Source of the DNA: Owenia fusiformis
Taxonomy: Eukaryota > Annelida > Polychaeta > Sabellida > Oweniidae
DNA length: 64,000 nt
Direction of reading: 5' to 3'
Assembly (NCBI GenBank): GCA_903813345.2
Contig: CAIIXF020000010.1
Coordinates: 25,940,425 to 26,004,424 of the forward strand
Every line of letters begins with the position of its first letter. The stretch's first letter is position 1. The notes beneath the pieces were generated by a model that did not search any database, was not told where the DNA came from, and saw nothing but the letters and a program-made list of their open reading frames with translations. The position numbers and the translations under genes are program-made. This document shows positions 1-64,000 of the stretch, in pieces.

Positions 1-477
1 AACGAAGAAGACAGCAAAGAGAACGCACAGCGTGATAAGTGTGGAGAAGTGGGTACAATAGACCTGGGCTTTGTGGGGGATATAGACGGCGATCAATCTC
101 TCGGATGTGACCACAACTAAGATCCACGCTGACAGATGCACCGTATAGTAAACTATAAATATATGTACCTTGCACCCACCAAGTGTTATATCCCGTATGT
201 CTACGTCAGAAATGTAAATGATCCAATATCGCAACAGGCCAGTGTACAGCACCATTGTGTCCACCACAGCTAGGACACTAAGATAAACACTAGATGTGCT
301 CTTTCGCATGTTCTTCCTTGTAAGTATGATAAGAGCTAAAGTGTTTCCTATTGTACCGAGAATGATGATCAATGGTGCGCAGTATACCCATAGTCCTTCA
401 GCTATTGTTGCCTCTATATAAACAACGGCTTCTGTAGCATTAGTGTCATTGGAACTTGCACTGCCATTTGTGGCCAT
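1..477 (-). CDS. Rhodopsin-class GPCR, 5' part (cut by window edge)
   Basis: The minus strand is open from an ATG at 477-475 to the window edge, giving 159 residues. The N-terminus carries three N-glycosylation sequons (NGS, NDT, NAT). TM1 follows with the GTIGN motif (conserved Asn45), then TM2 with LAVVD (Asp73), ECL1, and TM3 starting at Cys102 and ending in SER where most class A receptors have DRY. The sequence stops inside TM4. It is a close paralogue of the receptors at 14015-15046 and 21160-22395, so this is a tandem receptor family on one strand. A likely 5' splice acceptor (tgtatgtttcag) lies about 23 bases upstream of the ATG, suggesting a non-coding first exon. The ligand is unknown; peptide receptors of the FMRFamide/TRH-receptor type are the nearest class I recognise. 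The C-terminal half lies outside the window, so whether the gene is intact cannot be judged. Confidence 0.9.
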   Translation of the reverse strand, partial: MATNGSASSNDTNATEAVVYIEATIAEGLWVYCAPLIIILGTIGNTLALIILTRKNMRKSTSSVYLSVLAVVDTMVLYTGLLRYWIIYISDVDIRDITLGGCKVHIFIVYYTVHLSAWILVVVTSERLIAVYIPHKAQVYCTHFSTLITLCVLFAVFFV

Positions 478-1125
478 ATTTGTACTTTTGGTCGTGGCTA
501 TCAGTATACTGAAACATACAACCGAAGTTTAAATTATCACTTAATCAAACTTCATTGAAGACAAAGTATATATTCAATCTTGAACATGACAATGCGAGTA
601 TTTGCACAACTGTATTAATAGCATCTACTTAGTATAGAATAACATATTTTTCAATTGTCAACGATATAAAGAATATCATAATGTATATTTAATTTGATTT
701 TAAATATTATTTGTGACAATATCATTATGATAAATTTAAACATTTAAAATCGCATTACCATATAAAATGAAAATACACTTTTCTGTATTATCCGTCTGTC
801 GATATTGTATAGAGACCTGTTCAAGAAAAATAATTTAAGTTTACTGTTATCCTACATAATTAGGTTCTGGGGGAATTTTATCGATGAGGTCGTCCGCCCG
901 TCTGTCAATATCAAGAGTAACATTTCCCCACTCGAGCCTCCATAAAAATGTTAGATTTAAAAAAATTCTAAGGATTTCAATGGGCCTTATCACGAGCATT
1001 GAGGAACTGCTAACTAATTGAATTCGAATCAATTTTCTCAATAAGTGTGACTGAGGAAATCAATTCAAATTCTCACTATTAACCATTATGAAACTTTATT
1101 TAAGGTCATTTTATTTAAGAAATAT
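478..1125. other. Receptor 5' flank, nothing recognised
   Basis: AT-rich upstream region of the first receptor. Apart from the possible splice acceptor near 500 I see no coding exon, clear TATA box or repeat boundary. Short open frames here look random. Confidence 0.5.
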
Positions 1126-1250
1126 AGACCGAGGAGCAGGGGTAATATCGTCGAATACACTCCGCAGGCCTAGGCACAATCGTTTTCTGTAGAAAGTTTT
1201 TGTTGCCCTAAGGGGTGTATTCGACGATATTACACCTACTCTGAGGTCTT
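1126..1250. repeat. Short foldback hairpin
   Basis: A 19-base perfect inverted repeat (GTAATATCGTCGAATACAC at 1142-1160, its complement at 1215-1233) lies inside a weaker inverted repeat of about 37-base arms, with a spacer of about 54 bases. It looks like a small non-autonomous foldback element. No transposase or target duplication was identified. Confidence 0.65.
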
Positions 1251-1946
1251 TATCACGATTCGAACATGAAAACTCACCAAAATGTTTCGAATATTCATTA
1301 TGGTCCGCCATTACTACGGCCCGCCGTTATGACGTCATACATTACTTGTATTACCAGTGGTATTGTTCGCGATTATACCCCGGGTGAAATGTTGACTTTG
1401 TTCACAGTTTATAGAAGGGATGAATACAGTCAGGTTCGAGTCCTTAATAAATCACATTTATAAATCAATAACTGTAGATGTTACAATACAATGTGTAGTT
1501 AATGTACAGTAGTAAGTCTTCTTTCAAATGGCATTGTGGCTTAGTGAACCAGATAAGGAAGAAAATAGGTCACTCTCGGTTATGGTGGAAGATAGATGAT
1601 GAAAATGAAATGATGAATAATGAACAGATTAAAGTAGTAGACAATGTTCCTAGATCATTTTATCAATAGATACTGCAGATAACTTCATAATTTTGACCCC
1701 ATGTCCGATTTGAATCACCAAATATGATTATGTCTATTTTGCCAAGACTAGTCTACTTCCTGGTCAGCCATTGCTAAACTTTCCATGCATTGTTGCCTTG
1801 CGTATACGTGCATGGGGGCAATGTAGGAAGAAACGAACATTTCTCCGATTGATATATCCACATAGGGCGTTTTGGAAATGAAACATTTTCAAAATTATGT
1901 CTGTAGATAAGCACACCCTAATTTTGTTTAGTTTAATTTCTAATTG
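1251..1946. other. No recognisable feature
   Basis: Low-complexity AT-rich sequence. Short open frames occur, none with recognisable protein features. Confidence 0.4.
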
Positions 1947-2093
1947 TGATGATGGTAAAATGTTTGACCTAGATTTTGACCTCTGAATCTTTTTTATTTG
2001 ACCTCTGAATCTTTATTTTATTTTATTTACATATAAAGAAGATAAAGATTCAGAGGTAAAAAACTAGGTCAAACATTTTAGCACCATTTCATA
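1947..2093. repeat. Inverted repeat with TGACCT direct repeats
   Basis: The left arm contains two TGACCT half-sites (1965-1970 and 1977-1982) six bases apart, then a tctgaatcttt segment that is repeated. The right arm (about 2044-2093) is its imperfect complement. The same TGACCT-N6-TGACCT spacing recurs in the 4.0-5.3 kb array. Confidence 0.6.
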
Positions 2094-4004
2094 TTTATCG
2101 ATTCAATTATTTAGTTAAGATCTTTCGATCAATTCTGAATTATCAAGTGCAACCACTTGGGTGTAGACTATGAATTAGATTAAATTCCTTCATTCACTTT
2201 TTGATTGGATTTAGAGAGCTTTGGAAGATTGTGAAATCACCATAGGGATAAATTGTGTTGTTCATAGCAGAAATTGATAAAAAGCACCAGGCCGGGCACC
2301 AGGTATGCAGACAGAGCTTGCAGAATACGCTCAAAGCGGATATGCGTGCGTGGTGCGGAGCAAACGGTCCTATTTGAATTTGAATTTTTGATACATGAAC
2401 TAAGCTGTGTTTGGTATTCAATTTATTCATATATGTGCAGATGATACCTCATAAAAATTGCATTTTAATATATATATATTTAATCGAATACCCTACACGG
2501 CTTGGTTTATAAAATATCACGAATTCAAATCGAAAATGACCGTCCCCCTGGTTAACTTCACACTGCGCGCGCATATCAATACCGGGGGTGTTCTGCAAGC
2601 AACGTCTGCAATGGGTGAAAATCTATGTCAGTTTTGAATATCAATCTCAGAAGTCAATTACCCTTTCCATTCATTCGACTTCACCCCGTCTTCTCGGTAG
2701 TTTATAACTAGACTCTACTCAGAATAGTAGCCAATCTCAGTCATGTTAAACATTGACTATTTATTGAACGTTGAAATTTCTCATAACAGCAAGGACATTA
2801 ACCATGCCAGTAGTTAAGATGTTACGAAGAGGTTACCCAAATCATGAACGTAACTACATGTCCGAATGTAAGACTGCCCGACCTTCGGATTTTTTAAAAA
2901 AGGGCACAACGGCAAGAAATGATTATAATTATCATGCAGATATATTCTAAAAAATACAATATGCGAAAGTTTGCTGGTGATGCGCTGCTCAGCAATCGAA
3001 TATTGTTTTAGACCAATTTATAGGACTTGTTGTTCGTGTAAAAAGAATCCAATATATGCCTACAAACATGCATAACTAGATATTTGGCTGGGATTGTCCA
3101 ATACAAATAATCTTAAAATCAGCTGCTTAAGAAACCTGACGAAAAAATGACAGAAATGTCTAAAATCCGGATATTAATTTCAATTGTATCGATGATCTGT
3201 TTTCACTCAGAGCTACCCTCTAATAAACTTCCGCTTTATCATCAGTTTCTTCACTTACAAAATACTACGAGTTTATATTAGTGTTTCTCTCATTACTTGA
3301 GTAAAAACTATTATAATACTATTTTTATTTCTGGACTCATTCAGTAGAAGAGTGACCCCTTGGATCTAGAACCAATATAATTGATTCTTTTTGCCCCTAT
3401 AACAATATTATCAAAACGTCCATCGTGAATTTCTAGATGGGATTACATCAAAGAGACATGTGTTGTTTTCCCACACATACTTCATAGCTTGTTTGAGCCA
3501 GCTATCATGGGATTTTGGGATTAAAAAAATTATTTAAATTATACGCAATTGTATCTTTAATGATGTTATACTGTTAACCCTGGATGAGCTCCTTTGAGGT
3601 CTTACTCGTGGAAGACAAATGGATTGCTCATAATACACAAATTCACCACACATTTGCCATTGCTAGTTATGGTTTTACGAGATTTTGTTATATGTCTTCA
3701 TTATATAAAGCATGATATTTGTATTCTGGAACCCTTTATATGATGAATATGTACATGGACTTTTGGATTAAACAAACATCCTCTGCTCGTGTGGGGTGGA
3801 TTTCCGTGCCATTTTTGCGATGACATCTAAAATAGAACTAGACATGTAAATTGAACAAGTTCAATTTAAGACTCCAGATTTCAGACTTTTTTTAAGCTGA
3901 GTCATCCAAATACTTGTAAGCTGAGTCATTCAGAATAAGCTGAGTCAGCTAGAATATAGACATTTAGACAACTCTTAAGAATGGTATCTTCGACTCCATT
4001 GGCT
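2094..4004. other. Intergenic, nothing recognised
   Basis: About 1.9 kb without a supported gene. Only short stop-bounded frames occur, such as the one on the minus strand at 2194-2430, which shows no domain. A short imperfect repeat of aagctgagtca-type words lies near 3893-3950. Confidence 0.4.
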
Positions 4005-5170
4005 TAACATGGGAATATCATCATATCGACTTTTCGAGACTTCAAACCGCTATAACTATCTAACCAGAAGTTGGATCAAAATTTATTCTGATATCAGATT
4101 CTGATTCCTGAGAAAATTCTACCTTTAATCCATAACTCATACGTTAAATTTGGAGAACTTTTTGTTTTGACCTACTTTTCGGACACCATATCTCAAAAGT
4201 GGGTCAAAATACTTTCTGACGGCAGAAGGCTAACACTATAATCACACTCTTTGCTACCTGTATACAAAATTTTGAAGTAAATTATTAAAGTGTAGTGTCA
4301 GAATCGCAAAAATAAGGAAAAACTATGAATTTGACCTAGATTTTGACCTAGGCATTTTGGTGTCCAAATTTTAAAGCTAGATAGCCTTCGAGGTCCCCTT
4401 CTTTTATAGGCTTTTAGAATGTTAAGCTGTACTCAGTTTATATCTGGTATTTTACACTTCAAAAAAATCTTTTTTCTCATTGACATAACATGGGGCACCA
4501 AATTTAGCGATTTTTGAGCTTTCAAAACGCCATAACTTCCGAACCGAAAGTCGGATTGAAATTTGGTTTGCAGATTCGGATTCCTGGGAAAATTCTACTC
4601 TTAATTCATAGCTCATATGTTAAATTTGGAGAACTTTTTATTTTGACCTACTTTTCGGACACCATATCTCAAAAGTGGGTCAAAATACTTTCTGACGGCA
4701 AAAGGCTAACACTATAAGCACACTCTATGCTACCTGTATAGAAAATTTTGAAGTAAATTATTAAAATGTAGTGTCAGAATTGTAAAAATAAGGAAAAACT
4801 ATGAATTTGACCTAGATTTTGACCTAGGCATTTTGGTGTCCAAATTTTGAAGCTATGTAGCTTTTGAGGTCCCCTTCTTTTATAAGCATTCATTATGTTA
4901 AGCTGTACTCAGTCTATATCTTGTATTTTACACTTCGAAAAAGTCTTTTTCCCATTGACTTAACATAGGTACCAAATTTAGCGATTTTTGAGCTTTCAAA
5001 ACGCAATAACTTCCGAACCGGAAGTCCGATCCAAATTTGGTTTGCAGATTCGGATTCCTGAGATCATTCTACACTTATTCACATAACTCACCTGTTGAAT
5101 TTGGAGAACTTTTTGTTCTGACCTACTTTCCGGACGCCATATCTCAAAATCGGTAAGAATAATCAAAATT
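4005..5170. repeat. Tandem repeat of about 475 bp, 2.4 copies
   Basis: Three successive copies share landmarks such as ggagaacttttt at 4152, 4628 and 5103, giving periods of 476 and 475 bases; the third copy is partial. Each complete copy ends with a TGACCT-N6-TGACCT block (4332-4349 and 4808-4825). A related but diverged sequence lies at 37400-37760, so the unit belongs to a dispersed family. Open frames inside, such as 4514-4717, follow the repeat and have no protein signature. Confidence 0.8.
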
Positions 5171-5414
5171 CTGATGTCATATCTTTGATTCGCCTTTTTT
5201 TAACCTACACAATGAAAAAAAGATGAAGGAGTTACGAAGAATATTGACGAAGATATGATGAAGAATGTTGAAAATGTAAGATTTGACCTAGTTCTTGACC
5301 TTTGACCTAGATAAAAATTTGACCTAATTTCCCAGAAAGCCAGATACAGTCTTTAGTTAACCATGTAAGTTGGATTAAGTAAGATGTTATAGTTGGAGAG
5401 ACAATCTGTTAGGA

Positions 5415-5446
<32 letters not shown>

Positions 5447-6524
5447 AAAGAAAAATCTGGAGTCTAATAATTTAGTAAATGAATGTTACACTAAATGTTA
5501 CTGCTAAATTAGCAATTGGACTCACTAGATATTCTCTTACAAATGACTTGTCTCTTGATCTTTATTCAATTTTTTTCAATTCCAATTTGTTTATTTCACA
5601 AAACACATACATCATTATTATAATCATGACAGCTCTTGTAACGAATTAAAGCCTTCATCGGATTCGGATTCTATTTTAAGTAAATGTTATTTTGATTAAT
5701 ACGGACGTGTATCAAATGTGTATGTATTAAATTGGAACAATCATTCAAACTGGACAATGTTAAAGTCCAATGTTAATTTTCTCAGGGATTCAATGGCACA
5801 GATTTTTATCTATTACATACTTATTATGATGTCATCACTTTGCGTGTACCAAAGCAATTGCAAACAAATGTTAATTATAGGAAGAACCATCGCTTTTAGT
5901 ATTGTATGTTTTCCACGTCGCAGAAGACATTTTTGGGCTTTTGATGATCTCGATAAAATGCAATTTTAAGCCCTCAAAGATTTAAGTGTTCTCATGGTTT
6001 AAGAGTGGACTTACCTTTAATTACAACAGTCCCTAGGGCAATTACGGACAATGTCTCCAAGCGATTTATTATGGTGCTTAGTATATTTTTCTATGATATA
6101 TGAGGTAAATCTTCGGTTCATTACACGATTGTTATTTAAAACGTTATTTTGTTTTCTACAAATACATTAACCACTTCAGCAAGCTGATCAAATCAAATTA
6201 ATCATTTTCTTTCCACTGTATGTATGGAGAGTCGGCTTAACCGTACGTAGATATGAACCGTTTCTTCTTTTCCAATTTCCTAATTGAATTAAATTGCAAC
6301 TGTGGAAATTCCTCATCAGACAATCGTATTTTATATGCGCATTCCTCCATGATGGTCTATGATTTCTTTAGAACTGTCAATACTGATTCGGATTCCAGTC
6401 GTTTTTTGAACATCTTACAGGTGCCCCATTATTTTGGTCATATGTGCATTTTCATTTTGGCCTATTCTGGCTTATGGTTTTATCGTAAACACTGGCATAC
6501 TCAAAGGGACCAATTTACAAACTA
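5171..6524. other. Intergenic with (GAAA)n microsatellite
   Basis: A GAAA microsatellite lies at about 5414-5449. Before it are further TGACCT half-sites (5284, 5296, 5303, 5320). The plus-strand frames at 5718-5969 and 6253-6552 have no recognisable domain, and the second runs into the transposon that begins at 6525, so neither is called a gene. Confidence 0.5.
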
Positions 6525-7902
6525 CAGGGCGTCCACAAAAAAGTATACCTAACTTCAAAACCAAATTACTAGAATCCTGAGCAGTTTTCTTAAATACAAA
6601 GGTAGCAGTAAAAAGCATGATTTATTCTCCATCAAATGGTAACTTGAGATCATTATGTAACTGTCATGTATGACTGAGCAATCTTGACCATTATGAGAAG
6701 TGGTAAAATTAGCACTGGGCCAAGTTACCTTCATGTGTGGCAATACTCTTATTCGCGATAAGAGTTCAGAGGGTAATTTACATAAATATCTCCCATGATG
6801 CATCGCTTTGGAAGGGACACATTTTCATTTTCATTTTCATTTCAATTTCTGGGAAATCAGTGACGTCATTGAAATTGGACGGCATTTTCAACTACAGATT
6901 TCTTTGAATTTGGGAATTATAGTTCAAAAAGCCTTGTTATATATTTTAATGAGATACATACCTTTCATTTGAGCAAATGCAACTCTACATAAATGTTTGA
7001 TAGAGTCGCAGGGCGGCATTGAAAATAGCACCCCTGTCTAATCCAATGGGAAAGAACCCGGATGTAGACGAAGATGTCCCATACACGAGAGCTCTTCAAA
7101 CGGGAGGTAACTAAACTGAACTAAACTAAACGTTATCGTGTAATGGAGTATTGGTATGTAATTGGCTTAGTATTATTTTTCTGTTACATTATGTTAGAGG
7201 ACAGACCTTTAATATATACTGAATTGGACTGAGAACTGAGTATTACTCTCTTCTGAAAAGAAGGTTTCACAAAAAGCTTAACTTATTCTAAGATATGCCT
7301 GTCTGAAATGGTTCAACTGACACTAAAGCCAACAAAAAATTCAAAAAAGCAAGTCCAGTGTACTTTTTATAGAACCCATATTCTTACTATTGAAGTGGAT
7401 TCAAGAAATACTGTTCCACGTGAATCTACTTGTTTAGACTCAATAAACTCGAGTAAATGAGAATTTCAGCAAGGGTTATTGACTTTTCACGGGGGTACAA
7501 TTGACTTCAAAGCTGCATATCATCAAGTAGAAGTTTCATTGCTGATCAAAAGGCTCTTAGGATCCAATATCCCGAGAGGGAGGTACCAACAACAATATAT
7601 GGAAAGTCATGCAAAAGTGTGAAGAACATGGAACAAGTTTGAATTTGAACATTAATAATGTTTTGAACACAACATTCACTGTGTCATTCCTACTTGAATG
7701 CTAACTTGGCAAAGTGCTGATTTTACCACCTTTCATAATGGTCATGATTGCTCAGTCATTCATGACAGTTACATCATGATTTAAGTACCATTTGATGGAG
7801 GACAAACCAGGCCTTTTATTCCTACCTTCGTATCTTTTAAAAGTTGCTCAGAATAGTAGTATCCTGGCTTTGAAGTTGGGTATACTTTTTGTGGACACCC
7901 TG
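6525..7902. mobile_element. TA-flanked Tc1/mariner-like foldback element
   Basis: The two ends are inverted copies beginning CAGGG(C/T)GTCCACAAAAA and flanked by TA on both sides (6523-6524 and 7903-7904), the target of Tc1/mariner elements. The arms stay complementary for roughly 200 bases, covering 6525-6740 and 7690-7902. The interior shows no transposase, so it is non-autonomous. About 1378 bp. Confidence 0.8.
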
Positions 7903-8130
7903 TAGGTCAATATTTCCTCAAACAATATTCTCTTTTAAATCGGATCTTTTGGAATTGCCATTTTGCTTAGATAGGCATATATCAATTAAAACCTATTTTG
8001 CATATATTTACAATGTACCGTAGCGTCTCAGCCTTTACACATATAAGTTATTTTTGCATTTAGCCTAAGCCACTGATGAACAATATTTGTGGTAGGTGGG
8101 GGATCAAATATGTGTTACCTTTATATTTCC
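7903..8130. other. Spacer between transposons, nothing recognised
   Basis: Short AT-rich spacer between the TA-flanked element and the 3' end of a LINE fragment. No feature seen. Confidence 0.4.
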
Positions 8131-8875
8131 CCCATATTGCATTGTATTCTTTATTTAAGAGAGTTACAATTGTACATTAATTGTGAATTAACACATAAAT
8201 AAGAAAGTAGATAAATTATTTGCTCACGTTTATGTTATGAGCGAAGTTGTGAGCGTTGCTTGTCTTTTAATATACATTGAATGAATTATTACGACAGCTT
8301 GCAATCCAATTTCGTCGTTTTGTACAATTTAAGATCGAATTGATACGATCTTCAACACTAGTTGTATCGTTATATTCATAGATTTCGTTTAGTGTTAACC
8401 TTTCTTGATCGTACATCTCGCAATGGCAAAGAAAATGTTCGATTGATTCTATTTCATTTAAGTTGCAGACATTGCACAATCGACCATTTTCTTTTGCTAT
8501 ATCACACTTTTTGTGACCGTTTAGACCTAATTGACCAGTAATTAACTTCACAACAGTTGTAACTTGTTTTTTCAATCATTGCAGCCGTTGATACAGAACA
8601 TACCAGCTGTTTGGAATCAGACATGAGTGACCATTGATAAAATAAGTTAAACTTTCATATATCATGCATCTTATTCGAAACATAGGTGTAGGTTGTAGGT
8701 CTCGAACTTGACATTTTACTCGACGTTTCCAACTACTTTTGGACATCATTTGTCCATCTAACATTGATTTTACAATTTCCGAAAGATCGTATTTCCTAGC
8801 CGTGCACCACATGTGTGCGATAGGGGATGTCATTTTAAAGTCAAATTCCATTAGTGTCATGCGTAAAATCAACAT
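8131..8875 (-). pseudogene. LINE reverse-transcriptase C-terminal fragment
   Basis: On the minus strand an open frame of about 200 codons is broken once by TGA at 8578-8576 and then continues in the same frame to 8267. The downstream half holds C-x2-C, H and C residues (LCNVCN...IEHFLCHC) in the spacing of the zinc-knuckle-like region that follows the reverse transcriptase in many LINEs. The 3' end, at about 8131-8150, reads AATAAAGAATACAATGCAAT, a tail type also seen at 39945 and in the SINE at 45.8-46.2 kb. No RT catalytic core (YADD) is present; an in-frame stop at 8905 ends the readable region upstream. It is a 5'-truncated, dead copy. Confidence 0.75.
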
Positions 8876-9400
8876 TTTTTTATATGTTGTTGCAAGGCAA
8901 ATTCAGTAACATCCATATGGACATTAGTTTTGCAGTATCGATCTGGTATTCTATACCTTCCCACCCAAGTGGCACGTAGGCTACGGGGCATTCCGCCCAT
9001 TCGGGAAAGGATTGTATTTTCCTGCAAATTTTCTCTGCGCCGTTTCGAGTTTATTGATATCTTTTGATGAATAAGGGATAACGCTAGGGTTAAAGGGTTA
9101 AAGGTCGCATACCACCGACTCCCGATCCAAGGCTTAGTAGTGAATAATACTTAGAAACATAAAAGCAAAAACAATACTTTTATCTATTGAAGGTCCAATC
9201 AGGTTGGGATATGATATTTTGAAGCTTAGCCCTCGCAATACTGAATACCACGTCCAAGTATGGGATAAGAGAAAATATCCAAAATATCATCGATATTTTT
9301 ATACTCAATTCCATTAATCTTGCATCAATTTTCTGGATTCTCTCCTAGGAGATGGAGGGCGTTTAGAGGCCTTGGGATATGATCGTAAATGTCATCAGTG
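8876..9400. other. No recognisable feature
   Basis: Upstream flank of the LINE fragment. It could contain more decayed LINE sequence, but I cannot follow a reading frame. Confidence 0.35.
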
Positions 9401-9449
9401 GCTTACATTGACGGAGGGAGAACACCCGAGTTTCCTCCTTGTCCGGGCG

Positions 9450-9680
9450 CGTTCGTATTATAAAAAGGTAGCCCGCTGCAGGGTTTAACGCGAGATGGGC
9501 ATCGTGGTATTATGACACAATGCCCATTTTGACACTCACATTACAAACTTCTCATTTATGGTTTTAAACGGTTCGGTTTAAAGATTCTCGCAATCTTTAT
9601 CCAATCAGCGTTTGCGAGTGTGTCGGCTCACGTATAAAAGGCGAATCCAACTCAAATCCATGCAGGGGTGTATGAGGTAC
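9450..9680 (+). promoter_or_regulatory. TATA/CCAAT core-promoter-like region
   Basis: A CCAATCA box at 9601-9607 is followed 25 bases later by TATAAAAG at 9633-9640, in GC-richer sequence than its surroundings. A second TATA-like run (TATTATAAAAAGG) sits at 9456-9468. No convincing coding exon lies within 1 kb on the plus strand. If functional it would serve a non-coding first exon, a non-coding RNA or a decayed transposon/LTR. Confidence 0.35.
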
Positions 9681-10498
9681 TCGAATAAGAAAGAGCTCGT
9701 GAAATCTGAATTTATATGCACATGGTCAATGTTTACACATGTTTGGAGTTATTGAAGAAAATGTGATATGGGTGTGGTTCCGAATTTGAAGTAATTGCTG
9801 GAAAATATGATTTTAATACGTGAAATTATATCTATAAATACAGCACTAAAAATAACAGCACACATGAAGTACATGTATGATTGTGTCCAGAAATGTTTGA
9901 AACCCTTACAGAAGATTCTGTCTGCATTTTGTCACCATTGCTCTTTCTTCCCGCATTCTAGTGCTGTTTGAATGAATATATCAATAAATGTATTTCTAAC
10001 TAAAATATATCACATTTTTTGTGAAACCACAAACATTTAGATCATAAAAAAATATTCAATACTTGAGTGAGCACGATATGCAAGGGTTACTAAGTTGACA
10101 CAGTAAATGACCACTGATATTGTGTTAGCAAATATGTATTAGCAGAATACGCTGTGTGCATGGACTAACACCCCTCACTTTCATATTGAAGTGACTAATT
10201 GGTTTATGTTTACGTTTTAATGTGTTTTGGGTTCCTTGTTACAGCAAGGGGGGCCAGTAAAGTAGACTAACATGTTTGCATGGCAAATTTTGATCGAATA
10301 TGTGAGACACTTTAATCGAATGACAGTCCATCATTGGTAAAGACTTGACGTCATTTTTGACTTGGTGTTTAGGGTTGTCTGAAATGAACGTATAAAAAAT
10401 ATTTTGTCATCTTTTACATATCTCATATAAATAATGGTGATGTACTGGGAAGTTTTGGATATGATGTATGATAAACCAACCGTACATCACTGCTTCAA
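9681..10498. other. No recognisable feature
   Basis: AT-rich intergenic sequence. I see no exon, RNA gene or repeat boundary. Confidence 0.4.
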
Positions 10499-10702
10499 TT
10501 TGTCCTAAACCCAGCAGTTTTTCTAAAAAAAATGCAAAGTAGGCTAGATTTTTCAACATTTTCTCAAATTTACTTTTCAATTACAGGAAGTGGCAAGATA
10601 TGGGAGATATGGAGGTTCTGGATATGGAAATCTCAAAATCAGGATACAGTATATATTTTACCAACTTCATCCCCCTAAAACTCTACTGGGCATAGGATAA
10701 AT
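10499..10702. mobile_element. MITE with TTTATCC-type termini
   Basis: The right end (AAACTCTACTGGGCATAGG, then ATAAA) is an inverted copy of the left end near 10499-10525. The internal phrase gatatggaggttctggatat recurs in the element at 47407-47660, which has the same termini. Small non-autonomous family. Confidence 0.6.
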
Positions 10703-11935
10703 GAGGTATGATTTGTGAGGTCAAAATTAAATTTCTTGAAATGTACAGAGAAGTGAATGTTTCCGTTTTTCTACTAGCTACATGTTTCTATAAGGAACTG
10801 ACGATGATGTGTGTTCTCTTAGGATGGGAGTTGCCGCATCTGTAGATCTGCTTCCTACCGTTCTTGCACCTTAATCGAAAAACGAATCAATCTATAAGAT
10901 ACAGGTGGCAACGATTTTCAACTTCAGTTTCCAAAGGATGGTGTATGTGTTACGCGGAATATGGCATGTTCGTATTTCAATAAATACAAGGACCCGTTTT
11001 TCCAAACGTCCAAACTGCGAACACCATGGTTGGTTAAGAATTTCCAATGCTAAAGTTGTGTAAGATGACTGCATCGGGAATTAGATTTGTTGGAAGATGG
11101 ATCGGTTCCGAGTGCATCCATATTGCTAGGTGGTATATCATGTTCTATGTAGTTGTACACCATTTTATGTATGTTTGTATATTTATATAGAAAACAATAA
11201 TTATATCCAATCATTCATTGCTCTATTTACATGTATTGTTGAGTTCTTTTGACATAAATACCTGTTTTTGCTAAATACGATACTAAATTATCTTCTAGAG
11301 TTATAATTACATTGTAGTCATAGTAACTTGTTATTGGTTTCGATATGGTAACCATGGTTACATGTAGGGAAACGCGGGGTACAAATGTATTTTTTCTTCA
11401 GTGTCCCATTTAGTCTATGTAATTTCATTGTTGGAGCAACTAGATCATTTGCTGGTGAATATTCAGTTAAGATGCCTCTGTCCGTTTACACGGTGTGACA
11501 ATGCCAAAGATAAAAGCAGTGCCAAAATAGTGCAAATATCTAAAAATGAAAAATGTATTCTTAAAAATTCATCAGCTGAAAATTGAATTGCTCATGCGTC
11601 GGAAATTGTGTCATTGTGCTTTTTTGTATATTTGAAGGTTCATTGCCGAATCAGTGAAAATATTATAATATAATAGTATATAAATATTATAATAATATGA
11701 TAATGAAGCAGAAAACGTTCCAATACTGAGAGTCGGTTAAAATATTTTAAAGATTCAAAGTTGTGTCACAGGGAGTAGACGATAATGAAAATGAAGGAGT
11801 TTGCAATAAACATATTTCAAATCATTTATTTTGATAATATACAGGCTAGTTAGACACTTTTCTAAAAGTGGAACAAACTGGTCAATTTTTGCCTCGTAAA
11901 TCAAAAGTAGATATGGGTCGAGTTTGGGGGCGTAT
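10703..11935. other. Intergenic, nothing recognised
   Basis: AT-rich, with an AT-only stretch near 11650-11705. The frames at 10892-11074 and 11401-11586 have no recognisable features and are not supported as genes. Confidence 0.4.
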
Positions 11936-13380
11936 TTGGTTACCCCCTAAAGTTTGCCCACTGAGCCTATGATATAGTTTTTTATTGGTTTTATATTTTG
12001 TATGAGCAATTTGGACTTTGGAGACACATTGGAATAGGAGGAGGGTGTGTAAGAAGGACACCGGTATTCTTTTACCAGTTCAAGATCCTCTTCAGTGATT
12101 TCTGGACACTTTCAAGTTTTGAGTCAATAGCATCAATTAAAAAGATCTGATTTTTTTCAACCGTTTTCTTTTTGGGGAGCAATGAGGCAGAGTGAAAGTT
12201 GTGCCTCTCTGGACATTGTTACCTGTCTTGTTATTTCTGGGCACTTTTGATGGTTTTGAGTTATTGAATGCTTTGTGGGTAGGGTGCCAGAAACGTTTAT
12301 GATTCCAATATGTCGTTTGGTGATTTGGCACTTTTAAAGTCTTTAAACACAAATACAGCTACGAAAACAAATACAACTTCAAGAAGTTCCCAAACTATTT
12401 TTCAATTGTCTCTTTTGTGTGCAACATCCCCACATTTTACATATTCAATATGTTATTTTGGTGATTTCCTTGCACTTTAAATGTGTCTCAGTCAAGGAAT
12501 GGAACTTAATAAAATATTTTTCCATTATTCTATTTTTAGTGGGATGCTAGAAAATATTACTAATCCAAGATGCTTTTTCTGGAGAAAGAAATCACTTTTT
12601 AAGGAGAAGGAACAAGAAGTCGTGGCTCCAAGATACATACTATAATATGTTAGTGATTTCTGGACACTTCTAAAGGTTGGTCAATAAATAAAACTGAGAA
12701 TTTTTTTTTTTATAATTTTTTGGAGGGGGCAAGGGTTGGTCCCCTGCCCCAAACTTTGACAATGGAGGGGGCAAGGGTTGGTCCCCTGCCCCAAACTTTG
12801 ACAATATCAAAGGTGCTATTTGTTGATGACTGACCACTTTTATAAATGTGTAAGAGACGAAACATATAATAATGAATTCGAAATGAATTCAGACTTTTTT
12901 CAATGGTTTTCTTTTTGGGGGAGCGATCACGGGGTTCAAAAAATATTTTTTTGTGTGCATGGGGTAACCCCTCGTTCTACCAATTCAAGATATTTGGTGT
13001 TTCTTGCACTTTAAATGTGTTTTCGTCTATAAATGGAATTGAATGAAATATTTGTTTTATTTTTAGGAGAATAAGTTGAGGCCCCCCTCTCTAAGGTATT
13101 TGACCAATCTAAGGTACGATGTGCCGTTTTTTTTTTATTGTCAAACACTTTAAAACTGTCCAGAAGTTACCAATATAATTGCATTATGTTGGTGATTTTT
13201 GGATTCATTAAAAGTATTAGACAATAAATAAAATTGAGAAAAAAACAGAAAACAGATTCCTTTTTAGAGGGGTGTGGTGCCAGAGGGGGAGCAGGGAGTA
13301 ACTGTCTTTTTCAAGGTGCTATTTGATGATGTTTGAGCATTTTTTTCATTTGATTTGTAATAGTCTTGCCTCAAGCCTTT
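11936..13380. repeat. Decayed tandem array with exact 42-bp duplication
   Basis: Phrases such as gtgatttctggacactt, gcactttaaatgtgt and gtcaataaat...attgag recur about every 200-300 bases, suggesting an old diverged tandem array. Inside it, 12721-12762 and 12763-12804 are identical 42-base copies starting tggagggggcaaggg, a recent duplication. T-rich runs and G-rich segments alternate. No coding potential. Confidence 0.55.
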
Positions 13381-14014
13381 GCATCTCCTACATCACAAGT
13401 GAAGCAGATATCCGGAATAGATAGTCCAGAGACCTGATGTAAGACTACAATTAATAATGAATGTGAAAGTGTTCTTCCCGGTGGAGTTGGCTGATATCCA
13501 TAATTGAATAAAAATGATATCCCATGTATGCCATATTTATTCGAGGGATTGATGTTAGCATCGACGAATCACTGAAATACTTAGAACAAAATACCAAATA
13601 TATAATTTCATGGGGAGTCACATTTACTGATCATGATCTGTCCATTTCGACCCACTGGCCCACAGCAGGATAAAACTTACTTGAATTAATATCAAGGTGG
13701 TGGACAAAATTCGTTCGATATCGATAAACCTTCGATTTAAACTAAACCAACTAAAATCAGGATTCCAAATATTTTGTGATGCAAACTTATGGAGTTCCGA
13801 TTGTGAGCAACTCCAAAGCAATGCTCAAATATTTCCGAAATCGGAGAAAGAAAACTGCATTTTTGGCAGTGATGAAACTAAGACTTTGCCCACCATCTTG
13901 GATGATGCTAACTCGAGGTATTAGCATCCTGTTGTGAACCGAGGCGGGTGTTCTTGGAACGGTCTAACTTTGACCCCAGTCTTGACCGGACCGTTACACT
14001 GTTATTAAAGCAAT
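13381..14014. other. 3' flank of the second receptor
   Basis: No domain is recognisable in the overlapping open frames at 13624-13924. No canonical AATAAA follows the receptor stop closely on the minus strand, so the 3' end of the transcript cannot be placed. Confidence 0.4.
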
Positions 14015-15046
14015 TCATGCTACAGTCTCCTCATTGTGGCTGGTAATGTTGGAGTGAGGTGCCTGGGCAACTTGGTTTTTCTTCCAACACCACAATCCTG
14101 ATAACTCTCGCCGGAAACTTTTTCCAGAAACGCAATAAAGGAGAAAATTAATGGCATTGTTAATATACTGCAACAGGTTACAAACAGCCCAGTGGAGTTC
14201 GGATTTAGCCGTTTGTAGCTCATCATCCTTATCCGAGTACCACTTTGTGTAGAAATTCAGGTAGATAACGATAGGGGCCGTGCAGATAATGAAAACAAAA
14301 TTCACTGTGAGTAACATTGCCGTCAACGTGGTCATTTTACATTCCTTCGCCGTTTTCCAATTTTTGTTCCAGAAAACAACCTTAATGATGATGAGGACGT
14401 TACTGACGAACATAATGATGAACGGGATGAAGGAAGCTATCCACGTGTCCAGCCATGACCATGTGTGCAATATGAAATCCGCATATTTATCATTGGCAAC
14501 AATACATCTAACTACCTTTTCACCTTCATTGTTTATTCTAGTGTCCCCGAATGTCCAGAAGAAGTGAAGGTTGACGACGAAGAAAACAGAAAATAGAACG
14601 CAAATAACAATAGGTGTGGTGAGGTGATTAGAACAAGCTCTGTCTGGAACATAGATGGTTATTAATCTTTCAGAAGTAACCACAACTAAGATCCACGCTG
14701 ACAGATGCACCGTATAGTAAACTATAAATATATGTACCTTGCACCCACCAAGTGTTATATCTCGTATGTCTACGTCAGAAATGTAAATGATCCAATATCG
14801 CAACAGGCCAGTGTAAAGCGCCATTGTGTCCACCACAGCTAGAACACTAAGGTAAACACTGGATGTGCTCTTTCGCATGTTCTTCCTTGTAAGTATGATA
14901 AGAGCTAAAGTGTTTCCTATTGTACCGAGAATTATGATCAGTGGTGCGCAGTATACCCATAGTCCTTCAGCTATTGTTGCCTCTATATAGACAACGGCTT
15001 CTGTAGCGTTAGTGTCGTTGGCACGTGTACTGCCGTTAGTGATCAT
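14015..15046 (-). CDS. Rhodopsin-class GPCR, peptide-receptor-like, complete
   Basis: A complete single-exon seven-transmembrane receptor of 343 residues, acting at the plasma membrane. The N-terminus has sequons at Asn4, Asn10 and Asn13. TM1 is about 31-54 (GTIGN, Asn45), TM2 about 62-88 (Asp73), TM3 about 102-132 (Cys102; SER125-127 in the DRY position), TM4 about 143-166, TM5 about 197-224 (Pro208), TM6 about 240-267 (CTAP255-258 in place of CWxP) and TM7 about 283-306 (NFLLY300-304 in place of NPxxY). The predicted helix 8 is SGKSFRREL. Cys181 in ECL2 can pair with Cys102. NFLLY-type TM7 is common in FMRFamide-like and related invertebrate peptide receptors. The start at 15046-15044 matches the paralogue at 477. 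Sea urchins have large arrays of such single-exon receptors, some expressed in sensory appendages; membership here is inferred. The C-terminus differs from the paralogue at 21160. Confidence 0.95.
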   Translation of the reverse strand: MITNGSTRANDTNATEAVVYIEATIAEGLWVYCAPLIIILGTIGNTLALIILTRKNMRKSTSSVYLSVLAVVDTMALYTGLLRYWIIYISDVDIRDITLGGCKVHIFIVYYTVHLSAWILVVVTSERLITIYVPDRACSNHLTTPIVICVLFSVFFVVNLHFFWTFGDTRINNEGEKVVRCIVANDKYADFILHTWSWLDTWIASFIPFIIMFVSNVLIIIKVVFWNKNWKTAKECKMTTLTAMLLTVNFVFIICTAPIVIYLNFYTKWYSDKDDELQTAKSELHWAVCNLLQYINNAINFLLYCVSGKSFRRELSGLWCWKKNQVAQAPHSNITSHNEETVA

Positions 15047-16983
15047 ACTTGCACATTCGGTGGTAGCCTTTTTAATTCAATAAAAGATAACTTAGACGTT
15101 AATATTTACTTTAGTTGCAGACAATGGTATTACAGTTTCCCCACTTAAGTATTCTCTCGTTGACACAGTGGAATAAAACCAACATTCTTCGTTCAAGGAT
15201 GTCATTTGCATTTAATCAGTTTTCAAATGTCTTATCTTTGTATGTGTCTGTTCTGCAACTGTTGTTTTTCTGTGACAATATTATGACTTGTTTAAAAACA
15301 TTTAGATTAATTACAAGCAATACAAAATGGAAAAAGTCCAATCAATTATATGCATTGTACGCCTTACAACTAAATTAAATGTATCTAGCCTCAAACCGTA
15401 CTGGTAAGTGGTAGCATTAGACCGGCCGGTTGATGTGTTGCTGCTTTTGCACCCCCTTATAAGTGTTGACAATTTATCGAATTTTTCTTCGTTTCTGGTG
15501 TTTTAGCCAAATAAATTACTTTTAGGAACATCCCTTTATGTATACCCGTGATACCCTCTCCCTTATTTTCCCAAATTGATGTGATTGTTCGCATTTTCGA
15601 GTAAATTGTCAGTTATTTTTGTGTATGGACAGAGTTGTAATGTTAAACACTTGCATCCATATCAATCCTCGAGCAGCTTTGACAAATCCGGTGATTCTGA
15701 GAACCTCATCTTCATGTATTCCGCATATAGTGTCAGTGTCGCATCAACAAACACACGGATCGTTTTTATGTTTGTATGGTTACACTATTTCCCTACATAA
15801 TGAATTATTATTGGGGAATTCATTTCGTGTAAAACACATTTTATGTTTAATCATCGGCTTTCAGTCAATTGAGAGTTTAAGCTTGCATATAAAGTCGAAA
15901 CACCAACCTCTACAAATGACCAATCGCCCATACAAATGCATCGCTAAAAATATTTTCCCTTCACGTTTAGGTTGAAAAACATTGCAAGCTTAAACTCCAA
16001 AACAAACTCTGATTTGCATGACCTCTAAGAACATATGTCCACGTCCAAAATGATTCAAGATAAGGGATGAAATGGCTTGTATTTTTTTATCTTTCGATCA
16101 GTTGGATTGGAATGCTACCACTGAGGAAAGGCAACAGATAAATGTTCAGTTGTGATTAATCACGCAATTGCTCATCATCCAAACAATGAAATTAAAATTT
16201 GAAGAATAATGAAACCAAAACAATGCAATATCCGACTTCTTCTCAGTAAAGTTCGAAAGACTAAATTTGTTTGGTAATGGATCTCACATTGTAAAACGAA
16301 CCACCGAGCAAATCCGGGCAAAGTCTCGTTGGTGTACAGCTAGCCTAAGTAATATTATGACTTGATTCTCTTCATCACTAAGATAAAGAATGATGTGAGG
16401 AATGTGATTATGCCAATCAAAACATCACATTGATGTTTAGTATCCAGATAATATATGCATTAAACGAAAAGGGTACGCGGAAGAGGTAATAATGAAGTCA
16501 ACTATGAACTATGGGGTCTCCCCCTCCTTGCCAATGATTTATTTTACCTAACATGTTTGAAAAAGTGAACAAAAAGTAAGAAGCTCGGGGCTATAATATA
16601 CATTGTACATAACTTTATTTATTATTTACATTAATCGATCAAATATTGCAACATATTTTTACAAATGTAATTTAACAAAAATAAATTAATTGTAATATCC
16701 GACTGTTGTCTTCGTTTTTTAATATGTCCTTATGAATAAATAATCGCTGAATGCTGGTCTGTGAAGACTTTTATGCTGACATTTGTAAGAAGCAACTAGT
16801 CTAATTGTGATATTTTGAAGATCTAATATAGTTTTGGCAAATAGATGTACAATAATTAAAGCCAATTTTTTATTTTGTAATATCCATAACCCAAATTTGC
16901 ACAGGAAAAGCATGATACATTTCACTAACCATCAAAAGATTATTGCTAAGAACCGTTGATATTTGGTACTGTAGCAGTTGTCA
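15047..16983. other. Intergenic between receptors 2 and 3
   Basis: A decayed repeat unit homologous to the N-terminal repeat of the third receptor lies just upstream of the ATG (about 15044-15072, minus strand). The plus-strand frames at 15115-15378, 15585-15800 and 15619-15975 overlap one another and show no domain. Nothing else recognised. Confidence 0.4.
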
Positions 16984-17270
16984 TAGTAACTTGAAGTAGT
17001 GTTCAGCGGAGGAAATGGTTAAACGCCACAAATTAGTACTATAAAGAAAAAGGTCACTCGTTATAACAAAGTTTTTGCTCAGTTTATCTTTTCCAATCAT
17101 TTCTTTTGACCAGTCGATTAATTTTTTACCATGATTTACTGCTTATGGATGGTTGCGAAGCCAAACACCCAAACCTGTACTGACTATCTGAAGATATCGC
17201 AAGAGTCACAAATTTTCTTTGTATTTTGTGACGCTACGATTTCCTCCGCTCAACCGTATTTCAAGCTACC
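16984..17270. repeat. Small inverted-repeat element
   Basis: The segment around 16985-17016 (with ttcagcggaggaaat) is an imperfect inverted copy of 17239-17269. The arms are about 31 bases and the total about 285 bases. MITE-like; the superfamily could not be assigned. Confidence 0.5.
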
Positions 17271-17854
17271 TATTCAGCTACTTACTCAGCTATCTAGGTC
17301 AATTCAATCTGGAGTCTTAATTTAACTTATTATATTTTTATCTAGTATTTGAGGAAGGATTCTGCCGAAATTATGTAACGGAGTAACCAATATCAGTTAC
17401 TTTTTAGCATAATCTAAAATGTGTGTAAATCTGCTTAAATATCTCTCAAGAATACTGCAAATCCTCAATTACATTTAAATGTGCATCGTATAGAAGAAAT
17501 AACTGATTTTTGATTTAAAATACTTGACAATTTTGCAAATGGCTGCCATATACAGACGTAGTTTTACATTATGTACAATTACCTGAACATTAATAGATAC
17601 AATGTCAATTACTAATACGCAGCAAAATAATGACCGGTCGGGTACAACAGCGCGACCTGTTAATAATAGCTTAATATATTTTTTGTGTCAAAATTTGAAA
17701 TCTATGTTATCTTGAACTGTTTGGAAGCTCTCCAGTTTTATAGCTTTTTAGACAAAGTAAAAAAGGAAAAAAACTAAATTCGTATTTTAAGACGTATGTT
17801 GAAAAATAGAATGTCTATCATATATTAACCGGCCATACAGTAAATACATTTATC
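17271..17854. other. No recognisable feature
   Basis: AT-rich spacer between two small repeat elements. No exon or RNA gene seen. Confidence 0.4.
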
Positions 17855-17859
17855 TTATT

Positions 17860-18553
17860 CACGGTGCGGTATCCAAACTGCGTGTATACTATGCACGCAG
17901 TTTGGAACACTGACAAACTGTGCGCATATTTAAAAATGGCAGACGAGGAGGACACGACTCCCGTAAGGATGAAAAGTACTGGAAATACAAGTTTAGTTTT
18001 GTTTATCAGACAGTGCAATTATGTGGAGCCTAACTTACTTTACAAGTAGCACTCGATTTTTTCTACCGATGTAAACCTAGTTATCTCAATATAAGGTTCC
18101 TAAGGAGCTTTTGTGTTCAAAATATATGTTGCGTCATGTAATGTCTGTTTGTCGTAGTTTGAAGTTTATTCAGCCCTTGTGTTTACATGTACTGAAAGAT
18201 ATATAGGATTGCTGCTTATGGTTTAAATAATATAGTTCTTTCTATTTCTGTGAAAAGTGCAACATCAACTTATGTGTCGGTAATCGAAAAACCGATGAAA
18301 ATTTTCTTTACTAATCTGTTTATATTTCAAAACCTACGTTAATCTGGACATAGTTTTCGCTATCAAATGGTACAATCATATAATCGCCACCAAATGGACG
18401 TATGGAACTATAAAACAATGCAGAATAAATGTCTTAAAATGACGTTTGAAAACACAGACTCCAACTTGTATGATCAACTCTTGATATGCGCCCAGTGTGT
18501 CAGTGTTTCAAACTGCTTGCATCGTATGCGCGCAGTTCAGATATTACGCCGTG
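17860..18553. mobile_element. CACGG-ended element with 5-bp TSD (Transib-like)
   Basis: The left end starts CACGGTGCGGTATCC and the right end, read inward on the minus strand, starts CACGGCGTAATATCT. The two ends stay similar for about 75 bases. The element is bounded by identical TTATT on both sides (17855-17859 and 18554-18558). A CAC-initial heptamer and a 5-bp duplication are the known hallmarks of Transib and RAG-type DNA transposons. Each end also holds a stem around aaactgcgtg/cacgcagttt. No transposase is encoded, so at 694 bp it is non-autonomous. It contains the exon-like segment at 17935-17961. Confidence 0.7.
17935..17961 (+). other. Exon-like start segment with splice donor
   Basis: Inside the CACGG element, an ATG in a good context (A at -3, G at +4) begins MADEEDTTP and is followed at once by a strong donor-like GTAAGG. 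The acidic start and the donor resemble a first coding exon, either of a lost transposase or captured from a host gene. No second exon was found, and the ORF can also be read through to 18049. Speculative. Confidence 0.3.
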
Positions 18554-18560
18554 TTATTTG

Positions 18561-18858
18561 AATCAATAAAATATGCACGTCTACAATACTAAACGATATA
18601 TTCTGTTGTAACATCAACATCCAATCCCTGCCATCTATCATGGGCGTAGCCAGGCATGAGTTAGTCGAGGCAACTGCTTACCAAAATGTAAACATACTTT
18701 CAAAAGCCTGTGAAAAAGGAATCCAAAGTTAGCAGTAATATACCTCTTTCTATGGATATTGCCTCGACTGATTTTAGATCCTAGCTATGCCCCTGGCTTT
18801 AACTAGACATTGTGAGCCCCCCACCCCCCCCAGTTGTGTTGGTGAAGTAGATAATATA
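18561..18858. other. Spacer, nothing recognised
   Basis: About 300 bases between two transposons, with a C-rich run near 18815-18830. A short inverted word pair (gcgtagccaggcatg / tagctatgcccctggc) suggests a small decayed repeat. Confidence 0.35.
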
Positions 18859-18860
18859 TA

Positions 18861-20376
18861 CAGCGGAGGCCAAAAAACAATACCCAGGTTTGAGGATGAA
18901 TATCATATGATATAACGTTAAACCGTGCCATGGATTACATGTCAATTTAAAGATGAATCATTTTCAAACAATATGACACCATCTGATTGAAAAACCTTTG
19001 TTTCCATGTGGCGCTATAGGCTGAAATTGACATAAGGGGTCTCATGAGCAACCAAAACATTATTCACTGTTGTGGAAAATGGAGGGAAAGTTTTAACTTT
19101 GGCACCTTCAAAAGAGGTACATTTATTCGAGTCTAGTGCAAAATTCAAAAATAATACTTATAAGTAAGATTGTTAGATAAATTGTTATTTGCTTCAAACA
19201 TGTTTTGCAAAGAAACTCAGTTCCATAACCCATGATATGGAATACATTTCCATAATTTCCTCTTCTGGTGTCTATTATTGCATTGTCTGCCATTCAGAAT
19301 GTCAGTTAAGTTATATAAGTACAGCATCATTATTGATCATTTCATGATAACTTTAGCCGATAATAGGCATTCTCTCCAAAATGTCTTGAAATGAGTAAAT
19401 ATTAACTATTTGATGCAGTTCTCCGCGTTATTTAGGCTATAAAATTACCAATACCTATCAAAATGGTAAAAAAACTCAATGATATTGTATTTGTAAATTA
19501 ATTTGCTTTCATTTGATACATAAATCAACAATGTTGACCTTCTTATATCCTCAAAGCTGACATAGGGGTTGTTTAGCAACAAACAACGAACAACAACTTT
19601 TTGAGAAAAATATATGATTTCCGCATGCTTTAAAATAATTAAAATAACAAGTTATTTGTTATTTTAAACGTTATAATTCAATTGACCTGCCTATCCTAAA
19701 TACAGGTTACCATGGCAACTTTATCTCAAAATTAATTTAAGATATAGCTACAATATTTAAGCATTGTATGTATAATTACATAATCTACATCTTCTGAAAA
19801 AATGAGAGGGATATGTGAAGAAATTACATAATAAGAGCATTCTCATCAGAATATATGGATCGCCCCTTGTATCTGTCTGGTCAGTTTTTAGCATTCCGTA
19901 TTCAGCAATCGGTAAATCATGATTTTGACCCCTGCGGTAATCGAAACGTTATTTAAAAAAATACTTATTCATGTGAAATAAATTATATATCATTTTGTTG
20001 GAAATTGAATTGTCTTTTCAATGATATATGATTTAAACACCTGTCTGTAATATTAAGAATGTTGTAGCAAAAACAAAAACATGGACGTCTTTTGGCCCAC
20101 CCTGTAAATGCATGATGATTCAGTCAAGCACATTGAGTGCAGCTGTGACTGAGCACAATATGGAGGGACATTTGGTAATTTTCATTTTTTGATTTTTGGT
20201 CACTCGTGGCACCCCTGGTGTCAATTTTAGCCTCTAACAAAAGCAACGGATGGTGTCATATTGTTAGGAAATGATTTATCTTTAAAGTGATATATAATAC
20301 ATGACATGGCTTAACATTCAGTATATGATGATTCATTCATCTCTAAACTTGGGCATTGTTTTTTTGGCCCACCCTG
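18861..20376. mobile_element. TA-flanked Tc1/mariner-like element
   Basis: The ends are inverted copies: left CAGCGGAGGCCAAAAAACAA, right (inward) CAGGGTGGGCCAAAAAAACA, each flanked by TA. Similarity extends about 200 bases into each arm, with shared phrases such as caatatgacaccatc. A second copy of the terminal sequence (ttttggcccaccctgta) ends at about 20107, indicating a nested or rearranged copy. No transposase was seen. About 1516 bp. Confidence 0.75.
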
Positions 20377-20783
20377 TATTAATCAAGATTTTTACTATTT
20401 AGAATTGAAACGCTCGATAATTATATTACGTTATTCTTCCATCACAAGCAGAATTTCGACCTCGACGAGTATACCCTTTAACTTTTATAAACTTCTCTGG
20501 ACGCAGGCACAATAACAAATCAAAACAGCTTTACATTATTGTCTTTGTTTAAAGAGAAGACTTCTTAATCAGTTTTCCCAAAGACCGCTTAGTCGTGTAA
20601 CAATGAACTTTAATAAGACCTTTAAAATATTCACACATTCAATTCATTTTATGAAACTCAAAGTCAAATCACCAGGGCAGTGAGTACAGTAATTAGGTAT
20701 CTTTTCATGGGACGATCTCGAGTATCTACGTCGCAGCCCGAGTCTTCAATTGGCCGGAATCCTTGTGACCTTTTAATGAGAGG
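20377..20783. other. No recognisable feature
   Basis: AT-rich spacer before a strong hairpin. The plus-strand frame at 20680-20907 runs through the hairpin and is not a supported gene. Confidence 0.4.
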
Positions 20784-20896
20784 TTATGTCACTATCGTGG
20801 TATATATGCCCGAGGTCTCAGTGATATATGGCCCGACCTTGGGAGGGACATTGATCTCTGAGAACCGAGGGCATATGTGCCACGATAGTGACATAA
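20784..20896. repeat. Strong hairpin, 28-base arms
   Basis: The segment 20784-20811 (TTATGTCACTATCGTGG...) is complementary to 20869-20896 with few mismatches. The inner sequence (gaggtctcag / ctgagaaccgag) partly extends the stem. It looks like a short palindromic MITE; transcription would give a hairpin of about 110 nt. Confidence 0.75.
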
Positions 20897-21030
20897 ACGA
20901 TTTATAACATACCTTTGATGATGCAGACTGATCAGAGAGTACCGTTTTCTTGTAGAATTGACAAACAAATGGTTTGAAAATGATTGAAATGAGTTTAGAA
21001 AAATTGCTCGCGCAGTTTTATCTTCGATTG

Positions 21031-21061
21031 ATTGGTTATGACGTCAGCCCCTTGACCAATC
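21031..21061. promoter_or_regulatory. CRE flanked by mirrored CCAAT boxes
   Basis: ATTGG (21031-21035), a perfect cAMP-response element TGACGTCA (21039-21046) and CCAATC (21056-21061) lie within 31 bases, followed by a GC-rich stretch. CREB/ATF and NF-Y are the known binders of these motifs. It sits about 100 bases beyond the 3' end of the third receptor, so it may drive something else or be chance. Confidence 0.35.
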
Positions 21062-21159
21062 AGAAAGGTAGCGGGCGCGGGCTTTTCAAAACTTATATTG
21101 GCCCGCTGTCTTGTGTACATTTTGCACTAACACCATCATAGGAATGTTATAAAGAATAT

Positions 21160-22395
21160 TTATGGCACAGTCTCAACATCGGTGTGACTGTTAATGTTAG
21201 AGTGCGGTGCAACCTGGGTTCTCTTTCTCCAACACGTTGCAGCTGCCTTCCACAACCCTGGCAGCTCTCGGCGGAATTTTGGTCCTGATACGCAATAAAG
21301 GAGAAAATTAATGGCATTGTTAATATACTGCAACAGGTTACAAACAGCCCAGTGGAGTTCGGATTTAGCCGTTTGTAGCTCATCGTCATCATCCGGGTAC
21401 CACTCTGTGTAGAAATTCAGGTAGATAACGATAGGGGCCGTGCAGATAATGAAAACAAAATTCACTGTGAGTAACATTGCCGTCATGGTTGTCATCTTTG
21501 ATTCGTTCGCCGAGTTCGTCCGCCGAATAGTTCTCAAGATAACAACCTTGATAATGATGAGAACATTGCTGACGAACATTATAATGAATGGAATAAAGGA
21601 TGCAATGCATGTGTCGAGCCAGGACCACGTGTACACAAAGAAATCTGAATATTTGTCATCTGCAACTACACATAAGCCTTCATCGCTTAATTCAGAATCA
21701 CCAAATGTCCAGAAGAAGTGAAGGTTGATAACGAAGAAGACGGCAAAGAGAACGCACAGCGTGACAAGTGTGGTGAAGTGGGTACAATATACCTGGGCTT
21801 TGTGGGGGATATAGACGGCTATTAGTCTCTCAAATGTGACCACAACTAAGATCCACGCCGACAGATGCACCATGTAGTAAACTATAAATATATGCACCTT
21901 GCACCCGGCAAGTGTTATATCCCGTATATCTAAATGTACGTCAGAAATGTAAATGATCCAATATCGCAACAGGCCAGTGTAAAGCACCATTGTGTCCACC
22001 ACAGCTAGGACACTAAGGTAAACACTAGATGTGCTCTTTCGCATGTTCTTCCTTGTAAGTATGATAAGAGCTAAAGTGTTTCCTATTGTACCGAGAATGA
22101 TGATAAATGGTGGACAATATGTCCATAGTCCTTCGGCTATTGCTATATAATCAGGTTCGGAATCGGAATCATATATGTCGTCGGCATTCCCGTTTGCGAT
22201 CATACTTGTACTTTCTGTATTAACCATGCTTGTAAATTCGCTAGTTGCCATGTTTGTTATTTCGGTAGTTGCCATGGTTGTTATTTCGGTAGTTGTCATG
22301 TTTGTAATTTCAGTAGTTGTCATGTTTGTAATTTCAGTAGTTGCCATGTTTGTAATTTCGGTAGTTGTAATGTTTGTCCTTTCAGTAGTGGCCAT
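21160..22395 (-). CDS. Rhodopsin-class GPCR with threonine-rich N-terminal repeats
   Basis: Third receptor paralogue, 411 residues from the ATG at 22395-22393. Residues 1-64 are eight 8-residue repeats of the form M-(A/T)-T-T-E-I-T-N, encoded by a 24-bp minisatellite. They give a Thr-rich, probably O-glycosylated stalk with three NxT sequons. An acidic linker (DSDSEPD) follows, then the same seven-TM core as the other two: GTIGN in TM1, LAVVD in TM2, FER in the DRY position, CTAP in TM6, NFLLY in TM7. ECL1 has two extra residues (DVHLDIRD). The frame stays open upstream to 22521, which would add a hydrophobic segment, but an acceptor-like tattggttcag directly precedes the ATG, so I prefer this start. 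TM6-TM7 are almost identical in DNA to the gene at 14015-15046. Ligand unknown; FMRFamide/TRH-like peptide receptors are the nearest class. Confidence 0.92.
   Translation of the reverse strand: MATTERTNITTTEITNMATTEITNMTTTEITNMTTTEITTMATTEITNMATSEFTSMVNTESTSMIANGNADDIYDSDSEPDYIAIAEGLWTYCPPFIIILGTIGNTLALIILTRKNMRKSTSSVYLSVLAVVDTMVLYTGLLRYWIIYISDVHLDIRDITLAGCKVHIFIVYYMVHLSAWILVVVTFERLIAVYIPHKAQVYCTHFTTLVTLCVLFAVFFVINLHFFWTFGDSELSDEGLCVVADDKYSDFFVYTWSWLDTCIASFIPFIIMFVSNVLIIIKVVILRTIRRTNSANESKMTTMTAMLLTVNFVFIICTAPIVIYLNFYTEWYPDDDDELQTAKSELHWAVCNLLQYINNAINFLLYCVSGPKFRRELPGLWKAAATCWRKRTQVAPHSNINSHTDVETVP
22203..22395 (-). repeat. Coding 24-bp minisatellite
   Basis: Eight tandem 24-base units encode the N-terminal repeats of the third receptor. 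Middle units are nearly identical and outer units diverged, as expected from slippage or unequal exchange. The two paralogues keep only one decayed unit, located in their 5' untranslated region. Confidence 0.85.
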
Positions 22396-22862
22396 TCTGA
22401 ACCAATAAAAAGTGATCAAGATGTGAATGATTACTAAGTTACTTACAAATAATTCAATTATCGCACTTTTATCACTATGTGAGTTGTCGCGCTGAAGTGA
22501 ATAAATGCCATCTGTTTTCAAATATTATTACTTGTTTCTCTGTGCTAATATTATCGCTTATATTTAAAGATATTTCCACCAATAAAAAAGCAATTTGAAC
22601 CGCGTAAATAGAACTGTAAATCTAGAAAATGTGTCGCGGATAAATTTTGCAGAATTTTATTCCTTTTGTTTTCTACAAGATGGATAGACGACATCTTTGA
22701 ATGAAAAAATCATTTGTATATTTTGCTTGTGCCAATCGAGGGGCCGAATATGCTGTCTATTTCGCTGACAGCATTTTTCACACAATTATTCCCCATGACA
22801 GTTGAAGAAAACTTGCCAAAGGCCACAATATAGCTGGGTATTTTTCCCTAGCACATAATGTA
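22396..22862. other. 5' flank of third receptor
   Basis: Contains the probable splice acceptor just upstream of the start. I see no clear first exon or TATA box. Confidence 0.4.
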
Positions 22863-23635
22863 CACTCCCCTCCATAAGTTTGGCAACCTTAGCTCCCCCA
22901 TTGAACTACGTGTTAAAGCCTCTTAACGTTTGAATTTTTATTTACTTAACCTGCGATGAAATAGCTTATAATATTGATGGAAACATAATTTGACTTTATT
23001 TCCAATACCTTCAAAAAAGCGGTATCGATGGGGAGAACTTTTTGAACACACGTTTCTCTTAAACCAGTCATGAAAAAAATCTAAATATCTATTCAGTAAA
23101 AGATTCAGCAAAAAATATTTTTATATAGAAAATTGAATTGTCTAACTTTTTTGTGTTTAGCTTACTTGATGAATACTAAAGTTACAGCGCTTCAAAGTCA
23201 TTTTTGAAAATCTTTTTTTCGCCTCCTGTGTTATTTCAATGGGAGACTTAAAGACCTATAACTTTGCCGATCCTGGAGAAAGGTATCAATGTTTTGTTAA
23301 ATAAAGTTAACAAATTCAATTGCCTACCTAACTTGTATTTTTGCAAGGACTTGGACAGATGGATATTCTGTCATATGACTTGCGGCAAACCTATCATTTT
23401 CCATTGGTTAACATGGGAATGTCGATTTTCAACAAGTCATCAAATTTATCATCAATTTTGGACCTATTGTAATTGAGAAAAAAATTGCGAAAATTTGGAG
23501 GTATTGAAAATAAAGTCAAATTACGTTTCTATCAATAGTAAAATATTTTCATCGCAGGTTAAGTAAATAAAGATTCAAGAGTAAAGAGGCTTTAACACGG
23601 GGGAGCTAAGGTTGCCAAACTTATGAAGGGGAGTG
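22863..23635. mobile_element. TA-flanked MITE, CACTCCCCTTCATAAG termini
   Basis: Both ends are inverted copies reading CACTCCCCT(C/T)CATAAGTTT, then ggcaacctt, flanked by TA. The inner arms pair over about 100 bases (cttaacctgcgatga / tcgcaggttaag). 773 bp, no transposase; Tc1/mariner target preference. A fragment of the same family lies at 45370-45612. Confidence 0.8.
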
Positions 23636-23958
23636 TATGCTTGGTTCTAATTGTGTGTGTATATTAGCAAATCTTTTGAGCAGAAAATCTTCGTGAACCT
23701 GACTTTGATACAACTGATTTGCGGACTCTTGGATGTTACATAAAATTCTAAATTCCATATATCTTTGGGTACTTTTTGACCATGACTGATATACCTTTCA
23801 AAGTGTTCCAATAAATACGAGTGTTGACTCAAAATGTTTTTAATATCAGGAATGAAACCATCATATTTCCTTGAACATGACATTCTCACAATATAACTGC
23901 TAATTCTTGATATAAATATATCCCGCTGCATGACTGGGAGGTTTGAGATAAACATTAA

Positions 23959-24460
23959 GGCCCCCGTGTAAAGTTTGAAAATATGTTTTTATCATTCATT
24001 AACTATTTTTAATGACTTTAAAAGTTATTTTAGAGATTTTTGAAAACATTTTTAAAGGGAAAAAGTTGTCAGATTTTAAGTTTTCAAATATTAAAATTTC
24101 CCAACATTTTCAAATAAAAGTTGAAATTTTCTTATCATCAAATATCCCAACATACAGTACAAAATACATTATTTTTTACACCAAAAAAGTGGTGTATATG
24201 ATTGAATAAAGGACATATTATTTCAATAATAAAATGTCATACCGAATGTGTCACTTAACTGTTTAGCATATTAAAAATTAAAAAAAATGTTGCACCCTAA
24301 GTGACATCATGGTGCAAAGATTTTTTGAAAAAGATAATCAAATTACTCAATCTAGTGGTCCATGATATGCTAAAATTTTAAAATAATTCAATGTTGATTG
24401 TCTAAATTGGTTGAAAAGAAGAATATATCATATTCATACGTCACACTCACAATTTTGTGA
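23959..24460. mobile_element. Truncated copy of TTAA-flanked repeat family
   Basis: The left end (TTAA then GGCCCCCGTGTAAAG) and several hundred following bases match the element at 38189-38845. The right terminus is missing or too decayed to place. Confidence 0.6.
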
Positions 24461-25387
24461 GTTGTTCTGTTCAATTTTTTGAAATTCTTTGGATTTTTCT
24501 CCATTTGGTCAAAGTTTACACACATTGTACCTCTGAATGTTTGATATGATAACAATGAAGTAAACATGATATGATTAATAAAGGACCTTGCACCTATTTT
24601 CTTTACAGAGGGTATACTGATTGTTTATTTTTTGTATTATAAACGTTATTCGTCGTCATAATTATCTCGTCACTAGGTACAAAAACAATCCGTTTGCATT
24701 CAATTTTAGATGAATCAGTTAATATCTTAATAATGTATAGAAAGAATTAGAATTTCATATCAATTTCATCATATAGATTATGGGGCGGGTATTCTAATCC
24801 CTACGTCCGCCTTAAAATATATTGCTGGTATTTAGAAAGCATATCAAATTGAATGGAAGTAATAAAGAGGATTTGTGGCATTATAAATATTTACCTCATC
24901 TTTTACAGGTGTTTTATTGAAAATATTTCCCGTGTTTATCATTCACGAGAACATAGTAAGTATTGTGATGATCCAACTTAAATGTTTCTATAGCGTTTTA
25001 AAAAAACGATCTTGAAACCAACAAATAGTATTGGACTGTCTAGTAAAATAAAATAAAACAAAATGGAATAAAATAAAGAGCTGTCGTCCAGTTTTAGTTG
25101 GTAAAACACGAGAAATAATCAAAGTGTGTTGGTGATTCCCGGTTTCTATGGTTGATTATGAAACTTATTAATTACTACAACATTATACAAATAGACAGTT
25201 TATATATTTTCAACCATAATTTAAAGGAACATGTAGGTTATCGCAAACAATTTCAAACGATTCTAACTTGAATTATGAATATTTACTGATCATGAACGTG
25301 GGTGTATCTTTTAGATCCATTCATTATCTTCAAGAAAAGTATATATAATGATAATTTAGTTAATCAGACCTAAGTGATATTGAAGGG
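24461..25387. other. No recognisable feature
   Basis: AT-rich intergenic sequence with a short (AAATA)n-like stretch near 25045-25080. No exon seen. Confidence 0.4.
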
Positions 25388-25785
25388 GCAATGGACCAAT
25401 CAACATACTTTTTCAAAAATGTTGACCTTATTTTCACCAAAAATGCAACCTATAATTATATTGTTGAATGCATAATTAGAATGTGCTTTGAGACATGTTC
25501 GATTTCCTAAAAGGAAAATTTGATTGCTCCAGGGACTTTAAAGATATTCAATTTGGATGACAAAAATGAACTGAAACCAATGGATAGCATGAGAGTTTTC
25601 AATGGAGAAATAACATGGGGAACACTTATCTTAATGTAATTAAGTTTTTCTTTCAAGAACTATTTGATACATCAAAATGAAGAATAGTAATGCATTAAAC
25701 ATAGTAAAAAATGATTGCATTTTTGGTGAAAATGGGGTCAACATCTTCAAAATGGGGTCAAAAAGTGTGTTGATGGGTTAATTGC
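25388..25785. mobile_element. MITE with long imperfect terminal repeats
   Basis: The left end (GCAATGGACCAATCAACATA) and the right end (inward GCAATTAACCCATCAACACA) are inverted copies, similar for about 70 bases and sharing tttcaccaaaaatgcaa. About 398 bp; no target duplication resolved. Confidence 0.65.
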
Positions 25786-27710
25786 TAGTTAAATATCTCC
25801 GAGTTTGTTTGACTAACTCTATAAATAGGTGCTTCCCTACAATGTATCTTAACCACAAATATTGTTTTAAATTCTTTAACGGCACATGCTTATAAATATG
25901 AATGATATAATTTGTGATTATTTTACGAAAGTCTATATTGCTGCCAAAGACCTGTTATGGAAAGCGGATGTTAATCGAGCTAGATATAGTGCTTTTTAGA
26001 CCAGATTGCTGATATAATGCATAAATGTTATCTGTAATTTTTTTGTTTTATTAATTGTTCGCATTATTGGATTTAACTTGATTGTTTTCAAGAGACCAAA
26101 ATACAATATATAATATTAATAATCAATAAAGTGATACATATTATCGTTAATTGATTCCATGCCTCCGAGTGTATAGCTACTTTAATGGCATCCCAGCTTT
26201 ACAATGTGCAGATGTTTACGACGTTTACGTTCAAATTTTATTCCGTAACGCAATTTGTGAGTTAGTGACGATGTAATAATGTTAGACATTTCTACTGCAT
26301 AGACATGTCATGCATATAAACAATGTGATGTAAAATACACATGCTCATGCAACTACTCATTTAACTTTTATTCTCATTTTCTCATTGTTAGGTCATCTTT
26401 TCACCTTTTCACCGGCGCCATCACGGCACGAAAAAATACTGTAACTATGTTTTAAGCTTAAAATGTGTCCAAAACATCTTCAGGACTGTGTTTGAATATT
26501 TCCATCAAATCGATGATGCTCCGAGGGAACTTATTATTGATAAAGCTGTAATATTTGACACAGAAAAACAAGTTGCTATGCATTAATAAACTAAACAATA
26601 AAAACAACAATTAGAATTTACTCCCGATTCGAGCAATAAATGTTTCTCAACTAAACATTGACCAAATTGATTTAATTTTGTAAATTCTGATATAAAGATC
26701 TAAAGTACTAAAACAGTCAATGCCATAAATATAAAGATTGCTCAAAAAAGATTTAAAGAACAATCGAAATCAAATCAATTTGTTATTGTTATAAAAACAC
26801 CCACTGACCTACTTATCTATTCTATACTTTATTTATTCTATCTTGGTATAGCTAACGAAACGCAAGCTTAAAAAGTAAAGTCCCGAGTGCCAGGATCTCC
26901 GTACCTTGTTCTGAGAAGAAGGTTTTAGTTCCACTGGATCAACAAGTTCTAATTCCTTATATTATTGTTATGTAAGGCTTCATATATTTTCCTTGATTCG
27001 CCTGCGAGTGCGTAAATTAATAAACTGATAAATTCATATCTACTTCTCTGGTTAAAAGCAGTGATAATGACTGTAATATGACGAGAAAATAACTCCAACA
27101 AATGAGCAGAAATTAAAGCCACGAGTTTTTATACAGATGGCCTCGTTAACAGTCCGAAACACGAGTTAGCAATTACCGTTGACTTGGTTATGAATAAACT
27201 TGATTAGCTGTGCATCTTCTTTTCTCTACTGAAACTTACATGCAGCATTTCTGAGAGGATGCTGGCATCTGAGACGCATTCTATTATTTGACGAGCAAAC
27301 TGACAATACCTTGAGTAATAGCAGAGTATTGTGAACCGTAGCAACTGTTACCATAGCAACACCCAATCAGCCCGATAATTGATATAAACATCCACGAAGT
27401 ACAAAAACAGACAATTACTTGAAGATAAAATCCTGGTAATTATTTAATAATAAGGACAATCTCATTTCCAAAAAACTCCTTACAGACTCATAAATTTTTC
27501 TATGTAATGCTTACTAGACCATGGTAAATGCGGAATTGTGGCATTTTCATCTTGACTTGCCTTCTGTAGATTTATCGAGTGTTGAGTCACTTACTGAAGA
27601 TCAAGATAGCTAACTTAGAATAAGTGTCTGGATGTCTCGATTAAGTAAAACATATAAGCATGTTCTTTGCCGGTTAATATTGAAAGACGTATACGTAGAT
27701 ATCTATATCA
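25786..27710. other. Intergenic, nothing recognised
   Basis: Nearly 2 kb of AT-rich sequence with no supported exon, RNA gene or bounded repeat. Confidence 0.4.

Positions 27711-27757
<47 letters not shown>
27711..27757. repeat. (GTT)n microsatellite
   Basis: About 15 uninterrupted TTG/GTT triplets. No flanking coding frame is evident. Confidence 0.9.
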
Positions 27758-27758
<1 letters not shown>

Positions 27759-29665
27759 CGTCGGTTTTTGAAATCGTTACATAGACACACATGTATAGAT
27801 AATGTTGTGGTTGCAATATTGATAATCAAAGATCATGTTGTGATTCTTGTTTATTCTTGACCGGGGAAGGTGTAGATATGTAGTTATTACAAGTTTTTTT
27901 ACCAATTACCAGTTTTTACCCTTGGTAGATTGACACGTCAGTATAGATACAATAGTGACAAATTTTGTTGTTTTGTTGTGTTTTATTAGCAATGCACATG
28001 TTTTGTTCTTTTTCTGTTTAGTTTCACTTCATTAGACGCTGAGCTAAGAATGTCGTTTTTAATATAACTCCAGCAGCATTTCATTAAGAAAAGTGGCACT
28101 TGTCAATGTCGCATTTTCGCAAGATAATTCAGACGGGTTAGATCTTACGTTTTTCTATTTCAAATGCACCTAAACATTATTCATGAATTAATTCATGTTA
28201 ACTCTTTGGAACTTGCAAGAACCGTTACCAAGTTACACTCATTTGAAAAATACTCTTCCCAATAATAAACTTTTAGTGATTTTAATTCAATATAAAGCTG
28301 AGTATCAAACGTACGCTGTAATTATTGCTGCTCCAAAAATAACATGAGAAATGTGTTCGAATTGATTAGACATTTTGATTATTGTTATTGCTTAGTTTTT
28401 ATTTATGTTTTAGGTTAAGTAGGATATTGTACAAACGGATTTGTGGATAAACACAATTAATTTCCCTGAAGACGATGTTTTGCGTAGGTTCGTGAAATAT
28501 TGAGATAAGTTCTACCTAAGGATAATGCAAAAACAACATATTGATGAAAACATATCTAAAAAAGTTCAAATGTTAATTAAATTGAGCAAATTGGATAACA
28601 ATAGGCCCTATCAATATTTTCCTAATCTTAGAATCCTGACGTTTAAACGGGCGTTGTAAGTTGCATAGCAAAATCACCGTGAAAATGTATTTGGACTTTT
28701 CTATCCCTAAACTGAGATAAGATACCTGACTAAAGAAAGACAAGTGAAAATCTCTGAAAATGTATTCATGTGACTTCTAAGTCTAGTCAAGTTATAACAA
28801 TAAATAGGTACATGTAGCTTGCAGCAATGCCTTTACTTTTTCCTAGATCCTCCTTTTCATACCCCTGGCTTTAGATGGACAGTGGCTATGTCCCGTGATC
28901 CCATGATATAAACATTAGTTTGTCAAAACTAAGAATTTCTTAACTGAGTTGGAATCCCTACTTTTGTGTGACGTCATCAAAAGTTGTGTATGAGAGCACA
29001 AAACAAAGTATGGGGTTTCTCATCTTAAAATAAATGTTTAACTTTTGAGAATTCTCCGTTGATCCACCAATTAAGTCATGGGACATTGCCTACCTTCCGA
29101 GAAATTGGTCCGAAAATTCTCTTTGACCCCTGTCTCAGGAATTATGTTAAAACCCATTTAAATCTTGCTTCTCTTTTAATTTCAAATCAAGCAATTTGTC
29201 TGACATTTCTGATAGAGTGTCAGAATGTTTGCCCAAGCCCCCAAAAAAGTAAATTTAATGAACAGTTAAGGGAGGTGAATAATTCTTGTGATTAGATTCA
29301 TGGTGCAGTAACAAACTGCGAAATATAAGTATGTCAACTACAAAATATAGATGGGATCCTGTTCCTTTATGGTTCTTTCTTCATTCCTTATTATAGCGTG
29401 GACACCATACAATCCTAAAGGATTTTCCTTTAATTTTAATACACACATTGATTAATTTAAGGAAATTAAATTATGACCCATTTTTCTGACACTGATATTT
29501 CAAAGTCGGAAAAAGCATTATACGTGTCAATATCACCTTATAAAAGGTCTGATTCGAAGGAATATGGTGGAAAAAATTCGACACAAAATATTATTTATTA
29601 TTAGAGAAAATGGAAGAAACAGTGACAATATCTGATCTTGAATATTTGGTTGAAATCTTAGTTTT
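27758..29665. other. Intergenic, nothing recognised
   Basis: No domain in any frame; the plus-strand frame at 29059-29295 has no recognisable features. A CRE-like TGACGTCA occurs near 28970 in isolation. Confidence 0.4.
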
Positions 29666-30005
29666 TATCAAAGAGATTGATTTATATGGTGATCTCTTTG
29701 TGCTCTTTCCCATATTATCTTATACACAATCGGGGCCAGTAAGCGCCTTTAAAATGGGGGGGACTATAATCACTTGGGGACCATAACTTTTTTCACACCG
29801 GGAGTATTTTGGTCAGTCATAATAAAAATGATAGCAGGACATATGCAGAATCGTAAATGTTAGGTCAAATTTCCACTAAGCCGATGTAAAAGAAATTATG
29901 GTCCCTGAGGATTATGGTCCCCTTTCATTGCGTCCCTTACTAGCCCCGACTGTGTATAAATAATAAGGAAAATAATTGTTATTAGGTCACCATATAAATC
30001 AAGAG
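29666..30005. repeat. Foldback repeat, about 70-base arms
   Basis: The segment about 29670-29745 (tgatttatatggtgat ... cggggccagtaag) is an imperfect inverted copy of 29925-30000. Related sequence, with tttacaccggg and ggtcaccat phrases, recurs just downstream and at 40440-40670. Confidence 0.55.
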
Positions 30006-30710
30006 AGAGTAGGACCAAAATTTGATAGGACCACCTACCCTTTTACACCGGGAGCATTTAGGTCGGTCATAATAAATATGACAACAGGATGCAGAATCGT
30101 AAATGTTAGGTCAAATACCCCTGCGCTAACAGCTCCTTTATGAAAGATCCTGGAAATCTCATACCGTGTAAAATACACTATTGAAATTGCACCGGAGTAA
30201 TGTCTAATGTTTGTCAATATCACAAAAGAAACAAATTACAAATGCACACCTTCCATCGTCAAATTGAAGTATAATTATGGGTTAGTTTAAGCCTTGTACA
30301 ATGGAACATTTCTACAACGCCCGCTAATGGAACAACCAACAAATATGAATGAATGATTTTCTGTCTCATTTACATTCAAGTTTATTGCACAGAAAGGGTT
30401 TTCCAAGCTTATTTCAGTTGGGGGAAAGCTATCCAGTATATTAGGGATACTATTAAGGCAATAGCCCCAACTATTAATTCATTGGACAAATACAATAAGT
30501 AGTTTTCAACCGTGCTGTGTATTGCAAAAAGGTGGGAAAGAAAGGATTGGGAAGGTAGAACTCGTTTCTACATGTATGATTTCACCTATTCCTTCATTCG
30601 ACCCTGTTCTATTTCCCTGATGTCTTTGGAGGTTATTGTACCACCCTGTAATTTCAGGCTGTGGGACTTGGGCACACAGGACGAATTATACTCAACTCAA
30701 ACAACTCCTT
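30006..30710. other. Part of a diverged local duplication
   Basis: The segment around 30180-30300 (accggagtaatgtctaatg ... ttacaaatgcacacctt) is a diverged direct copy of 35590-35700. No gene seen. Confidence 0.45.
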
Positions 30711-30818
30711 AAAGTTAAATTCACACCAACGACGCTTTAATACTGCTTTAAAGCCGCTTTGCACGCCGCTTTAAAGCGCCATCAAAGCGCCGTTAGTGTG
30801 AACTTAGCTTTACAACTA
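30711..30818. repeat. GCGCTTTAAAGC palindromic element, copy 1
   Basis: The ends (TTCACACCAACG...CGTTAGTGTGAA) are inverted copies, and the interior is a series of nested GCGCTTTAAAGCGC palindromes. First of five copies in 3.6 kb. Confidence 0.7.
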
Positions 30819-31047
30819 TGCTCCCAGTTCTGAAAATATGAGTTCTAAACTGATTACATAATAGTATTGCCTTAGTGATTGTTCGTCGTAGACCATAACG
30901 CGCAAAAGCGCATTAATTTCCATTTGTTTGAAAGCTAGTTTTTATTAAATAAACTGTAGCCTTTTGTCATCAGTAATTAAATTACATTATAATTAGAAAA
31001 ATTGGATAACAATAAATGCCAATAGTAATTCAGTTCTCATCAAGTAG

Positions 31048-31135
31048 CTTTAAAGCTAAGTTCACACCAACGGCGCTTTGATGGCGCTTTAAAGTGCCAT
31101 CAAAGCGCCGTTGGTGTGAACTTACATGTAGCTTT
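31048..31135. repeat. GCGCTTTAAAGC palindromic element, copy 2
   Basis: Nearly perfect palindrome: TTCACACCAACGGCGCTTTG on the left and its complement on the right, with a GCGCTTTAAAG core. The shortest and best-preserved copy. Confidence 0.75.
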
Positions 31136-31388
31136 AACAACTAAATGTTCTTGTGACTAAATCAAATATAAAACGTCGCAGTTGTGATCACACTGCCATG
31201 AGCAAAATTATTACAGGGGTGTGATCCTAAATCACGGTTCACCGGTACTACCTGCCATGGGATCGGAGAGATGCCCCAATGAAATAAAGGTTAATTTCAC
31301 AAGAAAAAAATAAGCATACCAATTAGAGTTTGAGACACATGAAAGTGTAAGCATACTGCAGCTGCTATGGTTGTACTATAGTGATATT
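31136..31388. other. Spacer, nothing recognised
   Basis: Short spacer between a palindromic MITE and a mariner element. Confidence 0.4.
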
Positions 31389-31390
31389 TA

Positions 31391-32288
31391 CAAGGGGTGA
31401 TCCAAAAGTATTGGACGCCCCGCTCTAAGTTTGCTATTTTCTAATATATTTACATGAAACTTTCAGATAATAAAGATCAATAAGTTTCACCAGAAAATAA
31501 TATATCATAGCTACTTTTCTAAATATTTTTTAATATCGGGTCCCTACCACCCAGAACGGTATTCAAATATCTGAATATAGCAAATCACGTTACAACTGTT
31601 AATATGGCAAATACTTTAGGCGCAGGTGCACACCTAACACCAGTCATGATATGAGAATTTCAGATTTTCAGTCATCTGTCATCTGCCATCATCATCTTCA
31701 CATATTAAGACCTACTTTTCAACATATTTTCCACGAATTTAAACACAATTTTCGTAACGCTTTACCAATGGATGGAAGACATTTATGAAACCGCCATTGC
31801 TTATGTGATACAAATGCTGCTGGAATGTCACGCTAAACCTCATCCAATGAGTAAAAAACATTTTCTTTTAACCCTCCTTTCAACTTGGAAAAAAGGATGA
31901 AAATCACACGGAGCCATATCTAGACTGTATCGTGCATATGGCAGCTGCTCAAGGTCAATAATAGTGAGAATATCTTGTAGTATTAATATTCTTTGTTCCA
32001 CTTTGAATTCTTTCATGTTTTGCATTTCAGCGGCCATCTTGGAGCAAAAATGAAACAAGTCAAATGGCGGCAACGTTTAAGGCTGAAATTTGCCATGTGT
32101 GAATATCATTCCGGGTGGCAGGGTCCCTATAATAAAACAATCTGAAAGACTACATAAAATATATCATTTCTCCATGAAGCACAAAGTAGTTTCATTGTTG
32201 GTCTTCATTAATTGAAAGTTTTCAAGTAATTTTATCAAAACCCAACAGAATTAGAGCAGGGCATCCAAGACTTTTGCATCTCCCCTCG
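31391..32288 (-). mobile_element. Degenerate mariner element
   Basis: The ends are imperfect inverted repeats: left CAAGGGGTGATCCAAAAGTA, right (inward) CGAGGGGAGATGCAAAAGTC. Both continue into a shared tggacgcccCGCTCTAA-like segment and are flanked by TA. Transposase remnants lie on the minus strand between. At 898 bp it is shorter than the usual 1.3-kb mariner, so it is internally deleted. Confidence 0.85.
31690..32073 (-). pseudogene. Mariner transposase remnant
   Basis: The minus-strand frame from 32073 contains ARYSLDMAPCDFHPFFQVER, the mariner YSPDLAPCDF block whose Asp is the third catalytic acidic residue of the DD34D triad. Farther on, in other frames, pieces such as VKRYENC and IRGKYVEK match the C-terminal end of mariner transposases. 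The frames are broken by frameshifts and stops and the N-terminal DNA-binding region is absent, so it is non-functional. Confidence 0.8.
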
Positions 32289-32307
32289 TATATTGGTTGT
32301 TTTCTTT

Positions 32308-32370
32308 AGGCTTTGCACGCAACATTAAAGCGCCATCAAAGCGCCGTTGGTGTGAACTTAGCTTTAAGAA
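32308..32370. repeat. GCGCTTTAAAGC element, half copy 3
   Basis: The right half of the palindromic family (aagcgccatcaaagcgccg then ttggtgtgaacttagcttt). The left arm is missing. Confidence 0.65.
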
Positions 32371-33009
32371 TCTCACATGCTTCACCTGAGTTTACTTGCC
32401 ATTCCCTGCACGTTGATACAAGATCCTAGTGCCCCTTGCGCAATTTATCATCTCGTATCCTTTCACAGAATGCCACTGGTGACGTCTCACGGAGACATAT
32501 GAAACGAGTGGGATACCGTATGTAGCCGGGTGCACAACCCTAACTCTATATTACAATTTAATAGGTTTTAGACAGTGGATTACTAGCGTGATATATATTC
32601 ATAATATTTCATGGAGAAAACATCTAGGGAGAGATTCCCCTGCATTATTGACAAATCAGATTGTGACCATCCACTCGCGCCTCTGCTGCCCAGGTACATA
32701 GTATCGTTAAAGACGTAATTGGAAACTACACGTAGATTAGTACTTAGACGGATAGAGAAGGTTGGGTTTACATTTCGTCACTAATAGTCTCCATGAACCG
32801 TGTAAAAACTATTTAATGATGTATTAGTCTAAATTAGAACTATAACACTATTTTGTTATTTACTCTCACAGAACAGCGATTATTGTTTGATTGAATGATG
32901 AAGCAGCTTTCAAGAAATGTATGTCTGATTTGACAAATCCTAGTTCTGCTAAACAATATTTCTTAATTTAAGAGCAATTTGTCAACGTTGCAGATTCTCC
33001 ATTCGCGGG
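32371..33009. other. Diverged local duplication
   Basis: The segments around 32460-32530 and 32790-32870 (catgaaccgtgtaaaaacta) match 36250-36300 and 36880-36950, part of the same old segmental duplication as 30180/35590. No gene. Confidence 0.5.
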
Positions 33010-34032
33010 GTTGCAGAATCGTTCCTTTCTAGCTTCAATCGATCATGTAGATATGTGATCTTGCAGACAATCATGTGATCGTAGAACCCTGTGTTCTTGT
33101 AGTCATATATATTAATGTACTCCCCCTTTGAGGAGCCATGTGATCTACATGTAGAAGCCCCTTGTTCTTGTGCCCCTGTGATGACTGAAGTAGTCCTGTA
33201 ATCATGGAGCCCTGTGATCTTGTGGCCCTGTGATCAGGTGATCATGTAGCTCTTTGATTTTTGTAGTCCTGTGATCATGGGGGCGTGTGATCTTGTAGTC
33301 CTGCGAGCATATCATGTATTCCTGTGGTCTTGTAGCTCCGTGACCATATTGCCTAGTGATAATGTAACCGTGTTATCATGTAGCCTTTTGATTATGTAGC
33401 CCTGTTATCCTGGACTCCTGCGATCTTGTAGCCATGTGATCTTGCAACATTGTGATCATGTAGCCTTATGGTCTTGTAACTTCGTCATCCTGCAGCATTG
33501 TGACCATAAAGCCTTCTGATTATGTAGCCTTGTTATCAAGCAGCCCTGTGATCTTGTAGTCTTGTTATCCTGTAACTCTGTGATCATGTAGCCTTATTAC
33601 CCTGTAACCATGTTATCCTGTTACATTTTAATTATGTTGCCTTGTTATTCTGGAGCCCTGAGATCTTGTAGCCCGCCCTGTTATCTTACAGCATTGTAAT
33701 GTGATCTCTCAACTTCGGTACCCTGTAGTTTTTGATCATATAGCCTATGATCATGTAGCCCTGTTATTATGTAGCCTCATGATCATCCTATAGACTTGTT
33801 ATCATATAGCCTTGTGATTTTGTAGTCATGTGATCATGTAGCCCTTGAATCGTATAGCCATGTGATCTTATAATCTTGTTATCCTTTAGGCTTGTGATCT
33901 TGAAACGTTGCTATCCTATATCCTTGTGATTAATAGCCCAGTGATCACATAGCCTTCTCATCCTGCAACCCTATGATATACTAACCTTGGTATCATGAAG
34001 CCCTGAGATCGTCTTACCTTGTATCCTATACT
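33010..34032. repeat. Degenerate minisatellite, TGTGATCATGTAGCC type
   Basis: For about 1 kb a unit of about 15-20 bases such as cctgtgatcatgtagcc or ccttgttatcctgtag recurs dozens of times with variable spacing and many substitutions. There is no spacer/repeat regularity as in CRISPR and no open frame. It looks like an old minisatellite. Confidence 0.85.
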
Positions 34033-34125
34033 GTATGGCGCTTTAAAGCGCCGTGCAAAGCGGCTTTGCACGCGGCTTTAAAGCGCCATCAAAGCTTCGT
34101 TGGTGTGAACCTAGCTTTGATTGAA
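34033..34125. repeat. GCGCTTTAAAGC element, copy 4
   Basis: Nested palindromes (gcgctttaaagcgccg, aaagcggctttgcacgc) ending in ttggtgtgaacctagcttt. The left terminal arm is replaced by the minisatellite, implying insertion into or recombination with it. Confidence 0.65.
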
Positions 34126-34181
34126 GTCGTGTGAATTTGCGAACGTGACTGATGACAGAAAACATCGCACTCGGTAATTAC

Positions 34182-34302
34182 AGCTAAGTTCACACCAACT
34201 GCGCTGATGGCGCTTTAAAGAAGCGTGCAAAGCCGCTTTCAGCTTTACACGTCACATTAAAGCGCTATCAAAGCGCCGTTGGTGTCAACTTAGCTTTACA
34301 AT
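34182..34302. repeat. GCGCTTTAAAGC element, copy 5
   Basis: Complete copy with aagttcacaccaactgcgc on the left and gcgccgttggtgtcaactt on the right. Confidence 0.7.
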
Positions 34303-35589
34303 CAGGATAAGAAGGGATTATAGTAATGTTTAGATAGATGTCGCATCATATCATACATATACATATATCATACATACTTATTGCTAGTCTTTAAAATACC
34401 CGTCAGAGGTGGGGCATAGTGAACAAAATCGGGGCCGTGCTTGCAATATGAAGGTTAACCTGTTAACCGCTGGGTGCAGGCCAGTAGCTAGAGGGACTCA
34501 GGGGCTCCCGAGCATCCCCCTATATACATGTACATGTATCTCCCAAAAAGAAAGGTCACTCTTTCTATTTCGAGGTAGAGTGTAACATTTGGTGACATAT
34601 GTATTTTGATATTCCATGTGTGTATCTATAGTGCAAAATCTTACACTGTGTCATCTGCTCCTCCCCACTGGACCTCTCCTGGTATCTTGTTATGTTAAAC
34701 ATACCCTCGATATTACGAAGGGAGTTGATTTAGCATGGTAAAAATTGTATGTATGTGCCAAAAGCTGGCTATGCAATGCATGGGATGTGTCCTATCCGAT
34801 AGATTGTACCTTATCCGATAATATTAATGACATGAATAATTATGCTTATAACCATTATTTTCACGATATACCGTGTCATGTTATGAGTATGATTTCTGAC
34901 ATTTACTCTTATACCTATTTTCAACCATCAGTCATCAGTAAAACAACCTCAACGATGTCCCAAAGTCAACAGATCAGTCAAATGTTTGATATAGAATAAA
35001 CCATCGTGAGAATTGTTTGGGAGTAGCTCCGAAATAGCTCCCCTTTAGTGAGTAATAAAATTATATAAATGGATCGTTAGACAATGTAATAACATGGGGA
35101 AATCCTCGATTATGTATCTTTAATGTTTGTATGATCTAGTGTCTTCCTAAGCACACGCTACAATGCAAGAACATGATCGAGAAATACATCACAAATGGGC
35201 GGTGAAGTATTAATGTAAACGCTATACTACTGCTTTCTCATTATATTCATATCCTTTCTGGCGAAACTATACTGGAGTAAATTGATAATCTTAATTCTAA
35301 TCCATGACCAGAAAAGAAATGATACGAAGCTGTGACCTTTTACAATGATCACACATACTCGTAGATCACACATACTCGTAGTAATTTCTACAAGTTTCTA
35401 TATGTAACATAATAGACATAACAAGTGTAGATATCAAGTACATCGTTTCTTGCAGTGTTTGTTCCAATCCTACATTGTATGAACACGATCTAAATCTATT
35501 TACATACTGATATAATTATTAATTACGTTGTGAAATCATGAAATCTCATCAACTATGAGTAGCAACTTGTTATGATTAGACGCTAGCTA
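34303..35589. other. Intergenic, nothing recognised
   Basis: A 19-base tandem pair (gatcacacatactcgta twice) lies near 35350-35385. The plus-strand frame at 34745-34999 has no recognisable features. Confidence 0.4.
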
Positions 35590-36960
35590 TTGTAATTGCA
35601 TCGGAGCAATGTCTAATATGTGTCGATGCAACAAAAAAACGAATTACAAATGTACACCTTCGATTGTCGAAAGAGAGTATGATTATGGGTAAGCTTTGAT
35701 AGCGAAGATACAGAAGGAAGACGTTTTACGACATTACAGACATATGTTAAAACTATAAAACGGTGTTGTTGTAGAGCGAGATGTATGTCATTAAAGCTTT
35801 GATTAGAACTATACCACCCGAGCGAATATCATTTTTCAACTTACTGTATTTCTTTGAAATCTAGTTCTCAGAAATAACCTGTAGCCGATTGTAATCATTA
35901 CAATGAGTAATTGATAAGGGGCTTGATTCGAATGGATAAAATGGATAAAAACAAAATCTCATTAATTCTCACAAAATTCTCATTAACTACTATTCGTAAC
36001 AAAATATCGCAAGCTTATCCTGTTGTTTTGTTTCTTATGCATAAATTGTAGTTATCCTAAATCACGGTTGGATTGGCAACAAGGTAGAAAGATGCACGTA
36101 ATTTGCTCTTAGGTTCAATAAATCGTCCGAGAGATACGTCAGTTAATACAGGCTAATAACTCTTTTATTTATAATGGTCTGTTTCTTTTCATAGAATGTC
36201 ACCTGTCTCTCCTAAGCAAGGTATACTTGCAATTATCTACACTTTGATAAATTTCCTGGTGCCCCTTTGACAGAATGCCACCGACGTCTAGAGCGGAAAG
36301 GTGATTGAAACGGTGGAATACAGGAAGTACACGCATTCTATAGCCGACATAACTCAAGCGGGGTGATTACAAGTTGATGTGTTTTTGACTAATGTTATCT
36401 ATTAGAATGATACATATTTACAATTTTAATTGGGGATACCACTTATATTACAGCTGAATATTACCATCTAGTATTGATTTCACAAATCAAATTGTGTTGA
36501 CCATCCTCTCAAGTCTCAAGGCTGTCTATACTAATCTAGTACATCGATATGTGTGCACTCCCGTCCATAAGGATGGGAACAGAAATTTCCACATTACCTG
36601 TGGTTACGATTTCCAAAACAAATTCATCAGCAAGATTGTAAGAGGAAAGGAGGAAATAATCAGCAAGAGGAAAAATGGTGAAATTGGCAATTTAATCCTC
36701 CCTGAAAACTACTTTTATTTGTTGCCGGTTTTGTATTTAAAATTCAAAAATAGAGGCATTTTGGTCGCCAAAATTATGAAGAATTGCATACATACTAACA
36801 CGTTCGAACTGGCGTAATTGAAAAAAGCTAGCGTCTACTTATACAGCTCGAGAGGATTAGTTTACTTTCCGTATTAATATCTTACATGAACCGTGTAAAA
36901 ACTATTTAAAGGACGAATTAAGTCTTAATTAAAAATATAATACTATTAATTGTTACTCCT
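35590..36960. repeat. Diverged duplicate of the 30.2-32.9 kb region
   Basis: Collinear matches to 30180-30300, 32460-32530 and 32790-32870, but without the mariner and palindromic insertions found there. The plus-strand frame at 36494-36817 (107 codons) lies inside; it has no domain I recognise and is probably chance. Confidence 0.5.
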
Positions 36961-37399
36961 CTCCACTCTTCAATATATGTTTTAAGAGATATTGTTGAAC
37001 GTATTTGTTAAAGATCTCTCCTGGGTTCTGATCCTCCTAGTATACTAGTAGTGTTTCTAACAAAAGCATAAAATGTATAATAACTATTCTGATATACTAA
37101 TCACATCTTTAAGCCTTTAACTGGAATATCTTTCTTGAATCTAATCTAATAGAGGGCCATGATTTCTCATGATGGTATAATGATATTGTATTGGCATTGT
37201 ATAATGCTGCTTAACCTGAAACATTTTGACCAATCAGTGTCATCGAAGGTCAACCAAAGGTCAAATTTAAAATTTGAAATAAGATATAAAATCCTGCCAA
37301 TCGGTAAATGCTGCCTAATTCAATTTCTAGCTAGTAAAATCTGACCGTAAAAAATTGTTGGGAAAAATCTCGAAAAATGAAACTATCCTTATGAAACCT
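36961..37399. other. No recognisable feature
   Basis: AT-rich spacer; the frame at 37159-37344 shows no domain. Confidence 0.4.
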
Positions 37400-37770
37400 G
37401 TAATCTAGTTTGATGACATTGACCCTTGACCTTGAAAATGTTGATTTTTCAAATCTCACTAGGTCTTTTGTGACCCAGTTGATCTAATTTTGAGTCCAAG
37501 AAACGATTCGATATTTTTCCTTTCGGGGATCATTGAAGGTCAATGAAATATCAACTTAAAAATGACATGTTATGGCAGTTTGACCTCCAATATCTCAAAC
37601 TCTGGACAAAATTTCTCCAGACGGCAAAAAACTGATAGAAACCTATCTATTTTATACTAAATTCCATGCCAAAATATTGAAGTGTATCGGCTAATTCGTA
37701 ACACTCAAAAACGTTGATTTGACCTATATTTTGACATTGACCTAGATAAAAATATTTCCCCTCAAGATGG
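37400..37770. repeat. Dispersed relative of the 475-bp tandem unit
   Basis: Shares ordered phrases with the 4.0-5.2 kb array: atatctcaaa, gacggcaaaa, ttttgacctagataaaaat. TGACCT half-sites recur here too (37720 and 37738). Confidence 0.55.
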
Positions 37771-38184
37771 GCCCAAATAAGTAGGTAAGAAAGCAAGTAA
37801 GTATGGATGTTTTGTTACATTTTATTGTGTTTTTATTAAGTATAAGTTTAAGTTTTGAATTTTCCATGGACAGATGTATGTTCGTTTAATGAGCAGATCA
37901 TACGGCAAGCCATATCAACTATAGCAGAATGTTCTCGTTCACCATAACCAGTGCTTTATAACGATGGCTATGATATAACATAACATAAATCAAAAAATGA
38001 AAGGGAACCTTCCAAGTACCTGCTAACGATGGCCTTTTGATTAATAAGTAGAATCTTACCCCCTCGATCAGAATTATATGTTGTAATCATGATCACCAAG
38101 CACATATCATCAGAGGCGATGTTTATACAAGTATTTTTACCCAGGAATATTTTCAATATAAAGTCAAGGAATGTGACGACGGCG
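37771..38184. other. No recognisable feature
   Basis: Spacer before a TTAA-flanked element. Nothing supported. Confidence 0.35.
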
Positions 38185-38188
38185 TTAA

Positions 38189-38845
38189 AGGACCCATGTA
38201 AAGTTTGATAGTATGTTTTTATCATATCATTCACTCACTATTTTTCATGACTTTAAAAGTTATTTTAAAGACATTGGAAAAAGCCTTTTGGGAAAAAGTT
38301 GTCAGTTTTTTATTTCTCTTTCCCGCTATTTTTCAAATAAAGTTTAAGATTTGTTACTCATAAAATATTCAACTAACCAGTGCAAAATACATTGTTTCTA
38401 ATATAATTGCGAATATTGAACAAAAGACATACTATTTCAATATTGAAATGTCATAACTAAAGTGCCACACCAGTGTTTCCAGCATATTAAAAAATTGCGC
38501 CATAAATCACCTCGTCGTGATGTCATTTAGGGTGCAATATTGTTTTGAAGAGTCAATATTTTCTAGATATGTTAAACTTTCAAAATAAACCAATGTTGAT
38601 TGTCTAACTAGGTTGAAAAGAAGAATTGTGTTTTAAATATCTCTGTACCATTGGTTTTTATGAGAACTAAAATTTTGAAATGCATTTTTCTCTAAACCAC
38701 TTTAATGCATAAATGAGTTCATTTCTCGCTAATTTATCAATCGATATTCAACATTTTTCGACAAAACACACGAGAGGATGAATTTTTATCACATTGAGTA
38801 AGACTGCAATAAAAGCCAAAGTGGTTTAAACTGTATATGGGGCCT
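38189..38845. mobile_element. TTAA-flanked element, 657 bp
   Basis: Left AGGACCCATGTAAAGTTT and right (inward) AGGCCCCATATACAGTTT are inverted ends, each next to TTAA (38185-38188 and 38846-38849), the piggyBac-type target. No transposase. The same family occurs inverted at 61525-62357 and truncated at 23959-24460. Confidence 0.75.
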
Positions 38846-39523
38846 TTAAGATTTTTGGGCGAGTAGCTGCTTGAAACTTTGACTTAACTTTGTTGACTTA
38901 ATCCGTCAATATATGCTTAGTCTTGAAATTTGAATTTGAAGAGATGCAGAATAGGAGAAGTGTTGCATTTTTGTCACCCTGTATTTAAAAAACAAACTGT
39001 TTTCCCTTCAAAGTGTAATTAGGATATGAACTGAGAAAGTGGTATTGTTCCAAGATTCTAACTTACAATATTGAGTAGATCCATATCCTTGTTTGTTATT
39101 CTCTTTAAAAAAACAAAGGGCAAAGTTTAATGAAATAACAATAACCCTTAATTTCAGGATGCATTATAATTCCTCTATTTGTTATTTTTGCTGGCAAATG
39201 TTTTCTCAACTAAATCAACATCAAATAGCTTTTTAGACCTAGCTCATCAATCGTCAAGTCTTACAAATTCTGGGTGCTTGATAGATAGTTGATGTCAAAG
39301 AAACAGACGGTTTATCCAGAGAATATAAAGACTGTAATCGTGTGATGATGTATTCCTGGTTAATGATACCTTGTAGGCAATCGCTTTGTCTTTTGGGGTT
39401 TGCTAATTCACGTTATTACGTCATTAATCTTGTTCATTAAATTGATATACGAGTAAACGAAAACTAAATTATTGATGTATTCTGTTGATCAATTCATGTC
39501 AAATCACATATCACATACGATTT
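38846..39523. other. No recognisable feature
   Basis: AT-rich intergenic sequence with no supported exon, RNA gene or bounded repeat. Confidence 0.4.
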
Positions 39524-39526
39524 TAG

Positions 39527-39760
39527 AAACCATTGGTACATAAGTTGAGAAACCACTTATGCATGGTGAGAAACGTTAATGCGCCGGTCATCTATGAATC
39601 GACCACCATCTGTGAAGTCACCAAATCATCTGTGCAACTGCTTCGTCCCAAACATTATCTGTTAGCCATTGATCTCTTATTCAACATAGTATTCATCGGG
39701 GTATTCGTCCTAATATATATGTTAGTTGCATCTGTTCCAAAGGGTATAAAATCACGTTGA
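39527..39760 (+). CDS. Possible last exon with one membrane segment
   Basis: An open frame follows directly after an acceptor-like cgattttag and runs 77 codons plus a stop. It includes one hydrophobic stretch of about 20 residues (LLFNIVFIGVFVLIYMLVA) near its C-terminus, followed by a basic tail (KGIKSR). AATAAA occurs at about 39944. This could be the last exon of a membrane protein, but no upstream exon was found and I recognise no family. It may equally be chance. Confidence 0.25.
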   Translation, partial: KPLVHKLRNHLCMVRNVNAPVIYESTTICEVTKSSVQLLRPKHYLLAIDLLFNIVFIGVFVLIYMLVASVPKGIKSR

Positions 39761-39899
39761 ATATCAGATCATTAAATCCACACCATTAGGACCACACTCG
39801 GCACGTTCAAGTAGCTTTCCAGTTGTAGGTGAAATTATAATCATTTTTTCTCGTTCATGTAAACGTTTTTACATGTAATTTCTGTGTAAACATTTCTTT

Positions 39900-40001
39900 T
39901 ATACTATGTTTTTATTCTTGTACTCTTGTTTTATAAGGAGGAAATAAAGATAATACAATACAATACAATACAATGCAATGCAATGCAATACAATACAATA
40001 C
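39900..40001 (+). repeat. Retroposon-like 3' end with (ATACA)n tail
   Basis: AATAAAGATA is followed by about ten ATACA/ATGCA pentamers. The same tail type ends the LINE fragment at 8131 and the SINE at 45815. It is probably the 3' end of a short retroposed copy. Confidence 0.6.
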
Positions 40002-40483
40002 GTTTCAATTCTTGGGAAGAAATGTTCAATATCCCTCATTGTGCATTAGTTTCCCGGGATTAGTTTTGACAACTGATCAAACGCCATTGTAAAACACAGG
40101 ACGTAAAACCCTCGCGTTAACGTTACTCACCGTGGAATGGCAAAACTAACGACCCTGAGCAGACCACCTAACCGTTGCTATCCAGAACCTGTACTATCCT
40201 TGCTTCTAGAGAATTGAATAAAAGGATACTGATATATCAGGATTTGAACTTCCCCGAGATTCAGAGGTTACATAAATTGAAGGTGCCATAGTTAATATAA
40301 AAGAAAAGAAATCAAACTAAATTAATGATGGTTATAGTTAACAATAACTCAATGCTGAAGAGTGACTATGGGGGCATACCATTGTGATACTCATCACATC
40401 TTTCTGCCATCAACTAGAAACATTCTAAGAAGAAGCTAGAAGACCATAATTTCTCACGATGGGGGCATATCGGTGTGAAAGAA
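40002..40483. other. No recognisable feature
   Basis: Intergenic spacer with no supported exon, RNA gene or bounded repeat. Confidence 0.35.
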
Positions 40484-40551
40484 AGTATGGTTCCCCGGGG
40501 ATTATGGTTCCCCGGGGATTAAGGTTCCCCGGAGATTATGGTCCCCCTTCT
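40484..40551. repeat. 17-bp tandem repeat, four units
   Basis: Four units of attatggttccccgggg, the last diverged, within sequence related to the 29.7-30.0 kb foldback repeat. Confidence 0.8.
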
Positions 40552-42961
40552 TAACGACCCTTACTGGCCCTGATGTATAAGATAAGGGAAAGAGGTCACC
40601 ATGTAAATCAATGGAGAGTAGGACCATAAATTGATGGGACCTCCTACCCTTTTACACCGGTCATGAACCAATTAGCAAAGTTTTACGGTTCTCCTGTCTC
40701 ATATGTAGGCAACTGTGTACCATAAAGATGAAAATATACTTAAGATACGAAGTGAATTTATGTGTTTCGAGAAACTCTGTAACACATATTGATAAATTGG
40801 AAAAGGAAAAGTCAATATAATTTATTCGAAACGATTCCATCATTGCCAATTGAAACAAAAACTATAATGTGCTTTTCTCGTTATTTTAGATTGATGAGGA
40901 TCATCGTTGCGGCACTGTGTTGTGTGCAATCAATGTGCTATGATCATACCATTTCACTATCTTAGGACCAGATTCTAAACTAAATGGCTCGGAAACATCC
41001 GCTCAAAGAATCACCATTCTCCAAATAGAACACAACAAATGAAGCAATTAATTTAGCTGGATCTGGGACTGTTCTTCAATAGAACTTACCTACTCCCACG
41101 GTAAACCGCTAACTGAATTAGATTCTAAGTAGAGATTACCAGAGCATCGACCTGCAAATGCCTTTTCCCGATTTGTTTTTGATCGGAGTTTGATTGGAGT
41201 GAATAAATAGGATTGTTGGATATATGACAGTAAGCCTGCAAAATGCCAGAAAACAAGGCATTCCTTAGATATATTCAATCCTGACAATGTGAGATTTATG
41301 ATTGGTGTGCGCAATTATGGCGTTTTGTTTAAAAAGAAATGTTCATACATTTTCATTCTTTGTTGTTCCATGATTTCATTGACGGACATTGCTTTTCCAT
41401 ACAATATAATATAACAGGTTTGTGAATGTAACTAATTCTTGGGGTCGCTACGACGGGTGTAGTAGTCAACGCCGGGAGTCAATGGGTGTATTTCATATAC
41501 GTATATTACATACTCACAGGCCCGCTCACAGGGAACGCATGCAACATCTTCGCACGTGGGAATCCAAGTGAACGATGACACGAAAATGCATTCTTCAAAA
41601 ATTGACTGAACTTGAGCTTTGGGAACCAGTTTGACCAGAGGGAGCTTGTAGCTTGCGTCGCATTTGAAAAGCATTTAATTTTATGATACAATATTTATAT
41701 TGACAATTGTTCCTGCACGGCGAAAACTTTTCCGGTTACAACGCTCATCCATTGATTTAACTGTGTGTTACAGCATGGGCTTTCAACAGACATTGTGTTT
41801 ACCCAGAAGACAAAGCTAGAGATTGCGGTGACAATGACAATGATACCCTCCACTGACTGCGGGATCAGTCTTAAATAAGACAAACAGTCGACATTATCCG
41901 CAGTAAATATAAATAATTACCTCAGATTATGGGAATTACAAGGACATTTGTCTCAATACGTTTCCCTAAATACGTCCGACGTTTGATCGCTGTTGTGATT
42001 AAGTGCTTCCTCTGTAATTATCGGAGTTTTTGCCTTGGTTTAACTGTCAACTAATTTTCCTTTGAAATATTTCATTAAAGGTCATGCTTATTACACGCTT
42101 ATGGTGACGAGCTTAAGTTCCAGCCGTTTACAATCAAAGGAACTTTCAATTAAAGGAAGATACACAGAGATGCGTTGTAGCCTCGTTTACTTTGTTTACA
42201 ACTTCTGTATTTACAATGTAAGTTCTAAAAACAAGTGTGATAAGCCTCCAAACAGTAATTGGTAGCTAAAAATAGACACATTCCAACTGAATTATGATCT
42301 ATTTTGCTGAGAAATTAGATATTGGTCTTGTTATCAGAACGTTACGTGTGTTCAATGAAATAGTTTACACAATTAGTGGTTTATTGTTTAAAGTGACAGT
42401 GGGACAAACTATGTTCATTTTAATTTTAAACTTCACCTCGATGCTCCTTGATACCAAATCATATTTATATATTCGGAAGTGAATTCCATATTGTTTGAAC
42501 AAATACATGTGATGGATATTTGAAGAATCGAATAATAATATCCTCTTTTTAGAAAATAAGCCTTACATTTTTTTAAAAGTGTCAAGGTGGGGTCCTATAT
42601 ACCTTATATTTGTGTTCGTGATGTCATCAATTTATGTGTTCTTTCAGATAAGTGAGAGACTAAATGGCTAGAAACACATGTCACATACTGTAGCCTGTCA
42701 AGATCTTAGCGATTAATATTTGCATGCAATATTACCACTTTGATTTATTGTATTACTGTATATAAATGGAGAGTTGGAAGTTTGTCCTGACCCAGTGAAT
42801 CATCAATTATATCTTAATGATGGTGTATTACCTTTAAACAATTAATAATCACACGAGACGATACAAGAACATGATCATAAAATACATCATTGTGTGTCGT
42901 TGTGTGTTCATTCTTCATTACATCTTCTTTTGGTCTTAGATGAGTGAAATAACCCTTTGCC
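40552..42961. other. Intergenic, no supported gene
   Basis: Several stop-bounded frames occur (minus strand at 40661-40858, 41090-41314, 41432-41691 and 41695-41883; plus strand at 42062-42265 and 42294-42482). The 41695-41883 frame has a hydrophobic segment and the neighbouring frame is cysteine-rich, but neither shows a domain or convincing exon boundaries. Confidence 0.4.
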
Positions 42962-42966
42962 AACAT

Positions 42967-43245
42967 CACTGCTACCCACCTAGTTACACAGACGTACCGT
43001 CAGTGTATCATGGCTGAACTACTTCCGGGATTTGAATTTGGTAAGATATTTTTATTTCTCGATTTACATCTACTTATAAGCCACGATGTGGATTAAAATT
43101 TGGCTCGAAGTAATGGGAGATAGTCTAGTTTGAGAATGTGTCGATGGTTTTAGGTTTGGTATGTTAACGAAGACGCATTTCACATATTTAGTCCCTCGCT
43201 TTTGTTACACTGACGATCGGCTGTGTAACTAGGTGGGTAGCAGTG
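42967..43245. mobile_element. CACTG-ended MITE with 5-bp TSD
   Basis: The first 25 bases (CACTGCTACCCACCTAGTTA...) are perfectly complementary to the last 25, and similarity continues to about 40. Identical AACAT flanks both sides (42962-42966 and 43246-43250). A CAC start and a 5-bp duplication fit Transib-type elements, though the heptamer CACTGCT is not the consensus. The interior holds an ATG with a 31-base open segment (MAELLPGFEF) followed by the donor-like GGTAAGAT. Confidence 0.75.
43009..43042 (+). other. Exon-like start segment with splice donor
   Basis: Within the CACTG element an ATG (context tcATGG) opens a short frame ending at G|GTAAGAT. No downstream exon was found. Like the segment at 17935, it could be the first exon of a lost transposase or a captured host exon. 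Confidence 0.25.
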
Positions 43246-43274
43246 AACATCGCGAAGACCGCGACCCTGTAAAT

Positions 43275-43346
43275 CCTCTTATTAGGTGTCGTTGGAAATA
43301 GACAACAGTGTTGTCTTAATATTTCCAAACGACACCTAATAAAAGG
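43275..43346. repeat. 72-base hairpin
   Basis: TTATTAGGTGTCGTT pairs with aacgacacctaataa, and the loop (AGACAACAGTGTTGTCT) is itself a perfect palindrome. It lies 29 bases beyond the CACTG element. Confidence 0.8.
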
Positions 43347-43818
43347 GGTTATGCTAAACCAGAATGATCTATCAATGCTTGGTGGAATGGATGAATGTGA
43401 ACGAACGCTTAGGCGTTAATGGATCGCAAATCCATTAACAGATGATACAAATACAGTGACATTATACACTCTCTGTGTCATTCATGGATATAATGACTTT
43501 TGACTGCCTGATTAGTGGTTATTAAGGGAATCGCCTCTTTCATCATACATACAGTACACCAGTTAAAGAACATCATAATATATTGTTTCTCATGGTATAT
43601 ACCAGAACCCGTACCACGCCCTCGATGCACATACAATTAATAAGCCTTGGTGGTGTATGAAGTCCTGATTATACTGAGAATAGATCGACGGTATTTGTAT
43701 TAAATTCTTGGTAAATAAATATTTTAGTACTGATTCGCGCATTAAAATTGACTAATAGGAAAATTCTTTAATATTCAATAGTTCCTCAATTGAAATGGTA
43801 CTGGTACACGCCTTGTTG
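43347..43818. other. No recognisable feature
   Basis: Spacer between a hairpin and the foldback element. Confidence 0.4.
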
Positions 43819-43826
43819 CTTTCATA

Positions 43827-45235
43827 GGCCTACAGACAACTCATCCCCTAGACAACTCATCCCTGGACAACTCATCCCCTAGAAAACGAATCCCCTGAAC
43901 ATCTCATCCCCTGGACATCTCATCCCCTAGACAACTCATCCCCTGGACAACTCATCCCTTAGACAACTCATCCCCTAGACAACTCATCCTTTATCACATG
44001 AAGCCAAATTAGTTTTTTGGAAAATAAATATTTATTAAATACATCTTGAATCATTCTAAATATTATCTTTCACTTTATTGACACAAATAAAATGATCAAA
44101 CAGTCAAACGTGCCATTGAAACTTTCATTTCTTGTCCCTACATTACATGACTTAATATTTCATAAGTTTTCTCTCTGCATAATTGTGTAACATGAACTTC
44201 AGTAACTTCATCTGTGACTGCTGTGAAAAAATAATCTTTGGATTAAAGAATATTTGAACATTGAACAACAAACACACTATGACATCAAAGTAGCTTGTGA
44301 CATCAAAGCAGCTTCTTCAATCAATATTATTGCTTAACATAATATCGAAATTGTATATCAAAAATAAAATTAAAGGTAAATATTTAAAAAACAAATTACA
44401 TATTAATTGGTTGACTATCTCCTTGACAATACCATAGTAGTACCATGGTATATCACAGTTTTTAAACAACTTTTCAGATTTTCCCTCAAGAAAGTCTTTG
44501 TTCACTTGTACTCAGAACACATCAGAATCCTAGCTTTAATACCTCACTATTGATATGTAAATGGAAAGAGTTAGAAGTGCAGATCTTAACCAGTTTTGAA
44601 AATATGTTTACGTAACAAAAGTGAGGTATTAAATCGAGGATCGTGTTGTCTTCTGAACTATTTGTTCGCATGTACACATGTACATTTTCTTTGACATATG
44701 GAATTCTGCCTACTTCTGGAGAAATAAGGAAAGACAAAAATCGTACCTTTGAGGCTCTGACATTTTGTTACAGAAACAATCTGTTTACAACAAAATCGAG
44801 TGGAGTACCAGTGTTCATGTAATATATGATTTTGAAACTTCAAACTGATCATGATAACCAATACATTTAAAAATCATTTGAATAATGTATGAATTAATAA
44901 TATTACATTAAATTACTCAAACATGCCAAAGGATGAGTTGTCCAGGGGATGAGTTGTCTAGGGGATGAGTTGTCCAGGAGATGAGTTGTTTAGGGGATGA
45001 GTTGTCTAGGGGATGAGTTGTCCAGGGGATGAGTTGTCTAGGGGATGAGTTGTCCAGGGATGAGTTGTCTAGGGGATGAGTTGTCCAGGGATGAGTTGTC
45101 TAGGGGATGAGTTGTCCAGGGGATGAGTTGTCCAGGAGATGAGTTGTTTAGGGGATGAGTTGTCCAGGGATGGGTTGTCTAGGGGATGAGTTGTCCAGGG
45201 GATGAGTTGTCTAGGGGATTAGTTGTCCGGTTACC
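43827..45235. mobile_element. TU-like foldback transposon with repeat-array termini
   Basis: The left end is about ten tandem units of ACAACTCATCCCCTAG (43834-43990). The right end is about nineteen units of the reverse complement (44932-45228). An 8-base direct repeat CTTTCATA flanks the element (43819-43826 and 45236-45243). Many right-hand units alternate CTAGGGG and CCAGGGG forms, giving a 32-base higher-order unit, with some 15-base units. The central 0.93 kb is AT-rich and encodes no transposase I recognise. Sea urchin TU elements, as I recall, have long inverted ends with outer arrays of 15-bp direct repeats and 8-bp target duplications, so the architecture matches. Non-autonomous. Confidence 0.8.
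43991..44931. other. Interior of the TU-like element
   Basis: AT-rich with short open frames only. The segment around 44605-44830 shares blocks with 50640-50880, some direct and some inverted. TTAATACCTCACT (about 44538) and its complement (about 44618) form a small inverted repeat. Confidence 0.5.
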
Positions 45236-45369
45236 CTTTCATATATGCGTCTGGGTTTGAATCTCCGTCTTGTTTTAATTGTTCTTCCCCAAGTGTTATT
45301 CCAATGTAAACTAATGGGAAATAGTAGGTTCGGGACGAATCAGATTCACAGAACATCAATTAAATCTAT

Positions 45370-45612
45370 TTCTATGTAGAAAATAGGAAATGGGAATGTC
45401 CATTTTCAAAAATTCATCAAATTTGTCATCAATTTTCGACCTATCGAGGAGAAACAATTAGAAACTTTAGAGATATAGGAAATAAAGTCAAGTACATCTC
45501 CTTTTGCATTATTAGTTTTTTCTTTGCAGTTTATGTAAGAAATTCAAACACAGTGAGGTTCCACGTAAGTCTAAGGGGAAAACATGTTGCCAAACTTATG
45601 GAGGGGACTGTA
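45370..45612. mobile_element. Truncated copy of the CACTCCCC MITE
   Basis: Matches the right third of 22863-23635, ending in gttgccaaacttatggaggg and then gactgtat. The left part is missing. Confidence 0.65.
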
Positions 45613-45814
45613 TATATCGTTAATATGTAAAAAAAATCGGTTGTTTTTCCAACTTAAATTGACATCGAAAATAAAATCAAGAATTTTCAGCAACCTTCAA
45701 TTTTCTTTGGAATTCACAGGATGCGTTAACATTTCATCTACATAATAATGATAGTCCACATCTTTTTAGAATTTTCAAGAGAGACCGCGAATAATTTGGT
45801 TTATCGAATGGAAC

Positions 45815-46158
45815 GTAATTGTATTGTATTGTATTTTGTTTACCACCAATGAAGGTGAGCAATACCTCTTGGGTATGTCCCGTATATATACGGTCGTAAT
45901 TTACGTAATTAAGTAATTAACATGGAAGAAAGACCCAGAAACCCCTCCTTGAAGGAGCCCTGTGTTCTTTTATGTGCACTTATACATAGACATACAAGTA
46001 CACACCACAGCCTTTTGTACGAGTTGCGGACCACTCAGTCAAACACCCTGAAGTACTTCACGCAAACAAGCAAATTTAGTCTTGCCTGAACCGGGGATCG
46101 AATCCGGGACCTATTGCGTAAGAGGAACCTGCGCTACCGCTGAGCTACACGGGTGGAC
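45815..46158 (-). mobile_element. tRNA-derived SINE
   Basis: On the minus strand the element begins near 46158 with a tRNA-like head: A box TAGCTCAGCGG, B box GATTCGATCCC, and a loop reminiscent of tRNA-Lys (CTCTTAC). The acceptor and anticodon stems do not pair well, so it is not a functional tRNA. An unrelated body of about 250 bases follows, ending in an (ATACA)n tail at 45815-45835. Expected to be transcribed by RNA polymerase III and mobilised by a LINE. Confidence 0.8.
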
Positions 46159-47284
46159 TAATATGAGATTAGATATCGTGGTCTAAAAACTATTATTTAT
46201 TCTTTAAAAACAAAGTTTCTGTGCTGACCATGATGTTAAAAAGATGGCGTGTATAGTTTTGACGTTAACGGTAACGCGCCGGCTAATAACCAATGCAAAC
46301 TAGTACATAGAATAGTATAGTTTCCATATAGCTTTTGAAATCTCGCTAAATCTCGTTTTTCGTGAGATTTTAAGAGACTTGCATATTAGACCTCTAATGA
46401 CTTACATTACCTTCTTTTAAATGGCATATTTGAATTCAGTGAAATGTTTTCTCCTTTAATAGCTTTGATTTACACAGTTATGTAATTTGAATAATTTTCT
46501 ATAACAATTTAAAAAAACTTGGGCCAAATGTCCATAGATGCAATGCTAAAATTCTTTAAATCCGTGGATTATTTGTATGTCAATCCACATTTGCATGTTT
46601 AATCACATCATGTACATAAACAGGGTTATCATGTGGTATATCATTCAAGTTTTATACAGATTCAACAAACACACTTTGATAAATCATGAAATTAAGCCAC
46701 TTTTCCAAGATTTTAGCATGTAAATGAATGGAGCTCTAGCCCGAGTTAAAAGCTGAATAAAAGATGGCAGCACGAGATTTCATTGATTTTTCTGCTATTT
46801 AGAAACTATCCTATTGTGAATAAAATGACATGGATGATTAATGAGAGATGCCTGACAAACACAATGTGTTAAACGAGCGAGGAATCTAATAAACAGAACA
46901 TGTCGGATTTTTATATAATTATATCAAGTGCAATTAAAATGTGAGTTTGCATTAAATATGTTATGAAACTTAATCTTCGTAGTAAACTTTAATATGATTA
47001 ATGTAGGCGTAAGATTTTCCTGTTTTTGCTGTCAACTTATTAAACCTAAGCTGACTGAAAATATCAATCATCTGAAATAGTTTGATAGTTTTAAAAACAA
47101 TTGCGATTGTTTTGAATCAATCTACTTGTTTTCAGAAACAACAGTCAATATTTTGTTGTGAACAGTGGAAGGAGAAATTATTAAATACTCACATAGGTTG
47201 TCGACACTCTATTACAAAGCCACAATTCGCCAATTCTAACGCCATCATCACCAGATAAATAAGGGTTATGTACTTGGAGGTTTC
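46159..47284. other. Intergenic, nothing recognised
   Basis: About 1.1 kb of AT-rich sequence with no supported exon, RNA gene or bounded repeat. Confidence 0.4.
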
Positions 47285-47385
47285 GGATATGGGGTTTATC
47301 CAGAGGGAGATATGCATATCTACCTGAGGGATCGTAGGGACCGAAGGTAGATGTGCATATCTCACGAGGGATGAACCCAATATCC
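47285..47385. repeat. Strong hairpin, 41-base arms
   Basis: GGATATGGGGTTTATCCAGA at 47285 pairs, with few mismatches across 41 bases, with the segment ending in gatgaacccaatatcc at 47385; the spacer is 19 bases. It adjoins a MITE, and the central open frames here are by-products. Confidence 0.8.
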
Positions 47386-47406
47386 AAACCAACCGTACAT
47401 AACTGC

Positions 47407-47660
47407 TTTATCCTATACCAAGTAGAGTTTTCAGCGGCATATGGCCATTTCAATAGTACAAAGTGTAAAAATAAACAAATCATTCGTATGCAAAGTCATT
47501 TTATTGCATTTCCACTACTTACCGGAAGCGGGAAGATATGCACCGGGGCGGGAGATATGGCGGGAGATATGGAGGTTCTGGATATGGAAACCTCAAAATC
47601 AGAATACGGGATATATCTTACCAACTTATCTCCCTAAAACTCTACTTGGCATAGGATAAA
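47407..47660. mobile_element. MITE, TTTATCCTATACC termini
   Basis: The left end (TTTATCCTATACCAAGTAGA) and the right end (inward TTTATCCTATGCCAAGTAGA) are inverted repeats of about 25 bases. 254 bp; same family as 10499-10702. The internal phrase ggcgggagatat is locally duplicated. Confidence 0.75.
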
Positions 47661-47669
47661 GTGATTTAT

Positions 47670-47730
47670 TTTATCCCGTGCCAGGACTATAGTCCTGCGA
47701 ACGTCTTAATTTATGCCTGTGCCATGTTTA
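47670..47730. mobile_element. Solo end of TTTATCCCGTGCC MITE
   Basis: TTTATCCCGTGCCAGGACTA and onward matches the right arm (reverse complement) of 51961-52200; only one end is present. Confidence 0.6.
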
Positions 47731-49083
47731 ATATTTATGGTTTCATCATATGATCTTAACCCATACGATTAGTGAATTATATTACACTTCGATAAAGCTC
47801 TTATTATTTTCCAATCACAATCGTAAGTAATGATTTAACGGCTTTGACACGCCACTTATTGTTCATTAATTTCTTTCTAGCTTCGGTAAATCTAAATTAA
47901 CTTTATTCTCAATATACTTTTTTGCATGTGAATGCCGAAGGGTCGCTTTTCATGTAGAGGATATTTTGACTTTATTTATATGGAATAAGGGAGTTTCTCT
48001 TCTCTATAAGGCTACCAAATATCTTTTTCCAGAGGACAAAAAAATTCGTCAATTGTCCAGTTCCTCTCAATCACAAAAATAAAAGTTGAAGCCTGTGGTT
48101 AAAGTGTTACAATTACCTTACCTTACCTTACCTTACAATACCATACTTCTCGATAGTCACGACCCCTTTATTCCATTACATTGCAAGTTCTCCTACAATC
48201 TTTATATGGACTTGCAAATTAAGGTTATTTCTACAAGGGCCGCTGAGGTACGAGGCCCAGATTTTAAATTTCTGTTGGGCGAAGCGTGAATTCTTTTTTT
48301 TATCAGGGAAGAAGGAGAAATGAATAGAGTTATGAGAGAAATGCTGTTTTTAATTGATAAACTTACCCAATAGTTATCCACTGTATTAAGTGGCCACTCC
48401 GCTTGGCATTGAATCGTATGATGGTCGACACTCCTTATTTCATCATTACGTGGTGCATTTTAAGAGGCTCGAACTGCTGCTTAGATGTCCAATAAAACTG
48501 TGAAGGACCACTTTTGGAGACTGATCAGTGATTCACATTGTCTTTAATTTTGTTTTGTTCCAAAATAGTTTATCCAGTTGGATATGTCTTTGAGATAATG
48601 AAATAACTTTGTATTCTAATCCGTCTTGATTTTATCACTATGTATGCTCATCACTACATGGAACATGTGTTTCAAACATTCGCTATGATTTCTAATCTAA
48701 AATATATCGATTGAATTATGTTTTTCTATAGCTTTAAACTAATAAAACATTACAATAAAAATGACGTTCATCCTTATTTCTCCAGTAGGAAAATAAAGTA
48801 ATACAGCAGGGGCGTAGCAAAATTACAGGAAAATCATAACTTACACAGTTTTTCAAATGAAAGTGTGGAAAGTAAGAAAATGGAAGGGTTTTATTTCCTT
48901 TGGCCCGCCTTAGCTATCTTTAAATTCCGATCGCGGTCCTGCTTTATTTAGATGTAATTGGAAGTATTCAGGAAATATTTATCATTTTCCCTGCCTTCTG
49001 ATTTGCTTCGTTGTATAGCAGTAGTTGATTCAGACTGTATCCCTATCATCGCCAGGGGTCAAACAACAAATTATTGTTTATTT
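47731..49083. other. Intergenic, nothing recognised
   Basis: A short (ACCTT)n run lies near 48113-48135. No supported exon. Confidence 0.4.
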
Positions 49084-49210
49084 TCAAAAACATAAAACAA
49101 TGACAAATACGCATGATTTATATTTAAAATATAGGTACAGTATTGGCATGTTTATATATTCCAAGGGCATGTCTAATAATCTATAAAGAGGCATATGCAA
49201 TCGAACGCCA
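49084..49210. repeat. Dispersed repeat, copy A
   Basis: The run aacaaattatt ... tatattccaagggcat ... gcatatgcaatcgaacgcc is a diverged direct copy of 50325-50475. Confidence 0.6.
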
Positions 49211-50324
49211 AAGTACATTTTTTCTTCAACTTCAATAAAGAGCAATAAATCTATTCCTATAGATAATTGATCACCGGGTGCTGACATTCCATATTTCAAA
49301 ACCCGAACCCACTTTGTATAAGACTAACATACTTTTCAGCAATTTTCTAAAATAAATGTAATAGCTATTACAATATAAAATGTTGATGCACTGAATAGTA
49401 TTTTTCTATTTCATTTAATTAATACGGTAATTAATACGGGACAGTATATTAGGTCAAATGGCGCTGCGCTACGCTGTATATCGTGTGCCTCCAAGTCTTC
49501 GATAATGCAAAGCCATTCACCAACTTAAATAAACAATTTGTTCTCAAACATAGGTACCGGGGCATAACATACTGCTCAGTGCTGTCACTTCGGTATCATT
49601 TTGTTCTAGACACTCCCTAGAATAATTTTCTTGATCCAAGACCTAGACTTACTTTACCTTTGGTGAAGTGAAAAAGTGTGGTAACTAATTAGTGAACACG
49701 CTGTGGGTGATTAAGGTAGGCCTATATCTATTTAATTCATACATCAGGGTAGAGTCTGGGGTAGAGGAGTAAAATATTTTTATTGTAGGTTAGTGGTAAA
49801 ATGTGAGCAAAATACCTACGCTATAAACGACAAACTTGAAGTAGAATGCGCAAAAATGAGGCTGGATTGGGCTGAAAATTTCTGGTCAAACGGAATGTGA
49901 CTATAGTGACACCACCTATCTTATGTGTTTCTTTGTTTTTTCTATTTGTTTGACTATTTTTTGTTTCTAATTATATCACGGACGTTAAGATCCGTGATTA
50001 GGCTAGTAGTCCATGATATAACTCCGAAATGTGGGGAATTCGTAGGCTAATCGTAGCACACTATAGCGCAACAACATAAAAAAACTTCCGACTTTCTGGT
50101 CGAAAAATGCCTTTCATCACAAGGGGTCAAAAACGATATATTTTCACTCGACCTTTTTTACATTTCATAAGATGCATACCGTTATTTTTCAAATACGAGC
50201 CGAGCAGATTCAACAAAACTTTGCGAAATATTTGGGTAATTGATTTCAACCGTAAGCTTACTGTATTAGTTTTTTACTATATTTAAATACCAGAATTTAT
50301 CAATCATCCGAAAGTGTCAAACAA
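49211..50324. other. No recognisable feature
   Basis: Spacer between two copies of a dispersed repeat; no exon seen. Confidence 0.4.
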
Positions 50325-50880
50325 CAAATTATTTCATTCATAAATCCTAAAACAATGCTATATCAACAGCCTAAGATTTGTCTAATTAAACGTTACAGAG
50401 GTATCGGAATATTCATATATTCCAAGTGCATTTCTAATAATCTGTAAGAGTCATATGCAATCGAATGCCTTACAATTCTTCCTCGAACACTGGTGATCCG
50501 TTCGATTACGCTGGTTACCGAAACGGTTCGTTTCGGAAACAAAATGTACGATTTTCTTTTTGATTATTCCACATGTTGTAGTCCAAATGGCATGACATTT
50601 TTACCACAAACATGTGTCAGTAAGCCTTATCACGATGTCTAAGAAAATGTTCATGTTTGCGAACAAATAGTTCAAGAGACCATAGAATCGTCGATTAAAA
50701 ACCTCACTTAAGTTACGTAAATTTTTGTGATAAAAATGTCGTGAGAATTCTGCCCACAACGCGTGAAATGAGAAAAAAGAAAAATCGTGCCTTTGAGGTT
50801 CCGACATTTTATTACCAGCGTAAGCCTAATCGAGTGGATCACCAGTCACCAGTGTCGACATTATAAGCTTACGGCTGGCG
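50325..50880. repeat. Dispersed mosaic repeat, copy B
   Basis: The first 150 bases match 49084-49210. The part 50650-50720 matches 44605-44680 in inverted orientation and 50770-50850 matches 44725-44815 directly, showing rearranged shared blocks with the TU-like element interior. Confidence 0.55.
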
Positions 50881-50999
50881 ATCACATTTTCTGACGATTA
50901 TTTCTTCTTACAAGATGACTGTTGGCTACATCACATTTTTGAAGATAGGCCTAATGATAACCATTTTTCTCAAAGATTCATGAATTCGACCAGGTTTGG

Positions 51000-51445
51000 T
51001 GGATTTGTATAAAAAACCTCCTACCTCATACCCACCTACCCACCTACGTGGGGCATGATACAGTCATTGAAGGGTTCAATTTTAAAGATTTTTAAATCTC
51101 AAAATAGCTCTAATTATTAACAATTCTACGACTAGACGAATGACAGATCCATAAATAAAGGCACATGGGTGCATTGTAATGTGTAATGAGCATAGGTCCA
51201 ACCAGCCACATAAAGAAATTGAAAGAAAGTGTGCTAAATTCGATGCCCCGAGTGGGAATCGAACCCAGCTGGGCTGTAGTAGCAACTTGCTAAGGGTCGT
51301 TACAAATGCATCTAAAACTAAGATATAATAAACTAAGATCTTTAAAATTGAACCCTTCAAAGACTGTATCATGTCCAACGTACGTGGGTAGGTGGCCCGG
51401 GTAGGTGGTTATGAGGTAGGAGATTTTTTATACAAAGCCAGATTT
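51000..51445. mobile_element. Foldback element with tRNA-like centre
   Basis: About 100-base inverted arms (tacctcatacccacctaccc ... gggttcaattttaaagat) lie at 51000-51100 and 51325-51445. The sequence outside each arm (gataaccatttt ... gaattcgaccagg, about 45 bases) is directly repeated. In the centre, on the minus strand at about 51243-51275, is a B-box-like GGGTTCGATTCCC followed by CACTCGGGGCA, resembling the 3' half of a tRNA. Confidence 0.65.
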
Positions 51446-51960
51446 GGTGATAACCATTTGTCACAACGATAAAATGAATTCGACCAGGAAGAGTAATACG
51501 TCCTCATTTGTTAATAATTTACCCCTGCGAATGACAGTCCATATCTCGAAACATGTGAAGACCTATTTTGTGAAAATCGAACTTAATTTAATTTTATGTA
51601 AAAGTGATTCATTTATTCCATTCTTATCTATATCCGACTGAAAAATAATGCAAAACGTTGGTGCACCAATTCCATAATTTTCTTGTACTAAGAGAAAAAT
51701 AACCTCAAATGTATAGCTAGAAACCTAATTAGTATGTTTTGAATTTATTTCATATTACTTTCTGTCGCCGCTGTCGAAGTTTAGTTTTTGGTAATTTTTT
51801 GACCTCTGCTAATGACTGGCATAATTCAACCTAAAAGCTGGGAGTATATTAGAGGGTTATGATGAAAATTCATACAGGAAATATGTAGGGCTAGGTATGT
51901 AATATTAGATCAAATATCGCTGCGCTAAAGTTTTCTACCAGCGACTTTTAGACATCCCAG
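51446..51960. other. No recognisable feature
   Basis: AT-rich spacer before a MITE. Confidence 0.35.
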
Positions 51961-52200
51961 CTTATCCCGTGCCAGGACTAAAGTGCTGCATCGAGCGCAA
52001 TCTTTTGACTGTACGATTACAACTTGGGAGAATTATCTACGTCCCTTACACTTAAAGACAGATGGATTCAACTACACGAAAAGAATGCTGAAGTACCAAG
52101 GAATCTATTGAAATAGGTATCTTAAGTGTAAGAAGCTTATCGTACAGGCAAAAGAATAAGACGTTCGCAGGACTATTATATAGCCCTGGCACGGGATAAA
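51961..52200. mobile_element. MITE, TTATCCCGTGCCAGG termini
   Basis: The left end (TTATCCCGTGCCAGGACTA) and right end (inward TTTATCCCGTGCCAGGGCTA) are inverted. The inner arms pair through gcgaacgtctt, cttttgcctgtacga and cttacacttaag. About 240 bp, directly abutting a LINE fragment. Confidence 0.75.
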
Positions 52201-52220
52201 TCCCAGCAAGTTTCATACCA

Positions 52221-52703
52221 TTGACTATATATTATATTATAAAATATTGGGAGAAAACTGTCAATGATAATAAAGGGAAATTAGAATTTTTGAATAATAT
52301 CAAACAACAATGGGGAAAAGAACGATATTTGGATTTAATAAAGAACGCTGATCATAGGAAATCTATGACGCGATTAAGAATAAGTGCACACAATTTAGAA
52401 ATAGAGCGAGGAAGATATACAAGACCAATAATCCCGAGAGATCAAAGAAAATGCAAATTATGTAAAATCAACACTGGTACGGAAACTCATTTTATTTTTG
52501 AATGCCAAAAATTGGAAAAAATGAGATATGAATACTTTGATACGTTTAACTCAATTTGCCCAAATCTAACTGTATTGACTCCCGAAGAAAAGGCTTATTA
52601 TATGTTTAATGCTGAGGGTACCACGTGTATCACCTTTGCAAGATACCTTTATGAAATAATTGAAAAGAGATCAACTATATTAAATAACAATATAAATATG
52701 TAG
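52221..52703 (+). pseudogene. LINE reverse-transcriptase C-terminal fragment
   Basis: An open frame of 160 codons without an N-terminal Met context. It holds LRISAHNLEIERGRYTRP followed by CKLCK ... ETHFIFEC, the C-x2-C-x(n)-H-x4-C block downstream of the RT domain in many invertebrate LINEs. The RT catalytic region is missing, so the copy is 5'-truncated, with the MITE ending at 52200 just upstream. A 3' region continues to a polyadenylation-like AATAAAG at about 52879. The frame is intact, suggesting recent insertion, but it cannot be active. Confidence 0.75.
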
Positions 52704-52905
52704 GCTAATAGTAGTGGTTGGTATATATCTAATGATCAGTCAATCGCATTATATTGTCATTATATGCCATGTAAAATTTGCATTGTATGTTATTGTATGT
52801 GTATGTCACAGTATAGTTTTAGTTTTTGTTTTATCATGTTTGTTTGCTGTACACTTGCCCGAAAGGGATTTTTAGTACAATAAAGCATTGAATATATTAT
52901 GCCTA
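52704..52905 (+). other. 3' untranslated tail of the LINE fragment
   Basis: AT/GT-rich sequence ending ttttagtacaataaagcattg, typical of a LINE 3' end. The exact end is not determined. Confidence 0.5.
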
Positions 52906-53405
52906 GATGATCAGTACAAAGTAGGCCTATCTTTTCTCAATATCGTTTCTGTGTAATTTAGAAAATAGATCATTATTTTCATATTTTACTCTAATTTTTG
53001 GGAAAAAAATGCGAACGCTTTCAAGAGTCAATCGTTCGTTAATTTGTTGATTAGATCTATTGCACTTCCGGTAAGATTTTATTTGAACATGATTACTTGG
53101 GTTTTCTAGGGCTCAGAAAACTATTTAGATGTAAATGTTATGTTTTAAGATCTGTTAACAAACAACTGGTCGGGATCTTAGTAGTTGGGGGTCTAGAGCT
53201 TTCCAAGAATTTGACATTCATCAATCTAAAGTCCATTTCACTTTTTCACTTCATCGATTAGGCTAGATTCTATTATGACGATCACGGACGTCAAGTAAGT
53301 TTCTGGCGATAGCCGGAGCATAGATTATTTAGAGGACTGGAAACCAGAATGACCTACCTTTTTATTTCCCGAATCTCGCCTGAAATTAGCTCATCTTGGT
53401 GACTG
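52906..53405. other. No recognisable feature
   Basis: Spacer between the LINE fragment and a large TA-flanked element. Confidence 0.35.
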
Positions 53406-54981
53406 TAGGGACCACAGAGGTTTTTTAAAAAATGCATCAAAAAATCTGAAAAAATCCATATTTATGTAAAATTGGCTGAGAAAATCAATGAAACCATTCC
53501 CAAAGTTGTAGCTTGAACCATTAAAAAGTTATAGGGGTCTAAAGATGGAAAATCGAAAAAAAAGTTTTGTCAAAAAGTGTGTGTCACATGACATGGGATG
53601 TCATATTCTGAGTCACTGATGGGTGTCATATTTTTTAATTTTCTCAAAGAATACAAAAAAGGCATTATTAATCTGAAAACCAAATGTAGATAGCATTATT
53701 GGTTCAATTTTTATAACAAAAACAAGAAAAGTGTGTTTTTATCATAAAAAAAGTATTTGTTTGAAGTTTTCATTTCAAGTGTATCAGGGTGAGGAAGACA
53801 AATATCTTTTAAACTACGCAGCAAAAAATCTGAAAAATCTACATATATGTGTACAATTGGCTAAGAAAGGCAATGAAATCATTTTCAAATTGATAGGTTG
53901 AATGATTAAAAAGTTATAGGGGTCTAAAGATGAAAGAAAACTAAAAAAATGTCAAAAAGTATATGTTATAATAGTCATATGACACAGTATGTCATATATG
54001 ATGTCACTGATATTTGTCCAACTTTTTTACATTGAAGAAGACTAAAAAGCTATATATATTCTGAAAACAACAAGCAGATAACATGATTGGTTCAGTTTTT
54101 ATGACTAAAACAAAAAAATAAGGTATATTTTGGCTATACATAATAAATATTTTAAAATTCTGTTTAGTCAAGTATATTGATCAATTCATTCAAAATTATA
54201 TTTTACAGCTACTAGGACATGTAGGATGGTGTGAGGAATATTTTTATCTTGATGCAAAACTCAGGCTTTGCCTCTTTATTTACATATAAGTTAAGCAGCA
54301 TGAATAAATAAATCATGAAACATAAAGGCTATTTATTTCGACATTTATGATTTAGGTATTGAGGTATCACTTATCTTGTGCCTCTCTAATATTAACAAGA
54401 TACCTTTAGATCTTTTTGATGGGCAGCAAGAGCAATGAGACTACTACTAAGTATTATTTAGCTCTCAAAATTTGCCTCCCAAATAATACCTTCAATTATA
54501 GAGATCAACTTGTGCCTCTTTATTAATAATCAATAATCTTAATAATCACCATGTGCTGTTCAAGACAAGTAGGAATGCTTGTAGAAATGAGTAAGTGCAT
54601 CTTAAGCTTGAGCATGATCAATAAGAAGTCTAATTTAGATGTGCCTCTTTATGTTTATTCTGTATTTTCAAAAAGTTTAAGTCTAGTAAATGGCTCAAAA
54701 TATTGCTGATACAAAAATTAAATTCTCAAATATTATTAACCTTTTGATTAAATGTTGCCTTTTTGATGAGTAGCAAGAGCAAGAGCAATGTGATTATTTC
54801 TGCCTCTTTTAATATCTTGAATAAATACAAATGTAAAGGCCAATTTGTGCCTTTAAATAGTTATCAATCTCAATTATAATTGTGTGTCACTCCAATCAAT
54901 TAGAAATAGATGTGCAGCTGGTCAAGCAGAAGCATAATTATAATATGTGCCTCTTAAAAAAATCAGATTATGCCTCTTTAA

Positions 54982-55385
54982 GGTACAGCTGGAAAGTAAC
55001 ATTTTGGTAAAAAATTGCTATACCTGCACATGTTATTTTCTGGTACAAAATAAAGTATGAAGGCATGTGTCAATTTCCTTGCTTTTTTCAGGAAAGTATC
55101 ATTACATTGTCTTCTTTTAGAATATCTGGTAGGGGTTCAATGGGAACTCCAGGAAATTCTGATATTTCACACTTTCTATTTTTCCAAATTTTCTTTCAAA
55201 GTTTCCAGACAACACAGAAGCTTCCATTGACCTGTTTCCAGATATTCTAAAAGTAAACAGTGTAATGATACTTTCCTGAAAAAAGCAAGGAAATACACAC
55301 ATGACTTCATACTTAATTTTGTACCAGAAAATAACATGTGCAGGTATAGCAATTTTTTACCAAAATGTTACTTTCCAGCTGAACC
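54982..55385. mobile_element. TTAA-flanked long hairpin element
   Basis: Nearly the entire 404-bp element is two complementary arms of about 190 bases: GGT(A/T)CAGCTGGAAAGTAAC at each end and close pairing through gtatcattaca. TTAA lies on both sides (54978-54981 and 55386-55389). The overlapping opposite-strand frames inside (55065-55250 and 55117-55302) encode similar peptides only because of this symmetry. Confidence 0.85.
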
Positions 55386-55564
55386 TTAATTCCCAAAAGT
55401 TCTAATTTTGGATTAATCCACAACATCATGCAAAATAATATGAATTTGAATCATATTTAGTTTCTTATATTATCATTTAAATGATATATGATAAGACTAA
55501 CAAACGTTATTAACAATTAAGTTCAAGGGTAGTTCAAATATTGACTGAAGTGAATTTGACCCTA

Positions 55565-55805
55565 TTATCGCCCACTTCCGGAAGTCACGTTTTGCAAAAG
55601 TTTATAGCTTTCTTCTGCTTTCCTGATCAAATAAATGTGTTACAGACCTTAAGATGAATTTATAGAGGTAGGTAGCATATATCTTAAACCAAATATGCTG
55701 ACAGGCTTGCATAAATCTTGGCCAGAAGACTGACTGAGTGACTGATCTTGAACATGACAAAATGGCGGAAGTAGATCCAAAACAATATGGCGGAAGTAGC
55801 CTGCA
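55565..55805. promoter_or_regulatory. ETS/YY1-type motif cluster
   Basis: ACTTCCGGAAGT (palindromic ETS site, about 55573) is followed by two atggcggaagta motifs near 55763 and 55788 that combine YY1-like and ETS-like cores; another atggcggcgaaaatgg lies at 56146. Such clusters mark TATA-less promoters in animals. They lie inside the TA-flanked element, 3.6 kb upstream of the THAP exon, so a link to that gene is only a guess. Confidence 0.3.
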
Positions 55806-56546
55806 TTTTTTTAAATCAACGGTGCACACCGGGATCACTTGATTTTTAAATTTATTTTTATAAATTTCAAAAGAAAAGTGACTTTTCTTGCGATTGAGCT
55901 TTTGACATGGAGTTGACGGGGAGTAAAACAATGTGCAATAGTTCAGTCAAAAATATGCTCCACTTCAAACTCAATTTTCGAAAAATTATAAGCGTTTATT
56001 TGGGCAAAATTGAACAAAAGTGAAATATTTCACATGTTATTACTTCATTTCGATGTATTGAGAGTAATTATCTGTCCCCTTATTATTCAAAAAACGGTCA
56101 TCAAAACTTGGGTGAATTGCCAATGTCAACAAAAATTTTCGAAAATGGCGGCGAAAATGGTTTCACCTCTCTCATATTTTGCTTCATAACAATCAGCACA
56201 AGACAGGTTACACTACATATTAAATACCCAATGGTAAAACTTTGATTAATTATTAATTTGAGACCGATTTCATGGAATTGGGTGCAATAGTTTATTGTAA
56301 AATAAATTGTAAAGTTTCATAATTTAACATGTGAACAGATACGAGCTGAAAATAAGCCTCAACCTCTGTGGTCCCTACTGTGTAACCTGTATATCTGTAT
56401 TAATAGAGTCTTTTTGTATCGCATCTGCCTCAATTTTAAAGTTTAATTGGAATCTTTAATATGATTTCACTGTTTTTGTGGACTGGTACCAGGGCTGTCA
56501 ACTTGGGACCACCTAATATGAGTGACTTCAAAATGTTGGACACCTA

Positions 56547-57152
56547 CAGTGCTGATATATAATAATTAAGGGTGCGTTTTCAAACTAAACAGAGTGCTCC
56601 TATCAAAATGAATTTGCCTACATACCCCTGAGACTCTTATCTGATAGATAGAATGCACAAATAAAACAAAAGTTTTGCTATTATAGGTAAAAGTTCTCTT
56701 GAAATTTCGAAGTGATTTTACCTGTTAATTCTGTCCATGTCACACCATTTTTGCGGAAGTTACACTGAAACGCAAACTCCATGAAACGAAACGAAATTAC
56801 TAGAAAAAATGGCACACATTGTGCGCATGTGCAGCAAAGTTTAGACCAATCAGATTATTTGATTATTTTGCGCATATGAATTAGTTGCTTCTGAGCACTT
56901 ACAAGCTTACCACAATAAACAAACCTGGCAGAGACTACCCTTAGCCTACTTCATTTTGGCGAAATTTCAGCTCAAACTCGTGACAAATGCATTATGCATA
57001 CGCTGGTGTGAAGCCTTGGAGACACTCATTTTGGTAAATATGATTTATGGGGTATACTTTTCTGCAGTTTGTGGGAGTTTGGGACATTAAATGTTAAAAT
57101 TCAAGAAAATATGCCAATTAAACGACTGATCAATTAATATATACCAGCACTG
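56547..57152 (+). mobile_element. 606-bp mariner-type MITE, left copy
   Basis: Begins CAGTGCTGATATATAATAAT and ends in CAGCACTG with TA on both sides. The CAGTG terminus and TA target fit Tc1/mariner. No transposase. It is the mirror of 57479-58084 and essentially identical in the stretches I compared. Confidence 0.85.
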
Positions 57153-57478
57153 TAAGTCCAAATCTGAACACTTTTGTCCAAATTTTGAACACCTTTAGCC
57201 AACTTTTAAACACCTTTGGCCAAAGTTTGAGCACCTTTGCAAAACTTTGAACACCTCAAATTTTTCGCGCTCGCTACGCTCGCGATGTCGTCAACGGGGG
57301 GGGGGGGGGGGGGGGGGGGAGGGAGGGGGGGGGGGGGGGGGGGGGAGGTACGAAAAATTTCCAATGAACATGCGTGACACATACGGGATTCGCGTGACAA
57401 ATCCGAACACATTGCGTTCGGTTTTTTCCGGCGTTCGTATTTTTACCGTGTCGTAAACATATTTCGAAAAAATTTCTA
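57153..57478. repeat. Spacer with 21-bp repeats and interrupted G-tract
   Basis: About five units of a 21-base word (tttgaacacctttggccaaa) lie at 57165-57265, then a GC-rich cgcgctcgctacgctcgcga (57267-57286), then a G-run of about 50 bases broken by two A residues (57296-57346). The G-run can form quadruplexes and makes the assembly here uncertain. Confidence 0.8.
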
Positions 57479-58084
57479 CAGTGCTGGTATATATTAATTG
57501 ATCAGTCGTTTAATTGGCATATTTTCTTGAATTTTAACATTTAATGTCCCAAACTCCCACAAACTGCAGAAAAGTATACCCCATAAATCATATTTACCAA
57601 AATGAGTGTCTCCAAGGCTTCACACCAGCGTATGCATAATGCATTTGTCACGAGTTTGAGCTGAAATTTCGCCAAAATGAAGTAGGCTAAGGGTAGTCTC
57701 TGCCAGGTTTGTTTATTGTGGTAAGCTTGTAAGTGCTCAGAAGCAACTAATTCATATGCGCAAAATAATCAAATAATCTGATTGGTCTAAACTTTGCTGC
57801 ACATGCGCACAATGTGTGCCATTTTTTCTAGTAATTTCGTTTCGTTTCATGGAGTTTGCGTTTCAGTGTAACTTCCGCAAAAATGGTGTGACATGGACAG
57901 AATTAACAGGTAAAATCACTTCGAAATTTCAAGAGAACTTTTACCTATAATAGCAAAACTTTTGTTTTATTTGTGCATTCTATCTATCAGATAAGAGTCT
58001 CAGGGGTATGTAGGCAAATTCATTTTGATAGGAGCACTCTGTTTAGTTTGAAAACGCACCCTTAATTATTATATATCAGCACTG
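57479..58084 (-). mobile_element. 606-bp mariner-type MITE, right inverted copy
   Basis: Same length and sequence as 56547-57152 but inverted, and also flanked by TA. The pair forms a 1.54-kb palindrome with a 326-base centre. Confidence 0.85.
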
Positions 58085-58549
58085 TAAGAATCTAGCCTCC
58101 TTTATTTGCACAAACTCTTAGTCTTTATCCAATAGACTGAATATCTTGAGAATGCAGTCTAATGATCATCATAATCATCATCATCCCTCATTTTAGTTTT
58201 CCCTCATGTGGGAAAATTATCAATTTTAGGAAGCTTCACAATCACTTCCCAAAAATAAACGTTAGACTACAGTTTTTTAGGCCTTTAAATGCTATGAAAA
58301 GTAACACAGCATATTGTCAAATGGAAATAAAACTAGGAAACATAACAAATATGCAAATTAATTTACTCAATCGGCCATTTTGAATAGCAATTACAGTACA
58401 ATGTATGTAGCCCATGATGTAAACAAATATTTTTCAATCCCAAATTTTAATATATATGGGACATACGTAGTCTGAATATTTTCATTCCAAATTTCAAAAA
58501 GAATTCAGTAGAGGATATAGTCTACACCTCTGGGGGCAAGCCAGACTGG
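58085..58549. other. No recognisable feature
   Basis: The plus-strand frame at 58162-58383 has no recognisable features. Otherwise AT-rich. Confidence 0.4.
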
Positions 58550-58744
58550 CGGATCCAAGAGCTACCAAGGGGGGCCCACATTCCAAGTCAAGAAAAAAAA
58601 TGGCCCCAAACTTTGAAAATTTAAGGCCCATTTTTCTGAGTAATTCCTGAGGCCCTACACAATTTTTGGGCCCTAAAATTTTTTTCTGGGCCTACCCAAG
58701 GCCTACCCTACCCTGGGCCTACCCCCATGGATCCACCAGTGAAC
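58546..58744. repeat. Short element, CTGG(C/T)GGATCC ends
   Basis: actggcggatcca on the left and tggatccaccagt on the right are inverted; the interior is rich in ggcccta/gggccta words. MITE- or SINE-like, about 195 bp. Confidence 0.5.
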
Positions 58745-59342
58745 TATTCTGCAATTTATGTATAAGTCATGCCTGTTTTTTACTTGACAGAATATGTCAC
58801 ACAAATATGCATTTTTTCTGATTATTGTCACAGAGAAGTATTTACATAATACGTTTCAGTATATTATTTAAACATTAAAAATGATACAAATCATATGTAA
58901 ATAGATTATCGTCTTGCAAAAATATTTCAGAATTTTCACGTAAATTGTGTATATGTCACGCATTTTTCCATGTGTGCGAGACATCATTGTGTACATTTTT
59001 TGAGGTTTAAATGAGCACAGTTTTAGGTGATGAGAACAATTTCTGGACTCGGTATGAAGTTAATCTAGTTGATTACAATTGGATGTCCTATGACCCTCTG
59101 AGGCTAAAACTAACCTTGAAAAATTAGTTTAAAACAGTTGAATTCTGCAATTGAAAATTTGGGGGACCATAAAAATTTTAAATTTTAAATAAAGCTTCCA
59201 CACCTTAAGCAATAGATCTCTAATAGATATATAAGATGGTGCTCACCTTGATGTCAGTCACATAGAGTAGCAATGGACAACCAATAGATGGCATGTTTAC
59301 ATTCACACAAAGTTTTATAAATCCCAAATAATTTATTTTCAG
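58745..59342. other. Upstream intron of the THAP-BTB gene
   Basis: No exon was found. It ends in an acceptor-like aatttattttcag at 59330-59342, which suggests the region is intronic and that a 5' untranslated exon lies further upstream. Confidence 0.4.
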
Positions 59343-59370
59343 ACTGACTGAGGCTATTAACTGATCCGAT

Positions 59371-59992
59371 ATGCCAATCAGCTATTGTGCAGTTAAAGGT
59401 TGTGCTAACAACACTAGGAAGTTAAAAAAATGGGCAAAAATATACTGTATGAAACATGTTTGCTTAAGAGAAAACAAACTTTGTGAATGTTCACCTCCAT
59501 TTCACTTTTTCACATTCCCTACAGAGAAGAAGAATCCTGAAAGAAGAGCCATATGGATAAAATTAGTAAATAGAAGGAACGTCGATGGTACACGTTGGGT
59601 ACCAGATTATTCTGCTAGAATTTGTTCACATCATTTTGTGGATGGTTATCCTTCAGCGAACAATCCAGATCCCACTCTAAAACTTGGATATAGTTCTAGC
59701 CTTGTGCAAGTGCATCAACCCAGAAAAGCACCAAAACGAAGGTTATTATTACAAAACACTGAAGCAGTTTCTTCAAAAAGAACACACATAGATTCAGTGG
59801 GATCCAAACACATGGCCTCATCTTCAAAATCATCTGAATCAGAAGTTCCCTTTAGGAAGGCATCCATTCAGCATCCAAGTATAAAGATGACCACTTTAAC
59901 ACATCGAGCTAATAGCCTATCACCAAAACCAAAGGAAACATCATCTCCTAGTTATTGTTACATAACATTAAAAGAAGATGGCAGACAAAGAG
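59371..59992 (+). CDS. THAP-domain exon of a probable THAP-BTB gene
   Basis: The exon probably starts at 59343, after an acceptor-like ttattttcag, with 28 bases of leader before the ATG. The THAP-type zinc finger, a sequence-specific DNA-binding fold, spans about residues 1-107: Cys6-x4-Cys11 at the start, FTFPTEKKNPERRAIWI (48-63) in the middle, W76VP, and Cys85-x2-His88 followed by FVDGYPS. A Cys/His-rich insert (Cys26, His29, Cys31, Cys38, Cys40) lies between the first Cys pair and the FTFP segment, making the Cys11-Cys85 gap longer than in textbook THAP domains. A basic stretch (RKAPKRR) and a Ser/Lys-rich linker follow. The frame would stop at 60021, but a donor at 59993 (AG|GTGATG) in phase 1 joins it in frame to the BTB exon at 63057. 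Nuclear transcription regulator by family; targets unknown. Confidence 0.85.
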
Positions 59993-60134
59993 GTGATGGT
60001 TTTATTTTAATAGCAATTTAAAATGTTAAATTTCGGGCTATTTTATTTCGCTAATTTCATGCTTCTTTGAAATTTTGCGGCTATTATATTTTCGCGGATT
60101 GTGACTTCTCCAAATTTGTCCTGCTTCTCTTTTT

Positions 60135-60259
60135 AAGTTGGTGATTCCTACAAGGACACCATTTCCAATTCATTTTAAGTTGGTGATTTCTGCAAGAACA
60201 CCATTTCCAATTCATTTTAAGTTGGTGATTCCTGCAAGAACACCATTTCCAATTCAGTA
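60135..60259. repeat. 42-bp tandem repeat, three units
   Basis: Three units starting aagttggtgattcctgcaag. The period is a multiple of three, so the minus strand shows a repeating open frame (60084-60281), but nothing supports a gene there. Confidence 0.85.
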
Positions 60260-61524
60260 TCAGCCTTGTTTTTCCCTTCATCTGAAGATTTTGCTTAGAG
60301 CCATTTTGTGAATGTTCATTTTAATTACGATCTTCATAAGCCAATATATAACACTCCCCCCAGTTTTCTGCAAGTTAAAATGCTCAATTCTGCAAGTGAA
60401 ATTAGTGAATTCTGCAAGAAGAAAGGGCTAATTCTGCAGAAATTCCGCGGATATTCGCGGCATTTTTTTGCGGTTATTATAAAAAAAATCAGGATTGGTT
60501 TAACAAGAACAGTATCATATATTCTAAAAACATGATTTGATAATCATATTCCTACATGTTAAACCCTGCCACAAACAAATTTGACCACTGAAAGTTCCAT
60601 TTCCATGAAAATGCTGTAATTAATGCCATAATCTACGAGTATGTCTTTATTTTTAGTCTCTGACAAGTCCGATGCTTCGAAACTTCAAACACGGAGGATC
60701 GGGCGCATAATGGGAATCACGATATATGTAAATCAGGTTTTAAGTGTAATATCTCATTGGAGTTCGAAGTTTTCGATCAATAACTTAATAATATAAATAA
60801 CTGTTATTAATTTATGTCTTTGTTTAACTTTCTGACGAGAACCGAAAGAAAAACTAATGGTTTTCGAACCAGTAAACGGGAAAATATCGTGATAGTCAGG
60901 TAGTCAGTCTCAGTCACTACATACATGCTGCCATCTAACGGCAGAAATCAAACGATGGCGTTTAGAATTTTCACTTCGCATAATTTGGGTTATTTCTGCA
61001 AGGGATTTGACTGAAAACGTGTCAAATTGTTACAGGTAAGACTGACTTTTTAAACTTTTGGAAAATATATGGATTCTGCGGAAAATTCCGCGGAAATTGA
61101 CCAAAATAGTTGATTCTGCAATTCCGCGGGCAGAGGCAAATTCCGTCCGCGCTCTGCAAACACGGAATCCTGGGGGCAGTGATATAATAATACAGTAACT
61201 CAACCTCACATTGAGTGAAATAAATTCCCGGGATTTTTGCGACTACAGTATTACTGTTTACTATGTTGTGAATTAGAACTACATGTTATTGTATTGGAAT
61301 TTTGAAGGCTATTATATTTCGCGAATTTTCCAAAACTCATATTTAAATGAGTTGCCCATAAAATAATAGGTTAATCCAGTAGCGGACAGCCGAAAGTTGC
61401 ATTCACAAATACGAGTTAAGTCATTATCCATGTTGAAGGTTTGGAGCTTTGGAGATCTCGCTCATTGTTAACTTTACAAGGGAGGTCTTGGAATGGAAAT
61501 CCAAAATGAATCAAAATTGTTTAA

Positions 61525-62357
61525 AGGCCCTGTGTAAAGTTTAAACCACTTTGGCTTATATTGTAGTCTTACCCAATGTTATCAAAGTGTGATATGTGAA
61601 ACTTTTTTTTTTAATTTCAAAAAGTGGTTTTTGATAGACTTTTTGTTCCAAAATTTGTGAATTTATTTAAAACCAACTTTTAGAGGTCACTCATATCTTC
61701 TAATTAGCCACAATTCATACCAATGCATAGCATACATCCTCCCATGTTTTTTGCCGAAAAAATTAAGAAAATCGGTTGATAAACAAGCGAGAAATGAACT
61801 TATCAGTGCATGAAAATGGTTCTGAGAAAAATGCATTTCAAAATTTTAGTTCTCATAGAAACCAATGGTACAATGATATCTAAAACATAATTTATTCTTC
61901 CTTTTAACCTGGTTAGACAATCAACATTGGTTTTTTATGAAAGTCTAACATATTTAGAAAAGATTGACATCGAAAAAAAAAATTCAATTTTTTTCAAAAA
62001 GTTTTTGTTACCTTAGTGACATCACTAATGTTTCAAAATATTTTTGATAAGCTAAAACATTGAAGTGGCCCATTAAATATGACATTTTATTATTGAAATA
62101 GTGTGTCTTTTGTTCAATCTTTGCATTGGTGTTAAAAATATAATCTTTTTTGAAATGCATTAAGAAATATTTGATGATTAAGAAATTTCAACTTTTTTTG
62201 AAAAATGGCGGGAAATTTGAATATTTGAGAAATGAAATGCTCGCAACTTTTTTTTCAAAAAAATTTTTTTGTTCAAAAATCTCTAAAATCACTTTTTAAG
62301 TCCTGACAAATAGTAAATGAATGATAAAAAAATATTTTCAAACTTTAGACGGGGACT
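61525..62357. mobile_element. TTAA-flanked element, 833 bp
   Basis: Left AGGCCCTGTGTAAAGTTT and right (inward) AGTCCCCGTCTAAAGTTT, flanked by TTAA. It is inverted relative to the copy at 38189-38845 and longer than it. No transposase seen. Confidence 0.75.
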
Positions 62358-63040
62358 TTAAACCTTTTCATTTAACAAACTTTTATATCAAATGGAATAC
62401 AAATTTGTCAATGCTAAATATATAGGGGTTGAGCTTTACTGGGGTTGAGTTTTACAGGGGTTGAGTTGACTTGGGGTTGAGATGGCCAGGAAGCATTTAA
62501 ATGGCGGTCAAATTAAAGTAATTTACAGTACAGTACTTAGAATTAATTTCATGAAGAGTGTGAAAAAACTCCAATTTGGATAAATTTTGTTACTAAATTA
62601 CTCTATGCCAACAAAATCACAAATTTTATATTTTCATTGTTCTTTTGTAAATCACAAAATTAAATCAAGCACAGAAATGATTGATTTTCACGTCACCACC
62701 AAAAGAGGCAGTCGGCCTCTGTAACAAATATTTACAACTTTCAATAGCTTAACAAGTACTTTTTAGACTGTTTTTTACTGTCAACATATATAAACATTTT
62801 ATGAGACATGAGTTCCAGCACATTTCTGCCAACCATTGCAACATATTGATCGAAGGTCTAAAAAAATGTTTTTTCAATTTGTTTCAACTTTTTTTCAAAA
62901 TCATCTACACATTCTCAGAAGTTCAGATCTGACTTGAGATCTGACCTTCCTCTGTAACAATTGTTACTTTTGTAACCATTTGCAGGTGGTGACAATTTTA
63001 ATGCCTTGTTTTTTAATGCTGTCTGTAGAATGAAATATTT
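62358..63040. other. Intron remainder, nothing recognised
   Basis: AT-rich, ending in the polypyrimidine tract before the BTB exon. Confidence 0.4.
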
Positions 63041-63056
63041 GTTTTTGTATTTCCAG

Positions 63057-63752
63057 ATACCTGTGGTATCAAGATGAAGAAGGAAAGCACAAAGCAGCCT
63101 TTAGTGTATTGCATCCAGAACACATTATTCCAAAATATGTTAGCAGACATGCAAAAGAGACATCAATTTTGTGACACAATTTTCCTGCTTCATGGAGGTG
63201 TTGAGCTGTTAGCACATAAGGTGGTAGTTTGTGCATACAGCCCTGTCGTTCATAGAATATGCAGCAATGACAAAATTCAACAGGCAAAGATTAAGATTGA
63301 TCTCCGCAAGGCAGAAGTAGAAACTGATGCAGTACGAATGGCACTAGATTTCATGTATGGGAGAAGTATTGAATTCACTGAATCAGATGCTGGCAATTTG
63401 AAAAGAATTGCAACTCTTTTGAAGATCACAGTGTTGGATGAATATGTGACTGAGGCTATGCAATCAAAGCATACAGAGGATGAGACCTACACAGGGGTAT
63501 ATATAAAAGAGGAGCCACTGGATTGGAATGAAAGCTCTGGGCAAACTTCTGTGAAAACTGAACCAGAAGATCAGTTTGAAAAACTTGTATCAGAACTGGA
63601 AAACCAACAGTACATGGATCCTGAAGTTGACATGTCAGATACTATAGAAGCTGATGACAAGATTGCTGATAACATTGAGACACCTTTAGACAAAGTTAAT
63701 GCTACTGAATACAGACAAAGTCCCAGAAAGAACATTGCTTTGAAGAGAAAAG
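63057..63752 (+). CDS. BTB/POZ-domain exon, continues beyond window
   Basis: Begins after a strong acceptor (tttttgtatttccag). With one base carried from the THAP exon the frame reads D-TCGIK and on through Met at 63074. A BTB/POZ dimerisation domain spans about residues 18-125 counted from that Met: FCDTIFLLHGG, then the typical LLAHKVVVCAYSPV segment, DAVRMALDFMYG, and LLKITVLDEYV. Two SUMO-acceptor-like motifs follow, IKEEPLD and VKTEPED, in an acidic linker, then a basic RKNIALKRK. A donor (AAAG|GTGAGA) at 63753 ends the exon in phase 1; without it the frame stops at 63805. BTB-SUMO-acidic layouts are common in BTB zinc-finger transcription regulators, so later exons may encode zinc fingers. 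If the THAP exon is not joined, the Met at 63074 would be the start. Confidence 0.85.
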
Positions 63753-64000
63753 GTGAGATATGGAATTGTTTTACTTCAGAGTTACATAAAAAGCTGTTTC
63801 AATAACACTTATCTCTTTCATTTTCTTTCATATTTCATCGCTTGCCATTCCCAGCCCTAGATGTGATGTCACAATGCAATCAAATACTAGATAGTACCTG
63901 GATGCTGGCATAATGCACAGTCATTCATGTATGGAGAATTAATGAACGGCTATGCTGCAGTCTGATTGGTGGAGGGATTCTAATATGGCACGGTCATGTT
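63753..64000. other. Start of the next intron
   Basis: Follows the GTGAGA donor; no further exon in the window. Confidence 0.5.

Follow-up and report, generated by a model that had tools for sequence, protein, structure and literature searches.

A plausible THAP-BTB splice join and a candidate internal promoter between the two exons at a locus of Owenia fusiformis

At one end of the 64,000-nt stretch of Owenia fusiformis DNA analysed in this study (the window), a THAP coding exon (59371-59992) and a BTB exon (63057-63752) lie on the plus strand, and both domains score far above chance. The upstream ORF matches the Pfam THAP family PF05485 with an E value of 2.6e-8 (34.9 bits, cut-off 23.9) over profile positions 1-60 of 87 and residues 6-91, and gives the only match to a strict THAP pattern in the window. 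It begins at ATG 59371, with an in-frame stop just before codon -2, and if unspliced it runs to a stop at 60021, encoding 216 residues from the ATG. The N-terminal zinc ligands are of the C2CH type, C6-x4-C11-x73-C85-x2-H88, and the 73 residues between C11 and C85, with an insert carrying C26, H29, C31, C38 and C40, exceed the 35-50 residues usual for this spacing in THAP domains. The class is also characterized by a C-terminal AVPTIF box, at whose place only a PT-L remnant (NPDPTLKLGY) is present here, the Pfam match having already ended at residue 91. The solved-structure relative by sequence is THAP11 (2lau, E 4.1e-5), while a model of the exon predicted from the single sequence without alignment was of too low quality for use (mean pLDDT 36.8). 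Upstream of the exon, a motif scan of the plus strand found TATAAA at 59316 followed by TCAGAC at 59339 (59316-59343), which may represent a TATA/initiator promoter or, alternatively, the 3' end of an intron lying upstream, whose acceptor AG at 59341-59342 scores 0.09 (89th percentile); such motifs are common, since about 4.3 kb contain eight TATA-type matches and ten to a loose initiator.

The BTB exon is 696 nt long, the length of 232 codons, and symmetric (phase 1-1). It matches PF00651 over nearly the whole profile (positions 3-109 of 110; E 2.3e-14; 53.9 bits, cut-off 20.5), the domain covering residues 30-137 of the exon's translation, and the sole other Pfam match, MreB-like_C (E 0.099), falls under its cut-off. 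The exon has its own ATG at 63074, with A at -3 and 17 nt past the acceptor. The acidic linker behind the domain carries two SUMO-type motifs, IKEE and VKTE, and no BACK match was found by Pfam in the 95 residues after BTB. While KLHL3 (4hxi, E 7.3e-6) is the best solved-structure relative, followed by NS1A-binding protein, gigaxonin and ZBTB7A (E 0.005-0.01), a kelch-type protein (KLHL, BTB-BACK-kelch) was rejected because the BACK match is missing. A BTB domain followed by an acidic, SUMO-motif linker without BACK is usual for BTB zinc-finger regulators such as ZBTB7A, which the exon resembles in these respects; unlike that class, however, the DNA-binding domain here would be an N-terminal THAP module rather than a C-terminal finger array, and the part inside the window contains no C2H2 finger. 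The single-sequence model without alignment was again too poor to use (mean pLDDT 39.5). The exon is followed by a donor, AAG/GTGAGA (63753-63758, plus strand), scoring 6.73 (99.9th percentile), and the coding sequence probably goes on past the window.

Between the two exons lies a candidate intron of 3064 nt (59993-63056, plus strand; GT 59993-59994, AG 63055-63056). Joining 59992 to 63057 creates a new GAT codon (Asp) and leaves 439 open codons plus 1 nt, while the other joins, five of six tried, broke the GT-AG rule, the frame or both. By an approximate weight matrix, the donor at 59993 is moderate (3.28, 98.5th percentile of 3535 GT sites). No acceptor between 60021 and 63140 other than 63055 (4.30, 99th percentile among 3223 AG sites) scores above 4. 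A sequence-only reading of this DNA had named both domains, placed a phase-1 donor at 59993 and a strong acceptor at 63056, and predicted the Asp codon, two frames kept open, at least 439 encoded residues and a BTB exon leaving in phase 1, and our analysis bears out each of these features. The donor sits 26 nt ahead of the THAP stop. When the codons of the THAP ORF were shuffled 20,000 times, 60% of the shuffles contained a donor as good somewhere, 4.5% had one within the final 36 nt, and 3.05% had one there in phase 1. Agreement of phase is by itself expected in 1 of 3 cases. Among the 18 acceptors scoring at least -0.5 between 60021 and 63060, only 63055 keeps the THAP frame open for more than 46 codons, and with the 17 alternatives all giving at most 46 open codons, no coding exon between THAP and BTB was found among them. 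None of the 24 intron ORFs of at least 42 aa has an accepted Pfam match. Judged from these sites and phases, the THAP-BTB join is plausible.

The intron also contains a CpG-rich stretch (60401-61400) that is a candidate internal promoter, with a CpG observed/expected ratio of 1.22 against 0.29 in its flanks. The ratio is 0.28 in the THAP ORF and 0.12 in the BTB exon, which share a CpG-depleted domain, and 0.70-0.88 in the three GPCR ORFs of the window. When the richest 1 kb was removed from each 5-kb block, the locus (0.29) was lower than all 541 overlapping blocks before position 59000, and its contrast (0.93) was higher than in all 541; with the CpG-rich stretch kept in, 3 of the 541 blocks were as low as the 5-kb block of the locus, which is then not the lowest. 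A first control set the flanks, without the island, beside 4-kb blocks from which nothing had been removed; none of 550 was as low, but the comparison was unfair and was set aside. The limits of the stretch had originally been picked after the profile was seen. In invertebrates, gene bodies usually carry methylation and promoters usually lack it (PMC8857917), and the pattern is therefore consistent with a gene body that is transcribed and contains an internal promoter. The second best donor on the plus strand of the window, CAG/GTAAGA at 61036 (7.15), lies at the 3' side of the stretch. It would be the donor of a candidate first exon that is non-coding and belongs to a BTB-only transcript (60904-61035, plus strand, the start position being putative), with initiator-like TCAGTC sites at 60904 and 60910 and one short upstream ORF. 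The 400 nt before this donor have a CpG ratio of 1.48, reached by 0.7% of 2544 overlapping windows, and among the nine donors scoring at least 7.14 on both strands only 61036 has a ratio above 1.2 in the preceding 400 nt, although strong donors without a CpG island are also present, for example at 59246 on the minus strand beside the THAP ORF. An AATAAA lies inside the intron at 61219, and an old dispersed repeat occupies 61521-62361, with inverted copies at 38185-38849 and 23955-24434 (72-86% identity). Base composition and site strength together suggest that the BTB exon has a promoter of its own in the CpG-rich stretch and a non-coding first exon ending at donor 61036, while the stretch could be a young repeat instead. 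The proposal of the sequence-only reading that all this is one gene is thus left half standing: the join is open and phase-matched, but the strong donor beside a CpG-rich stretch points to the kind of internal promoter which that reading had itself named as refuting it.

We give about an even chance to one locus with two promoters and with THAP-BTB and BTB-only products. Transcripts begun upstream of 59371 would carry the THAP and BTB exons spliced together (59992^63057), and in the resulting long form the N-terminal zinc module would bind DNA, the BTB domain would dimerise and recruit corepressor or ubiquitin-ligase partners, and the SUMO-type motifs after it would assist repression. A second start, placed at about 60.6-61.0 kb within the CpG-rich stretch, would produce a non-coding exon that uses donor 61036 and the same BTB acceptor, and translation from ATG 63074 would yield a BTB-only form without THAP binding that can pair with the long form; transcription, isoforms, dimerisation and repression are all predictions for this locus. 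In favour of two promoters at one locus are the Pfam scores, the phase-matched join with a donor rarely equalled in place and phase by shuffling, the single acceptor that keeps the THAP frame open, the common CpG-depleted domain, the CpG contrast, donor 61036, and the precedents of the octopus THAP genes and KCTD1 discussed below, while the moderate strength of the THAP donor, which 60% of shuffles equal somewhere, the one-in-three phase match, the post hoc CpG limits, the possible young repeat and the islandless strong donors count against it. Its main rival, a pair of neighbouring genes on one strand, is a realistic though less probable account: a short THAP gene (216 residues to 60021, or spliced elsewhere) would precede a BTB gene with a non-coding first exon to 61035 and coding from ATG 63074. 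Donor 61036 with its CpG-rich approach, the paired TCAGTC sites, the ATG with A at -3, the AATAAA at 61219 and the THAP ORF's own stop all agree with separate genes, and a genuine promoter in the CpG-rich stretch would make the THAP exon dispensable for the BTB gene. However, separate genes leave to chance the phase-matched donor just ahead of the THAP stop (3% by shuffling), offer the THAP frame extensions of at most 46 codons at other acceptors before 63055, and do not readily account for the common CpG depletion; an internal promoter alone leaves a fused long transcript possible.

A simple fusion gene transcribed from one promoter ahead of THAP, with donor 61036 and the CpG-rich stretch explained by chance or by a young repeat, seems improbable. 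While the splice sites and phases of the join all fit it and repeats do occur in the intron, nine such donors (including 61036, and three in one tandem repeat) in the 128 kb of both strands predict about 0.2 in 3 kb of one strand, and the coincidence of such a donor with one of the most CpG-rich stretches of the window is rarer still. We regard it as highly improbable that a DNA transposon of the ISL2EU or P-element type left the THAP ORF as a fragment lying by chance ahead of a BTB gene. ISL2EU transposases carry THAP, HTH and DDE domains according to a passage of PMC4482050, THAP-transposase genes are in print for sea cucumbers and Hydra, and an imperfect AT-rich inverted repeat of 18 nt (89%) surrounds the ORF (59173-59190 and 60016-60033). 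Against this origin, neither the 24 intron ORFs nor six tested upstream of THAP have an accepted Pfam match, the weak matches below cut-off being to unrelated families; among 25 of 32 inverted-repeat pairs listed, those spanning the ORF are short or imperfect, the 18-nt AT-rich pair being the nearest, and ISL2EU ends usually begin with GG as given in the same passage; and the ORF is intact and CpG-depleted.

Relatives were sought in viral, bacterial and archaeal rather than animal collections, a scope that says nothing on rarity. Strict and relaxed degenerate THAP patterns gave no match in viral contigs or in bacterial and archaeal genomes, and of two protein-guided scans of viral contigs, one gave six stretches fitting a pattern, none confirmed by tblastn, and the other gave no such stretch. 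Within the window, tblastn found no second copy of either exon and tRNA and Rfam scans were empty, while scans for bacterial-type promoters and terminators, not applicable to an animal, gave the same as shuffles.

The BTB domain of KCTD1 is of the KCTD type (BTB_2/T1), and that of the present locus belongs to PF00651. With this difference, the proposed arrangement resembles KCTD1 as outlined in a passage of PMC3212892, where isoform b joins a Crypton-derived DUF3504 domain to BTB and the short isoform is BTB-only: in both a transposon-derived domain lies upstream of a BTB gene with long and short isoforms, the isoforms here being proposed, while the upstream domain is a tyrosine recombinase in KCTD1 and THAP here. 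The THAP-BTB pairing is already in print outside vertebrates: in Mukherjee and Moroz (2023, PMC10027918), THAP and BTB/POZ are assigned to the same octopus genes, and the wording there that THAP genes mostly derive from BTB/POZ sources is taken to mean that they carry a BTB/POZ domain. The likeness lies in the pairing as described for octopus, and we doubt the view in that paper that treats BTB as a transposon part. A literature search for the phrase "THAP-BTB" and its variants gave no match, which proves little as the octopus paper describes the pairing under different terms. We further speculate, as an unlikely scenario, that an older BTB regulator acquired the THAP exon at its upstream side in an event separate from that in octopus, that the internal promoter supplies a BTB-only form pairing with and tuning the THAP-BTB factor, and that skipping of the BTB exon, which keeps the frame because the exon is symmetric (phase 1-1), gives a third, THAP-only product with in-frame continuation. 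If the long transcript exists, it would be another example of a DNA-binding domain related to transposons that is combined with a BTB partner, like KCTD1 and the octopus THAP genes, and would illustrate how new regulators arise via exon capture upstream of existing genes; if the BTB-only transcript alone exists, the locus is a warning that adjacent exons with matching phases mimic a fusion in a raw genome.

THAP is also found fused to the CtBP corepressor in C. elegans CTBP-1, which resembles the proposed long form in combining THAP with a repression-serving module, the partner there being a dehydrogenase-type corepressor and not BTB. A THAP/lactate-dehydrogenase gene has been recorded in Holothuria glaberrima (PMC13228809).

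The THAP domain encoded by the plus-strand ORF at 59371-60021 (PF05485, E 2.6e-8) and the BTB domain encoded by the exon at 63057-63752 (PF00651, E 2.3e-14) are real, as found by Pfam profile search. The ORF scan placed a stop in the THAP frame shortly 5' of the ATG at 59371, thus this ATG is the earliest possible in-frame one in unspliced DNA. The sequence-only reading had proposed a single THAP-BTB fusion gene at 59343-63752, and its coordinates hold: joining 59992 to 63057 keeps GT-AG and yields an open frame of 439 codons that includes a newly made Asp codon. The BTB exon exits in phase 1 beside a strong donor at 63753, the gene probably extending past the window end. By an approximate weight matrix, the THAP donor (3.28) falls at the 98.5th percentile when ranked with the 3535 GT sites of the window and outscores every other donor in its ORF by more than 4 bits; the BTB acceptor (4.30) is the sole acceptor above 4 from 60021 to 63140. 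When the THAP ORF was codon-shuffled 20,000 times, 60% of the shuffles held an equally good donor at some position, 4.5% held one in the final 36 nt, and 3.05% held one that was both in those 36 nt and in phase 1. Among 18 acceptors scoring at least -0.5 between 60021 and 63060, only that at 63055 opens the THAP frame beyond 46 codons. The splice-site and shuffle results moderately favour the THAP-BTB join.

A strong donor and a CpG-rich stretch within the candidate intron (59993-63056) speak for another transcript. The donor, CAG/GTAAGA at 61036 (7.15), ranks second among plus-strand donors of the window; the 400 nt 5' of it have a CpG observed/expected ratio (o/e) of 1.48, matched by 0.7% of 2544 overlapping windows, and it is the only one of nine donors scoring at least 7.14 on both strands with o/e above 1.2 there. 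The island at 60401-61400 (1 kb) has an o/e of 1.22, reached by 11 of 1260 overlapping 1-kb blocks, those overlapping the island included. As a control, the most CpG-rich 1 kb was taken out of each 5-kb block. For 59001-64000, limits picked after the profile had been viewed, the rest had an o/e of 0.29 and the contrast was 0.93; none of 541 overlapping blocks before 59000 had as low a rest (lowest 0.33) or as high a contrast (highest 0.82), and with the island left in, 3 of 541 were as low. Since invertebrates usually methylate their gene bodies but not their promoters (excerpt of PMC8857917), the CpG loss suggests germline-methylated transcribed DNA, and the island would be a natural promoter position; a similar pattern could come from a young repeat. 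Within the island, initiator-like TCAGTC occurs at 60904 and 60910 (loose initiator patterns have 10 matches in about 4.3 kb) and bounds, with the donor at 61036, a candidate non-coding exon of ~130 nt. With this exon joined to the BTB exon, the upstream ATGs at 60925 and 60955, which share a frame, meet a stop ahead of the junction. Reading from the initial ATG in the BTB exon (63074, A at -3) stays open for 226 codons, as far as the exon end.

The THAP ORF and the BTB exon share one CpG-depleted domain (o/e 0.28 and 0.12, respectively), unlike three GPCR ORFs elsewhere (0.70-0.88), thus the fusion join and an internal promoter are compatible; a single transcribed unit carrying an internal promoter would account for the shared depletion. 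By our judgement, none of the odds being computed, a locus with two promoters has an even chance, and a THAP-BTB fusion transcript as such is rather probable. KCTD1, in which insertion of a Crypton ahead of a BTB gene gave a long isoform with both domains beside a BTB-only short one (excerpt of PMC3212892), is a precedent for such a locus with long and BTB-only products. That THAP and BTB are two separate genes is a tentative possibility, to which the intronic donor and island lend support and against which the open join stands; a plain fusion gene with a single promoter, favoured by the join but not by the island, is unlikely. It is highly improbable that the THAP ORF is a transposon fragment: ISL2EU transposases include THAP (excerpt of PMC4482050), but Pfam found no transposase domain in any of 24 intron ORFs of at least 42 aa or in 6 upstream ORFs. 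A short AT-rich inverted repeat spanning the ORF (59173-59190 / 60016-60033, 89%) is taken as chance.

Motif inspection found all THAP zinc ligands (C6, C11, C85, H88) and, between the two pairs, a long Cys/His-rich insert (residues 12-41, 59404-59493) whose C26, H29, C31, C38 and C40 may perhaps form a second metal site. A sequence search of solved structures gave THAP11 for the THAP part and, for the BTB part, KLHL3 as best, with NS1A-binding protein, gigaxonin and ZBTB7A weaker; structure models of single exons were of unusable quality. Despite KLHL3, the BTB protein looks non-kelch-type, because Pfam matched no BACK domain after BTB. The 439 residues hold no HCF-1-binding pattern and five loose SUMO matches, two of which (IKEE, VKTE) fall within the acidic linker that follows BTB, and SUMO-type motifs in such a linker are a feature of many repressors. 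DNA binding by THAP modules relies on a C2CH zinc site, and BTB is a host domain of dimerisation and corepressor or cullin-3 recruitment; the predicted protein would combine these activities. Mukherjee and Moroz (2023; excerpt of PMC10027918) derived Octopus THAP genes mostly from BTB/POZ sources, which we read as THAP proteins bearing a BTB domain; given the host status of BTB, we consider its treatment there as a transposon part a misreading. In a sea cucumber preprint (PMC13228809), 51 THAP genes are reported from Holothuria glaberrima, their partners being transposase, zinc-finger, SAP30, LdhA, lectin and PCC/PPC; its text never uses the word "BTB", though certain partner domains in other species go unnamed there.

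Several further features were observed. Upstream of THAP, 54001-55000 has the lowest o/e of 64 non-overlapping 1-kb blocks (0.05), possibly a strongly methylated gene body, and a strong minus-strand donor (AAG/GTGAGC at 59246, 7.72), located 125 nt 5' of the THAP ATG, is either chance or part of an opposite-strand gene. An old dispersed repeat has three window copies (61521-62361, 38185-38849, 23955-24434; 72-86% identity), and an intronic 68-nt stretch at 62423-62490 resembles 16-nt tandem arrays (GGATGAGTTGTCCAGG) at 43834-43989 and 44931-45228. The three GPCR ORFs resemble one another, are of rhodopsin type (7tm_1) and all lie on the minus strand (1-528, 14015-15076, 21160-22524), forming a receptor cluster; the first is cut by the window edge and both complete ones are intronless. 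Together with the domains and the intron, these receptor genes are the grounds for taking the DNA to be animal. Two inverted MITE-like stretches of 610 nt (56545-57154 and 57477-58086), 100% complementary, 322 nt apart, with ends of type TACAGTGCTG...CAGCACTGTA and a run of about 50 G between them, either arose very recently, by insertion or duplication, or are an artefact of assembly.
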